Assembly (NCBI GenBank): GCA_902571795.1
Contig: CACGDL010000006.1
Coordinates: 1 to 52,004, forward strand
DNA length: 52,004 nucleotides
Direction of reading: 5' to 3'
Source of the DNA: an uncultured Prochlorococcus sp.
GTDB lineage: Bacteria > Cyanobacteriota > Cyanobacteriia > PCC-6307 > Cyanobiaceae
Shown here piece by piece: positions 1-52,004 of this stretch. A model generated the notes under the pieces. It saw only the letters and a program-made list of their open reading frames with translations. It had not been told where the DNA came from and ran no database searches. Position 1 is the first letter of the stretch, and every line of letters begins with the position of its first letter. Both the position numbers and the translations under genes were made by a program.

Positions 1-988
1 ATAACTTATATCTAAGAAATTTTGAATAATAAGAATTGCCAAATGCTATTAGATTTTTTTTATTTAAAATTGCTTCCAAGCCAGTTGTAGAGTTGATTGT
101 AAAAACTAATTTTGACCAATTTAAATCTTCCTTGAAATTTTTTGAATTACTACTCTCTAAATTAATGAATTTTTTCAAATAATCTTCAAGTGATATTTTA
201 TTTTTTGGATGGTTTCTAACTCTAAATTTAAATAAATCAAAATAATTATTTTCTAAGTTTTCGATAATAAAATCTAAAAAATCAATTGTTGAAAAGAAAG
301 GCGAGAATAATTTGATATTACTATCAAAATTTACTTGTAATGTTATTAATGCATTTTGAATTAGTTTATATTCAGTAAATTCATACTTAATAAGTTCTTC
401 TAAAGATAAAAAAACTCTTTTATCTTCTTCGATAAAGCTCATTTCATCAGATTCAGCAAAAGCGTTAACACCAACTTTATTAATAAAAAGTGAGTTAGGA
501 TACAATCCATTTTCCCAAAATAATATATTCAAATTGTTCAAATAAGATGCTGTTAGCAAGCTATAAGCGCTTACTGAAAAACCATTTAATATTAAACTAT
601 GAGTAATTTCATAGCGCTCAATTAAATCACAAAAAAAACTTTTATATAAATAAATTTGACTATATGGATCGGAATATTTACTGTAAAAAGTCTTATTTAA
701 GTTTTTACTTTTATAAGAAGATAATTTTATTATCTCAGTTAATATTGATTTGTTTATATTTGTTGGAAATATTGAAGAATAATCAATCGAATTATTTTTA
801 TATTGCATAAAAATGCTCCCTTCTATCGAAATAATATTTATTCCCTCTTTTAGGAAATTTTTTACGCTTTTCTCATCTTGAGCAATAAACAAAACTTTAT
901 CAAAATCTTTTAAAAGACTTTCATTTAACATTAAAATCTTTTCTTTTATTCTCATTGAAGAATCAATCCAAATTAAAATATTAGACAT
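1..988 (-). CDS. Capsule polysaccharide synthesis family protein (KpsC/KpsS-like), partial
   Basis: The reading frame opens at an ATG (986-988) and runs off the left edge, giving at least 329 residues without the C-terminus. Near the edge, about residue 298-317, it reads TINSTTGLEAILNKKNLIAF. This fits the STxGxEAxxxxKPxxxFG signature of the capsule-synthesis family, which includes Kdo transferases that build the lipid linker of group 2 capsules. An upstream R-x-R-N-H-P stretch (about residue 260) resembles the basic H-P motif that precedes it in this family. No signal peptide is visible. It starts 7 bases after the stop of the 996-2072 gene, so both are probably co-transcribed. Family membership is moderately sure; the transferred sugar is unknown. 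Confidence 0.7.
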   Translation of the reverse strand, partial: MSNILIWIDSSMRIKEKILMLNESLLKDFDKVLFIAQDEKSVKNFLKEGINIISIEGSIFMQYKNNSIDYSSIFPTNINKSILTEIIKLSSYKSKNLNKTFYSKYSDPYSQIYLYKSFFCDLIERYEITHSLILNGFSVSAYSLLTASYLNNLNILFWENGLYPNSLFINKVGVNAFAESDEMSFIEEDKRVFLSLEELIKYEFTEYKLIQNALITLQVNFDSNIKLFSPFFSTIDFLDFIIENLENNYFDLFKFRVRNHPKNKISLEDYLKKFINLESSNSKNFKEDLNWSKLVFTINSTTGLEAILNKKNLIAFGNSYYSKFLRYKL

Positions 989-995
989 TTACTTT

Positions 996-2072
996 CTAAA
1001 AAATTTTGTAATGACGAATATTACCATGAATTCCAATTCTTAATGACTTATTTTCATTAACTTCTCCTAATGATCTTGAGTGTAATCCTGAAACATCTGC
1101 TATCAATAATGTATTTCTTTTGACGGCAAAAGAATCCAAATTTAAATTCATTTTTAAAAGATCTTTATCATTAAATCTAAGAGAGCCTTCTAATTCACTA
1201 TTAGATGAAAAGTTATTTTTACATTCAGAAGTATAGATATGTTTTTCTTTTAAAAATTTATTAACTTTTTTTGATTCTATTAACATTCTTTCATAAGTTA
1301 GATTATTAGATGATTTTGCATATCTGAAAGCTAAATTATTTTTTACTGAATATGGAAAATACCAAAATTTTAAAGAAGGGAAGAAAGTATCCATATGGCA
1401 GTCTTTTTGGATATCATTAAAACCTTTCATAATCTTTATTTTTTGCCAAAAAGATGATTTTGAAACTAGTGACATTGTCTGAATATAATTAGCCGAAAAA
1501 CCTAAGTCGTAAATTTTATCTACAATTTTATTTAATACAAAACTAGAGTTCTTATTCCTTTTTGGGAAATAATTTAAAACAGAGAAGAATTTATTGTTAT
1601 ACCTAATAGTATTAGTTTCTCCTTTATTAAGTGCCAAAGGTAGATTATTTAAATCTTCTAATAAAAAATGATAAGGATCTTTGCTTAAAAAATCATTAAT
1701 TATAATTAATCCATTTTTATTAATTTCCTTAATATTAAAATTATTGAATTTCCTCTGTCTTTTATAGACTTTAATTCGACTTAAAATAGATCTGAGAATC
1801 CATAGATGTTTGTCTTTTAAATTATATTCATTTATAAATGATGAAGAAATATGTTTATTTTTAACTTTAAATAAATTTAAATTAATTGCTTTTGTTCCAG
1901 TAATTATTTGCTCTAAGGAATTTATTATGTTCTTGTCAGCTTTATTAGTTTCTGAAAATTCGTAATTTCTTAAAAGATCTAATATAGACTTAATTTCTTC
2001 CAGACTATAAGAAGAGTGATCTTTCAAGAAAGAAAAAGAATGATTAAGTAGCTTCTCTGTATAATCTGACAA
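996..2072 (-). CDS. Phytanoyl-CoA dioxygenase-like 2OG-Fe(II) oxygenase
   Basis: A 358-residue protein whose C-terminal half carries the facial triad of non-haem iron, 2-oxoglutarate-dependent oxygenases: H226-x-D228 in CHMDTFFPSLKFWYF and H331 in VSGLHSRSL, with R346 placed to bind 2-oxoglutarate. The 'HMDTFFPSLKFWYF' context is that of the PhyH group often found in carbohydrate and natural-product clusters. The N-terminal 120 residues match nothing I know. The start appears to be TTG; no in-frame ATG lies between it and the upstream stop. It precedes the capsule-synthesis-like gene by 7 bases, so a sugar or lipid hydroxylation is likely, but the substrate cannot be read from the sequence. 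Confidence 0.65.
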   Translation of the reverse strand: MSDYTEKLLNHSFSFLKDHSSYSLEEIKSILDLLRNYEFSETNKADKNIINSLEQIITGTKAINLNLFKVKNKHISSSFINEYNLKDKHLWILRSILSRIKVYKRQRKFNNFNIKEINKNGLIIINDFLSKDPYHFLLEDLNNLPLALNKGETNTIRYNNKFFSVLNYFPKRNKNSSFVLNKIVDKIYDLGFSANYIQTMSLVSKSSFWQKIKIMKGFNDIQKDCHMDTFFPSLKFWYFPYSVKNNLAFRYAKSSNNLTYERMLIESKKVNKFLKEKHIYTSECKNNFSSNSELEGSLRFNDKDLLKMNLNLDSFAVKRNTLLIADVSGLHSRSLGEVNENKSLRIGIHGNIRHYKIF

Positions 2073-2159
2073 AATTATTTCTTTTTTAAATTCATAATAA
2101 CAAATAGATAAGTTGTTTAAATTTTTATTTTTTAAAGCTCATTTATAAATGAAAAAAAT

Positions 2160-3206
2160 TTAATTATTTTTTTTACATAACTGATTATCATTTTCGCACA
2201 TTTCATTAACCAACTCATCAAAAGATATTTTGGGTTCCCAACTAAGAATCTTCTTTGCCTTACTAGAATCACCAAGCAATAAATCAACTTCAGTAGGTCT
2301 GAAACATTTTGGATCAATTCTTATCAAAACTTTATTGCTTTTAGAATCAAATCCTATCTCATCATAACCCTCACCTTTAAAAATGAGATCATAACCAAAC
2401 CATTCTGCTACTTTTATACAAAAATCTCTTACGGATCTTGTATTACCAGATGCGATAACATAATCATCTGGTTCATCTTGTTGCATAATTAACCATTGGG
2501 CATAAACATAGTCCTTAGCATGTCCCCAATCTCTTTTGGAGTTTATATTTCCCAAATAAAGACATTCATCTATTCCATTTTTTATTCTTGCAAATCCTCG
2601 TGTAATTTTTCGAGTTACAAAATTTTCACCCCTTCTTGGTGATTCATGATTAAAAAGGATTCCATTCGAGGCATGCAAACCATATGCTTCTCTATAATTT
2701 CTAATTAGCCAGTATGAATATAATTTTGCAATAGCATAAGGACTTCTAGGTCTAAAAGGAGTTTCCTCATTTTGAGGTATCTCTGCAACTTTCCCATATA
2801 GTTCTGAAGTAGAAGCTTGATAAAATTTAGAATTTAATCTCAATGATCGCATAGACTCTAAAATTCTCAAAGTGCCTAATGCATCAACTTGTGCTGTATA
2901 TTCAGGCATATTAAAACTAATAGCAACATGACTTTGCGCCGCCAAATTATAAATCTCTAAAGGTTTAATATCTTGTATGATTGAATTAATATTGCTTGAG
3001 TCTGTAATATCACCATAATGTAGGAATAAATTAGCAGATTCATTATGTCTATCTTCATAAATATCATCTATTCTGGTTGTATTAAAATAACTTGATCGCC
3101 TTTTAATACCATGAACTTCATAACCTTTTGAGAGTAAAAGTTCAGCTAAATATGAACCATCTTGTCCTGTAATACCAGCTATTAATGCTTTTGGTCTTTT
3201 ATTCAT
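2160..3206 (-). CDS. gmd: GDP-mannose 4,6-dehydratase
   Basis: Converts GDP-D-mannose to GDP-4-keto-6-deoxy-D-mannose with bound NADP, the entry step to GDP-linked deoxy sugars. The 348 residues start with the Rossmann motif [15 protein letters not shown] and the family-typical [12 protein letters not shown]. The catalytic T-S-E (STSELYG) and YxxxK ([12 protein letters not shown]) are present, as are the [10 protein letters not shown] and DWGHAKDYV blocks. Length is near the usual 340-375. The start ATG overlaps the stop of the DegT-fold gene at 3203 by four bases, so the two enzymes are co-translated and gmd probably supplies that enzyme. manC at 6345-7787 can provide its substrate. Confidence 0.95.
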
Positions 3207-4387
3207 AAAAATAAATCAAATGATTTCTCAAATGCTTTCACAGCTTCTGATACTTTTGGGAAATAATTACCTATAAAGATACCATTTTCGTGAACCAAAG
3301 TAGAAATTTTTAATTTAGGTATTTCACCTGGGAAGAATTTGGATACGGGATGACTCAATATATTTCCTGTAACTATGGGTCTAGTTTGAAAACCATTTTT
3401 TTCTAATTCTATTTTCAATAAATCTTTATCCCTTTTATTTTTTGCAATAATAGGAAACCCAAAACAGCTAGAAAAATACTTATCTATCTGAGTTGAAAAT
3501 AAATTTTGATATTTATTTAAAATTATTGAAAATTCACCTGATATAGTTCTTTTAATCGAAATAATATCATCTAATTTAGGTAGCTGAGAAATTCCTAATT
3601 GAGAATTTATTTCGGTAGTTCTTAAATTAAAACCTGGTAATAAAAACAAAAAATCATCAGGTAAGTATTCATAATTTTTATTAGTAATATTTTCGGAATA
3701 AAATCTAGAATTCTGGTTAATATCTCTGGCCCAACCATGCGATCTTAATGAAACCAATAAATCTCTAAAATATTCATTATTAGTCAAAACAAATCCGCCT
3801 TCAATCGTAGAGATATGGTGGCTCATATAAGTACTTTGAGAGGACATCAAACCAAAAGTACCAGTATATTTAGAATCATATTTTGCACCCATACTTTCGC
3901 AATTATCTTCTAGTAATATCAAATTATGTTGCTTACATATGTCTAACAATTCTTTAAATTCGCAAGGATGACCCAAAAGATTGACTGCAAAAATGCATTT
4001 TGTCTTTTCATTAATTACATTTTTAATAGATTCAATAGATATGTTTAGAGTATCTTTATCAATGTCGACAATTCTAGGAACTAATCCCAACTGAATTAGA
4101 GGAGAGTATGTGGTCATCCAAGATACCGCAGGTACTATAACTTCATCTCCTCTTCTTAGTTTTAAAGATTGATCTTTTGAATAAATTAAGGCACTTATCA
4201 TTAAAAGATTCGCACTCGAACCAGAATTTACAGCAACTGCATACTTAGAATTAAAAAATTCGCTTAATCTAAACTCATAATTTTGCGTAATTTTTCCTTG
4301 AGTTAGAAAACCCTCCCTAAACACTTTAGAGATCAGTATTTCATCATTTTTACTGAAGGTATTATATGCTAATGGAAATTTAAACAT
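3203..4387 (-). CDS. DegT/DnrJ-fold PLP enzyme with His for Lys, likely GDP-4-keto-6-deoxymannose 3-dehydratase (ColD-like)
   Basis: A 394-residue member of the DegT/DnrJ/EryC1/StrS fold, with NSGSSANL (about 54-61), the PLP-facing [10 protein letters not shown] (about 158-167) and [14 protein letters not shown] (185-198). In aminotransferases the last motif has a lysine that forms the PLP aldimine; here that position is H190. This substitution is the known hallmark of ColD and of the ascarylose E1 enzyme, which remove the C3 hydroxyl instead of transferring an amine. Pairing with gmd by a four-base overlap supports GDP-4-keto-6-deoxymannose as substrate and a 3,6-dideoxyhexose such as colitose as product. 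A clear ColC-type epimerase/reductase is not seen next to it. Confidence 0.85.
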
Positions 4388-4622
4388 AAGTAAATTTTAC
4401 TTTTTCGTATAGAGTAATAATGTTTAGGTTATAAAAAATTTTTTAAAATTAACATTAGATTACTTGAAAACTTATAGACTAGATATTTTTTTGTTTGATT
4501 TATTTAAAAGAATTTTCTGGATTTATTTCTCAATCACTATGAAATAAAAATATTACCAATCAAAAAAATAATTTTTACCAAGATGTTTATTTCTTTTAAA
4601 AAAATCAATCCGAAAATTTAGT

Positions 4623-4628
4623 TATAAT
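4623..4628 (+). promoter_or_regulatory. Candidate -10 element (TATAAT)
   Basis: A consensus TATAAT lies 24 bases before the TTG start of the 4652 gene, inside the 264-base AT-rich region that separates it from the divergent DegT-fold gene. No good -35 is visible 17 bases upstream. In such AT-rich DNA chance matches are frequent. Confidence 0.35.
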
Positions 4629-4651
4629 TTAGTGAATTTATACTTAAACTA

Positions 4652-5422
4652 TTGGAAAATCTTGCTATTCTAGTTGCCTCCTTCGACAAAGTTCAAGATA
4701 TCCTAATGTTATGGGATAAAAAAGTTTATAAAAAAAAAATAAAGGTGTTTAGAAAATTTAATTTATATTATGGTTTAAATTTTAAAGCCCAAAATAAATT
4801 AAAAACTTTTAATAAAAATATTTTATATTCCGAAACTCTTAATTGGAGTTTATCATTAGAAAGATGGATTAATCTGATTGATAGTCAATATATACTTATT
4901 TTACTTGATGACCATATAATTAAAAATTTTTCATTAACATCTTTGGAATCAATCATTAAAGATATAAATAAGAATAAGGTCTTATATGCTCCCTTAACAT
5001 ACGGAACAAATATTCTGAGCAATATAGTAAATATAAAAAAATTTATAAAAGGGAAAGTATTAGATGGTAAATATAGTATTAATCTTCAACCTGCAATCTG
5101 GGAAAAAAGTTCTTTATTGAGATTATTAAAAAAAACAAATACCCCATGGGATTTTGAGCTTTCTTCTTCACTAGAATACAAAAGAAATAAATTTAATGCT
5201 TATTTTTACATCACTAAAAATATTCTTTTCTATGAACAATATATCGAAAGAGGTAAAGTATACCCTAGAAGATTTTATAATATATTCAACTCAGATTATA
5301 GACTTTTAACCAATAGATCACCGCTCGAATTTAAAAGAAGATTTGTTTCACATATAGGTTTCATTTACAAAATTTTTAAAGAATTTATAAATACCTTAAT
5401 TTCTTTAATAATTTATGATTAA
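4652..5422 (+). CDS. Glycosyltransferase-like protein of unknown specificity
   Basis: 256 residues, starting at TTG 4652; no ATG lies between it and the in-frame stop at 4625. The N-terminus LAILVASFDKVQDILMLWDK resembles a family of surface-polysaccharide proteins that begin 'LV-S-DKY-D-W', and the segment YILILLDDHII (about residues 76-86) looks like the DxD-type nucleotide-sugar site after a beta strand. A second conserved-looking stretch is NLQPAIWEKSSLLRLLK. The C-terminal 40 residues are basic and then hydrophobic, suggesting peripheral membrane attachment. It converges on the next gene with stop codons directly abutting (TAA/TTA). Transferase function is inferred; donor and acceptor are unknown. 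Confidence 0.6.
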   Translation: MENLAILVASFDKVQDILMLWDKKVYKKKIKVFRKFNLYYGLNFKAQNKLKTFNKNILYSETLNWSLSLERWINLIDSQYILILLDDHIIKNFSLTSLESIIKDINKNKVLYAPLTYGTNILSNIVNIKKFIKGKVLDGKYSINLQPAIWEKSSLLRLLKKTNTPWDFELSSSLEYKRNKFNAYFYITKNILFYEQYIERGKVYPRRFYNIFNSDYRLLTNRSPLEFKRRFVSHIGFIYKIFKEFINTLISLIIYD

Positions 5423-6223
5423 TTAAAACTTTATTTTTTTTCTTTGGTCTTGTGTATAAATCGCAATTTGGAAGAATCCTCTTATAAAAATTTTGAATAT
5501 TACTACGATAAAGTTTTTACTTTCTAAAGAATATACATTATAAATCCATTTGATAGCTTTTATTTTATTACTTGATAATGAATCATTAGAAATATTATAT
5601 ATTGCATTTGGTTGATCATCTACAAAAATTGTATTACTTGGTATTCGCCTAATTAACTCTCTCCAAAATATGTAATCCTCATGATAGAAAGGTTGAAATC
5701 TTATAGTTGAAACCTCACTTAGTCTTACACAAGAAGTCAACATAGGAACAGGATTAATGAAATTAATTACTTTTTTTACACCAAATAAAATCATTGGATT
5801 TCTAATAGTGCTGTAATCTTTTTCTGCTTTATATCGATAATAGGATGAAAATAATAAATTAAGTTTTTTGTTTTCTGATAACAATTCAAATTGTCTTAAT
5901 AATTTGTTTGGCAACCATAAGTCATCTATATCTAAAAAACAAACATATTTACCTCTAGCATTATCTAATCCAATATTTCTTGATTTATAAGGACTATTTA
6001 ATAACTTTCTCTCTTTATTCCTAATAATTATAAAACGCTTATCATTATGGGTTTTCAACTTTAGTATTTTATATGAATCATCTTGACTATCATCAACCAC
6101 AACAATTGCTTCCCATCCATTAAATATTTGACTTTTAAGGCAGTTTATATATTTATCTATAAACTTACTACCATCTTTGACAGGAGTAATTATTGAAAAA
6201 ATAATTTTTTCTTCAACTTCCAT
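5423..6223 (-). CDS. Family 2 glycosyltransferase
   Basis: A 266-residue GT-A protein starting FSIITPVKDGSKFIDKYINC, the classic GT2 N-terminus, followed by VVVDDSQDDS (first acidic site, about residues 40-49), SRNIGLDNARGKYVCFLDID and the DIDD metal and nucleotide-binding site at about residue 98. A basic C-terminus (QDQRKKIKF) with a short hydrophobic stretch suggests association with the inner membrane. It probably adds one sugar to the lipid-linked repeat unit. Its stop abuts that of the convergent 4652 gene. Sugar specificity cannot be deduced. Confidence 0.88.
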   Translation of the reverse strand: MEVEEKIIFSIITPVKDGSKFIDKYINCLKSQIFNGWEAIVVVDDSQDDSYKILKLKTHNDKRFIIIRNKERKLLNSPYKSRNIGLDNARGKYVCFLDIDDLWLPNKLLRQFELLSENKKLNLLFSSYYRYKAEKDYSTIRNPMILFGVKKVINFINPVPMLTSCVRLSEVSTIRFQPFYHEDYIFWRELIRRIPSNTIFVDDQPNAIYNISNDSLSSNKIKAIKWIYNVYSLESKNFIVVIFKIFIRGFFQIAIYTQDQRKKIKF

Positions 6224-6344
6224 TTTTTAAAAAATTCTATATAAATATACCAGTTATAGATATATTTTAATGAACTAATTAAAATTCTAGAATTACAGTA
6301 TTTATTTTTTTTAATTTTTAAAAACCTAAAAATAATTTTAGTAT

Positions 6345-7787
6345 TTATGAATTTCTTCTACCATAATTATCATCATATCTAATTATATCATCTTCTCCAA
6401 GATAAGAACCGCTTTGAACCTCAATTAATACTAAGGGTTGTTTCCCTGGGTTTGATAATCTATGTTTAAATCCAAGAGGGATATAGGTACTTTGATTTTC
6501 TTTCAAGATTTTCTTTTCTCCCTCTAATTCTACTAGTGCTATTCCAGAAACAACAATCCAATGCTCAGTTCTAAATTTATGTTTTTGCAAGGACAAAGAA
6601 GCTCCAGGATTTACATTAATTTTTTTTACTTGCCATCCTTTATCATCTGCAATTGATAAGTAACTGCCCCATGGTCTAAATACTTTTTTATGCATGTTTG
6701 CCTCGGGAATATTATCTTCATTTAGTTTTTTAACTATCTCTTTCAAATCTTGAGAGAATTCCTTTTTCATTACCAAAACCGCGTCATTAGTTTCAATTAT
6801 TATTAAATTATCTATCCCTGAACAAACTATTAATCTATTCTCACCCTTTACAAAGGTATTACTAACTTTATTTAAATAAACTTTTCCTGAAATAGTATTT
6901 CCTTCTTTATCTTTTTTTGACTCTTTCCATAAGGAATCCCAATTACCCAAATCATTCCATCCAACTTGCATTGGCATTACAATCCCTTGATTTGTTTTTT
7001 CCATAACCGCTACATCGATCGAGATATCAGGACATTCGCTAAAGGAATCTTTGTCTAGTCTCATAAATTCAAGATCTTTGTATCCTTTTTTTAAAGATTT
7101 TTCGCAAGATGATAATACTTCCGGCGCATATTTCTTGATTTCTCTGAGTATTGTGCTTGCTTTAAATAAGAAAATTCCACTATTCCATAAATATCTTTTA
7201 TCTTGTAGAAACTTTTTAGCTCTTTTCAAATCTGGTTTTTCTATGAATTTATTAATTTTCAACCCTAAATCATTTTTTTCATCAAATACTCGATGAGCCT
7301 CAATATAGCCGTATCCAGTTTCTGGGGAAATTGGGGGAATTCCAAAAGTTACTAATTGTCCATTTCTACTAAATGAAATTCCATTTTGAACAACTTTTCT
7401 AAAGGTATCTTCATTTTTTATTAAATGATCCGAAGAGAGAACAAGCAAATGAGGATCTTCTCCTTGTTCAATTGTTTTAAGAGCAGAAATTATAACTGCG
7501 GGTGCTGTATTTCTGCCGTGAGGTTCTAATATTATTGATCTTGGGATTATTTCTTTTGCACGCATTTGCTCAGCGACTATAAATCTATGTTCTTGATTAC
7601 AAATGATCAGAGGCGCGAGTAGGTTTTTCAGGCCAGATAACCTTGTAACTGTCTCTTGCAAAAAAGTATTATCTTTTTCTTGAATTAGAGATAAGAATTG
7701 CTTGGGATAACTAGGCCTTGATAAAGGCCAAAGACGAGTACCACTTCCTCCGCAAAGGACAACTGGAACTATAAAATCATCGAGCAT
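6345..7787 (-). CDS. manC: Mannose-1-phosphate guanylyltransferase / mannose-6-phosphate isomerase
   Basis: Bifunctional type II enzyme making GDP-mannose, the substrate of the gmd product. The N-terminal nucleotidyltransferase carries VVLCGGSGTRLWPLSR and YPKQFLSL; FIEKPDLKRAKKFL is the second active-site block. The C-terminal cupin has RPWGSYLSI and SLQKHKFRTEHWIVVSG, the metal-binding region of the isomerase. About 480 residues, the usual size. The frame is open to a GTG at 7832, but the ATG at 7785-7787 (MLDDFIVPVVLCGG) fits the family start better, so I use it. The gene stands alone between about 120 and 210 bases of noncoding DNA. Confidence 0.93.
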   Translation of the reverse strand: MLDDFIVPVVLCGGSGTRLWPLSRPSYPKQFLSLIQEKDNTFLQETVTRLSGLKNLLAPLIICNQEHRFIVAEQMRAKEIIPRSIILEPHGRNTAPAVIISALKTIEQGEDPHLLVLSSDHLIKNEDTFRKVVQNGISFSRNGQLVTFGIPPISPETGYGYIEAHRVFDEKNDLGLKINKFIEKPDLKRAKKFLQDKRYLWNSGIFLFKASTILREIKKYAPEVLSSCEKSLKKGYKDLEFMRLDKDSFSECPDISIDVAVMEKTNQGIVMPMQVGWNDLGNWDSLWKESKKDKEGNTISGKVYLNKVSNTFVKGENRLIVCSGIDNLIIIETNDAVLVMKKEFSQDLKEIVKKLNEDNIPEANMHKKVFRPWGSYLSIADDKGWQVKKINVNPGASLSLQKHKFRTEHWIVVSGIALVELEGEKKILKENQSTYIPLGFKHRLSNPGKQPLVLIEVQSGSYLGEDDIIRYDDNYGRRNS

Positions 7788-7995
7788 ATAAGCATTACCT
7801 GTTTTACTAAATACATTTTTGTTAACAAACACAACTTAATAATTAATATAAATTAAAACACTTAATTTTAAAAAGTAAATTATTAATAATATTTTAAACA
7901 GTATTAATAAAAAACTTAAAATTTTTGTTCCTAATTTAAATAATTAAATATTCAAAATACTAGAAAATAAAAAACTCTTTATTTTTTAATTAGTT

Positions 7996-9048
7996 TTAAT
8001 ATCCATCTGGATTTAACTTCTTCCATTTCCAGCCATCTCTGCACATATCTTCAATGTTTCGAACAGTATTAATATTCATTTTTGAAATTAATAATGAGTT
8101 ATCTGCAACAACGTATGGTGTATCTCCGATTCGCCTTTTCTCAAAAACAAATGGGACCTTTACATTATTCACTCTCTCAAATACTTTAACCAATTCCAGT
8201 ACAGATGTGCCTAATCCAGTACCAATATTTAATTTCAAATATTGAGAATTACCTTTAGATAATAGTTCAAGAACTTTTATATGGATTTCGGCTAAATCCA
8301 TTACATGTATATAGTCTCGAATAGTTGTTCCATCTGCAGTTGGCCAGTCATTTCCATAAATTTTTAAAATTTTTTGTATTCCTAAAGCGGTATTAGTTAT
8401 CAATGGGAAAATATTATTTGGTATATCTTTAGGATCTTCTCCAAGTAAGCCTGATGAATGGGCGCCTATTGGATTAAAATACCTAAGAGAAGCTAATTTC
8501 CACCTCTTTGCCGAAGATTTGAATAAATCTTTTAAAATTATCTCTATTGTATGTTTTGTATTACCGTAAGGATTAGTAGGACCTATTTTTGATGATTCAT
8601 TCAATAAATATTTTTCATTTGGGACATAAACACTTGCGCTACTACTAAAAACGAGATTATTACAATTAAACTCTGCCATAACTTCCAGCAAATTAATTGT
8701 GCCAATTAAATTATTACGCCAATATAAAAGTGGATTAATAATAGATTCTGAAACAGATTTAAATCCAGCAAAATGTATTACTCCATCAATTTTTTGATTA
8801 TTTTTTTTGATTTTCAAAAAGACATCTCTAATAAAATCTTTATCTCTTAGATTTCCCTTAAAAACTTGCAAATTTGTATTTACACTATTTTTCTTACTAG
8901 TGTAAATTTGAATTATTCTCTCAACTACTTTATTCGAGCTGTTTTCAAAAGAATCAATAATATAAACACAATACCCTTTTTCTAATAAGGCTAAACATGT
9001 ATGACTTCCAATAAAACCAGTACCTCCAGTAACTAAGATATTTTTCAT
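7996..9048 (-). CDS. galE: UDP-glucose 4-epimerase
   Basis: Interconverts UDP-glucose and UDP-galactose, or the N-acetyl forms, with tightly bound NAD. The 350-residue protein starts MKNILVTGGTGFIGSHTCLA, followed by VIHFAGFKSVSESI, the serine-rich SSSASVY strand and the YGNTK catalytic Y-x-x-x-K. LRYFNPIGAHSSGLLGEDP and NLFPLI-like NNIFPLITN are typical GalE blocks. Length is close to the usual 338. It diverges from the UDP-glucose dehydrogenase at 9160 across a 111-base gap, so the two can share regulatory DNA and both draw on the UDP-glucose pool. Confidence 0.93.
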   Translation of the reverse strand: MKNILVTGGTGFIGSHTCLALLEKGYCVYIIDSFENSSNKVVERIIQIYTSKKNSVNTNLQVFKGNLRDKDFIRDVFLKIKKNNQKIDGVIHFAGFKSVSESIINPLLYWRNNLIGTINLLEVMAEFNCNNLVFSSSASVYVPNEKYLLNESSKIGPTNPYGNTKHTIEIILKDLFKSSAKRWKLASLRYFNPIGAHSSGLLGEDPKDIPNNIFPLITNTALGIQKILKIYGNDWPTADGTTIRDYIHVMDLAEIHIKVLELLSKGNSQYLKLNIGTGLGTSVLELVKVFERVNNVKVPFVFEKRRIGDTPYVVADNSLLISKMNINTVRNIEDMCRDGWKWKKLNPDGY

Positions 9049-9113
9049 AAACTTGAATTATTTATAAGGAGCTCAAAATAAAACGTTAGAATTATTTATT
9101 ATGATTTTGTGAT

Positions 9114-9119
9114 TATAAT
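9114..9119 (+). promoter_or_regulatory. Candidate -10 element (TATAAT) for the UDP-glucose dehydrogenase gene
   Basis: A perfect TATAAT sits 41 bases before the ATG at 9160 in the short divergent intergenic region shared with galE. No strong -35 is seen, so this is a sequence-only suggestion. Confidence 0.4.
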
Positions 9120-9159
9120 TAATTGAGGTAGGTTTTTAAAATAGATAAATAAGAAATTC

Positions 9160-10626
9160 ATGAAATACAAAATTAAAAATATTTGTTGTATCGGAGCCGG
9201 ATATGTTGGTGGTCCTACAATGGCAGTTATTGCAGATAAATGTCCAAACATTAATGTAGAAGTAATAGATATTAATAAAGAGAGAATTGATGACTGGAAT
9301 AATAAAGATTTTGAGAAATTACCTGTTTATGAACCTGGCCTCGCAGAAATAGTAAAGAGATGCAGAGGCAGAAATTTACATTTCTCAAATTTATTGGAGG
9401 AAAAAATCAAAAATGCAGATATGGTTTTCATATCTGTAAACACACCCACAAAAACAAAAGGGGTGGGGGCAGGAAAAGCTAGCGATTTAAAGTGGGTAGA
9501 AGTATGTGCTCGCCAAGTTGCACAGTTTGCTAGAGGTCATACAATTGTTGTTGAAAAAAGCACTCTTCCAGTTCGTACTGCCGAAGTAATTAAATCAATT
9601 CTAGAATCATCACAAAGTTCAACTTTAAACTTTAGCAATAATCCTTCTTTTGATGTTTTATCAAATCCAGAATTTCTTTCTGAAGGGACCGCAATTAATG
9701 ATCTAACAAACCCTGATAGGGTATTAATTGGTGGAGACAGAAAAGATGCAATAGAAGCATTATGCGAAGTTTACAGAAATTGGGTATCAGAGGAAAAAAT
9801 ACTCAAAACTAATGTATGGAGCAGCGAATTAGCTAAATTAACTGCAAACGCATTTCTAGCTCAAAGGATTAGTTCAATTAACTCAATAAGCGCATTATGC
9901 GAGGCTACTGGAGCTGATGTCAGAGAAGTATCCAGAGCAATAGGCTCGGATAATAGAATTGGTTCTAAATTTTTAGATTCAGGTCCTGGCTTTGGAGGCA
10001 GTTGCTTTAAAAAAGATATACTGAATCTTGTTTACTTGTCTGAATATTTTGGCTTACCTGAAGTGGGAGACTTTTGGAAAGGAGTTGTAGAGTTAAACAG
10101 TTGGCATCAACATAGAATCTCAAAATTAGTTGTAAAAAACCTCTTTGGGACAGTCTCTGGTAAAAAAATATCCATTTTGGGTTTTGCATTTAAGGCTAAT
10201 ACAAATGATACAAGGGAATCAGCAGCAATTAATATTTGCCATGATCTTTTAGAAGAGGGCGCTATTCTCAGCATTCATGACCCTAAAGTAGAAAAATGGC
10301 AAATAAGCAAAGATTTAGGAAGTAAATATTTAAATCCAATAAATAATGATTATATAAATGAAAATAATAATTCTAATATTAGTGAATGGTCTTTTTGTAG
10401 CACAATATATCAAGCAGTAAAAGGCAGCGACGCAATTTTAATTTTAACTGAATGGGATGAATATTCATTTATAGATTGGGAAAGAGTTTCTAAAATGATG
10501 AGACATCCTGCTTGGGTTTTTGATGCAAGATCAATTACTAAACCAGAACAAGTTATAAAATTCGGCTTAAATTTATGGCGTATTGGTGATGGATATGAAA
10601 GACCTACTGGTGATATTAAAATTTAA
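9160..10626 (+). CDS. ugd: UDP-glucose 6-dehydrogenase
   Basis: Oxidises UDP-glucose to UDP-glucuronate with two NAD+. The 488-residue protein starts with the dinucleotide motif CIGAGYVGGPTMAVIADKCP and has LPVYEPGLAEIVKRC, EKSTLPVRTAEVIK and LSNPEFLSEGTAINDL. The catalytic cysteine lies in GPGFGGSCFKKDILNL. The form of these motifs and the 488-residue length resemble the animal and plant type of UGDH rather than the shorter 390-residue bacterial type. The C-terminus RIGDGYERPTGDIKI is family-like. The product can feed the UDP-glucuronate 4-epimerase-type enzyme at 11734-12759. The next gene follows 12 bases later. Confidence 0.93.
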   Translation: MKYKIKNICCIGAGYVGGPTMAVIADKCPNINVEVIDINKERIDDWNNKDFEKLPVYEPGLAEIVKRCRGRNLHFSNLLEEKIKNADMVFISVNTPTKTKGVGAGKASDLKWVEVCARQVAQFARGHTIVVEKSTLPVRTAEVIKSILESSQSSTLNFSNNPSFDVLSNPEFLSEGTAINDLTNPDRVLIGGDRKDAIEALCEVYRNWVSEEKILKTNVWSSELAKLTANAFLAQRISSINSISALCEATGADVREVSRAIGSDNRIGSKFLDSGPGFGGSCFKKDILNLVYLSEYFGLPEVGDFWKGVVELNSWHQHRISKLVVKNLFGTVSGKKISILGFAFKANTNDTRESAAINICHDLLEEGAILSIHDPKVEKWQISKDLGSKYLNPINNDYINENNNSNISEWSFCSTIYQAVKGSDAILILTEWDEYSFIDWERVSKMMRHPAWVFDARSITKPEQVIKFGLNLWRIGDGYERPTGDIKI

Positions 10627-10638
10627 TTATTTAAAATA

Positions 10639-11730
10639 ATGCAATCAGAAATAGATATCAAATTTTTAAGTTACGGGTTGATCTCTTGTTTAGTTTCATT
10701 ATTTTTAACATTAAAATTAATACCTTTAATAAAAAGCTTTGCTTTAAAAAACAATATTATCGACATACCTAATAATAGAAAACAAAAAAAATCCATAACT
10801 ATAAGAATTGGCGGTTTAGGTATTATATTTCCATATTTGTTATCAATTTTTATAATTGTAATGATAAATATTTTTTTCAATTTTTTTAGTATTGATTATA
10901 AATTTATTTCAATATTTTTATTAAGTTCATTAGCGTTTTTCTCTCTTGGCTTTATTGATGACTTAAAAAATCTTTCACCTTTAATGAGATTGGTAACTCA
11001 ATTTTTGATTGCCTCTTTAATATGGTTAAATGGCATCAAAATTAATTATTTAAATTTCCCATTTATAAATAATGAGATACAAATATTATTGCCAACAGGA
11101 ATAAGTTTACTAATAACAATTTTCTGGATAGTTGGTATCGTTAATTCTATTAACTGGCTTGATGGTATTGATGGTTTAGCTATTGGAATTATTATTATTT
11201 GCAATTTTACTTTTTTGCTATTTATTCTCGCGAAGGCAAATTGCACATTATTTATATTAATCTGTTCACTTTTAGGGGCCTCAATAGCCTTCTTAAGATT
11301 TAATTCATTTCCATCAAAAATCCTAATGGGTGATGGAGGCTCATATTTCTTAGGCATCAATATCGCCTTATTTTCATTAACTATTTTTAATAGTTCAAAT
11401 CATAATATCTATAGCGAAGTATTATTTTACGACTTAATGACACCTTTTTTAATACTGGCATTACCAATATTAGATTCAATAAGAGTATGCTTAGATAGAA
11501 TTAGAAACGGTTATTCTCCTTTTTTCCCAGATAGAAGTCACATACACCATAAATTGATAAAATTTGGCTTCTCTGAAGAAAGCACTTTAAATATAATACT
11601 TATAATAAGTTTCATATTTTCTCTTAGTGCTTTAATTATTAATAATGCAGATATTAAATCTATAATAATAATTTTATTGACTCAAATTACGTTAAAAAAG
11701 ATAATAACCTTTAAGCGAGGAAAAATTTAA
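10639..11730 (+). CDS. WecA/MraY-family undecaprenyl-phosphate sugar-1-phosphate transferase
   Basis: Starts polysaccharide repeat-unit assembly by moving a phospho-HexNAc from UDP-HexNAc to undecaprenyl phosphate. A 363-residue polytopic protein with about ten membrane segments. It has the family motifs IRIGGLGI, GFIDDLKNLSPLMRL (the D-D Mg site, about residue 110), NSINWLDGIDGLAIG (about 175), LMGDGGSYFLGINIAL (about 235) and the histidine motif DRSHIHHKLIKFG (about 297). It lies 12 bases after ugd, so the two are probably one transcript, and it converges on the 11734 gene with 3 bases between stops. GlcNAc is the likely sugar but is not provable here. Confidence 0.88.
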   Translation: MQSEIDIKFLSYGLISCLVSLFLTLKLIPLIKSFALKNNIIDIPNNRKQKKSITIRIGGLGIIFPYLLSIFIIVMINIFFNFFSIDYKFISIFLLSSLAFFSLGFIDDLKNLSPLMRLVTQFLIASLIWLNGIKINYLNFPFINNEIQILLPTGISLLITIFWIVGIVNSINWLDGIDGLAIGIIIICNFTFLLFILAKANCTLFILICSLLGASIAFLRFNSFPSKILMGDGGSYFLGINIALFSLTIFNSSNHNIYSEVLFYDLMTPFLILALPILDSIRVCLDRIRNGYSPFFPDRSHIHHKLIKFGFSEESTLNIILIISFIFSLSALIINNADIKSIIIILLTQITLKKIITFKRGKI

Positions 11731-11733
11731 TTT

Positions 11734-12759
11734 TTAATTATAATTATAAAATTCCTTAAACCAATTTACAAATTCCTTGATTCCATACTTGATATTTGTT
11801 TGAGGTCTAAATTTAATCCATTTCTCTAATTTAGATGTATCAGATATTGTTTCTTTTACATCTCCAGGTTGCATAGGAAGAAATTCTTTAGTTGCTACTT
11901 TTCCTAGTGCATCTTCGATGGCAGAAATATATTCCATTAATGTTACTGGATTAGAATTACCTATATTAAAGATTTCGTAAGGTGCCCAACTACAAGATGG
12001 ATCATTTTGTTTTTTATTAAATTCTTTATTAGCTACTGGTGTTTTGTTGATCAATCTAAGCAAACTTTCTACAACATCATCAATATAAGTAAAATCTCTC
12101 AACATATTTCCATTATTAAATACTTTAATAGGCTTATTCTCTAAAATAGATTTAGTAAACATAAACAAAGCCATATCAGGTCTCCCCCATGGGCCATAAA
12201 CAGTAAAGAACCTTAAGCCAGTTGTTGGTAATTGATATAAATGAGAATAAGTATGAGCGAATAATTCATTAGCTCTTTTGGTAGCAGCATAAAGACTTAC
12301 TGGATGAACAGCATTATGTATTTCTTTAAATGGGAAATTGACGCTACCTCCATAAACCGAGCTACTACTTGCATATAAAAGATGTTTTATATTGTTATCT
12401 TTAGAAGCTTCAAGAATATTTTTGAAGCCGATAATATTTGAATCTAAATATGCTTGTGGATTTTCCAATGAATATCTAACTCCTGCTTGAGCCGCGAGAT
12501 TTACAACAAATTGAGGTTTAAATTTATCAAATATCTTATTTATCTCTAAACTATTTTCAAGATCAATAGTAAAAAAATTAAAACTTGCATCAATAATTTT
12601 TGCTTTTTTTTCTAATATGGCTAATCTACTTTTTTTTAAATTTTTATCGTAATAAGAATTTAAATTATCAATTCCAATAATTTGATTATTCTTAGAAATA
12701 AGCCTATTACATAAATGAAATCCAATAAATCCTGCAGCGCCCGTAACTAATATTCTCAT
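11734..12759 (-). CDS. NAD-dependent epimerase, UDP-glucuronate 4-epimerase type
   Basis: A 341-residue extended SDR starting MRILVTGAAGFIGFHLCNRL, followed by the subgroup-typical IGIDNLNSYYDKNLKKSRL, LAAQAGVRYSLENPQAYLDS, YASSSSVYGG, the catalytic YAATK and LRFFTVYGPWGRPDMALF. This pattern is that of CapI/LpsL-type enzymes turning UDP-glucuronate into UDP-galacturonate. The substrate can come from the nearby ugd product. The frame starts at ATG 12759 and is separated from the 12848 gene by 88 bases in the same direction. Confidence 0.88.
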   Translation of the reverse strand: MRILVTGAAGFIGFHLCNRLISKNNQIIGIDNLNSYYDKNLKKSRLAILEKKAKIIDASFNFFTIDLENSLEINKIFDKFKPQFVVNLAAQAGVRYSLENPQAYLDSNIIGFKNILEASKDNNIKHLLYASSSSVYGGSVNFPFKEIHNAVHPVSLYAATKRANELFAHTYSHLYQLPTTGLRFFTVYGPWGRPDMALFMFTKSILENKPIKVFNNGNMLRDFTYIDDVVESLLRLINKTPVANKEFNKKQNDPSCSWAPYEIFNIGNSNPVTLMEYISAIEDALGKVATKEFLPMQPGDVKETISDTSKLEKWIKFRPQTNIKYGIKEFVNWFKEFYNYN

Positions 12760-12847
12760 ACAATTACTTTACTAACAAATCACCTTAAAATAAACCTTAT
12801 ATTGAATTATGTATAAATATAATATTTATATCTTTATAAGACTGTAA

Positions 12848-14155
12848 CTATAGTCTTATATCAGATTGATCTTTATCAAATACTGATTGCAAATCAAAAA
12901 ACGAATGATTTGATTTACCAAAACTTCTAATATATTCAACACCTTTATTTAAATATATTTTATGAGGAACTGCAAAAATGATTCCATCATAATATTGTTT
13001 AGGCGGATCTTTTATTAATGCTATATTATATTTTTTCAAGACATCCTTACTATCTACATAGTCATCAGTTAAATCAACTTTACAGTTGTATTTAATTAAA
13101 GATTTAAAGAGATCAAAAACCTTGCTATTTCTAATATCATTACAATCTTTTTTAAAAGAAACTCCAATAATTAGTATTTTGTGTTTACTCATGCCAGTCC
13201 TAACTTTAATTAAATCCACAAATCTCTTTGCAGCATAATTGGCCATTGAATCGTTAATTTCCCTTCCAGAACTTATAATTAATGATTTATATTTTAATTT
13301 TTCACATAAAAAAGTCATATAATATGGATCAACTCCTATACAGTGTCCTCCTACTAATCCTGGTTGATATTTATGAAAATTCCATTTGGTTGCTGCAGCT
13401 TTGAAAACATCATTTGAATCAATATTTATGTTATTAAAAATCTTTGCGAGTTCATTAAAAAGTGCAATATTTACATCTCTTTGTATATTTTCAATAACTT
13501 TTGCAGCTTCTGCAACTTTTATTGAATCTGCTTTATATGTTCCGGCTTTAATAACAGAGGAATAAAGGTTATCAATAAATTCTGCAGATTCTTCATTACT
13601 TCCACTCGTAACTTTAATAATATCGGAAACGGTTTTTTCTTTATCACCAGGGTTTATTCTTTCTGGCGAGTAACCCAGAAAAAAATCTCTATTTAAAGTT
13701 AAATTACTTTTTCTTAAAATCAAAGGTAAACATATTTCTTCTGTAGCGCCTGGATATACTGTGGATTCATAAATAATTACACTATTCTTTTGTAAGTAAT
13801 TTGAGACTAATTTAGTAGCGTTAATAAGGCAAGAAAAATCAGGTTTATTGTTTATATCAACAGGAGTTGGAACTGCGATAATAAATACATTGACTTCTAG
13901 TAATTTTTTTTCATTACTAGTATATGAAATATTTTTATTAGATAAGTTATAAGATTCAATATCTTTATTTCTATCAAAATTATTTTGCAATTCATTAATC
14001 CTTTTTTTTTGCAGGTCGAATCCTATGACTTTATATTTTGAAGCAAAAGTTAAGGCTAGTGGTAAACCTACATATCCCATTCCAATTACAGCAATCGTAA
14101 AATTTTTACTCTGCAAAAGACTTTTTAAATTATAATTTTTCAAATTAGCAATCAA
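12848..14155 (-). CDS. UDP-N-acetyl-hexosamine 6-dehydrogenase (WbpA/TviB type)
   Basis: Oxidises C6 of a UDP-HexNAc to the uronic acid. The 435 residues show IAVIGMGYVGLPLALTFASK, ESTVYPGATEEICLP, YSPERINPGDKEKTVSDI and the catalytic-cysteine motif GLVGGHCIGVDPYYMTF. That set is characteristic of the UDP-GlcNAc/GalNAc dehydrogenase branch and differs clearly from the UDP-glucose dehydrogenase at 9160. The start appears to be TTG at 14155, as no in-frame ATG precedes the Rossmann motif. It faces away from the nonulosonate operon over a 318-base gap. Confidence 0.9.
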   Translation of the reverse strand: MIANLKNYNLKSLLQSKNFTIAVIGMGYVGLPLALTFASKYKVIGFDLQKKRINELQNNFDRNKDIESYNLSNKNISYTSNEKKLLEVNVFIIAVPTPVDINNKPDFSCLINATKLVSNYLQKNSVIIYESTVYPGATEEICLPLILRKSNLTLNRDFFLGYSPERINPGDKEKTVSDIIKVTSGSNEESAEFIDNLYSSVIKAGTYKADSIKVAEAAKVIENIQRDVNIALFNELAKIFNNINIDSNDVFKAAATKWNFHKYQPGLVGGHCIGVDPYYMTFLCEKLKYKSLIISSGREINDSMANYAAKRFVDLIKVRTGMSKHKILIIGVSFKKDCNDIRNSKVFDLFKSLIKYNCKVDLTDDYVDSKDVLKKYNIALIKDPPKQYYDGIIFAVPHKIYLNKGVEYIRSFGKSNHSFFDLQSVFDKDQSDIRL

Positions 14156-14473
14156 ATTCGTTAATTAAAAACGATTTTACATCAAATTAGTGTTTAGATA
14201 CTTGATTAAAATAATTAAAAATAATTTTTAAGAAATTAAATTTTCAAAACTTGTAATCTTTTCTTTTAGTTCTTATAAAAATTTTAAAATTGGAAATGAA
14301 TCCTTAAAAGTTATAAATTTTTTCTAAAAATATAAAGAAATTTTTTTCCCAGGAAAAATATTGGACTTAGTGAAATTATTTATTATTTTGTTTTCATATA
14401 ATTATAACTTTTTATAAAAAATATTATTAAAGATATTATATCTATTAAGGTTAAGGGACTATAAAGTTGATTT
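14156..14473. promoter_or_regulatory. Divergent AT-rich intergenic region with candidate promoters
   Basis: No coding frame is seen in these 318 bases. On the plus strand a TATAAT lies at 14397-14402 and a TATTAT at 14434-14439, both suitably placed to serve the operon starting at 14474. An AGGGA-like stretch precedes the ATG by about 15 bases. A T-run/CCCAGG/A-run at about 14339-14359 looks like an inverted repeat but leaves too small a loop to call a terminator. Confidence 0.4.
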
Positions 14474-15502
14474 ATGAAAAAATATGAAAAGACAAAAATA
14501 CTTGTTATTGGATCAGGCTCTATTGGAACAAGACATATTGAAAATCTTTCCAAAATAATAGAAAAAGTAACAGTTTACAGTTATAGAAAAAAACAATTAT
14601 TTAAAAGTTCAGGGAACATAGAATTAGTTAGAAACCTTGATGATGCTATTAATAAGAGTGATGGAGTAATAATTGCAAATAGAACAGATAAACATGTTGA
14701 AGTTGCCATGAAAGCTATAAAAGAAAACAAAAATTTATTTATAGAAAAACCAATAAGTAACTCTATGAAAAATATTAATCTTTTAAAAGAAATAGGTATT
14801 AAAAATAAAATTATTATTGAGACAGGATTTATGTTGAGATTTCATCCAAATTTAATCAAATTAAAAGAGTTTTTGAATAAAAATCAATTTGGTGAAATTC
14901 ATTATGCAAGAGTTTCAGTTGGGCAGTATCTTCCAGATTGGAGACCAGGCGTAGATTATAGGCAAGGTTATGGTGCTAAGAAAGATTGGGGAGGAGGTGT
15001 TACTTTAGATTTAATACATGAAATAGATCTAGTATGTTGGCTTTTTGGTAGTGTTAATAAGGTATCCGCAATGTTCCGATATAGCAAAAAACTTGAAATA
15101 GAAACAGAATCTGTTTCGCAAATAAATCTAAGGATGCAATCTGGAGTTTTAGTTCAAATTAATCTTGATTACTTAAGGCCTAGTTATGGAAGATTTACGG
15201 AAATAGTTACAGAAAAAGGAGTCATATCATGGGATTATTTATCTGGTAATGTTATTTATGAAGATTCAAATAAAGTAAAAACTATTCTTCATAAAGTTGA
15301 TAAAGATTTCACAAGAAATAACATGTATATGGATGAAATAAAGCACTTTATAAGTTCAATAAATGGAAATAATCTTTTAAAAGCTTCAAATATTCAAGAT
15401 GCGGAAAAAGCTATCAGGGTAGCTTTCTCTGCACATCTTTCTAATAAGAAAAACAAATTTATAAATCCCAATGAAATCAAAGAAGACTTTTTTGTAAATT
15501 AA
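14474..15502 (+). CDS. Gfo/Idh/MocA family NAD(P)-dependent oxidoreductase
   Basis: A 342-residue two-domain dehydrogenase. The Rossmann part starts ILVIGSGSIGTRHIENL and contains the family E-K-P motif in NLFIEKPISNS at about residue 93. The C-terminal alpha/beta domain has GGGVTLDLIHEIDLVCWLFG, where the D...H pair is typical of sugar-oxidising members. As first gene of the nonulosonate operon, 6 bases ahead of the neuA-like gene, it probably oxidises or reduces a sugar or nucleotide-sugar intermediate. PtmF-like genes of legionaminic acid loci belong to the same broad family, but I cannot assign that function from motifs alone. Confidence 0.85.
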   Translation: MKKYEKTKILVIGSGSIGTRHIENLSKIIEKVTVYSYRKKQLFKSSGNIELVRNLDDAINKSDGVIIANRTDKHVEVAMKAIKENKNLFIEKPISNSMKNINLLKEIGIKNKIIIETGFMLRFHPNLIKLKEFLNKNQFGEIHYARVSVGQYLPDWRPGVDYRQGYGAKKDWGGGVTLDLIHEIDLVCWLFGSVNKVSAMFRYSKKLEIETESVSQINLRMQSGVLVQINLDYLRPSYGRFTEIVTEKGVISWDYLSGNVIYEDSNKVKTILHKVDKDFTRNNMYMDEIKHFISSINGNNLLKASNIQDAEKAIRVAFSAHLSNKKNKFINPNEIKEDFFVN

Positions 15503-15508
15503 AAAAAC

Positions 15509-16216
15509 ATGAACATTTTATGTGTTATAGGCGCAAGAGGCGGATCTAAAGGCGTCAAAGGGAAAAACATAAGAGATTTACTTGGCAAACCTATGATTGC
15601 ATGGTCAATAGAACAAGCCAAAGAATGTCCTCTTATAAATAAAGTTGTTGTTTCAACTGATTCAATTGATATAGCTAAAATAGCTAAAAATTACAAAGCC
15701 GATGTCCCCTTTATTAGGCCAAAATCATTAGCAAAAGATTCATCGGGAAAATGGGAAGTATGGCAACATGCACTTACTGAATGTGAAAGATTATTTAATG
15801 AGACCTATGATATATTCGTTGACTTAGATTGCACTTCTCCATTAAGAGAAATAGATGATATAAATAAAGCAATTTCTTTGTTTCAAAAATCAAATGTTGA
15901 TGCTGTTTTTTCAATTTGTGAGTCAAGAAAAAATCCTTACTTCAATATGGTTGAATATGAAAATAATCATTTAAAAGTTGTAAAAGAAAGAGAAAAATTA
16001 ATATTATGTCGTCAAAATGCCCCTATCGTTTATGATCACGTTGCTTCAATATATGTAGTTGATCCAAACTACTTAAAAAAAGCAAAAAGTTTATTGGAAG
16101 GAAATGTAATAGGTTATGATATCGGGGTAAATAAAGGTATTGATCTTGATACTGAATTTGATTATGAAATAATAAAATATCTTATGTCTAAGAAATATAG
16201 CAATTTTGATAAATGA
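15509..16216 (+). CDS. neuA: Acylneuraminate cytidylyltransferase (NeuA/LegF-like)
   Basis: Activates a nonulosonic acid with CTP to its CMP form. The 235 residues start with the family signature IGARGGSKGVKGKNIRDLLG (about 7-26), followed by PMIAWSIEQA, VVSTDSIDIAKIA, DLDCTSPLRE (metal-binding region) and GYDIGVNKGIDLDTEFDYEI. It is a one-domain enzyme of normal bacterial size. It overlaps the following dehydrogenase gene by four bases (ATGA), so translation is likely coupled. neuB- and neuC-like genes downstream support a nonulosonate rather than a Kdo substrate; the exact sugar is not readable. Confidence 0.88.
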   Translation: MNILCVIGARGGSKGVKGKNIRDLLGKPMIAWSIEQAKECPLINKVVVSTDSIDIAKIAKNYKADVPFIRPKSLAKDSSGKWEVWQHALTECERLFNETYDIFVDLDCTSPLREIDDINKAISLFQKSNVDAVFSICESRKNPYFNMVEYENNHLKVVKEREKLILCRQNAPIVYDHVASIYVVDPNYLKKAKSLLEGNVIGYDIGVNKGIDLDTEFDYEIIKYLMSKKYSNFDK

Positions 16217-17142
16217 TATTATCAATATTATACTTAGGTCCTAAAGAATTTTTGCCAATATTGAAAGGCAAGATTAAAAATATAAATTGGATTTTTTATC
16301 AAAATATTCAAGATATTTATAATAATGCAAATAATATTATTGCAATTTTAGATGCCTCAATGAAATTAGAATTTAGAGAAGAATTATTAAAAAAATTATC
16401 TTCTTTAAAGGTTTTTGTCACGGCTACAACTGGTTCAAATCATATAGATGAAAATTACTTAAAAGGTCAAAAAATTCCTCTTTTAACATTGAGGGGTGAA
16501 AAAACTTTCTTACAGAATATTACTCCTGCCGCGGAACATTCATGGCTTCTTTTGTTAATGTGCGCAAGACAAATAAGGCCTGTTTTTGATGATATAGAAA
16601 ATGGAATTTGGGACAGAAATAAACATCCTGGGACTATGCTAAATGGGAAAACTCTAGGAATAATTGGTTGTGGAAGGATTGGCCAATGGATGGCAAAATA
16701 TGGTAACACTTTTGGAATGAAATGCTTAGGATATGATCCATTATTAAAAAAATTTCCTGATAATATACATTCTTGTAATTTAAATGAGCTTTTAAAAAAA
16801 TCTGACTTCGTTTCTTTACATGTCAATTATGATGAAAATTTAGAAAAATTCATTGGAGAAAAGGAATTTAATTTAATGAAAAAAGGTTCTGTATTTATTA
16901 ATACTTCAAGAGGGGGTTTAACAGATGAAGAAGCTTTACTTGAAAAAGTTAAAGACGGCCACTTAAGTGCTGTAGGATTAGATGTATTGGCAGATGAGCC
17001 TTTCATTGAAAAAAGCAAACTTTTAAAAAATTACCAAAAATATAAGAACATAATTATTACTCCTCATATAGGAGGATTTAGTCCTGATGCATTATTAAAA
17101 GTTTTTGATTTTTGCTGTGAAAGAATAAAAAATAATATCTAA
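16213..17142 (+). CDS. D-isomer-specific 2-hydroxyacid dehydrogenase
   Basis: A 309-residue NAD-dependent dehydrogenase of the phosphoglycerate/lactate family. The nucleotide motif is LGIIGCGRIGQWMAKYG (about residues 151-167). The catalytic Arg lies in FINTSRGGLTDEEALL, the Glu in LDVLADEPF and the His in IITPHIGGFSPDA. The first 100 residues are the usual flavodoxin-like substrate domain, somewhat divergent. It overlaps the neuA-like gene by four bases and is followed 7 bases later by the thiamine-diphosphate enzyme. A 2-hydroxyacid dehydrogenase is not a standard part of sialic or legionaminic acid synthesis, so its role here is open. Confidence 0.88.
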   Translation: MILSILYLGPKEFLPILKGKIKNINWIFYQNIQDIYNNANNIIAILDASMKLEFREELLKKLSSLKVFVTATTGSNHIDENYLKGQKIPLLTLRGEKTFLQNITPAAEHSWLLLLMCARQIRPVFDDIENGIWDRNKHPGTMLNGKTLGIIGCGRIGQWMAKYGNTFGMKCLGYDPLLKKFPDNIHSCNLNELLKKSDFVSLHVNYDENLEKFIGEKEFNLMKKGSVFINTSRGGLTDEEALLEKVKDGHLSAVGLDVLADEPFIEKSKLLKNYQKYKNIIITPHIGGFSPDALLKVFDFCCERIKNNI

Positions 17143-17149
17143 ATTTAAA

Positions 17150-18700
17150 ATGGATCTTTCAAAACTAGCTGAATTGCTTGTTAAAAATGGTTTAAAATAT
17201 GCTTTTGGTATTACTGGCGGAGGAAAAAGTTTAACACTTATTGCAGAATTGGAATTAAGAGGTGTTGAATATTTTAATGTTTCCCATGAAAGTAGTTCAG
17301 TGATTATGGCTGGAGCAGCTTGTAAATATGAGAAAAATTCAGCTATATCATTATCAATAAGGGGACCAGGTTTAACTAACTCTATTGGAGGGATATCATA
17401 TAATTTTTTCGAAAATATTCCATCTATAAGTATTTCTGAAGCATACGGTATAGAAGATGATCCCAATAGAATGCATAAAAGAATAAACCATGAATTATTA
17501 GTAGAACCTTTTGTTGAACAAATAATAAATCTCAATATTAATGAATCTGATCTAGACAAAATATTGAATAACCAAAAAACATCTACAAAACCATTACACA
17601 TTGAACTTTCGAACAAAAGTAAAGTTTATAAAAATAAAGAGATAAAATTAAGTAATCAAAAATATGGTCTTCATATTAAAGAATTTGAAAAAATTTTTTT
17701 TGAGACACAAAAACCTTTATTAATAATAGGGTCGACTTTCAAAGATAAAGAATTCATACTTGATATAAAAAATCTAAAAATACCAAAGTTAACTACAGCA
17801 AGCGCGAGAGGTATATTAGATGAAAGTGAACCTTACTCTGCAGGAATATTTACTGGAGATGGGAAAAGTTTATCTATTGAGTCAAATATTATTAATAAAG
17901 CAGATTTGATTATTGCTATTGGATTAAGATCATCTGAGATCACAGGTAAGCTTAAAAGCGATTCTCCAATAATTTTTTTCGATAACCAAGAACATTTGCC
18001 CATAAGTTTCGAGACTAGTAATAATACTTATTTTTCAGGAGTTAATTTAGATGATTTATTTAAATTAACAAAATATTTAAAAAATAAAAAATGGGGGGCA
18101 TCTGAACTGAAATTTCTTAAGGAGGAAATTCAAATGTATCTTTGCAAAGAGAAATGGCTTCCAGCAAATTGTTTTAAATATATAAATAACCTTGATTATC
18201 CTTTTTCTTTAATTCTTGATACTGGTAATTTTTGTACCATTGCAGAACATTCAATAATGATTAAGAAAAATAGGTTTCTATGCGCAAGTAATAATGGAAG
18301 ATTTATGGGAGGGGCTATTCCCTCATCGATAGGTATATCTTTAGCAAGGCAAGGAGTACCATCATTTTGCATTTTAGGCGATGGAGGAATTCAAACATAT
18401 CCCTCAGATTTTAAAATAATTAAAAATTTTAATTTACCAATCTGTTTCTTATTTATAAAAGATGGATATTATTCAAGTGTAAGAGGTGGTGGAGAATGTG
18501 ATATCTCAATTAATGCTGTAAAAATTAATCAACCCTCATGGATTAATTTCTTATCTTCATGTGACTTCAAAACATATGAGTGTAATGAGATTGAAGCATT
18601 TATAAAAATAATAAATAGATGGAATAAGAATTCACCAATTTTCATTCAATGTAATTTTGATGAGAGACTTTATCGGAACATGACTACTAAATTAAGGTAA
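17150..18700 (+). CDS. Thiamine-diphosphate-dependent enzyme, acetolactate synthase-like
   Basis: A 516-residue three-domain ThDP enzyme. The N-terminal domain has the activating glutamate, E47, in FNVSHESSSVIMAGAA, then RGPGLTNSIGGI. The central domain has ADLIIAIGLRSSEITG. The C-terminal cofactor domain has G410-D-G-G-I and, at the usual spacing, K437-D438-G where most relatives have N-N-G, so the second Mg ligand is Asp rather than Asn. It is shorter than acetolactate synthases (about 560-600). Position between the neuA- and neuB-like genes, behind a 2-hydroxyacid dehydrogenase, suggests a 2-oxoacid decarboxylase or carboligase making a building block for the sugar; this is inference. Confidence 0.8.
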   Translation: MDLSKLAELLVKNGLKYAFGITGGGKSLTLIAELELRGVEYFNVSHESSSVIMAGAACKYEKNSAISLSIRGPGLTNSIGGISYNFFENIPSISISEAYGIEDDPNRMHKRINHELLVEPFVEQIINLNINESDLDKILNNQKTSTKPLHIELSNKSKVYKNKEIKLSNQKYGLHIKEFEKIFFETQKPLLIIGSTFKDKEFILDIKNLKIPKLTTASARGILDESEPYSAGIFTGDGKSLSIESNIINKADLIIAIGLRSSEITGKLKSDSPIIFFDNQEHLPISFETSNNTYFSGVNLDDLFKLTKYLKNKKWGASELKFLKEEIQMYLCKEKWLPANCFKYINNLDYPFSLILDTGNFCTIAEHSIMIKKNRFLCASNNGRFMGGAIPSSIGISLARQGVPSFCILGDGGIQTYPSDFKIIKNFNLPICFLFIKDGYYSSVRGGGECDISINAVKINQPSWINFLSSCDFKTYECNEIEAFIKIINRWNKNSPIFIQCNFDERLYRNMTTKLR

Positions 18701-18767
18701 TTAAATTTTTCCTTTCAATCAAATAGTGGTATTATCATAAATCATATAACCAAGAGTTTTTTTATAT

Positions 18768-19811
18768 ATGAGTAATGGGAGTAGTAAAAAATATAAAATA
18801 ATTGATTATATAAATAAGAATACCACTTATGTAATAGCTGAAATTGGTCAAGCTCATGATGGCAGTTTAGGCATATTACATTCCTTGATTAGCTCTTTAT
18901 CAACAACAGGAATAAATGCTATTAAATTTCAGGTTCATATTGCAGAAGCAGAAAGTAGTAAGGAAGAGCCTTTTAGGAAAAAATTTTCCTATATAGATAA
19001 AAATAGGTTTAATTATTGGAAAAGAATGGAATTAACTTATGAACAATGGAGTGAAATTAAGATAAAGTGCGAATCATATGGTTTAGAATTCCTCGCTACG
19101 CCATTTTCAAATCAAGCTGTTGAACTTCTTGAAAAACTCAAAGTAAAAAAATATAAAATAGGTTCAGGAGATTTCAATAACAAACTATTAATAGATAAAA
19201 TTTCACAAACCAAAAAAGAACTGATTCTTTCTACAGGCCTTACATCAATGGAAGAGTTAGACGAAACTATAAATTATATTAAGTCAAAAAAAATACCTTT
19301 CTCTTTACTACAATGCACTACAAAGTATCCTACGCCTGCAGAAGAAATTGGCCTTAATTGGATAAAAATATTTAAAGAAAAATATAATTGCCCTGTTGGA
19401 TTATCAGATCATTCAGGTACTATTTTTTCTTCTCTTGGAGCGACTGCATTAGGTGCAAACATCATAGAAGCTCATGTAACTTTTGATAAAAGGATGTTTG
19501 GGCCTGATTCCCAAGCCTCTTTATCCATAGATGAATTTTCAGAGCTTGTTAAAGGAATAAGGTTTTTAGAAAAAGCTAGAGAACACAAAAGAAAATTTGC
19601 TAATTTAAATCATCTTCAAGAAATATTTGGTAAATCATTAGCAATTAATCGAGATATTAAAAAAGGTGAAATGATTAGTTTTTCTGATCTAGAGGGAAAG
19701 AAACCTGCCAATAAAGGTATCCCTGCTAAGGAATTTGAGCGAGTATTAGGAAAAAAACTTTTATTTCCAAAGAAAAAATGGGATTTTTTAAATGAAGAGG
19801 ATTTAAAATGA
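18768..19811 (+). CDS. neuB: N-acetylneuraminate synthase-like (NeuB/LegI family)
   Basis: Condenses phosphoenolpyruvate with an N-acetyl-mannosamine-type sugar to form a nine-carbon nonulosonic acid. In 347 residues it shows IAEIGQAHDGSLG, INAIKFQVH, FLATPFSNQAVELL, KYKIGSGDFNN, CPVGLSDHSGTIFSS and IIEAHVTFDKRMFGPD: the TIM-barrel metal and PEP-binding set. It ends with an antifreeze-like SAF domain (about 280-347) containing RDIKKGEMISFSDL. The neuC-like gene overlaps it by four bases and is preceded by AGAGG at about 19796, a good ribosome site. Motifs do not separate sialic from legionaminic acid synthases. Confidence 0.9.
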   Translation: MSNGSSKKYKIIDYINKNTTYVIAEIGQAHDGSLGILHSLISSLSTTGINAIKFQVHIAEAESSKEEPFRKKFSYIDKNRFNYWKRMELTYEQWSEIKIKCESYGLEFLATPFSNQAVELLEKLKVKKYKIGSGDFNNKLLIDKISQTKKELILSTGLTSMEELDETINYIKSKKIPFSLLQCTTKYPTPAEEIGLNWIKIFKEKYNCPVGLSDHSGTIFSSLGATALGANIIEAHVTFDKRMFGPDSQASLSIDEFSELVKGIRFLEKAREHKRKFANLNHLQEIFGKSLAINRDIKKGEMISFSDLEGKKPANKGIPAKEFERVLGKKLLFPKKKWDFLNEEDLK

Positions 19812-20938
19812 AAAAAAATATTTGCGTAATAGTTGCAAGCAGAGCAAATTATGGCAGGGTAAAACATCTAATGATGGCTATAAATGATCATCCTGATTTA
19901 AATCTTATATTAATTTTAGGTGCATCAACATTACTTGAGAGATTTGGTAAAGCTGTTGATGTTATAAAATCTGATGGATTCAAACCTGATCAGTCAATAT
20001 TTTATGTTGTAGAAGGAGAAACTCTTTCAACTCAAGCAAAATCTACTGGATTAGGGATCATAGAACTTGCAAGTGCATTCGAAAACTTAAATCCTGATCT
20101 TGTAATTACTGTAGCTGATAGATATGAAACTATGGCAACAGCAATAGCAGCATCATATATGAATATCCCATTAGCTCATTTACAGGGTGGAGAGGTGAGT
20201 GGGAATATTGATGATCGAGTAAGGCATGCTATCACCCAGCTCGCAGACTATCACTTTGTTTGTTCTGAGAAATCAAAAAATAAAGTAATTTCAATGGGGA
20301 TTGATGAGGGAAAAGTTTTCAACTATGGATGCCCTGCAATGGATATCCTTAAACAAGAAAAGTTAAATATTACAAATGAATTAATGCGTAAGTATGAAGG
20401 AGTTGGACATGTAATGGATTGGGAAAAACCATATATTCTAGTTTTACAACATCCGGTCACAACTAGTTATGGTAAAGGTTATGAACAAATCTCTGAGACA
20501 CTTTACGCAATAAAAGCTATTAAAAATATTCAAAAAGTTGTTATGTGGCCTAACATTGACGCTGGTAGCGATGATATTTCAAAAGGTATTAGGGTTTTTA
20601 GAGAAATGAACAATAATGAAAATATTTACTATCAAAAAAATTTTTCACCAGAAGATTATGCAAGAGTTCTAAATAATGCAAGTTGTTGCGTTGGTAACTC
20701 ATCGTCATTTATAAGAGAAGGATCTTTTTTAGGTGTTCCTTGCGTTCTTATTGGAGATAGGCAAGAGGGCAGAGAGCATGGACCTAATATAATATTTTCA
20801 GATTATAAAAAAGAATCTATTAAGCAAAAAATAGAATATCAAATTTCAATAAAAAAATATAAACCGAATTTTTTATTTGGAAAAGGAAACGCAGGGAAGT
20901 TAATTGCAGAGAAAATTTCTAATTTAAAACTTAAATAA
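19808..20938 (+). CDS. neuC: Hydrolysing UDP-N-acetyl-hexosamine 2-epimerase (NeuC/LegG-like)
   Basis: Removes UDP and inverts C2 to give ManNAc, or the 6-deoxy diamino analogue in legionaminic acid synthesis, as substrate for NeuB. The 376 residues start ICVIVASRANYGRVKHLMMA and contain DLVITVADRYETMATAIAAS, PLAHLQGGEVSGNIDDRVRH, VLQHPVTTSYG and GNSSSFIREGSFLGVPCVLI. These are the GT-B-like motifs of the epimerase family. Translation is probably coupled to the neuB-like gene by a four-base overlap. No second epimerase of this type is seen in the window. Confidence 0.9.
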   Translation: MKKNICVIVASRANYGRVKHLMMAINDHPDLNLILILGASTLLERFGKAVDVIKSDGFKPDQSIFYVVEGETLSTQAKSTGLGIIELASAFENLNPDLVITVADRYETMATAIAASYMNIPLAHLQGGEVSGNIDDRVRHAITQLADYHFVCSEKSKNKVISMGIDEGKVFNYGCPAMDILKQEKLNITNELMRKYEGVGHVMDWEKPYILVLQHPVTTSYGKGYEQISETLYAIKAIKNIQKVVMWPNIDAGSDDISKGIRVFREMNNNENIYYQKNFSPEDYARVLNNASCCVGNSSSFIREGSFLGVPCVLIGDRQEGREHGPNIIFSDYKKESIKQKIEYQISIKKYKPNFLFGKGNAGKLIAEKISNLKLK

Positions 20939-20951
20939 GCACCAAATAACT

Positions 20952-20957
20952 TATAAT
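20952..20957 (+). promoter_or_regulatory. Candidate -10 element (TATAAT) in a 107-base gap
   Basis: A perfect TATAAT lies 88 bases before the ATG at 21046, in the only sizeable gap of the nonulosonate gene set. It may start a separate transcript for the amidotransferase trio. No convincing -35 is seen. Confidence 0.3.
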
Positions 20958-21045
20958 TTGTAATTAAATAATTAAATTCATAAAAAAAGTTTAAACAATA
21001 TTCAACTTTGTGTTAATTTAATTTTTCTTTCAAATTTAAAAAAAA

Positions 21046-22254
21046 ATGGTTAAAACTTTTTATGGTCTACCTGAAAAAGTTATTTTTTGTAAAAAGTGTG
21101 TAATTTCTAATCAAAGACCAAGCTCATCAGTAGAATTTAAACATTTAAAAAAAGAGAAGAAAAGTACCATCGAATTTGACGAAGAGGGTATCTGTAGTGC
21201 TTGTAGATATAGCGAAATAAAAAATAAATTAATAGATTGGGATAAAAGGGAAAGAGATCTTTTATCCCTACTCGATCAACATAGAGGTAAAAACGGTGGT
21301 TATGACGTAATTGTTCCGAGTAGTGGAGGAAAAGATAGTAGTTTTACAGCGCATATTTTAAAGTATAAATATGGAATGAATCCTTTAACAATTACATGGG
21401 CACCACATTTGTATACAGATGTGGGTAGAAAAAATATTGAAAGCCTCGCCCATGAAGGTGGCATTGATAATATACTTTTCACTCCGAATGGGAAGCTACA
21501 TAGATATCTAACTAGTCAAGCATTTAAGAATCTTTTACATCCTTTTCAACCTTTTATAATAGGTCAAAAAATAATTGGACCACTAATGGCTTTAAAGTTT
21601 GATATTCCACTCGTAATGTACGGTGAGCATCAAGCAGAATACGGTAACATTTTAAGTGAGACAAATTCTCCAACTATGGATGAAAAGTTTTTCTCAGAAA
21701 AGGATCCCTATTCATTATCTCTTGGCGGAAAGAATGTAAGCGATATATTAAAAGAAACTAATTTTAGTATCAAAGATCTTACCCCATATATACCTCCAAC
21801 TTCAAGAAAACTGAAAGAAAGAAACATTAATGTTTTTCATCTTGGTTATTACTTAAAATGGGATCCTCAAGAATGTTATTACTATTCCCAAGAAAATACT
21901 GGTTTTAAAGCTAATTCTGAAAGAACGGAAGGGACATATTCAAAATATGCAAGCATTGACGATAAAATTGACAATTTTCATTACTATACAACTCTAATCA
22001 AATTTGGGATAGGAAGAGCAACTTATGATGCGGCTCAGGAAATTAGAAATGGAAAAATCTCGAGAGAAGAAGGTGTTGCCCTAGTTAAAAAATTTGATCA
22101 AGAATTCCCAAAAAAATATTTTAATACTTTTCTAGAATATATTGATATTAATGAAAATCAATTCTTTAATATTGTTGACTCTTATAGATCCCCACATCTA
22201 TGGGATAAGAAAAACGATTCTTGGCAACTTCTTCATGAAGTCTCAAATTTATAA
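21046..22254 (+). CDS. wbpG: N-acetyl sugar amidotransferase (WbpG/PseA family)
   Basis: Converts a sugar N-acetyl group to an acetamidino group with ATP and ammonia. The 402-residue protein has two zinc-type cysteine pairs, C15-x-x-C18 and C50-x-x-C53, then the ATP pyrophosphatase loop SSGGKDSSF at about 92-100. Family-typical blocks follow: ITWAPHLYTDVGRKN, HPFQPFIIGQKI and MYGEHQAEYGN. The hisF- and hisH-like genes directly downstream are the usual partners that supply ammonia from glutamine. Sitting after the neuCBA-like genes, it points to an amidino-modified nonulosonate, though it could act on another HexNAc in this island. Confidence 0.92.
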   Translation: MVKTFYGLPEKVIFCKKCVISNQRPSSSVEFKHLKKEKKSTIEFDEEGICSACRYSEIKNKLIDWDKRERDLLSLLDQHRGKNGGYDVIVPSSGGKDSSFTAHILKYKYGMNPLTITWAPHLYTDVGRKNIESLAHEGGIDNILFTPNGKLHRYLTSQAFKNLLHPFQPFIIGQKIIGPLMALKFDIPLVMYGEHQAEYGNILSETNSPTMDEKFFSEKDPYSLSLGGKNVSDILKETNFSIKDLTPYIPPTSRKLKERNINVFHLGYYLKWDPQECYYYSQENTGFKANSERTEGTYSKYASIDDKIDNFHYYTTLIKFGIGRATYDAAQEIRNGKISREEGVALVKKFDQEFPKKYFNTFLEYIDINENQFFNIVDSYRSPHLWDKKNDSWQLLHEVSNL

Positions 22255-22262
22255 ATATTTGC

Positions 22263-23024
22263 ATGAAACAAATAAGAACCATAGCAAGACTAGATGTAAA
22301 GGGTAATGATTTGATAAAAAGTGTATGCTTGGAGGGATTAAGAAAAGTAGGAATCCCATCAGAAGCTGCCAGGAAATACTATAAAGAAGGTATTGATGAA
22401 TTAATTTATATTGATCTTGTAGCTAGTTTGTATGGTAGAAGCAAAATGAATGAAATAGTTTCTCAAACTTCAAAAGATGTATTTATTCCCTTAACTGCTG
22501 GAGGAGGAATTAGAAACATAGTGGATGTAAATGATCTATTGAGATCTGGTGCTGACAAGGTTGCTATTAATACAGGAGCAGTAAATAACCCTAATTTGAT
22601 AAAAGAAGTAGCAGATAAATATGGAAACCAATGTATGGTTTTATCTATTGAAGCGAAAAAAAAAGGCCCCTCAGAATGGGAAGTATATACTGAGTGCGGG
22701 AGAGAATCTACGGGAATAGAAGTAAAGGCTTGGGCTAAAAAAGCAGAATTATTAGGGGCTGGAGAAATATTGTTAACCTCAATCGATAAAGAGGGTACAA
22801 AAAAAGGTTTTGATTTAGAATTAATAAAACTAGTATCCTCTACAGTATCCATACCCATTATTTCCAGTGGTGGTTTTGGCTCTTTATCTCATATTCAACC
22901 TTCATTAGAAGCAGGTTCAGATGCGATAGCAATTGCGGGGGGATTTCATTATTCTTTATTTAATATTTCAGATGTAAAAAAAGAAATAAACAAATATGGT
23001 TATGCCGCTGCACGCATAAAATGA
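22263..23024 (+). CDS. hisF: HisF-like amidotransferase synthase subunit (surface-polysaccharide paralogue)
   Basis: A 253-residue TIM-barrel protein of the HisF type, with TIARLDVKGNDLIKSVCLEG, DELIYIDLVASLYGR, PLTAGGGIRNIVDVNDLLRS, ADKVAINTGAV and SSGGFGSLSHIQ. In histidine synthesis HisF joins ammonia to a ribonucleotide. The N-terminal phosphate-site sequence here differs from the canonical CLDVKDGRVVKGV form, as in the LPS-locus paralogues of Pseudomonas. It lies 8 bases after the wbpG-like gene and overlaps the hisH-like gene by four bases. Its likely role is to channel ammonia to the amidotransferase rather than to make histidine. Confidence 0.88.
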   Translation: MKQIRTIARLDVKGNDLIKSVCLEGLRKVGIPSEAARKYYKEGIDELIYIDLVASLYGRSKMNEIVSQTSKDVFIPLTAGGGIRNIVDVNDLLRSGADKVAINTGAVNNPNLIKEVADKYGNQCMVLSIEAKKKGPSEWEVYTECGRESTGIEVKAWAKKAELLGAGEILLTSIDKEGTKKGFDLELIKLVSSTVSIPIISSGGFGSLSHIQPSLEAGSDAIAIAGGFHYSLFNISDVKKEINKYGYAAARIK

Positions 23025-23668
23025 ATATGAATAATGTAGTGGTTTTAGATTATGGATTAGGTAATGTTTTAAGTGTACTTAGAGCTATTGAATATAATGG
23101 ATTTAAAGCAAAAATAAGCAATTTAAAGGAAGACATAAAAGATTGTACTCATTTAGTAATTCCAGGAGTAGGCTCTTTTTGTGATGCTATTAAAGTTATT
23201 AATCAAGATTCCTTAAAAGAAATGATAATAAATCATGCTAATAAAGGTTTTCCAATTCTTGGAATATGTCTTGGCATGCAATTATTGGCGGATATTGGCT
23301 ATGAAGGCGGCATTAATAAAGGTTTAGGCTTGATCCAAGGCAAAGTAAAAAAACTTCCTGAAAAAGACATCCTCACTAATAATTTATTAAAAGTACCTAA
23401 TATTGGATGGAGAAATGTAAAGTCTCAAGAAAAGACTGATAATGAATTATTTGATGAATTTACAAACAATAAACAATATTATCACGTTCATTCTTATCAT
23501 TTTGTGACATCTAAGAAGGAAAATATAATTGGAATTTCTAAATTTGGTAGTTATGATATAGTCGTGGGAGTTCAAAAAGGGAATATATTTGGGACACAAT
23601 TCCATCCAGAAAAAAGCGGAGAAGATGGATTAAAGTTACTAAAAAATTTTTTAGAACTAAAATTTTAA
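23021..23668 (+). CDS. hisH: HisH-like glutamine amidotransferase subunit (surface-polysaccharide paralogue)
   Basis: Class I glutaminase that releases ammonia for the HisF-like partner. The 215 residues contain VVLDYGLGNVLSVLRA, LVIPGVGSFCDAI, the nucleophile C83 in PILGICLGMQLL, and the His-Glu pair in GTQFHPEKSGEDGL. All three catalytic residues are present, so it should be active. It is the last gene of the trio and overlaps the hisF-like gene by four bases (ATGA). Confidence 0.92.
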   Translation: MNMNNVVVLDYGLGNVLSVLRAIEYNGFKAKISNLKEDIKDCTHLVIPGVGSFCDAIKVINQDSLKEMIINHANKGFPILGICLGMQLLADIGYEGGINKGLGLIQGKVKKLPEKDILTNNLLKVPNIGWRNVKSQEKTDNELFDEFTNNKQYYHVHSYHFVTSKKENIIGISKFGSYDIVVGVQKGNIFGTQFHPEKSGEDGLKLLKNFLELKF

Positions 23669-23723
23669 AAACAAAAATTTTTTAAAAGTTTTAAACCATT
23701 AAATGTTTTTACTTTAAATTTTT

Positions 23724-24821
23724 ATGAAACTTTTTAGATTTAACTTTTTGATATTATTTATTTATTGTCTTATTTTAATAATTTTAATTTCTAATTATAA
23801 ATTAAGTATTGCAGAAACAGCTTTTTTGAGGGGTTCTGATGATTTAACTTTTTATGAAAGATCATTGACTACAGCAGTAAATTTTGATTTTTATTCTAAA
23901 AATTTTATTATTGGTTCTTTGCTTTTTACCAGCATAAAAATGCAAGAGATATTTTCAATATTAGATATGCATATTTATTCTTTTTTAAAAGGGATTATTC
24001 AATATTTTTGTACTTTATTTTTTATATTTTCAATTTCGAAAATTTATTCAAAAAGGATCGCTTATTTAACATTTATTATTTTATTATTTGATCCTTATTT
24101 ATTTTCCTTAAAGTTCACCTTACTAAGAGATGATCTTATTTGCTCATTTGGTTTACTTTCTATAGCCGCATCCTTAGAAATAAAAAATATTATATTTAAA
24201 AAATTAATTTCAATAAATTATATTTTTTTTGTGATTGGGTTATTAGGTCTTTTTGGTACAAAACCAATCCTTGGATCTATTATCTTTCTATTATCTATAA
24301 TTTATTGGGTATTAGATTTGAACTTTTTGGAGATTTTAAAAAACTTTAGAATTAAAATAAAATGGCTCTTAATCCCACTTTCATTAATAGCAATAGTTTT
24401 ATCAATATCGGACGGTTATTTCAAACAAGTTTTTTTATTATTTACTCCAAGCATAAAAAACATCTTCATAACATTTCAAAAACATTTTTTATCTCCACTT
24501 CCATGGAAACCATATCTTAGCAAGGCAGGTTTAGATATTTCAGATGTTTATTGGTGGATGGAAATAAGGTTCTTTATTGTTTTATTTTTCTCTTTATTAG
24601 TAATAATAGCAATGTTTAAAAGACCTTTGTTATTTTTTAAATACTTTTCATTTATAGGAATTTCTGGAATCATAATATTTTTATCATATTCTCAAGTTCA
24701 GGATTTAGTAGATTTATGGGGATATTCAGCAGGACCCAGACAGGGCTATTTAAGTTACTTTCTTTTAGTAGCTCCAAGTATATTTGTTTTTTTTAAAGTT
24801 TTTAAACTAAAAATTAAATAG
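23724..24821 (+). CDS. Polytopic membrane protein, possible polysaccharide polymerase (Wzy-like)
   Basis: A 365-residue hydrophobic protein with about nine predicted membrane spans by eye. It opens with a signal-anchor-like FNFLILFIYCLILIILIS, and has a charged segment SLKFTLLRDDLICSFG near residue 130 and a long loop with Trp residues at about 260-285. It has no conserved motif I can name. Position after the amidotransferase trio, and the absence of any other polymerase candidate in the window, make a Wzy-type O-antigen polymerase a reasonable guess. Its last 8 bases overlap the convergent acyltransferase gene. Confidence 0.5.
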   Translation: MKLFRFNFLILFIYCLILIILISNYKLSIAETAFLRGSDDLTFYERSLTTAVNFDFYSKNFIIGSLLFTSIKMQEIFSILDMHIYSFLKGIIQYFCTLFFIFSISKIYSKRIAYLTFIILLFDPYLFSLKFTLLRDDLICSFGLLSIAASLEIKNIIFKKLISINYIFFVIGLLGLFGTKPILGSIIFLLSIIYWVLDLNFLEILKNFRIKIKWLLIPLSLIAIVLSISDGYFKQVFLLFTPSIKNIFITFQKHFLSPLPWKPYLSKAGLDISDVYWWMEIRFFIVLFFSLLVIIAMFKRPLLFFKYFSFIGISGIIIFLSYSQVQDLVDLWGYSAGPRQGYLSYFLLVAPSIFVFFKVFKLKIK

Positions 24822-26706
24822 TACTAATGATTTTATTTAAAGATTTTATTATTAAATCGTTCAAAAAGGGGGAAGTATGAAAAAGATGAGATTCATCATG
24901 TAAGAATTGTTTATCATCTTTAGTTGGATAGCATAATTTATCAGGACAAATATCTTTTGTAATTTCCCATATATAAAAATTAGAAAATCTATCTTTTAAT
25001 TTTAAAAATCTATTTTTATACTCAAAATAATCAGGATTATAATCTATACGTTTTACACCTTTAACAAAACAATCCTTATTCAAAAACGGCCTATATACTC
25101 TTTTTATACATCTAATAGGTTTAGCTAAAGAAGGAGAGTTTACTGATGTATGAGGCATTTTAAAAATTACAGATGCTTTACTATCCTCAATTAATTCGAC
25201 AATAAATTTTTCTAATAATTCTATTTCTTTTAAATTATCATTTTTGGTAATTGGGTTACTTAATTCATTTATTTGGTAATTCAAATTAGAAGCAAGTATG
25301 ATTATATTTGATTTTTTTTGTAAATATTTTTTTAATTCTATATTCTTTTTTTCTAATTCTTTGCATCCATTTCTAAAATCTAGAGGTATCTCTGTATTTG
25401 TATAAAAATATCTACATCCTACAAGACTATTATTTTTTATTGCACCACTATATTGTCTTCTTATGATTTTGAAAATATCTTCAGCATGAGAATCCCCATG
25501 AATTATTAGTTTCTGATCATCATAATTATTTAATAAAGTTTCAGATCCTTTCAATTGGCCAAAATAGAATTTATTCCTTAATGGTTTTGCTAAAGATATA
25601 GGTATAAGAGAAGTAAAAAAAATAATTAATAAATTTTTAAATAAACTAAGCTTGAGTTTTGTTTTTCTAAAAGGTTCTTCTACTAACTTATTAACGACTA
25701 TAGAAATCAAAATTGTTAAAAAAATTACAACTGGATAATAAATATAATTATTTAATGATGATTTAAATGTCCACTCACCAATTACAATTAGTCCCCAATG
25801 CCATAAATAAATTTGATAAGATAATTTACTAATATATGTAAATAATTTATTGCTAAGAAATCTCTTTATTAAATTCTTATTTTGAGTAGTCAAAATAAGT
25901 ATAAATGTAAATATTGAAGCAAAAATATGTCCTATAAAAATATAATCCTTATTAATAAAAAACAAACTTATTAGTATTAATAGTGAAGATAAAGAGAAAA
26001 AATATTTTGTTTTATGATTAACAATATTATTCAAAAAGTGTGTTTTTGAAAATTTAAAACAAACTACTCCAAGGGATATCTGCCACAATCTAGTAATTAT
26101 TGAATAATATGAAAAAGAACTAAAATTTCTATAAAGGATAATATAAATAATAAAAGAAGTTATAGATATCAAATAAAAGTATTTCATCTTAAATTCAATT
26201 TTATTTTCTAAATTTTTCTTGAGTGAAAATATTATTATTAGAGGAAATATAAAATAAAATTGTTCTTCGACAGAAAGTGACCAAGTATTTGTAAATGGAT
26301 TTACTAATGAATCATCACCCCAATATCCAGAGTTTATTTTTAATAAATAAAAGTTGGCAAAGCCAAATAAACTGAAAATTCCAGTTAAATAATAATAACC
26401 TCCACTTTCAATAAAAAAACTAATCATTATTGAAATTGCTATCACATAGATTATCAATGTAGGAGTGAGTCTCTTAAATCTTCTTTCGTAAAAATCTAAA
26501 ATGAATTTTTTTCTACCTTCAAAAACCTTTTGACTAATTGAATAAGTAATTACAAATCCAGATAAAGTAAAAAATATGTCAACACCTAAAAACCCTCCAG
26601 GAAGTTTATCAGGGAATAAATGATAAATAAATACGGCAACAATAGCAATAGATCTTATTCCATCTAATTCGAATCTATAATTATTTTTTTTTGGTAAAGT
26701 CTCCAA
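24814..26706 (-). CDS. Acyltransferase 3 / SGNH-domain O-acyltransferase (OafA-like)
   Basis: A 630-residue fusion known from O-antigen O-acetyltransferases. The N-terminal acyltransferase-3 domain (about 1-350, ten or so membrane spans) starts YRFELDGIRSIAIVAVFIYH with catalytic H29, then GGFLGVDIFFTLSGF and FTNTWSLSVEEQFYFIFPL. The C-terminal periplasmic SGNH domain starts with G404-D-S-H and ends with the D-x-x-H pair in HDESHLFH at about 604-607. It probably acetylates a sugar of the surface glycan across the inner membrane. The start appears to be TTG, 8 residues before the typical YRFELDGIR. It overlaps the convergent membrane-protein gene by 8 bases. Confidence 0.9.
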   Translation of the reverse strand: METLPKKNNYRFELDGIRSIAIVAVFIYHLFPDKLPGGFLGVDIFFTLSGFVITYSISQKVFEGRKKFILDFYERRFKRLTPTLIIYVIAISIMISFFIESGGYYYLTGIFSLFGFANFYLLKINSGYWGDDSLVNPFTNTWSLSVEEQFYFIFPLIIIFSLKKNLENKIEFKMKYFYLISITSFIIYIILYRNFSSFSYYSIITRLWQISLGVVCFKFSKTHFLNNIVNHKTKYFFSLSSLLILISLFFINKDYIFIGHIFASIFTFILILTTQNKNLIKRFLSNKLFTYISKLSYQIYLWHWGLIVIGEWTFKSSLNNYIYYPVVIFLTILISIVVNKLVEEPFRKTKLKLSLFKNLLIIFFTSLIPISLAKPLRNKFYFGQLKGSETLLNNYDDQKLIIHGDSHAEDIFKIIRRQYSGAIKNNSLVGCRYFYTNTEIPLDFRNGCKELEKKNIELKKYLQKKSNIIILASNLNYQINELSNPITKNDNLKEIELLEKFIVELIEDSKASVIFKMPHTSVNSPSLAKPIRCIKRVYRPFLNKDCFVKGVKRIDYNPDYFEYKNRFLKLKDRFSNFYIWEITKDICPDKLCYPTKDDKQFLHDESHLFHTSPFLNDLIIKSLNKIISTI

Positions 26707-26928
26707 AAGTAAATAAGCTCTATATCTTTAAACTTTAAAACATTATCGTTTTTGTGGGAAGTAAATTTGGTAATTAATATTAATAAAAAAATAATATATT
26801 TCTTTTTATAAAATTTTTAAAATTAAAATCGTATTAGAAATATTTTTAAGAATAAATTGTTTTTTTATTTAAGTTTTATATGAATTAAATGTTAGATTAA
26901 AATAAAAATTGAATAAAAATTAATTTAA

Positions 26929-27756
26929 ATGCCTTTACCAATAAAACTAAATAAGTCTAAATGGAAAGTAAAATTACCAGGCATAATTAATGATCCTAGA
27001 TTATTGCTCAACCACAATAAAGATATAAATGATTTCGAATCTTCCTTAAGATTTATAAAATTTGATAATACCTATAAATATACAATCAAGAATAGACAAC
27101 CTTTAACTGATAAATTTATTTTAGACAATATCAAAAATAAAAAAGATTTGTCAGTTCTAGAAGTTGGAGCATCTTGTGGGATAAATTCAATCGACCTAGT
27201 AAAAAAAATTTTACCAAGCTTAAAAACATATTTTTTAACTGATTTATTTTTTGATATTCCCTACATAATTGAAGATAATATAACCTATTTTTATAATCCT
27301 AGGAGCTGTAAATGTGTCATGGCAATATCCGACTTTTTTGTATTTTATGGCACTATTAAAACAAAATTACCATTATTTAATAAAATGTGTAATGAGGTAA
27401 TTAATTCTGCTCCAGATATAAAAAAATGCAAAGATAAATTAAATTTTTTACATCCATTAATCAAAGATTTAAAGATGAAAGATTCAAGAATTATTGATAT
27501 GGAGTATGATGTATTTACAGAATGGAAACAAAATAAAATTGATATAGTCAAATGCGCGAATATCTTAAATAAGTCTTATTTTTCGAGATCAGAAATTGAT
27601 ATTGCAATGAAAAACCTTACAAAATCTTTAAAAGAAAATGGAATTTTAGCTATCACAAGAAACCCTAATAAAACATCTAAAGAAATTAGCTCAATTTATA
27701 TATTAAAAAATAATAAACTGCAATTATTAACTACAATAAATGGTGGGGGTTTTTAA
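26929..27756 (+). CDS. SAM-dependent methyltransferase-like protein
   Basis: A 275-residue protein with a class I methyltransferase motif I, LSVLEVGASCGINSIDLV, at about residues 70-87. A motif-IV-like KIDIVKCANILNKSYF and a final KENGILAITRNP strand follow in the expected order. Between them lies a Cys-containing insert (YNPRSCKCVMAISDFFV) that I do not recognise. It starts after a 222-base noncoding gap and ends 10 bases before the convergent 27767 gene. Its target is unknown; the surroundings suggest a surface sugar. Confidence 0.6.
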   Translation: MPLPIKLNKSKWKVKLPGIINDPRLLLNHNKDINDFESSLRFIKFDNTYKYTIKNRQPLTDKFILDNIKNKKDLSVLEVGASCGINSIDLVKKILPSLKTYFLTDLFFDIPYIIEDNITYFYNPRSCKCVMAISDFFVFYGTIKTKLPLFNKMCNEVINSAPDIKKCKDKLNFLHPLIKDLKMKDSRIIDMEYDVFTEWKQNKIDIVKCANILNKSYFSRSEIDIAMKNLTKSLKENGILAITRNPNKTSKEISSIYILKNNKLQLLTTINGGGF

Positions 27757-27766
27757 AATAAGAAAT

Positions 27767-29134
27767 TTATTTTTTCCTACTAACCACTAGATAATCTCCG
27801 ATAAATTCCTGCTTATTTGAAGGAAATTTTAAGTCTAAAATTTTTGATGATATTTTCATCTCTCCTACAAGTTTTATGGATAATTTCCCATAACTGGTAC
27901 TTTTTTTTAAAAAATCAATTGATAAAAAAACTTTATATAGTTTCTGAAAATATTTTAAAACTAATTTTTGTAATTCTAATCTAATTAGATTAGAATTACT
28001 TCTAATTCTTTTTTTAGCAAAAAGTGTTTTGATTTCATCGCAAAATATTTGCATTGTATTTTTAGATATATTGGTAAATTTAATAACTTTATTTTTACGA
28101 TCTTTAAGAATTACTTTCTTATCTTCACTTTCCTTATTAATTTGATTGTATAAAGCCAAAGGAGTTTGAACAATAGTCGATAATTCAGAGGTTATGTGAT
28201 TACTGATTGCCCAATCCTCATATAATTCAGATTTTGGCATCAAACAAAATGACTCTTTCTCAAGTAGAGAGCATTCAAAGCTAGTTGTTGAATTTGGGGA
28301 TAATATAACTTTTGAAGATGCAAAAATAGAAGAAGGTAGAGAAAAACTTTTATCAACATGAATAGAATCTAAACCAGCAAATAGTCTTTTATATAATTCC
28401 TCATCTTCTGTAGGATGAGGTCTAAAGAGAATTTTATATTTAGAGTCTTTATTACTTATTTGCATCCTTATAAAATCAAAAAGTCCGAAAAGTGAAATGT
28501 GCGAGTAATTTGCAAAATGTATTAATTTCTTCATATGCCAATCTTCAATACCCTGATTTTTTACACTTGAAAGCTCATCAAAATTTTTATCATATCCAAA
28601 TTTCCATGAAGTGCCTGATGAAACAATTAAGATGTGCCTCCCATATAGTTTTTTTATCAGATTTATTTCATCTGCATAAATAGCGTTAGATAAATTAAAA
28701 TTCATTAAATGGTTAAATCTCATATATCCAGTTTGGGATACATTTAATTTTGGATTTAATTTTTTTATAGTTTTTGTCTCTGAATTTAAGCTTGTAAATA
28801 TAGTATTTATATACCTAAGACTATCTCCAGGTTTCATGAAGCAATCATGATGACCATCAAGCTCATAATCACAAACAGCTTCAGAATCTTGTACAACAAG
28901 ATTAAATCCATTTTTTCTAAGTTTTTTTAATTTCTTCTTAAGATGAGACTGAGCACTTTTTAACATAAAAATCCCTTTTATTAAGAAATTAAATAAAGCC
29001 AACCTTTCAAAAATATATTTATCTCCAATAAACACGTAATCAGCAGCTTCAGAATCAATCAAGTGATGAGCCATTTCTTGATAACCAATAAACTCTCGTG
29101 ATTTTGTCTCATAGGTTAAATATACTACTCTCAT
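27767..29134 (-). CDS. Surface carbohydrate biosynthesis protein (GT-B-like)
   Basis: A 455-residue protein. MRVVYLTYETKSREFIGYQE resembles the 'K-x-R-E-x-x-x-x-L' opening of the surface carbohydrate biosynthesis family. Later come RHILIVSSGTSWKFGYDKN, the nucleotide-sugar type KILFRPHPTEDEELYKRLF (about residue 250) and SSKVILSPNSTTSFECSLLE (about 290), which is the S-x-T-S/T-x-E-A-type signature of CDP-glycerol, sialic and capsule transferases. A GT-B fold and transferase role are likely. The last 90 residues are basic and variable, and their coding DNA contains a perfect 30-base palindrome at 27970-27999. Donor and acceptor are unknown. Confidence 0.7.
   Translation of the reverse strand: MRVVYLTYETKSREFIGYQEMAHHLIDSEAADYVFIGDKYIFERLALFNFLIKGIFMLKSAQSHLKKKLKKLRKNGFNLVVQDSEAVCDYELDGHHDCFMKPGDSLRYINTIFTSLNSETKTIKKLNPKLNVSQTGYMRFNHLMNFNLSNAIYADEINLIKKLYGRHILIVSSGTSWKFGYDKNFDELSSVKNQGIEDWHMKKLIHFANYSHISLFGLFDFIRMQISNKDSKYKILFRPHPTEDEELYKRLFAGLDSIHVDKSFSLPSSIFASSKVILSPNSTTSFECSLLEKESFCLMPKSELYEDWAISNHITSELSTIVQTPLALYNQINKESEDKKVILKDRKNKVIKFTNISKNTMQIFCDEIKTLFAKKRIRSNSNLIRLELQKLVLKYFQKLYKVFLSIDFLKKSTSYGKLSIKLVGEMKISSKILDLKFPSNKQEFIGDYLVVSRKK
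27970..27999. repeat. Perfect 30-base palindrome inside the 27767-29134 gene
   Basis: The 15 bases GTAATTCTAATCTAA are followed at once by their exact reverse complement. The symmetry ends at both sides (T at 27969 and T at 28000 do not pair). It is in frame in the coding sequence and contributes the SNLIRLELQ segment. Confidence 0.85.
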
Positions 29135-29272
29135 AAGTGATTTTAAATTTCCTCTATATTTTTGCTTTTCTTATATTATTGCTAGAATGTTTAAAATAAA
29201 TACAACATTATCAAGAGTTTATAATTATTTAAATTATTTTTTATATATTTTTTTAAAGTCTACAAATTAAAA

Positions 29273-30142
29273 TCAAAAAGGTTTGCATCGAAAATATTTT
29301 GATAATATAGAGTCAGTGTTTTGAACAGTTAAATAAATTTTTTTTGATAAAAATTGAAATGCCTCTATTATTGTTGGGCTTCCAACTTTCTTATCATATA
29401 TAGAATGCAATTTGCTAACTAAATTTTTTTTATCTGTATCGAAAGAAATATTTTTATCAAAAAAATAGCCACTATATCCATCAAGTCCAACAAGATGAAC
29501 ATTTTTTGCTTTCAAGAATAGTCCAATTATTCCTCCATAAAATGCTGAAGCTCTGCAGTGCAAAAGAATGTCTCTATTTCGCAAAAAGTTCATAAGTTTA
29601 TTACTTTCTAAAATAAAAGGCATAAACCTAATATCAGCTACAGAGTTTAAATGAGTCATGAAACGAATATTTTTTCTTAATTTATAATTTAATGATTTGT
29701 AAATTTCACTATGCAATTTCATGCTTGAATCAGATACATCAAAAATAAAAATTACAGATTCATATAGATTTGATTTGGAATTTATTTTATTTACATAATA
29801 ATGAAGCCACTCCTTATCCTTCGGAGTGAATTCAGAAAATAATAAATCAGGAACAAATTCATGTTCAATCCATCTACTTATTCCCATTGACAAGTTCTTT
29901 TTAAATTCAATTAAAGAGGAATTTGTAAGTTTATTTATAGATAAACCAGATCCTAATACAACAATATTTTTATTTTCCTTCTTAAGGAAAATTTGATTAA
30001 TTTCTTTTAAAGAAAAATGTTTATAACCTTTATTGATTATCTTAAATCTTATTATTTCTGCTTTTATTAAACGTTTAAAAAATAGATAAGGAAGTAAAAG
30101 ATAAAAAAACCTCTTTATTAAAAAAATTCTGAATTTTTTCAA
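29273..30142 (-). CDS. Rossmann-fold protein resembling GT42 sialyltransferases / MptE-like family
   Basis: A 289-residue protein with a basic, hydrophobic N-terminus, then IVVLGSGLSINKL (60-72), where GT42 sialyltransferases have a G-N-G-P-S nucleotide loop. The second half, R197-A-S-A-F-Y-G-G, VHLVGLDGYSGYF (215-227) and SFDTDKKNLVSKL (233-245), followed by IIEAFQFLSKKIYLTVQNTD (258-277), runs parallel to the Campylobacter Cst-II sequence as I remember it, including its Arg129 and Tyr156. The catalytic His188 position appears not to be His. The start appears to be TTG. It could be a divergent nonulosonate transferase or a MptE/DUF115-like protein; I cannot decide. Confidence 0.5.
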   Translation of the reverse strand: MKKFRIFLIKRFFYLLLPYLFFKRLIKAEIIRFKIINKGYKHFSLKEINQIFLKKENKNIVVLGSGLSINKLTNSSLIEFKKNLSMGISRWIEHEFVPDLLFSEFTPKDKEWLHYYVNKINSKSNLYESVIFIFDVSDSSMKLHSEIYKSLNYKLRKNIRFMTHLNSVADIRFMPFILESNKLMNFLRNRDILLHCRASAFYGGIIGLFLKAKNVHLVGLDGYSGYFFDKNISFDTDKKNLVSKLHSIYDKKVGSPTIIEAFQFLSKKIYLTVQNTDSILSKYFRCKPF

Positions 30143-30248
30143 AATTATTATAAATTTAAAAAAATATTTAAACCATCCTATTATAAATTATATTATTGAT
30201 TTTTTCTAATAAAATAATTTTAAGAAAAAATCTTTATTATAATTAACT

Positions 30249-30365
30249 CTAATGTATTCCTTGACCTCCATCTAAATTTAATATTGCACCTGTCATAAAT
30301 TCAGAAATCGGCGATGCTAAATAACATGCCAAACTAGATCAAAAATTTTTAGTTTATCAGGATTA
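30249..30365 (-). pseudogene. Remnant of a short-chain dehydrogenase/reductase gene (C-terminal end)
   Basis: On the minus strand, before the TAG at 30249-30251, the frame reads LACYLASPISEFMTGAIL and then NLDGGQGIH. This is the characteristic end of SDR enzymes (YLAS...S-x-x-x-TGA-x-x-x-x-DGG). Upstream the frame is lost by a single-base shift near 30336; the neighbouring frame reads INPDKLKIF, which fits a family member just before that point. The rest of the gene is missing and the next gene's stop (30363) lies at the break. SDR enzymes occur in nonulosonate loci, so this may be a decayed part of an older version. Confidence 0.75.
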
Positions 30366-31748
30366 ATAAAAAAATTGTTTTACTTTAGATCTAATTTCAG
30401 GAGACATGATTTTATCTTTTAGCACTAATAAGGAATTTTTTATAGATCCATAAAGTTTATCTTCAATTTTTCTATCTCTGTTATAAAAAGCAAATGCTTT
30501 TTCGATATCATCCTTAGTTTTCACATAGGCATTATCGGATAATTTAGCTACGTAATAGCTAAATTTAGGAACTCTAAGATTTGAAGCTCCTTTTAAAAAT
30601 GTTTGCATAAAATTACCAATTAATAAATCATCAAATACTTCGTTTCTTATTGCATACATGAAACTTCTTCTGGGAGCATGGAAAAGGATAGATTTTTTAT
30701 GTTTTTTATAATTATTTAAATTACAAAAAAATGTATCATTTTTAAACTTCACACCAATTGTGTCGTAGTTCTGACTTAAATAATCGATAGATGAGAAATA
30801 ATCCTTTATTTGAATTTTATCCTTTTCTTTGAACCCCATATCCCAATCATCCCCAAAATTTTTTGCTTTAACAGGCTTTGCAATTACTAACTTTTCCGGA
30901 TTTATATTTTCAAAATGAAGAGTATCTTCATCCTTTAGAAAGGTTATTTTTTGAAAAATGGGTAATAATTTTTTACTTTTACTAGCTTTGAAACCTCTAA
31001 AGTGATCGTTTTCATCACAGCTATATTTTCTAGCCCACCAGCTATCTTCTCTTTGATATTGATGAGATGAACTAAAAGGGATCGCAATATTACATGAATA
31101 GTCTTTCATTGATTTTTGATAGATTGTACCTATAGGGCTGAAGTCATCACATGGCTTTCTTATTGTTTGTTTGCTTTGCAAATCGAAAAGATTAATCATA
31201 TCGGCATCGCCATAACTAGCAAGTTGAAGAAGAATTGAATTTTTATATTTTCTAGATATGTCTCTAATTTCTTTTGTACATCCACATCCAGATGAGTCAT
31301 TTAAATTAAGTATCAATGATTTTTTATTCCCATGGGTAATTTCAACTAGCAATACTGAGTCTAATTTTTCATCTGTAAAAGTTAAAATTCGCAAATTATC
31401 CTCTAATTCAATCCATTTCCTATTTGGCAAAACAATTACATCAAAACCTGCTTTTCGAAGTTCTTTTGGTAATCTATTTGAGAATTGATCCGCAAGAATT
31501 ATCTTTGATCCGTTTTTAAAAAGTCTCAAAGTTTGTAAATTAAGATGATCTGGATGGAAATGAGATATCCAAATATATTTAGCTTTAAGAGCTTGCTTTT
31601 TTAAATCTTCTGGTATTTTATTTGTTAATCGCCATGATCCGAAATAACAAGAATATTCATCAAACCATGGATCAGTGACCAATATTGTTGAATCTTTATT
31701 ATTAATTATTAGGGTAGCATTACCAACTGTATTAGCCTGAAACTCCAA
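30363..31748 (-). CDS. Metallo-beta-lactamase-fold protein resembling the CMP-Neu5Ac hydroxylase catalytic domain
   Basis: A 461-residue protein with the di-metal motif H63-F-H65-P-D67-H68 in YIWISHFHPDHLNLQTLRLF, and DPWFDEYSCYFGSW upstream. The stretches FDVIVLPNRKWIELEDNLRI and DSVLLVEITHGNKKSLIL follow the order and spacing I recall for vertebrate CMAH after its HxHxDH motif. CMAH has an N-terminal Rieske domain (C-x-H, C-x-x-H); this protein starts directly at the hydrolase domain and has none. The C-terminal 200 residues are unfamiliar. It lies within 10 kb of neuABC-like genes, so a nonulosonate-related role is possible; UlaG-like hydrolases are an alternative. The start appears to be TTG. 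Confidence 0.65.
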   Translation of the reverse strand: MEFQANTVGNATLIINNKDSTILVTDPWFDEYSCYFGSWRLTNKIPEDLKKQALKAKYIWISHFHPDHLNLQTLRLFKNGSKIILADQFSNRLPKELRKAGFDVIVLPNRKWIELEDNLRILTFTDEKLDSVLLVEITHGNKKSLILNLNDSSGCGCTKEIRDISRKYKNSILLQLASYGDADMINLFDLQSKQTIRKPCDDFSPIGTIYQKSMKDYSCNIAIPFSSSHQYQREDSWWARKYSCDENDHFRGFKASKSKKLLPIFQKITFLKDEDTLHFENINPEKLVIAKPVKAKNFGDDWDMGFKEKDKIQIKDYFSSIDYLSQNYDTIGVKFKNDTFFCNLNNYKKHKKSILFHAPRRSFMYAIRNEVFDDLLIGNFMQTFLKGASNLRVPKFSYYVAKLSDNAYVKTKDDIEKAFAFYNRDRKIEDKLYGSIKNSLLVLKDKIMSPEIRSKVKQFFY

Positions 31749-31825
31749 AATTAAAAGATAATTTTTAATTACTAATCTAAATTAGAAAAGAAATTTATAC
31801 AAAAATTTTAAAATTTCTTTAATAA

Positions 31826-31939
31826 TCAAAAACCTTGAGAAGTGAGCTCGTAACGCTTAAGCAAGTATGATATTAAAATAAACCAATAAATATAATTGAG
31901 TTTCGAAAACAGCTTGGGTTTTGATATCAGAGTTAACAT
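31826..31939 (-). pseudogene. Possible C-terminal gene remnant or small ORF (37 codons)
   Basis: A minus-strand frame of 37 codons, ATG-initiated at 31939, ends with FILISYLLKRYELTSQGF before TGA. It reads like the hydrophobic-then-basic end of a larger protein, it has no visible ribosome site, and an in-frame stop lies 4 codons upstream of the ATG. I do not recognise the family. It sits between two divergent genes in a region with other gene debris. Confidence 0.25.
31891..31896 (+). promoter_or_regulatory. Candidate -10 element (TATAAT)
   Basis: TATAAT lies about 100 bases before the ATG at 31999. The -35 region is weak. It overlaps the small minus-strand frame at 31826-31939, so only one of the two readings may matter. 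Confidence 0.25.
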
Positions 31940-31998
31940 TATTAATAATCAAAAAATATTTACTTTATTTGGTTAATATATAAAAATTAAAAATTTAT

Positions 31999-32733
31999 AT
32001 GTTAATTCCTTTCAATTACTTACTTATTTTAAAGAATAAAATCAGAGGCATAATACATATTGGTGCCCATGAGTTGGAAGAATTACCTTCATATTTAGAC
32101 AAAAAAATAAATAATATAATTTGGATTGAAGCAAACCCCGAAAAATATAATTTTATTGAAAACAGAATAAACAAATACGAAAATATGATCCTAGGAAAGT
32201 TTGCAGCAGGGAGCAAAAAAGATAATTTATTTTTAAATATTTCAAATAATGGTCAATCATCATCAATACTCCCTTTAGGAACTCATAAAAAGATCTATCC
32301 CAATATTACTTATACTTCAAGGTTATCAGTAGATGTCTTAACTTATGATTCCTGGGCAAACACTAAAAAAATAAGCCAAAAATTATACAATTTTATTAAT
32401 ATTGATATTCAGGGGTACGAATTAGAAGCTTTAAAAGGTATGCAAAGTCAATTGAGAGTAGTTGATTATGTTTATTTAGAAGTAAACTTTCGTGAATTAT
32501 ATATAAATTGCTCTCAAATAAAAGAAATTGATCAATTTTTATCTAATTTTAATTTCAAAAGAGTTGGAACATACAAAACAACTAAAGGTTGGGGGGATGC
32601 AATCTATGTAAAAGATTTCATTCTTTTAAATAAAATTTACTATTTTTTTATCATACCAATTCTAAAAATAATACTTCTCCCATGGAAAATTTTGAAAAAA
32701 ATAAAATTCTATTTAAAAAAATATAAAAGCTAA
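31999..32733 (+). CDS. FkbM-family methyltransferase (first copy)
   Basis: A 244-residue class I SAM-dependent methyltransferase. Motif I is GIIHIGAHELEELPSYL with the acidic strand end IIWIEANPEKY, then the FkbM-typical INIDIQGYELEALKGMQSQL (the D-x-x-G-x-E block, about 134-153) and YVYLEVNFRELY. FkbM enzymes O-methylate hydroxyl groups, often of sugars in polysaccharide clusters. The last 40 residues are hydrophobic and basic, so the protein may sit on the membrane. A second, divergent FkbM gene lies at 33865. The target sugar is unknown. Confidence 0.85.
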   Translation: MLIPFNYLLILKNKIRGIIHIGAHELEELPSYLDKKINNIIWIEANPEKYNFIENRINKYENMILGKFAAGSKKDNLFLNISNNGQSSSILPLGTHKKIYPNITYTSRLSVDVLTYDSWANTKKISQKLYNFINIDIQGYELEALKGMQSQLRVVDYVYLEVNFRELYINCSQIKEIDQFLSNFNFKRVGTYKTTKGWGDAIYVKDFILLNKIYYFFIIPILKIILLPWKILKKIKFYLKKYKS

Positions 32734-32849
32734 TAAATAAATGGCTGAAATACTTAATATGATTTGTTTTTATTATTTTTTATGATTTTCCAAATAATCT
32801 TATAAATATATTAATAATGATTAAATTCTTACGAAAATAGTAATAATAA

Positions 32850-32916
32850 TAGAGTCAAGCTGACTTGAACCGCTGGCCCCCTTCATGCCATCTAGGCAAT
32901 AAATTAAGCTATAACA
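32850..32916 (-). pseudogene. Degenerate tRNA-Ala copy (pseudo-tRNA)
   Basis: Aligned with the intact tRNA-Ala gene at 36135-36207, the first 46 positions from the tRNA 3' end match at 38 sites by my count, covering acceptor 3' strand, T arm, variable loop and the anticodon-loop side. The 5' half is decayed, with only AAGCTAT still alike. Both copies have the same orientation. The better kept 3' half is what a site-specific integration at a tRNA leaves behind. Confidence 0.75.
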
Positions 32917-32974
32917 AGTGTTTGCTACTGTTTTAGCTAAGTTGGTCGAAGGGCTGGTCGCAGGGATAACAATA

Positions 32975-33691
32975 TTAATATTTACTCATTAAAATAAAGT
33001 ATCCATTACAAGATTCCGGCGCCTTATTTTTATAGAAAAATTCCATAAATTTGAGGTAAATTATTATAATTAACGAAATTGAAGAGGATAATAGACTCAA
33101 ATATCTAGGTGAAAAATTTGAAATTCTTAAAATATCATAAGCAACATCATTATAGAAGTTTCCATTTTGTATTATTTTTTTTATTTTTAAATTTTCAGAA
33201 TCAGATATCCTTTCAAACCAATATTTACTGAATCCAGAGAAAAAGAAAAAAGGGGGTTGATGGTAAAAGCATCTAAATGGAGAAGTTACTAATATATCTC
33301 CTCCTTTTTTTAATACTCTAGATAACTCCTTAAGTGCTGCCTCTGGATTGGGCAAATGTTCAAAAACATCACTACACAAAATAAAGTCATATGTTGAGTC
33401 GGCAACAGGTAAGGATGTTATATCACAAATTAAATCACATTCTTTAGATCTCCATTCTTTGGTTCTGACTCCTTCAAAAGTTTCTCCGCCTGTATAACCG
33501 CCAAAATCTTGCGAATGGTAATTTAGATGAGTACAAAAAGATTTATATCTCATTAAGCCTGCTCCAGCATCTAATATTTTTGAATTAGGTTTTAAATCTA
33601 AAAGCCAATTTTTAATAAAATTAAATCTTACATTTTTAGTATTTTTAAATAAATATTTATCTACCAATTTATTTAAAAGTTTTTTGATCAT
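32975..33691 (-). CDS. SAM-dependent methyltransferase (class I)
   Basis: A 238-residue methyltransferase with motif I SKILDAGAGLMRYKSF (about 38-53), CDLICDITSLPVADSTYDFI, motif IV-like LCSDVFEHLPNPEAALKELS (about 108-127) and LKKGGDILVTSPF. This is the Methyltransf_11 layout. A hydrophobic patch near residue 210 (LSLLSSSISLIIIIYLKFM) suggests membrane contact. Its 3' end lies about 60 bases from the pseudo-tRNA, so it would be inside the proposed integrated segment. Substrate unknown. Confidence 0.82.
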   Translation of the reverse strand: MIKKLLNKLVDKYLFKNTKNVRFNFIKNWLLDLKPNSKILDAGAGLMRYKSFCTHLNYHSQDFGGYTGGETFEGVRTKEWRSKECDLICDITSLPVADSTYDFILCSDVFEHLPNPEAALKELSRVLKKGGDILVTSPFRCFYHQPPFFFFSGFSKYWFERISDSENLKIKKIIQNGNFYNDVAYDILRISNFSPRYLSLLSSSISLIIIIYLKFMEFFYKNKAPESCNGYFILMSKY

Positions 33692-33864
33692 TTTAAAAAT
33701 TTTCTAACTGAATAGATAATAAGTTTTAAAATTATAAAACTCAATAAGTTATAGCTGAATTACTTTACATATAAAAATAAAAATTTTTGAGTTAATACAA
33801 TAATTAAACTCAGAATTAAACAAAGGCTTTTTTGCTAATATATTTAATATTTAATTTTATTTAA

Positions 33865-34563
33865 ATGAATACTCTTTCAAAAATAAAGAGAAAAATTAAT
33901 TCTTATATAGAGAAAATATTTCCTACTCAGATTCAAAAAGAAGTAAAAAGATACTATAAGGATGGAGGAGATTACAATTTACGCTATAACTATATTTTAA
34001 ATAATGAATCTGTCGTTTTTGATGTTGGAGGATTTCGAGGAGAATTTAGCAGTAATTTGTTTTCAAGAATGCCCTGCAAAATATATATATTTGAGCCTGT
34101 AAGAGAATATGCCAATTTAATTAAAGATAGATTTAAATATAACAACATGATAAAAACGCATGAATTTGGATTATCTGATAAAACTGAAAAAAAGAATTTA
34201 GCTTTTATTGGGGAAGGATCATCTACTCATAGAATTAAAAAAGCTAAAGAAGAGGGTGAGAATATTTTTTCAATAAAACTAGTTGATATTGCAGATTTTC
34301 TAAATAAAAATTCTATTTTTGAAATAGATTTACTTAAACTTAATATTGAGGGTGGTGAGTATGAAGTATTACCAAGACTAATTGAAAAAAATAAAATACT
34401 TAATATCAAATATATTCAAATCCAGTTTCATGATATTGATAAAGACTCAAAAATAAAAAAAGATTACATCAGAAAAAATCTTGAAAAAACTCATTATTGT
34501 GAATATTGTTATGAATTTATTTGGGAAAATTGGATTAGGAAAGATTTATTAAATAAAATTTAA
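33865..34563 (+). CDS. FkbM-family methyltransferase (second copy)
   Basis: A 232-residue FkbM enzyme: SVVFDVGGFRGEFSSNLFSR as motif I (about 49-68), IYIFEPVREYANLI, and LLKLNIEGGEYEVLPRLIEK as the family block (about 155-174). It diverges strongly in sequence from the FkbM gene at 31999, so it is not a recent duplicate. It converges with the fucosyltransferase-like gene, whose stop lies 2 bases after its own. Likely a sugar O-methyltransferase. Confidence 0.85.
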   Translation: MNTLSKIKRKINSYIEKIFPTQIQKEVKRYYKDGGDYNLRYNYILNNESVVFDVGGFRGEFSSNLFSRMPCKIYIFEPVREYANLIKDRFKYNNMIKTHEFGLSDKTEKKNLAFIGEGSSTHRIKKAKEEGENIFSIKLVDIADFLNKNSIFEIDLLKLNIEGGEYEVLPRLIEKNKILNIKYIQIQFHDIDKDSKIKKDYIRKNLEKTHYCEYCYEFIWENWIRKDLLNKI

Positions 34564-34565
34564 GA

Positions 34566-35642
34566 TTATTTTTTAGAAAAATTTATAAATTTCAATTTGC
34601 TTCTTAATTTATTAGAAAATTTTCTTTGTAACTTATTTGGATTTGAAAAGTAACAATCTTCTTTAAGACTAAACCAATCAATTTTCTCATTTAGTCCATA
34701 TTTATTATCAATGAAATCTAAAATTTCCAAAAGATAAATATCGTCATAATATAAATATTTTTGTGCTTTAAAGAAATTTGATTTCACTGATGAATATATA
34801 TTTTCATAATATTTCAAAGGGTTTTTAGAAATATTATTAATGTGTTCTTCTAATTTCGAAATAGAATTAAATTCTAAAATACCATTACAGTCAAAAAAAT
34901 CTCCTATAGAATTACTCCCCCAATAAATTGGCACTGTGCCTGAGATGAAGCAATCTAATATTTTTTCGGTGAAGTAGTTGCTATAACTTGAATTCTCAAT
35001 AATTATTGAGAATTTATAAGGAAATAACATCTCTCCTTTTTCCTCTACATATTTTCCTTGAGGACCAGAACCCAACTTTTCAACAAGATTATTATTTTTA
35101 ATGAATGATTTGTTAGAAATTACATGTCTAAGTTTGTGCCCAGGACTGATTAACTTGTTTGAAAAATTAAAAGATATATCTTTAACTTTTTTCTTTTTAT
35201 CAACGCCAAAAAATTGTGAACCTATACTTATTGAATCTCCTGGAATATATCTTGCCTTATTTTCAAAATTTATAATTATCTCTGGATCATGCGTAAGTAT
35301 CAAATCGAATTCATTCTCTAAATCGTAGATTATTCTATAAAGATCAGGCCTAATAGCTTTTGACTCTTGAATCAATGCGACGTTGAAATTTGATTTATAG
35401 TCTAAAAAATTGGAATTTATGAAACCATCTAGAAAAAGTGAAACCCCATTCCAATTTTTCATAAATCCAACTTCATTATGAAATTTGTTTTTTCTAAAAT
35501 TTTTTGTCCCGCATGCACAAGCTGCAGAAAGTACACAATCAAAGGAACGCTTAGCTTGGTGTTTTGAAATAGAGTTTAAATAAATATTTTTATTTAATAA
35601 GTATTTATATTTAGACTCTAAAAAAGATATTCTTTTATCCAT
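34566..35642 (-). CDS. Family 10 (fucosyltransferase-type) glycosyltransferase
   Basis: A 358-residue protein. The conserved core is FSIIIENSSYSNYFTEKI (about residue 209), CFISGTVPIYWGSNSIGDFF and FNSISKLEEHINN, which fits the alpha-1,3/1,4-fucosyltransferase motif (F-x-x-x-x-E-N-S...Y-x-T-E-K-x-x-D-x-F-x-x-G-x-x-P-V-Y-x-G). The N-terminal region, including LILTHDPEIIINFENKARYI, is consistent with the GT10 acceptor domain. GDP-fucose or another GDP-deoxy sugar downstream of gmd is the natural donor. It lies inside the segment between the two tRNA-Ala copies. Confidence 0.82.
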   Translation of the reverse strand: MDKRISFLESKYKYLLNKNIYLNSISKHQAKRSFDCVLSAACACGTKNFRKNKFHNEVGFMKNWNGVSLFLDGFINSNFLDYKSNFNVALIQESKAIRPDLYRIIYDLENEFDLILTHDPEIIINFENKARYIPGDSISIGSQFFGVDKKKKVKDISFNFSNKLISPGHKLRHVISNKSFIKNNNLVEKLGSGPQGKYVEEKGEMLFPYKFSIIIENSSYSNYFTEKILDCFISGTVPIYWGSNSIGDFFDCNGILEFNSISKLEEHINNISKNPLKYYENIYSSVKSNFFKAQKYLYYDDIYLLEILDFIDNKYGLNEKIDWFSLKEDCYFSNPNKLQRKFSNKLRSKLKFINFSKK

Positions 35643-35940
35643 ATTTAGTTTTTCTACTAATGAATAATATCATTTTCTTCCCAATTTAAAAAAATAAATA
35701 ATATAACACATCTTCAAGAAATGAAGAAGTTTTTATGAAATTAAAAGGATTGGAAGCAAAAAAAGTTAGAGGGAGTAATTCTTAAGCACTAGATAGAAGG
35801 TTTAAATCCTTTAGCACCTATTGAAGTCTAATTCGCTAAGAGAAATAAAGCGAGATTGTTTGCACAATTCTGCTGAACTTTCACCAACTTCTTAAAAGAG
35901 CAAAGAAAATTAATTCAACAATTATTTTATACTATAAATA
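35643..35940. other. Noncoding stretch with probable gene debris
   Basis: No intact gene is seen. Short frames are interrupted by stops on both strands. One plus-strand piece at about 35829-35893 ends in KRDCLHNSAELSPTS and reads like real protein, but I cannot name a source. The base composition is less AT-rich than the neighbouring spacers. Confidence 0.35.
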
Positions 35941-36134
35941 TCTTTTTTTTATCACGATAGTGCAGCTGTATTAATACGTATGGAGAAATAATATCAGCCG
36001 TTCAAGAAGAGAGATTTTTCAGAAAAAAGCATGATTCAAGGTTTCCAAAAAATGCTATTAAATACTGTTTAGATACTAATAATTTAGATTTATGAGAATT
36101 ACCCGAATCTATTGCTATCACTACTAAAATTGAA
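35941..36134 (+). pseudogene. Fragment of a carbamoyltransferase (NodU/CmcH family), N-terminal end
   Basis: Frames read SFFYHDSAAVLI, then after a shift near 35977 YGEIISAVQEERFFRKKHDS followed by RFPKNAIKYCLDTNNLDL, a TGA at 36093 and ELPESIAITTK. This is the unmistakable start of NodU/CmcH carbamoyltransferases (F-Y-H-D-S-A-A...V-Q-E-E-R-F...K-H-D-x-x-F-P). Only about 60 of some 600 codons remain, with a frameshift and a stop. The fragment ends directly at the 3' end of the tRNA-Ala gene. Confidence 0.85.
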
Positions 36135-36207
36135 TGGAGCCAAGCGGACTCGAACCGCTGACCCCCTGCATGCCATGCAGGTGCTCTACCAGCTGAGCTA
36201 TGGCCCC
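36135..36207 (-). tRNA. tRNA-Ala (anticodon GGC)
   Basis: Read on the minus strand, the acceptor stem GGGGCCA/TGGCTCC closes with one G-T pair, the D arm is GCTC-AGCTGGTA-GAGC, the anticodon stem CCTGC/GCAGG holds the loop ATGGCAT (anticodon GGC), and the T arm is AGCGG-TTCGAGT-CCGCT with discriminator A. CCA is not encoded. All stems pair, so it should be functional. Confidence 0.95.
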
Positions 36208-36547
36208 AAATATCGAAACGTCAGTCATATGGATTAATCTAAAGATTTGATTCTTAACTGTCGTAATTCTTATAATACTTTAAAGCATTTGTAAATTATG
36301 AATTTTAAAATGTGTCTAGAGATTTACAAGTTGTAGCATGTTTATCACTTCTTTAGCTAAAAACATAAATCTCAACAAGACTTTAAATTTACCTAAGTCA
36401 TTTTTTAGAAATATTCCATCACAGTCTATAATTAGAGATTAAATGAACAAACATAACTTCAAACTTAGAAATTATAATTTAAAAAGATGTAGTAATGATT
36501 TTAATTAAATATGTTATTTGTAAAATAATTTTAATTACGCATATTAA
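36208..36547. other. 340-base intergenic region upstream of the GT4 gene
   Basis: No coding frame of note on either strand. The part next to the tRNA must hold its promoter (minus strand), and the distal, very AT-rich part that of the 36548 gene. I see no clear repeat, terminator or recognisable gene remnant here. Confidence 0.4.
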
Positions 36548-37693
36548 ATGAATAATTATCTAAAAAAAAAAATAAAAGTTTTACACATAATAACCTCCTT
36601 AAATCAAGGGGGGGCACAAAGTAATTTGTTTAAAATATGCAGTTCTTGTAATGTTAATTCTTTCGTAATATGCCTTGCAGAAAATTCATTTTATACAGAA
36701 AAGCTAAATGAAATAGGTATCAAAAATTTATCGTTAAATATAAACAAAAAAAATATCTTTTCAATATTCAAAATTTTCAAGTTATTTAAAATTGCTCGAA
36801 AATTTAAGCCTGATATCATACAAAGTTGGCTATATCATGCAGATTTTATAAGTTGTTTTGTTAAATTAATATATTCTAAATCCAAATTAATTTGGACTAT
36901 AAGACACACAGACTTAAGTTTTAAAGGAAATAAATTTATAACATTCATTATTATTAGATTTCTAGCTTCGCTTAGTTATTACATTCCGGATAAAATTGTT
37001 TATTGTGCATTATCTTCAATAAAATCTCATAAGAAACTTTTTTATTGTAATTACAAAACCCTTTTAATATCAAATGGATTAGATATGAATGATAATAGAT
37101 ATATTGACTTTAAATACAAAAAGGATTTAACAAAAAAAGATTCGGAAAATACTATTAATTTTATTTCTATCGGTAGATATCATCCTATTAAAAATCATTC
37201 TTTATTAATAAATGCATTCATTGAGGCAAAAAAACAAACCACAAAAAAAATCCATCTTTACATGATTGGAGATAATGTTGATGAGGATAATATTGATTTA
37301 AAAAATATTATAATTTCCAAAAATGCATCTAATGCAATTTCCTTACTTGGCCCAAAAAAAAATGTATACTTTTTCTTAAAAAAATCGCATTTTTTAATTT
37401 TATCTTCAAATTCTGAGGCATTCCCAAATGTAATTCTTGAGGCATCACTTTGTTGTACTCCATCAATATCAACTGATGTTGGTGATGCAAAAAAAATAAT
37501 TGGAGATAATGGATACATTATTCCAATTAAAAACATAAATAGAATGTCTAATGCTATTGTAAAAGCAAGCAGTTTGTCCCAAAAAGAATATGAAAATATG
37601 GCAAAAAATACTAGAGAAAGAAGTTTAAAAATATATTCACATGAAAAAATGATTAAAAATTTTGAAGAGTTATATATAAATTTAAAAGTTTAA
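36548..37693 (+). CDS. Family 4 glycosyltransferase
   Basis: A 381-residue GT-B protein. The N-terminal domain starts IKVLHIITSLNQGGAQSNLF, the GT4 acceptor-domain opening. The C-terminal domain has ISIGRYHPIKNHSLLINAF, IHLYMIGDN, ISLLGPKKNVYFFLKKSHF and the E-x7-E motif in SSNSEAFPNVILEASLCCTP. It is a retaining transferase, probably cytoplasmic and adding one sugar of the repeat. A run of seven G bases (36608-36614) at codons 21-23 could allow slippage. Sugar specificity unknown. Confidence 0.9.
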   Translation: MNNYLKKKIKVLHIITSLNQGGAQSNLFKICSSCNVNSFVICLAENSFYTEKLNEIGIKNLSLNINKKNIFSIFKIFKLFKIARKFKPDIIQSWLYHADFISCFVKLIYSKSKLIWTIRHTDLSFKGNKFITFIIIRFLASLSYYIPDKIVYCALSSIKSHKKLFYCNYKTLLISNGLDMNDNRYIDFKYKKDLTKKDSENTINFISIGRYHPIKNHSLLINAFIEAKKQTTKKIHLYMIGDNVDEDNIDLKNIIISKNASNAISLLGPKKNVYFFLKKSHFLILSSNSEAFPNVILEASLCCTPSISTDVGDAKKIIGDNGYIIPIKNINRMSNAIVKASSLSQKEYENMAKNTRERSLKIYSHEKMIKNFEELYINLKV

Positions 37694-37745
37694 CTTTTAA
37701 ATCAGATCTAAAACAAGATTAAGATTTCTTGATATGAAGTATGCT

Positions 37746-37774
37746 TTGGTTATGGTTTAAATTTTTTATATAAT
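37746..37774 (+). promoter_or_regulatory. Candidate sigma-70-type promoter for the Wzz-like gene
   Basis: TTGGTT at 37746-37751 and a perfect TATAAT at 37769-37774 are separated by 17 bases. The ATG follows 32 bases after the -10. The -35 matches the consensus at only three of six bases. Confidence 0.4.
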
Positions 37775-37806
37775 TAAAAAAATTATGTTTAAAATATTAT
37801 TGGAAT

Positions 37807-39513
37807 ATGATAAAAAATAATAAAGACAATAATGAAGAAATTGATCTTAAGGATTTTCTCTACTTAATTATTAGAAATAAATTTATTATATTTTGCTTAG
37901 CAAGCATAAGTTTTGTAGGCAGTGCGTTATATTCTCTTAGTCTTAAAAGGATCTGGGCAGGCGACTTTCAAATAGTAATAAGAAAAGAAAATAATCCTGC
38001 AGATCAAATAAAAACAAATGCATTTGCTGAATTATTGTCTAATTCTAATTCTAATAATTTACAAACTGAGATTGAAATTTTAAAAAGCCCATCTGTCTTG
38101 ATGCCAATTTTTAAATATGTAAAAGGAGCATATGAAGAAAATGGAATTAAATCAGATGACTTAACCTATAAAAAATGGTTAAGTCAAAATTTGAGAATAG
38201 GTTTAGCAGATAATACAGAAGTTCTCAATGTAGGATATAGAGATAAAAATAAAGACCTAATATTACCTGTATTAAATAAAATATCATTTACTTATAAACA
38301 ATATTCAGGAAAAAACAAAAGAAGAAGTCAGGAATTAACAAACAATTTTTTTAAAGATCAACTTTCCCTTTTTAAAAAGAAAAGTTCTAACTCCCTTAGG
38401 GTAGCTCAAGAATATGCTATCGATAAAGATCTTATTTTCTATGACATAGGGAAAGAAAATAATATTAATATAAACGGAAATACTAAGGAATTTCCAGAAA
38501 ATTCTACTCTTCAATCAACTAATTTATTATCCCCAAATATTGGAATAGAGAAGGCTCGTGTTAGTGCAGCCAATCAAATTAGAAAAATTAATTTACAGCT
38601 TCAAAAAATTCAAGAACTTGAAGATTCTGAAGAACTTCAGTATATCGGCTCAACTATTCCTGCTTTAAGGAGTGAAGGATTACCTAAAACTTTAAGTGAT
38701 ATCGAAGAATCTCTCGCAAAAGCAAGATCTCATTATACCGATAAAGATATTGCGATTACAAATTTAATAAAGAGAAGGAACCTTGCAATAAATCTCCTAA
38801 AAAGTAGAACTATAAAATATTTAGAGGCCCAAAAATTAGACGCTGAAGCTGCAATGAAAGCAACAATGAGACCTAAAGGCGTATTACTAAAATATAAAGA
38901 ACTTATTAGAGAAGCGTCAAGAGACGAAAAAACTTTAATCCAACTTGAGGATAGATATAACTTATTTAAATTAGAATTAGCAAGTCAAGAAGACCCTTGG
39001 GAATTAATTACTAAACCTACAATAAATAACTATCCAGTAGCACCTAGCAGGAAAAAAATTACAATATTTGGTACTTTTGGGGGTATTTTAACAACTATTT
39101 TATTGATATTAATTTTTGAAAATTCAAAAGGTATTTTATATACAAAAAAAGATTTAGAGAGGCTTATTGGTTATCCAATTATCAAATTTTTTGAAGAAAA
39201 AGAAATTAATAACTGGCAGTCAAAAATAGAATTACTTTACGAATCAAATATATTCTCTAAGAATAATAATTATCTAATTCTTCAGATGGGAATTATAGAT
39301 GAATTTTTAATAGAAAATTTAAGATCATTAACAGATAAAGTTTTTAAAGATATAAAATTAAATTATTCATCAAATATCAAAGAAGCTTTAAACTCCAAGA
39401 ATATTATCTTACTAGTGCAGTTAGGAAAACTAACTAATCAAGATGTAAAGAAAATGGAAGATGATTTAAGTTTTCAAGATAAAAATATAAAAGGAATTTT
39501 TTATTTTAAATAA
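37807..39513 (+). CDS. Wzz/GumC-type polysaccharide chain-length determinant protein
   Basis: A 568-residue inner-membrane protein. It starts with a cytoplasmic EEIDLKDFLYLIIRNKFI, a first span at about 25-45, a large coiled-coil-rich periplasmic domain (about 50-415), a proline motif INNYPVAPSRKK and a second span at about 418-437. This is the Wzz co-polymerase layout that sets chain length. After the second span come about 130 further cytoplasmic residues with no Walker A motif, ending in NIILLVQLGKLTNQDVKKME, which resembles the last strand of BY-type tyrosine kinases. It may be a catalytically dead kinase relic. It stands 26 bases before the heptose operon. Confidence 0.88.
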   Translation: MIKNNKDNNEEIDLKDFLYLIIRNKFIIFCLASISFVGSALYSLSLKRIWAGDFQIVIRKENNPADQIKTNAFAELLSNSNSNNLQTEIEILKSPSVLMPIFKYVKGAYEENGIKSDDLTYKKWLSQNLRIGLADNTEVLNVGYRDKNKDLILPVLNKISFTYKQYSGKNKRRSQELTNNFFKDQLSLFKKKSSNSLRVAQEYAIDKDLIFYDIGKENNININGNTKEFPENSTLQSTNLLSPNIGIEKARVSAANQIRKINLQLQKIQELEDSEELQYIGSTIPALRSEGLPKTLSDIEESLAKARSHYTDKDIAITNLIKRRNLAINLLKSRTIKYLEAQKLDAEAAMKATMRPKGVLLKYKELIREASRDEKTLIQLEDRYNLFKLELASQEDPWELITKPTINNYPVAPSRKKITIFGTFGGILTTILLILIFENSKGILYTKKDLERLIGYPIIKFFEEKEINNWQSKIELLYESNIFSKNNNYLILQMGIIDEFLIENLRSLTDKVFKDIKLNYSSNIKEALNSKNIILLVQLGKLTNQDVKKMEDDLSFQDKNIKGIFYFK

Positions 39514-39539
39514 ATTTTTTTGTTTTAGTTTTCTTTTTA

Positions 39540-40160
39540 ATGTCACATAGAAAATTAATCATTTCAAAAGATAGAAACTTTTTAAGACCAGCAATATTTT
39601 GCGATAGAGATGGTGTACTTATTAAAGATTGTCATTATATATCTAATCCAAATGATGTATCTATTTTGAAAGGAGCTAAAGAGCTTTTAGAGCTAGCAAA
39701 ATTATTAAATTGGCATTTTATAATAATTACAAATCAATCTGGTATAGCGAGAGGCATTTTTTCTTGGTTAGATTACGATCAGGTTACAAATAGAATGATC
39801 AGGCTTATGGAAGGTGAGAAACTGATTTCAGGAATATATGCAAATGGATATGGACCAGAAAGTAATGATAGCTGGAGAAAGCCAAATATTGGTATGATTC
39901 AAGAAGCAGAATTAGACTTTAATATAGATATGAAAAAATCAATTTTAATAGGAGATAGACTAACTGATTTAATCGCAGGTTATAAAGCTTCATTTAGAAA
40001 ATTAATTCACGTAAAAACTGGACATGGTATGAATGAAATAAGATTAATAGAAAAACATTTTTATGAAGTCTTATCGAAAGATAATAAAAATAAACCCAAA
40101 CTATTTTTTATAAATGATATCTCTGAAATTACGGCTCATTTATTACTTGATGATATTTAA
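39540..40160 (+). CDS. gmhB: D-glycero-manno-heptose 1,7-bisphosphate phosphatase-like (HAD family)
   Basis: Removes the C7 phosphate of heptose 1,7-bisphosphate. A 206-residue HAD-IIIA phosphatase with PAIFCDRDGVLIKDCHYIS (D-x-D nucleophile), IIITNQSGIARGIFS (Thr motif and the GmhB-typical NQSGIARG), KPNIGMIQEAELDFNID and LIGDRLTDLIAGYKA (acidic motif). The usual Cys-based zinc loop of GmhB is replaced by GYGPESNDSWRKPN, so zinc binding is not apparent. First gene of a compact operon that also contains a gmhA-like gene. Confidence 0.85.
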   Translation: MSHRKLIISKDRNFLRPAIFCDRDGVLIKDCHYISNPNDVSILKGAKELLELAKLLNWHFIIITNQSGIARGIFSWLDYDQVTNRMIRLMEGEKLISGIYANGYGPESNDSWRKPNIGMIQEAELDFNIDMKKSILIGDRLTDLIAGYKASFRKLIHVKTGHGMNEIRLIEKHFYEVLSKDNKNKPKLFFINDISEITAHLLLDDI

Positions 40161-40166
40161 TAACTT

Positions 40167-41390
40167 ATGGAAAATAAAAGTGAAGTGGTAATAGTTGGAG
40201 GAGGAATTGTAGGTCTTACTCTTGCGTATCAACTTCTAAAAAGAAACTTAACATCTAGTATCTTTATTATTGATAAAGAAGAAAAGCTAGGGATGCATAC
40301 ATCTGGAAGAAACAGTGGAGTCCTTCATTCTGGAATATATTATCCAACTAATTCTCTTAAAGCAAAAGTTTGTAAAGAGGGTTCTGAAAGATTAAAATCT
40401 TGGATTAAAGATAGAAATTTATCAATAAACAAATGTGGGAAAATTATTTTACCTACTGACAAAAAACTCGACAATCAATTAGATATTCTTTTCGATAGAG
40501 GATTAAAAAACGGCAGTAAATTAGAAATAATTGATAAAAATAGATTAAACAAAATTGTGCCCGAGGCAAGTTGCATAACAGGCAGGGCGATTTGGAGTCC
40601 AAATACTTCTGTGGTAAAACCTCTTGAAATAATAAATTCATTGCAAGATGAATTAACTGAAAAAGGTGTTAATTTTTTACTTGGGAATCAAATCGATAAA
40701 ATAAATACTGAAAAAAATTCAATCACTCTTAAAAATGGATTAAAGTTATTTTATAAATATTTAATAAACTCCTCAGGCTCTAATGCTCTCAAAATATCAA
40801 AATACTTTGATATTGGAAATAATTACCAATTATTGCCATTTAAAGGGCTTTATTGGAAATTAAAAAAGAATTGTCCTTTTAAACCTAAATGTAATTTGTA
40901 TCCTGTTCCTGATTTAAATTTACCTTTTTTAGGCGTCCACTTTACTCCAAGCGCGGATTTAAATCCTTCAGTAAGTATTGGCCCAACTGCTACATTAGCT
41001 TTTGGGAAGGAAAATTATTATGGATTAAATAATCTAGAACCCTATGATTCATTAAAAAACATATCAACCCTATTAAAACAATATTTACTAAATAGAGGTG
41101 GATTTAAAAAGTATGTTCATGAACAAGCTCCTTTAGCATTGCTTCCATTCATGATTAATTCAGCAAAAAAGCTCATTCCAGAAATACAAGCTAAACATGT
41201 TTTATTGAGTAATAAAGTTGGAATCAGGGCTCAACTTTTTGATAAGAATCAAAGTAAATTAGAAAATGATTTTATTTGTGAAAGAATAGATAATTCAATT
41301 CATATTTTAAATTCTATTTCTCCTGCTTTCACATCTAGTTTTGCATTAGCAGATAAGATTATTGATCAATTCTTCTTAAAAATTAACTAA
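40167..41390 (+). CDS. lhgO: FAD-dependent oxidoreductase, L-2-hydroxyglutarate oxidase type
   Basis: A 407-residue flavoprotein starting EVVIVGGGIVGLTLAYQLLK with the FAD E/D position in IFIIDKEEKLGMHTSGRNSG. The motif HTSGRNSGVLHSGIYYPTNS is that of LhgO, which oxidises L-2-hydroxyglutarate to 2-oxoglutarate. The C-terminus has HVLLSNKVGIRAQLFD, typical of the DAO fold. It lies 6 bases after the gmhB-like gene, and its stop overlaps the next start by one base. Why an LhgO-type enzyme sits in a heptose operon is unclear; a different hydroxyacid or sugar substrate is possible. Confidence 0.87.
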   Translation: MENKSEVVIVGGGIVGLTLAYQLLKRNLTSSIFIIDKEEKLGMHTSGRNSGVLHSGIYYPTNSLKAKVCKEGSERLKSWIKDRNLSINKCGKIILPTDKKLDNQLDILFDRGLKNGSKLEIIDKNRLNKIVPEASCITGRAIWSPNTSVVKPLEIINSLQDELTEKGVNFLLGNQIDKINTEKNSITLKNGLKLFYKYLINSSGSNALKISKYFDIGNNYQLLPFKGLYWKLKKNCPFKPKCNLYPVPDLNLPFLGVHFTPSADLNPSVSIGPTATLAFGKENYYGLNNLEPYDSLKNISTLLKQYLLNRGGFKKYVHEQAPLALLPFMINSAKKLIPEIQAKHVLLSNKVGIRAQLFDKNQSKLENDFICERIDNSIHILNSISPAFTSSFALADKIIDQFFLKIN

Positions 41391-42118
41391 TGATGACTAA
41401 AAAATTAAAAGCTTTACTGCTTTGTGCAGGCTTTGGGACAAGATTAAGACCAATTACCTTAAAAGATCCAAAATGTTTAATGCAAATATCAGGTAAGCCA
41501 TTATTAGGGTTATGGCTTAAAAAATTAGAACAATATGGTTTTCAAGAAGTTCTAATTAATACACATTATCTTTCAGAAAAAGTTAACGAATATTTGAAAA
41601 AAAGGCCTGAAAATAATAGGATAAAAATCAACACTATTTATGAAGAAAAGCTTCTTGGAACTGCTGGTACGCTAATGCAAAACAAATATTTTTTCAAAGA
41701 TTCAACAGGATTTCTAATTCATGGAGATAATTTAACTAACTTCAATTTATTAGAATTATTTAATGCACATAAAAAAAGAAGAAGTAATTGTTTATTAACT
41801 ATGTTAACTTTCAATTCTAAGAATCCTAGGCAATGCGGAATCGTTGAGACTGATGAAAATGGAATTCTTAAAGGTTTTCATGAAAAAGTTGAAAATCCCC
41901 CCTCAAATAGAGCTAATGCAGCTGTTTATGCTTTTGATTATGAATTATTTGAATTTCTTTCAAGCTTATCAAATCAAAAAGTAGATTTTAGCAAAGACAT
42001 AATTCCAAAACTTCTTGGAAGAATTCAGACCTATCATACTAATGATTTTTTTATTGATATTGGAACAAAAGAAGCTTTAGAGGAAGCAAATAAAGTTTGG
42101 GGAGAAATAAATGAGTAA
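41390..42118 (+). CDS. Sugar-1-phosphate nucleotidyltransferase (HddC-like heptose-1-phosphate guanylyltransferase)
   Basis: A 242-residue nucleotidyltransferase with KALLLCAGFGTRLRPITLKD (G-x-G-T-R-L-R-P), PKCLMQISGKPLLGLWL, VLINTHYLSEKV, FLIHGDNLTNFNLLEL (metal Asp) and GFHEKVENPPSNRANAAVYA. The short single-domain form and its position between gmhB- and gmhA-like genes suggest activation of D-glycero-D-manno-heptose 1-phosphate to the GDP form, as in HddC. Mannose- or glucose-1-phosphate transferases share these motifs. A second ATG follows directly at 41393. It overlaps the gmhA-like gene by 8 bases. Confidence 0.83.
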   Translation: MMTKKLKALLLCAGFGTRLRPITLKDPKCLMQISGKPLLGLWLKKLEQYGFQEVLINTHYLSEKVNEYLKKRPENNRIKINTIYEEKLLGTAGTLMQNKYFFKDSTGFLIHGDNLTNFNLLELFNAHKKRRSNCLLTMLTFNSKNPRQCGIVETDENGILKGFHEKVENPPSNRANAAVYAFDYELFEFLSSLSNQKVDFSKDIIPKLLGRIQTYHTNDFFIDIGTKEALEEANKVWGEINE

Positions 42119-42719
42119 TTTTTTGAATAACCAAGAAGATAACTTTATAAAAAATACACATGATTATTTAAACAAAATTCATGTTTCTTTTAATAATGAA
42201 ATTATTAATCAAATTAGATTATTATCTAATGATCTTTTCAAAGTTTGGGAAGAAAAAAAGGTTGTCTATATATGCGGGAATGGCGGTAGCGCTGCAAATG
42301 CTATTCATATTGCTAACGATTTAATTTTTGGTGCGGGTGCATGTGGAAATGGACCATCAATAGAGGGTTTAAGAGTAGAAGCACTATCTGCAAATAGTGC
42401 TGTACTTACTTGTATTGCAAATGATATTTCATATGAAGAAATATTTTCAACTCAAATAAAAACTAAAGCTAATGATGGAGATCTTTTAATAGTTTTATCT
42501 GGAAGTGGCAATTCAAAAAATATTATCAAAGCAATAAAAGTATCAAAGACTTTGGGAGTAAAATCTTATGCCATAGTTGGGTATGATGGAGGTGTATGTA
42601 AGGATGAAGCAGATGAAGCTATCCACTTTAAAATTAACGACATGCAAATTGCAGAAGATTGTCAATTAATAGTAGGTCATATTTGCATGCAATTTCTTAA
42701 TACCCATAAACCTCTTTAA
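42111..42719 (+). CDS. gmhA: Sedoheptulose-7-phosphate isomerase-like SIS-domain protein
   Basis: Converts sedoheptulose 7-phosphate to D-glycero-D-manno-heptose 7-phosphate, the first committed heptose step. The 202 residues contain VVYICGNGGSAANAIHIAND (G-N-G-G-S-A), LLIVLSGSGNSKNIIKAIK (phosphate-binding S-G-S-G-x-S) and MQIAEDCQLIVGHICMQFL, with the E and H of the GmhA active site. Size and motifs fit GmhA. It overlaps the preceding gene by 8 bases, indicating coupled translation. Confidence 0.9.
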   Translation: MSNFLNNQEDNFIKNTHDYLNKIHVSFNNEIINQIRLLSNDLFKVWEEKKVVYICGNGGSAANAIHIANDLIFGAGACGNGPSIEGLRVEALSANSAVLTCIANDISYEEIFSTQIKTKANDGDLLIVLSGSGNSKNIIKAIKVSKTLGVKSYAIVGYDGGVCKDEADEAIHFKINDMQIAEDCQLIVGHICMQFLNTHKPL

Positions 42720-42725
42720 CAAAAT

Positions 42726-43397
42726 ATGCCCGAAATAGATTTCATGTCAGTCTTGCATAAAAGTACTAAAAGAGACTATTTGGCAAGGGTTAATGATAAG
42801 GAATACCCTAAAAGCAAAGCAGCTTATTTAGCAAAAAAATATGATTTTGAATACTGGGATGGTGACAGAAGAATAAATTATGGAGGTTATAAATATATTG
42901 ATAATCGTTGGCTACCAGTAGCCGAAAAAATAAATACTTTTTACAAGCTAGGTCGAAAGCCAAAAATTCTTGATGTGGGATGTGGAAAAGGGTTTTTATT
43001 ATATGAATTCTTAAAAATAATACCAGAAGCAGAAATATTTGGATTAGATATATCAAAATATGCAATAGAAAATTCTAAACCAGAAATAAAACATAAATTA
43101 ACTTTAGGAAATTCAAATCAACTGCCATGGCCTGATAATTATTTTGACTTAGTTATTTCAATTAATACACTTCATAATCTATATTCATATGATTTAAGTA
43201 GTTCATTAAAAGAGATAGAAAGAGTTGGCAAAAAGAATAAATACATTTGTGTAGAAAGTTATAGAAATGAAGAAGAAAAAGCAAATTTGTTATATTGGCA
43301 AGTGACTTGTGAAGCTTTTAATACTCCAAAAGAATGGCAATGGTGGTTCAAAGAAGCAAACTATACAGGGGATTATTCATTCATTTATTTTGAGTAA
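42726..43397 (+). CDS. SAM-dependent methyltransferase (class I)
   Basis: A 223-residue methyltransferase with motif I PKILDVGCGKGFLLYEFLK (about 78-96), IFGLDISKYAIENSKP and motif IV-like NYFDLVISINTLHNLYSYDL. The N-terminal 70 residues, with RDYLARVNDKEYPKSKAAYL and YWDGDRRINYGGYKYIDNRW, look specific and may form a substrate lid. C-terminal WQVTCEAFNTPKEWQWWF is also distinctive. Placed 6 bases after the gmhA-like gene and 3 before the dehydrogenase, it probably methylates the heptose or its nucleotide form. Confidence 0.83.
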   Translation: MPEIDFMSVLHKSTKRDYLARVNDKEYPKSKAAYLAKKYDFEYWDGDRRINYGGYKYIDNRWLPVAEKINTFYKLGRKPKILDVGCGKGFLLYEFLKIIPEAEIFGLDISKYAIENSKPEIKHKLTLGNSNQLPWPDNYFDLVISINTLHNLYSYDLSSSLKEIERVGKKNKYICVESYRNEEEKANLLYWQVTCEAFNTPKEWQWWFKEANYTGDYSFIYFE

Positions 43398-43400
43398 ATT

Positions 43401-44456
43401 ATGAAAATAAATAAAAACATTCAACTTAAAGCAGCAATTTTATTTGAACAAAGGAAACCTCTAATAGTAGAGAATTTAGAATTTCCTGATAACCTTGAAA
43501 TTGGACAGGTATTAGTCAAGATTCATTCGAGTGGAATTTGCGGTTCTCAAATAGGAGAGATTGAGGGCGTAAAAGGTAAAGATTCTTATCTACCTCATTT
43601 AATGGGACATGAGGGCAGTGGAACCGTTTTACAGATAGGGCCAGGTGTAAAAACTGTCAATATTGGAGATAAGGTAGTTATGCATTGGAAAAAAGGAGAA
43701 GGCATAGAATCAAAGACTCCTCATTATTTTCTAAATGGAAAAAAAATAAATGCTGGTTGGGTTACAACTTTTAATAGTCATGCAGTAATAAGTGAAAATC
43801 GTTGTACAAAGGTATCAAAAGCGACTAATAATGACTTGGCTGCCTTATTAGGGTGCGCTATTACTACTGGCTTTGGGGTGATAGAAAATAATGCAAAAAT
43901 AAAGATGGGAGAATCAATAGTAGTACTTGGTGCTGGTGGAGTAGGTTTAAATATAATACAAGCTGCTGCTATGCATTCAGCATGGCCTATTATTGCAGTG
44001 GATATTTATGAAAACAAATTAAATCTCTCTAGGAAATTTGGCGCCACACATTTAATTAACTCTAAAAAGGAGGATGTTAAAGAAAAAATAAATTTTATCT
44101 TAAATAATAAAGGAACTGATGTTTTTGTGGATAATACAGGATTACCACACCTAATAGAATTAGGTTATTCTCTTTTAAATAAAGAAGGAAGATTGATATT
44201 GGTTGGAGTACCAAAAGTTGGATCAAATATAAATATTTTTTCACTACCTTTACATTTTGGGAAAACAATCTTAGGTTCTCATGGAGGAGATTCTAATCCA
44301 GAAAAAGATATCTCTCGTTATTTAAATCTTTTTAACGAAGGTCATTTAAATTATAAGGATCTAATTAGTAAAAAATTTAAGTTGGATGATATTAATGAAG
44401 CAATAAAATCTTTCAAAGATGGTTCTACAGCAGGAAGAATTCTTATTGAATTATGA
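43401..44456 (+). CDS. Zinc-dependent alcohol dehydrogenase (MDR family)
   Basis: A 351-residue medium-chain dehydrogenase. Catalytic zinc ligands are in SSGICGSQIGEIEG (Cys) and PHLMGHEGSGTVLQIG (His, Glu), with the third Cys probably in ALLGCAITTGFG. The nucleotide fold has IVVLGAGGVGLNIIQAA. The four-cysteine structural zinc lobe of many relatives is missing and replaced by a sequence without cysteines (about 95-125). It overlaps the following HldE-type gene by four bases. It likely oxidises or reduces a carbon of the modified sugar; substrate unknown. Confidence 0.86.
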   Translation: MKINKNIQLKAAILFEQRKPLIVENLEFPDNLEIGQVLVKIHSSGICGSQIGEIEGVKGKDSYLPHLMGHEGSGTVLQIGPGVKTVNIGDKVVMHWKKGEGIESKTPHYFLNGKKINAGWVTTFNSHAVISENRCTKVSKATNNDLAALLGCAITTGFGVIENNAKIKMGESIVVLGAGGVGLNIIQAAAMHSAWPIIAVDIYENKLNLSRKFGATHLINSKKEDVKEKINFILNNKGTDVFVDNTGLPHLIELGYSLLNKEGRLILVGVPKVGSNINIFSLPLHFGKTILGSHGGDSNPEKDISRYLNLFNEGHLNYKDLISKKFKLDDINEAIKSFKDGSTAGRILIEL

Positions 44457-45937
44457 AAGGTACTTTAGAAAAGTTTAGTCAAGATAAAAAGTATATAGGA
44501 TGTACCCTAGCTTTTGGGCATTTTACGACTATTCATCAAGGCCATATAAGATATTTGAAATATGCAAAAAATTTAGATGAAATTTTAGTAATCGCTTTAA
44601 CTGGGGATAATAACGAATATAGATTTACACAAGAAGAGAGAGCGGAATGTTTAGATTTATTAGGTTTAGCAGATGGGATCGTTCTACTGAAGAATAAAGA
44701 GTTAGATCAAGTAACAAAAAAATTAAAACCAAGGCATTTAATACTTGGTAAAGAGTTTAAAAATAGCAAAGACATAATTATAAACAATGTAATAAAATCT
44801 CAAATAAAAGAAAATAGAAAAATTATTTTTCATGCAGGTGAAGTAAATTACTTTAGCGATAATTTGCTTCAAAATTCTGAAAGGAAAATTCTAAATAAAA
44901 GGAAAGAAGAATTTATAAATGTTTGCACCAAGCAGGGAATAGATAAAAATGATTTACTTTTAACATTAAAAAATCTTAGAAATGCAAAAGTAGCCGTTAT
45001 TGGAGATACAATAGTTGATCAATATGCAGCTTGTGAACCAATTGGCCTTAGCGCTGAAGCACCAGTAGTAGTTGTACGCGAAATTAGTCTTAGAAATTTC
45101 ATAGGAGGGGCAGCAATAGTTGCTAAACATTTAAAGTCTTTGGGAGCAACAGTTGAGTTATTATCAATTGTTGGTGATGACCAAAATGCTAGACTAGTAA
45201 AAGAAGATCTTAAGGCAAATGGAATAACTGATAACCTTATAGTTGACTGTTCTAGACCCACAACTTTTAAAAAAAGATATGTTGTTGAAAATCAGAAGTT
45301 ATTTAGAGTAAGTAGATTAGAATCTACCTCTGTCAATTCAAAAATAGAAGATTACTTGATAAAAAAATTAGAATTAATTGCACCTAAAATTGATTGTTTA
45401 GTAATATCAGATTTTGTATATGGAGTTATAACAACAAAATTAATTGGAAAAATTATAGAGTTTTCAAAAAAATATAATTTAAAACTCTGTGGAGATTTGC
45501 AATGTAGTAGTCAGATTGGGAAAATAACAAAATTCAAAGGCTTTTCATTATTGTGTCCTAATGAAAAAGAAGCAAGAATTGCTATTGAAGATAATGAAAT
45601 TGGCCTTGAAAAACTTTCATTAAAAATACTAGAACACACTAAATCTGAAAAATTGATAATGAAATTAGGATCTAATGGATTTATAAGTTACATGAAAAAC
45701 GATCTAGATAAAAAATTTACAAGTCAAGCTTTCCCTGCTTTATCTGCTAATCCAGTTGATGTCACAGGAGCGGGAGATTCTTTGCTTGCATTATTATCAA
45801 CTGGTATAGCTACTGATCAAGATTTTATGGCAGTATCTGCTTTAGGATGTTGTATTAGCTCTATAGCGGTAAATAATATGGGGAATTTACCAGTAACCTA
45901 TAATGAATTAAGGGATTATTTAAATGAAATAATGTAA
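44453..45937 (+). CDS. Bifunctional nucleotidyltransferase-PfkB kinase (HldE-type activities in reversed order)
   Basis: A 494-residue fusion. Residues about 15-135 form a cytidylyltransferase-like domain with FGHFTTIHQGHIRYL (H28-x-G-H31). Residues about 178-494 form a PfkB sugar kinase with AKVAVIGDTIVDQYAACEPI, LSAEAPVVVVRE, FIGGAAIVAKHLKSLGA and the catalytic DVTGAGDS at 436-443. HldE has the same two activities, but its kinase comes first. The kinase part, including SAEAPVVVV, is clearly HldE/RfaE-like, so heptose 7-phosphate 1-kinase plus heptose-1-phosphate nucleotidyltransferase is the likely role. Overlaps the dehydrogenase gene by four bases. Confidence 0.85.
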   Translation: MKGTLEKFSQDKKYIGCTLAFGHFTTIHQGHIRYLKYAKNLDEILVIALTGDNNEYRFTQEERAECLDLLGLADGIVLLKNKELDQVTKKLKPRHLILGKEFKNSKDIIINNVIKSQIKENRKIIFHAGEVNYFSDNLLQNSERKILNKRKEEFINVCTKQGIDKNDLLLTLKNLRNAKVAVIGDTIVDQYAACEPIGLSAEAPVVVVREISLRNFIGGAAIVAKHLKSLGATVELLSIVGDDQNARLVKEDLKANGITDNLIVDCSRPTTFKKRYVVENQKLFRVSRLESTSVNSKIEDYLIKKLELIAPKIDCLVISDFVYGVITTKLIGKIIEFSKKYNLKLCGDLQCSSQIGKITKFKGFSLLCPNEKEARIAIEDNEIGLEKLSLKILEHTKSEKLIMKLGSNGFISYMKNDLDKKFTSQAFPALSANPVDVTGAGDSLLALLSTGIATDQDFMAVSALGCCISSIAVNNMGNLPVTYNELRDYLNEIM

Positions 45938-45939
45938 TT

Positions 45940-46956
45940 ATGAAAAGACAAAAGATTTTATTTATTGGAAGTAATAGTTTTAGTGGTTCAAATTTTATTA
46001 AATATTTTTTAAAAAATAATTATATTGTAAAAGGGGTTAGCAGATCAGAAGAAGCTCAGGTTCCTTTTTTAGCTTATAAGAATTTTGGCAAAAATCAGAA
46101 AAATCCCCAAATAGAAAATTTTTCATTTCATAAAATTGACTTAAATAAGGACATAACTAAATTAGTTTCAATAATTGATGAATTTCAACCTTCCTATATT
46201 ATAAATTTAGCTGCTCAAGGCATGGTAGCTGAAAGTTGGTTAAATCCAAAGCACTGGTATCAAACGAATATAGTTTCACAAGTAGAACTTCATGATGAAC
46301 TAAGAAAAAGAAAATTTATAAAAAAATATTTACATGTATCAACCCCTGAAGTCTATGGCAGTACAGATAATGGATTCATAAAAGAGAATTATAATTTCTC
46401 TCCAACTACTCCATATGCAGTGAGTCGAGCAGCCTGTGATTTACATCTCCTAAGTTTTCAAAAAGCTTACGATTTTCCTGTTGTCTTTACTAGAGCAGCA
46501 AATGTATATGGTGCGGGTCAACAACTTTATAGAATCATTCCAAGAACTATATTAAGCGCCAGATTCAACAAAAAAATGGAATTGCATGGTGGCGGCACTT
46601 CTCAAAGATCTTTTATTCATATTGATGATGTAGCGGAGGCAACACATCAAATATTATTAAATGCGAAGCCTGGAAGTTCATGGCATATTTCTACTAGAAA
46701 TACAATAACTATAAAAAATTTAGTAAAAAAGATATGTGAAATATGTAACGTAAATTTTAACTCAATTGTTAATATTTCTGGAGAAAGACTTGGCAAAGAT
46801 CAAAGTTATCTTTTAGACAGTGAATCGTTACGTAAAGAATTTGATTGGGAAGACAATATTAAACTTGAAGAAGGTATAAAATCAACTATAAAGTGGATTG
46901 ACGAAAATTCAATTTATTTTGAAAAAGTTTCATGGGATTATAAACATAAATTATGA
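45940..46956 (+). CDS. NAD-dependent epimerase/dehydratase, 4,6-dehydratase-like
   Basis: A 338-residue extended SDR. The Rossmann start is KILFIGSNSFSGSNFIKYFL, a looser form of the usual G-x-x-G-x-x-G. LAAQGMVAESWLNPKHWYQT, VSTPEVYGSTDNGFI (T-P-E where dehydratases have T-D/S-E) and TRAANVYGAGQQLYRIIPRT resemble dTDP-glucose or GDP-mannose dehydratases. The catalytic Y-x-x-x-K is Y-A-V-S-R, with Arg for Lys. It starts 2 bases after the HldE-type gene and overlaps the next SDR by four bases. A dehydratase acting on the nucleotide heptose is a reasonable inference. Confidence 0.82.
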   Translation: MKRQKILFIGSNSFSGSNFIKYFLKNNYIVKGVSRSEEAQVPFLAYKNFGKNQKNPQIENFSFHKIDLNKDITKLVSIIDEFQPSYIINLAAQGMVAESWLNPKHWYQTNIVSQVELHDELRKRKFIKKYLHVSTPEVYGSTDNGFIKENYNFSPTTPYAVSRAACDLHLLSFQKAYDFPVVFTRAANVYGAGQQLYRIIPRTILSARFNKKMELHGGGTSQRSFIHIDDVAEATHQILLNAKPGSSWHISTRNTITIKNLVKKICEICNVNFNSIVNISGERLGKDQSYLLDSESLRKEFDWEDNIKLEEGIKSTIKWIDENSIYFEKVSWDYKHKL

Positions 46957-47900
46957 ATATTCTTGTAACTGGTGGATGCGGATATAAAGGTTCTGTTTTA
47001 ATTCCGCAATTGTTAGAGGCAAATCATAAAATAACGAGTGTGGATACTAAATGGTTTGGTGACTATTTACCACAACATAGAAATCTTATAAATATAGAAG
47101 CTGATATTAGAGATATTGATAAAATCCCAATGAAAGGTGTTGATTCTATAATTCATTTAGCCAATATTGCCAATGATCCTGCTGTAGATTTAAATCCCAA
47201 TCTTAGTTGGGAAGTTAATGTATTAGCTAGTCAACAATTAGCAGATAAAGCAGTTAGAAATAACGTAAAGCAATTTATTTTTGCAAGTTCTGGAAGTGTA
47301 TATGGAATAAAAAAAGAAGACAAAGTAACTGAAGAATTACCACTAATCCCTATATCTGTTTATAACAAAACAAAAATGGTTGCAGAAAGAATATTTCTTT
47401 CATACAAAGATAGTATGAAAATTCATTGTATAAGACCTGCTACCGTCTGTGGACTTTCTCCAAGAATGAGGCTTGATGTAAGTGTAAATATGTTGACTAT
47501 GCATGCTTTAAAAAATAAAAAAATAAATGTATTTGGTGGGAAGCAAACCAGACCAAACATTCATATTTTAGATATCGTTAATGTATACAAACACTTTTTA
47601 GATAATAATCATATTGAGAGTGGATGTTATAATGCAGGTTTTGAAAATATGTCTATATATGAAATTGCTTTAAAAATAAAGGAAAAAACTAATGCAAGTA
47701 TTGAAGTTACAGAGTCAAATGATCCAAGATCATATAGACAGGATTCCAGTAAACTGCTTAATACAGGATTTATACAGAAATATAATGTAGAGGATGCAAT
47801 TGATGAGATTATTTCATCATATAATGCAGGGAACTTAGAAGATAGTGATAATTTTTATACTGTAAAATGGATGAAAAAAAATAACTTAGAGAAATATTAA
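46953..47900 (+). CDS. NAD-dependent epimerase/reductase (extended SDR)
   Basis: A 315-residue sugar-nucleotide SDR starting MNILVTGGCGYKGSVLIPQL, then SIIHLANIANDPAVDLNP, FIFASSGSVYGIKKED, the catalytic Y-N-K-T-K in ISVYNKTKMVAERI and HCIRPATVCGLSPRMRLDV. The A-N-I-A-N-D-P segment and V-C-G-x-S-P-R-M-R-x-D occur in a subgroup found in many surface-sugar loci. Probably an epimerase or reductase finishing the nucleotide-heptose modification. It ends the operon and overlaps the convergent 47897 gene by four bases. Confidence 0.85.
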   Translation: MNILVTGGCGYKGSVLIPQLLEANHKITSVDTKWFGDYLPQHRNLINIEADIRDIDKIPMKGVDSIIHLANIANDPAVDLNPNLSWEVNVLASQQLADKAVRNNVKQFIFASSGSVYGIKKEDKVTEELPLIPISVYNKTKMVAERIFLSYKDSMKIHCIRPATVCGLSPRMRLDVSVNMLTMHALKNKKINVFGGKQTRPNIHILDIVNVYKHFLDNNHIESGCYNAGFENMSIYEIALKIKEKTNASIEVTESNDPRSYRQDSSKLLNTGFIQKYNVEDAIDEIISSYNAGNLEDSDNFYTVKWMKKNNLEKY

Positions 47901-48928
47901 TTAATATTTAGAGTGGTTTTCAAATTATATATTTCTTTCTTGAAATTATCTAATGTTATTTTTGATTTATTTGTGTAGTAAATCTGAAATTTAGTAGTCC
48001 AAAAAGAAAATTTATTTTCTGAAACAGGAATTTCAAAACATGCAGGTGAAAACATAACATAGGGCTTTGAGGAGAATAGTCTTGGGGGCGCAATTCCGCC
48101 TCCACGGAATTGACAAAAAATATCTGCAGCCATCGAAATTGAAACGCTTTCTAAATAACCTGAACTTATATGAGAAGAAAATAAAACTCTATTATCCTTA
48201 ATCTTAATAAGTTTGGAAAATTTTTTACAACCAACTATATCTGAAAGAACAACAATCTTATGATTAGGAAAGGTTTCTAAAAGATAGTTTATAAGTATGT
48301 TAAATTCTTCATTTGTTAAATTAGACATTAGCCTTCCTAAAGGATTAAACCTACATCCAATAGCAATAAATTTACCAAGATTAGCTGTTATTTTTTTATA
48401 TTTATTTTCTAAAAAATCCTCATCACTAAGCAACATCCTATCAAGCTGAATTTGAGATAAATATTTAGAAAGATAATTCGCCAGATTAAATGCGTGATTA
48501 TATATTGGTTTCCTTTTTAATACATTTTTCTTAAATAAAATATAAAATTCATTATTTATTTTTATAGTTTTAATAAAATTTTTGTAGGTAGAGAACTTTA
48601 AGATATTTTTTTCCTTAATTATTAAACCTGTAATTTCTTTTATTTCTAATTTATATTTTGACTTTAAACTTGGATTATCGTCAATTATAAGAATAGAAAC
48701 TTTTTTATTTAGGATTTTAAAAAACCTACCTAACATCAATAAATAAAAAAAATCTCCATAATTTACTGAAGAGCATGAAAAATCAAATACTAAAAGTACT
48801 TTCTTATAGCTATGGGATTCTGCAATTATTTTTTTTACAATGAATGGGTATCTTATTTTAAGGAAAAATTTATATATTAAAAAAAAAACTTTTTTAATTC
48901 TGGGTTTTAAATAATTAGCTATCTCCAT
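47897..48928 (-). CDS. Unrecognised protein, possibly GT-B-like
   Basis: A 343-residue protein with a basic N-terminus (about 25 residues, many Lys and aromatic), suggesting membrane contact. It has two alternating alpha/beta halves. The most conserved-looking parts are LVFDFSCSSVNYGDFFYLLM (about 47-66), FIAIGCRFNPLGRL (about 190) and CQFRGGGIAPPRLFSSKPYV (about 275-294). The last resembles a nucleotide-sugar or phosphate loop near the end of GT-B or polysaccharide pyruvyltransferase folds, but no family signature is complete. Function unknown; transferase is a guess from context. A 250-base noncoding gap separates its start from the 49179 gene. Confidence 0.5.
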   Translation of the reverse strand: MEIANYLKPRIKKVFFLIYKFFLKIRYPFIVKKIIAESHSYKKVLLVFDFSCSSVNYGDFFYLLMLGRFFKILNKKVSILIIDDNPSLKSKYKLEIKEITGLIIKEKNILKFSTYKNFIKTIKINNEFYILFKKNVLKRKPIYNHAFNLANYLSKYLSQIQLDRMLLSDEDFLENKYKKITANLGKFIAIGCRFNPLGRLMSNLTNEEFNILINYLLETFPNHKIVVLSDIVGCKKFSKLIKIKDNRVLFSSHISSGYLESVSISMAADIFCQFRGGGIAPPRLFSSKPYVMFSPACFEIPVSENKFSFWTTKFQIYYTNKSKITLDNFKKEIYNLKTTLNIN

Positions 48929-49178
48929 TTATGTTCTTCAAAAATTATTTTTAAGTATTTAATGCATTTTGATTATATTTTATAAATATTTTTAATACTA
49001 TAGAAATTAACAAAATAAATTAAAAACATTTTAAAATAAAAAGAATTTTTATTAATAAATTTTTTCATTAAATTCTTAATTAGAAATTATTACTATATAA
49101 AGATTATTTAATAATTTTTAAAGCAAAAATTTGGATTTTATTTTAATGTAAAAAATAAATGTAAAAGGCTCTTACATA

Positions 49179-49934
49179 ATGAACCCTAGCATTAAGACTC
49201 ATGGATTTAAAATTATTAATTCTAATGAAATAAATGAATTAAATAATTTAAAAAGATACATAACAAATTTTCTATCGAATAAATTTAAATTAAATAACAA
49301 AGACCCTGATGATGTATTAAATAATATTCATAACTATGCAAACTTAATTACAGATAGGCAAGCCAATGATCTAGTTTTAGAAACTTTAAAAGAACTTTCT
49401 GATAAGTTTGACTTTTCAGAGATTGTTTATCAATCTTTTGGAGAAGAGATAAGAAATCTTTTAGGACCTGATTTACATGCTCAGAAAAATAATAATATTG
49501 TTTTTCAATCTCCAAACTCCAATAGATACAGTGAACTACATTCAGATGCACCACCAAACTCAGAATTTGAATTAGTTGTTTGGGTCCCTTTAGTTAATTG
49601 TTATGGAACTAAATCTTTTTTTATGGTTCCTTTAGAAGATAGCTTTGATTTGATTAAAAAATACAAATCTAAAAACTTTTCGAATTGGAATGAATTTAAA
49701 TCAAAGGCATTAGAAAAAGCTAATCACTTTGAGATAAATTACTCCCAGGCATTAATATTTTGGACAGGAATGATACATGGCTCTTTGGAGAATAAAACAA
49801 ATGAATCAAGATGGTGTCTAAATGTTAGATATAAAAATTTATTTGCCCCATGTGGACAACATGATCCTTTGACCTACTATAGAATCTTCAGGAAGTCTGT
49901 AGTTACTGATTTAGCCTTAAGTAAGAAATGGTAG
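49179..49934 (+). CDS. Sporadic carbohydrate cluster 2OG-Fe(II) oxygenase
   Basis: A 251-residue non-haem iron oxygenase. The iron triad is H-x-D in SELHSDAPPNSEFELVVWVP (about residues 118-137) and the distal His in FWTGMIHGSLENKTNESRW, with the arginine of SRWCLNVRYKN for 2-oxoglutarate. The next gene encodes the small 'sporadic carbohydrate cluster' protein, the known partner of this oxygenase type in scattered surface-glycan loci. It overlaps that gene by 7 bases. A hydroxylation of a carbohydrate is presumed, but the reaction has not been defined to my knowledge. Confidence 0.8.
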   Translation: MNPSIKTHGFKIINSNEINELNNLKRYITNFLSNKFKLNNKDPDDVLNNIHNYANLITDRQANDLVLETLKELSDKFDFSEIVYQSFGEEIRNLLGPDLHAQKNNNIVFQSPNSNRYSELHSDAPPNSEFELVVWVPLVNCYGTKSFFMVPLEDSFDLIKKYKSKNFSNWNEFKSKALEKANHFEINYSQALIFWTGMIHGSLENKTNESRWCLNVRYKNLFAPCGQHDPLTYYRIFRKSVVTDLALSKKW

Positions 49935-50314
49935 AAGAAGCATATGTACTTTTAGATGCTACAAGAAGTACTCCTCAGATAATACAACATCAAATAATAA
50001 GGAACTTTGCAGATGAATGTGATCTTAAAATTTCATTCTACGGAGCTGAATTTAGGGGTTGCGAATCAGCCCATATGCAACTAAAACAATATGTTGAGGA
50101 AAAAAAAATAAATAATTTTTTACTCTATTCAATTTATCAATTTTATGACAGCTCTAATGGATTTGACATTGATTTTTTAGAATATATATTATTAAAAGAA
50201 AAAAATATCTTTTTTGCAGCAGAAAAAATAAGTGTTAAGAATTTAGAAATCCTAGAAAATTTAAAAAATGAATTAAAAATTGCCCACATAAACTTGAAAA
50301 ATAGAAATTCTTGA
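49928..50314 (+). CDS. LIC12192-type sporadic carbohydrate cluster protein
   Basis: A 128-residue protein of unknown biochemistry. Features matching the family as I remember it are the order TPQIIQHQIIRNFADEC, ISFYGAEFRGCESAHMQLKQ and a Tyr-rich LLYSIYQFYDSSNGF. The family turns up only in scattered polysaccharide loci, typically beside the 2OG-Fe oxygenase found here upstream, hence its name. There is no signal peptide or membrane segment. The 7-base overlap with the oxygenase gene implies coupled translation and joint action. Confidence 0.72.
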   Translation: MVEEAYVLLDATRSTPQIIQHQIIRNFADECDLKISFYGAEFRGCESAHMQLKQYVEEKKINNFLLYSIYQFYDSSNGFDIDFLEYILLKEKNIFFAAEKISVKNLEILENLKNELKIAHINLKNRNS

Positions 50315-50342
50315 GAAATTTAGATTTTTTATTTAACCTAAT

Positions 50343-51209
50343 TTAATTTTGAAAATAATTTGATTTAATGTAGCTTAAAATTTGGTTAATAATTGATGGA
50401 GCTATTACGTCGAGCTTTTTAAAAGTATAGTCACAATTTAAAGATGTATTTTTTGGCACATACTTATAAAAAGGATGACTATTTGATTTTGTATATGAAG
50501 CATCTATAAGAAGTTTTTCAAAACCTTTTTTACTTAGGAATAAATTTATTTTTTCAATTATATCTTTTCTTGAAACTGAATCTTTTCCCCCAATGTGATA
50601 GATACCAGAAAAATTCTGATGTGATATTTCATAAATTATTTTCGTAACAACATTTATATCTATTGGATTTGTATAAATATCTGAAAAGATTGGGTAAGGC
50701 AATTTTTTTCCTAATGATTCAATTACATCAGAAAATAATGACTTAAACAAAGGATTTGGATTGTAAACTTTTGCTAATCTAACTATTGCCCATTTGTTAT
50801 CTGCTTTAAGACTCTTTAAGTGTTCCTCTATTAAATATTTCATAAATCCATATAAAAAAATTGGATTAGCTTTTTCCAGCTCCTTATAATTTCCTTTTGA
50901 ACCTGAAAAAACAGACTCACTGCTTATAAATGTGATATGAATACCTTGATCAATAAGATTATTTATAGAGATCTTTAATTTATTTACATTAACGTCAATT
51001 GCCAGCTCTGGATTATCCCTAATTAATTTAAAATTGCTTATTCCTCCAAGTAATATTGCAGATTTTATATTATCTTCTTTATTAAATTTTAAATTAAATC
51101 CATTTCTTAAAGTTAAATTTGTTGAAATATCTTTAGTTAGAAATTTATTAGGATAATGTTTTATTAATTCAGATCCAATAGTACCAGTACTTCCTGTAAG
51201 AAGAATCAT
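50343..51209 (-). CDS. RmlD-like NAD(P)-dependent sugar reductase/epimerase
   Basis: A 288-residue extended SDR. It starts MILLTGSTGTIGSELIKHYP, has ITFISSESVFSGSKGNYKEL and the catalytic Y-x-x-x-K in FLYGFMKYLIEEHL, then WAIVRLAKVYNP and YPIFSDIYTNPIDINVV. The S-E-S-V-F-S/D-G and P-I/T-D...T-P blocks are those of dTDP-4-dehydrorhamnose reductase relatives. It could perform a C4 reduction of a keto sugar nucleotide, possibly the missing last step of a dideoxy sugar. It converges on the 49928 gene (28 bases between stops). Confidence 0.8.
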   Translation of the reverse strand: MILLTGSTGTIGSELIKHYPNKFLTKDISTNLTLRNGFNLKFNKEDNIKSAILLGGISNFKLIRDNPELAIDVNVNKLKISINNLIDQGIHITFISSESVFSGSKGNYKELEKANPIFLYGFMKYLIEEHLKSLKADNKWAIVRLAKVYNPNPLFKSLFSDVIESLGKKLPYPIFSDIYTNPIDINVVTKIIYEISHQNFSGIYHIGGKDSVSRKDIIEKINLFLSKKGFEKLLIDASYTKSNSHPFYKYVPKNTSLNCDYTFKKLDVIAPSIINQILSYIKSNYFQN

Positions 51210-51305
51210 ATTATATTTTTGACTTCATTTTAATCTACACTAATACTTTAATATTACAATTTGAGAATTTTTTAAATTTCTTAAAAGTTAGCCAAATATT
51301 AATCA

Positions 51306-52004
51306 CTATTGACTCATCTTTATCCATGATCCTCCTCCGCTTATATCAACTATCATGCCATTTGATAAAGTGAAATGTTTCGAAGCACTATAAATAAATT
51401 TTGCAATATCATACTTATCGGCAAAGTTAAGATTGGGAATCTTTGCATTGAGAATTTCATCAAAAGCTATTGGATTTTCTTTTGATAATCTGTGCAAATA
51501 TTTATGTTCTACATCAACAATTCCTAATACATAACCAGAATAAGAAGCGTTTAAATTTCTTTGACAGACTAATGCTTTAAATGCAGATTCCAGTCCACTT
51601 TTGCTAGCTACATACATAGGATGTGCATCTAAAGAACCTTGAACAGCTGAGAAATAATAGTTGAAATGAAATTTGAGATTTTCTTTATTTTTAAGCTTTG
51701 AATAAATTTGTTCCGTAAACCATAAAGGGAAAGTAAGATTATGAAAAGCAATTTCATTATATTTTTTAGGAGAAGAAGCAATCTGATTTAAATAGAGGCC
51801 TAGTGATCCTCCTGTCATAAAATGAAAGGATATGAGATCAATATTGCCAACATTAATTTCTTTCAAAAGAGTATCAATTGCTATATCAATACTTTGCTGT
51901 AGCTCAATATCCATATAAATATGTTTACTATGCTCAAAATTAGGACAATTTCTTGATAAGTGATATGATTCATATCCATTAGATGAAAAAACTTGAGATA
52001 AGCT
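51306..52004 (-). CDS. Short-chain dehydrogenase/reductase, partial
   Basis: The frame continues unbroken beyond the first in-frame ATG (51914) to the right edge, reading SLSQVFSSNGYESYHLSRNC, which fits the first helix and second strand of an SDR Rossmann fold. The N-terminal glycine motif is therefore outside the window. At least 232 residues remain. The catalytic Y-x-x-x-K is in PMYVASKSGLESAFKALV, preceded by a Ser in YYFSAVQGSL, and the end NGMIVDISGGGSW is the classic SDR C-terminus. It is a classical 250-residue type enzyme; substrate unknown. Confidence 0.85.
   Translation of the reverse strand, partial: SLSQVFSSNGYESYHLSRNCPNFEHSKHIYMDIELQQSIDIAIDTLLKEINVGNIDLISFHFMTGGSLGLYLNQIASSPKKYNEIAFHNLTFPLWFTEQIYSKLKNKENLKFHFNYYFSAVQGSLDAHPMYVASKSGLESAFKALVCQRNLNASYSGYVLGIVDVEHKYLHRLSKENPIAFDEILNAKIPNLNFADKYDIAKFIYSASKHFTLSNGMIVDISGGGSWIKMSQ

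Follow-up and report, generated by a model that had tools for sequence, protein, structure and literature searches.

The question raised by this locus is whether 3.3 kb of sugar genes, bracketed by an intact tRNA-Ala(GGC) and a degenerate copy of it on the same strand, are the footprint of one element that targeted this tRNA, as a first-pass annotation had proposed. The window, i.e. the whole stretch of 52,004 nucleotides analyzed from an uncultured Prochlorococcus sp., was compared with loci of same-genus genomes, the five named ones being Prochlorococcus. Taken together, our data point to a layered scar of at least two insertions at tRNA-Ala(GGC) by elements of different families (Table 1), a reading to which we give a probability of about 0.85.

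Table 1. Features of the scar and its surroundings, in window positions.
Feature	Position	Strand	Basis
FkbM methyltransferase just outside the scar	31999..32733	+	Pfam; comparison with L063
tRNA-Ala 3' half (nt 28-75), probably displaced	32849..32896	-	40/48 identical
Type I element arm (P arm)	32901..32980	-	leave-one-out profile, 72.2 bits, E 1.3e-21
Arm repeat pair TGCGACCA-N4-TTCGACCA	32943..32962	-	motif scan, <=1 mismatch per repeat
SAM methyltransferase	32975..33691	-	PF08241, E 1.8e-13
FkbM methyltransferase	33865..34563	+	PF05050, E 2.6e-11
GT10-type glycosyltransferase	34566..35642	-	PF00852, E 9.7e-9
Carbamoyltransferase N-terminal fragment (debris)	35976..36095	+	BLAST to L060, L120, L082; reading frame
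Type II attL flank remnant (P' side)	36076..36131	-	window-free profile, 38.1 bits, E 5.3e-11
tRNA-Ala(GGC), intact, putative insertion target	36134..36208	-	ARAGORN; Rfam 36135-36207, 65.5 bits

Both ARAGORN and Rfam found the intact gene on the minus strand, and it is the only match in the window above the Rfam gathering threshold; the remaining Rfam matches were dismissed because of scores below it. The copy, also on the minus strand, is real but differs from the extent first given for it (32850-32916): an ungapped alignment pairs it with nt 28-75 of the tRNA at 83.3% identity, and positions 32897-32916, formerly read as tRNA, instead form the inner end of an arm of about 80 nt that is conserved, is not tRNA and precedes the copy. 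The E value of the copy was 3.6e-8 (blastn, 20 loci and the window) and its local score 32, compared with a maximum of 15.5 in six first-order Markov shuffles of the window; neither ARAGORN nor Rfam called it as a tRNA. The matches listed in a whole-genome search were the intact gene and a single further one, of 85%, on a different contig; the copy was not among them. Since the copy carries an element arm and the same order recurs in relatives with different cargo, it looks like a 3' half of tRNA-Ala displaced by site-specific insertion.

The arm belongs to a family for which the label type I was coined in the present analysis, and it contains a pair of direct repeats, a layout as in the attR of a tyrosine-recombinase element. 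The type I profile originally included the window, and the score given in Table 1 is the leave-one-out value. Next to the intact tRNA, the flank is of a second family, type II, and breaks off ahead of its arm repeats. Neither profile had any match in 20 shuffles each. As the proximal flank is of type II and the distal arm of type I, the 3.3 kb are bounded by scars of at least two families and not by the ends of one element.

The cargo agrees with its initial description as a methyltransferase, an FkbM enzyme, a GT10-type transferase and gene debris, the latter being a carbamoyltransferase N-terminus (the gene of L060 is PF02543/PF16861) that extends into the type II remnant. The SAM methyltransferase ends at the border of the type I arm, a layout shared with cargo genes of some relatives' units (L058, L088). 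No integrase had been seen in the cargo, and none was found in the window by tblastn with six tyrosine-integrase queries at E 1e-3. The three cargo genes had no blastn match among the other fetched loci. Genes around the 3.3 kb are sugar genes too according to Pfam; the FkbM gene just outside the scar shares 61% amino acid identity with the sole cargo gene of the L063 unit and is reversed in comparison with it, relative to the tRNA.

The base sample comprised 107 loci, the window included, or 111 with four (L170, L177, L183 and L184) that were picked for an arm motif or junction. Fetched loci with no intact tRNA (L050, L051, L053 and L059) were excluded from the counts, and L091, L117, L129 and L143, whose tRNA matches stop short of nt 70, two of them on the opposite strand, were not scored as 3' fragments. 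Thirty-eight 3' fragments in the 111 loci extend to nt 70 or further: 37 of the 38 are located downstream of the tRNA and share its strand, one is on the opposite strand and none is upstream on the same strand; without the four added loci, 32 of the 37 are left, in 26 of the 107 loci (window included). The order of intact tRNA, cargo and same-strand 3' fragment is found in the window and recurs in relatives, whose loci carry different cargo beside tRNA-Ala, a variability that the first-pass annotation had named as a check. A type I P arm lies upstream of 22 of the 37 downstream fragments, and an older, displaced P' arm immediately behind 14 of them, matching the prediction of serial insertion. 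In 12 of the 37, the alignment starts at nt 8-23 and not at nt 27 or later, because the P arm resembles the tRNA D arm, a likeness that blurs the crossover point. Four separate tRNA 5' halves all end at nt 42-43. The arm repeat pair gave 31 matches in 22 of the 107 loci, compared with 2 in shuffles; each of the 31 is on the strand of the tRNA, and 11 lie 159-182 nt beyond the start of the tRNA, four about 87-97 nt behind displaced fragments and 16 in P arms. The exact pattern matched 23 times in 14 of 266 genomes, the reversed control having none among the matches listed; the pair of the window has a mismatch and is outside these 23.

Twenty-two units end distally in a type I P arm, and their proximal arm is of type I in 18 (13 from the 107-locus sample and five from the four added loci), not recognised in three and of another family in one, which is the window. 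Because the window is unique in this respect, at least two insertions or rearrangements would be layered in it. Exactly one ORF of at least 80 aa is found in 15 of the 18 closed type I units, 16 measure at most 2.6 kb, and 17 have no integrase match, the remaining one showing a 20-residue trace. Pfam assigned five of 14 one-gene units to the FkbM methyltransferases and six to no known family. L064 and L088 have in common a block of about 1.07 kb, 90% identical, running from the tRNA start into the fragment, with unmatched flanks. Among named strains, MIT 9201 (L061/L181) carries a closed type I unit in displaced position, and MIT 9302 (L058/L180) only the P arm. In the sample, 15 of 102 FkbM matches lie less than 1 kb from tRNA-Ala(GGC), a raw count in which, for 60 of the 102, the match is on a different contig or the genome has no tRNA that was located; a clustering of FkbM genes in this island may also be independent of the tRNA.

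Integrase-like matches just past the tRNA were observed in 9 of 18 type III, 3 of 23 type I, 1 of 13 type II and none of 57 unassigned loci. At the same tRNA, L125 carries a tycheposon-like type III element of 7.9 kb, whose integrase scores 25.8 bits with PF00589, slightly below the cut-off of 27.1, and E 1.8e-14 with a PHROG integrase. A candidate cognate of type I is the integrase N-terminal fragment located behind the type I P' arm in G110, a genome whose unit has a 429-aa integrase and no recognised type I P arm. Relatives of this fragment include decayed pieces adjoining tRNA-Ala in G134 and G258, a 263-aa ORF in G194 and genes of 418-452 aa in G175 and G055; in G194, G175 and G055, the stretch that was fetched contains no tRNA. 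Viral contigs had no match to three exact att patterns, and therefore no phage or satellite with a type I attP was found among them.

Mobile elements with a tyrosine recombinase would insert into tRNA-Ala(GGC), probably at the anticodon arm, each carrying along a tRNA 3' half; the tRNA would therefore stay whole, the host 3' half being displaced downstream behind the other end of the element. The attR, made of the P arm and the displaced 3' half, would be what remains in the window of an old type I insertion. A type II element would have inserted later, with no more than about 56 bp of its beginning preserved next to the tRNA, and deletion and gene decay in between would have left the methyltransferase, the FkbM enzyme, the GT10 transferase and the carbamoyltransferase debris. 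We infer the recombination reaction and the order of these events from the compared sequences. Counting against a layered scar, no empty site was found for the window, searches of the window found no integrase and, with profiles, neither a type I P' arm nor a second type II site, and the crossover point is blurred in 12 of the 37 fragments. An empty site with 32850 joined to 36135, which had been suggested as a check, did not turn up when the sequence beyond the scar (first 1500 nt, blastn, matches of at least 150 nt) was compared with the other 110 oriented loci, the sole listed match being the related FkbM gene of L063 in reverse orientation. With the other fragments, whatever matched immediately after an intact tRNA at a different locus was short and largely arm sequence (250 nt in the longest case noted, L101 to L061), and these matches were therefore discounted as empty sites.

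A single insertion of one element, a tycheposon or a relative, with the two tRNA copies as attL and attR and a loss limited to the integrase, is improbable: the order and orientation of the copies fit, and their spacing of 3285 bp is within the range of other units, but the proximal flank and the distal arm come from different families, a combination that none of the other type I P-arm units presents. Hence the proposed footprint of a tRNA-targeted element stands for the displaced 3' half with its arm and for the recurring order, but not for the two copies as both ends of one element. Far less credit still can be given to a duplicate tRNA gene that decayed independently of any mobile element, a reading that would agree with the low identity (83%) and the missing tRNA call; the alignment is limited to nt 28-75, behind a conserved non-tRNA arm common to other genomes, and nearly all fragments share the same strand and side.

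It is possible, although we consider it unlikely, that the scars are real but old bystanders and that the cargo arrived mainly by homologous exchange of a surface-polysaccharide island. Since the surroundings are such an island, the cargo could also derive from this exchange; the neighboring sugar genes, the cargo genes unmatched in the other fetched loci and the degenerate state of the scar speak for it, whereas the arm-bounded one-gene units of relatives and the FkbM genes close to tRNA-Ala(GGC) speak against it. This alternative is compatible with the layered-scar explanation of the scars themselves.

Seven target tRNAs are known for tycheposons. In the excerpts of PMC10872708, tycheposons of Prochlorococcus are tRNA-bordered, linked to tyrosine recombinases, remodel islands and measure 4-200 kb. 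The fit to tycheposons first suggested holds for the tRNA border (the tRNA repeat at the far end being a criterion added here) and for the element of L125, but the window has no recombinase match and only 3285 bp from tRNA to tRNA; the type I units likewise hold almost no recombinase and mostly fall under this size range. The layered scar also resembles the additive flexible islands of 'Ca. Actinomarinales', among them an envelope-sugar island (PMC7771536), and fGI-2 of Methylophilaceae (330 bp-42 kb, 1-63 CDS; PMC10872708), which in these excerpts also consist of small cassettes at tRNAs with tRNA-end direct repeats; arm sites, multiple arm families per tRNA and integrase loss are not described in the excerpts of either paper. 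tRNA-targeted cassettes in marine islands are already known, and tRNA 3' repeats with strain-variable cargo are found across the relatives, the window itself having one repeat. CIMEs are flanked by att sites, lack a recombinase, are thought to be mobilised in trans and accrete at one site; classical ones are remnants of ICEs, whereas the present units mostly hold a single gene and belong to a cyanobacterium with a streamlined genome. attL and attR of the same family are seen in the 18 closed units but not in the window, and no match to a recombinase was found in the window or inside 17 of these units. Integron gene cassettes mostly consist of one gene and one recombination site, in arrays that grow from a fixed anchor. 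The type I units would work alike, with the tRNA as anchor and the tRNA half plus arm repeats as sites, a comparison that also draws on excerpts of PMC4119200.

The arm pair and the tRNA half provide a sequence handle to locate insertions at this tRNA and to order them by their position in the array. Our data suggest that integrase-less one-gene units move at the same site alongside elements with large cargo, and we infer that an integrase supplied in trans mobilises them. The FkbM matches near tRNA-Ala(GGC) tie site-specific recombination to the diversity of probable surface-sugar enzymes, a diversity thought to matter for phage attack. Tentatively, and at odds clearly below even, the type I units could be tRNA-anchored, integron-like one-gene cassettes, with an arm pair on each side and no integrase, which through recombinases acting in trans would swap enzymes that decorate surface sugars (FkbM and other methyltransferases, acyltransferases) and perhaps change phage receptors.

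The degenerate same-strand copy of tRNA-Ala(GGC) proposed by the first-pass annotation was borne out by alignment, with a local score of 32, where six Markov shuffles reached no more than 15.5. The whole-genome search listed the tRNA gene and, on another contig, a match of 85%; the displaced copy was absent from its list.

tRNA-Ala(GGC) and its displaced copy in the window
Feature	Positions	Strand	Remarks
Intact tRNA-Ala(GGC)	36134-36208	minus	sole intact tRNA gene of the window; Rfam 36135-36207, 65.5 bits
Second copy, nt 28-75 of tRNA-Ala(GGC)	32849-32896	minus	ungapped, 40/48 identical

When positions 32700-33000 were searched against 151 same-genus genomes, the better matches did not stop at the tRNA part but took in about 85 nt of non-tRNA sequence as well. 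We call P arm the element arm before a displaced tRNA 3' half (attR side) and P' arm the one beside the intact tRNA (attL side). Alignment over 23 sites revealed two direct repeats TGCGA(C/G)CA with a period of about 12 bp in most arms, the variants tending to co-vary within a pair. A scan for this pair in 107 loci oriented on the intact tRNA (106 relatives, L-numbered below, and the window) gave 31 matches, distributed over 22 loci and without exception on the tRNA strand, versus 2 in shuffles; 16 were at P arms (one, in L056, without a recognised fragment), 11 near the tRNA at 159-182 nt past its start and four behind displaced fragments at about 87-97 nt. The arm of the window reached 72.2 bits (E 1.3e-21) against a profile built without it, and nothing was obtained in 20 shuffles. 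Among named genomes, the P-arm junction pattern was matched in MIT 9302, MIT 9201, AG-321-E21, AG-894-P13 and AG-355-A09, all Prochlorococcus. Judged from sequence, the copy and its arm are arranged like an attR site, in which a P arm is followed by the core and then by the 3' half of the host tRNA, and we read the copy as a junction rather than scrap.

Arms were compared over 111 loci, namely the 107 with an intact tRNA and four added for an arm motif or junction. The 3' flanks of intact tRNAs include at least three families, with the motifs TGCGASCA (type I), CGCAAT repeated (type II) and TGCWCY repeated (type III); the flank near the tRNA was type I in 23 loci, type III in 18, type II in 13 and without assigned family in 57. 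In the window, the first 56 nt of the tRNA flank belong to type II (38.1 bits, E 5.3e-11), after which the flank gives way to carbamoyltransferase debris, and the distal site is type I. Among the 22 units (stretches from the tRNA or a fragment to the next tRNA 3' fragment) whose far end bears a type I P arm, the proximal arm was type I in 18, unrecognised in three and of another family in the window only. Since the families differ at the two ends and 18 of 22 pairs are matched, the 3.3 kb of sugar genes is probably not one element with its own two ends, and the earlier proposal that the tRNA copies bound a single element was not upheld. No empty site was found for the window among the other 110 oriented loci, and a search for attP in viral contigs gave no match. 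In 14 of 107 loci (e.g., L058, L073, L074) the sequence preceding the tRNA, from -14 to -121, matches a reversed type III arm (20-26 bits), so arm sites may there stand on either side of the tRNA. Directly upstream of the tRNA, 15 of 111 loci have integrase-like matches.

Counting tRNA matches that reach nt 70 or beyond (n = 38), 37 fragments share the strand of the intact tRNA, every one downstream of it and none upstream, and the remaining one is on the other strand. These 37 are spread over 30/111 loci (32 fragments in 26/107 without the four added loci); a type I P arm is found upstream of 22, a P' arm of one family or another directly follows 14, and eight have both. These P' arms appear to be older insertion ends, displaced outward by newer ones, as serial insertion predicts. 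Fragment alignments start at nt 27 or later in 25 cases and at nt 8-23 in 12, the earlier starts being due to the similarity of the P arm to the tRNA D arm; the simplest reading would be a crossover in the anticodon arm. Separate tRNA 5' halves that include the upstream flank and end at nt 42-43 are present in L050, L065, L066 and, inverted, L067. The inverted half of L067 and the opposite-strand fragment (L113) are exceptions to the general rule. In the genome G050 (L049/L162/L050), a stretch of about 31 kb, presumably a nitrate-assimilation island, lies upstream of the full tRNA-Ala, behind a tRNA 5' half, with a 433-aa integrase; part of its gene set is found twice in that genome (second at L163).

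Eighteen units have both type I arms (closed units), with a tRNA-to-tRNA spacing of 208-4474 bp. ORFs of at least 80 aa number exactly one in 15 of them, three in two and none in one, two of the 15 single ORFs being merely 89 and 110 aa. A Pfam scan of 14 of these 15 (the 89-aa ORF of L064 was left out) assigned FkbM (PF05050) to five (L088, L063, L177, L057, L104), and a SAM methyltransferase (L048), a GDSL hydrolase (L049) and an acyltransferase-SGNH (L183) to one each, with no Pfam family in six (L170, L060, L184, L055, L135, L061). FkbM is also present in L058 (P' arm unrecognised) and, by 91% identity to L088, in the first unit of L064 (P arm unrecognised). L064 and L088 have one block in common (90% identity) that begins at the tRNA start and reaches into its 3' fragment; outside this block, matches are limited to tRNA and arm stretches. 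Very short units between tRNA copies (L108 and L142, 144-145 bp; L177, 208 bp; L055, 125 bp) have no ORF of at least 80 aa and resemble empty cassettes.

A scan of the 151 genomes with PF05050 yielded 102 matches, spread over 65 of them and in a few cases under the curated cut-off. Fifteen lie less than 1 kb from tRNA-Ala(GGC) (five on its upstream side), four at 1-5 kb, 11 at 5-20 kb and 12 farther on the contig, the remaining 60 being on other contigs or in genomes without a located tRNA-Ala(GGC). The window's genome (77% complete) has two, both adjoining the scar, and the one beyond it shares 61% identity with the L063 cargo.

Tycheposons are described in PMC10872708, which also reports that Methylophilaceae have additive islands in which tRNA-Lys ends recur and the units hold 1-63 genes. 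Two other papers describe small gene cassettes targeted to tRNAs in the envelope-sugar island of Actinomarinales (PMC7771536) and a different integrase, at the tRNA-Phe and tRNA-Cys genes of Prochlorococcus (PMC10187409). No description of arm-flanked one-gene units at tRNA-Ala was found in the open-licence literature searched.

An integrase trace, a 20-residue match directly after the P' arm, occurs in 1/18 closed type I units. Integrase-like matches starting 150-700 nt past the tRNA start were found in 9/18 type III, 3/23 type I and 1/13 type II loci, and in 0/57 without assigned family. The type III element of L125 (7870 bp), with an integrase, an AAA protein and others, can be regarded as a parent-like element; its integrase gives 25.8 bits with PF00589, under the cut-off, and E 1.8e-14 with a PHROG integrase. 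This element also contains a 1122-aa protein (L125:3616-6984) in which beta-propeller and dockerin were matched. The last of the eight ORFs in the type III unit of L087 (8.6 kb) encodes a 113-aa protein whose start is much like that of its counterpart in L125. Integrase N-terminal pieces lie behind the type I arm in the genomes G110 and G134. Together with the integrase-like matches past the tRNA, these pieces suggest that type I units descend from integrase-bearing parents.
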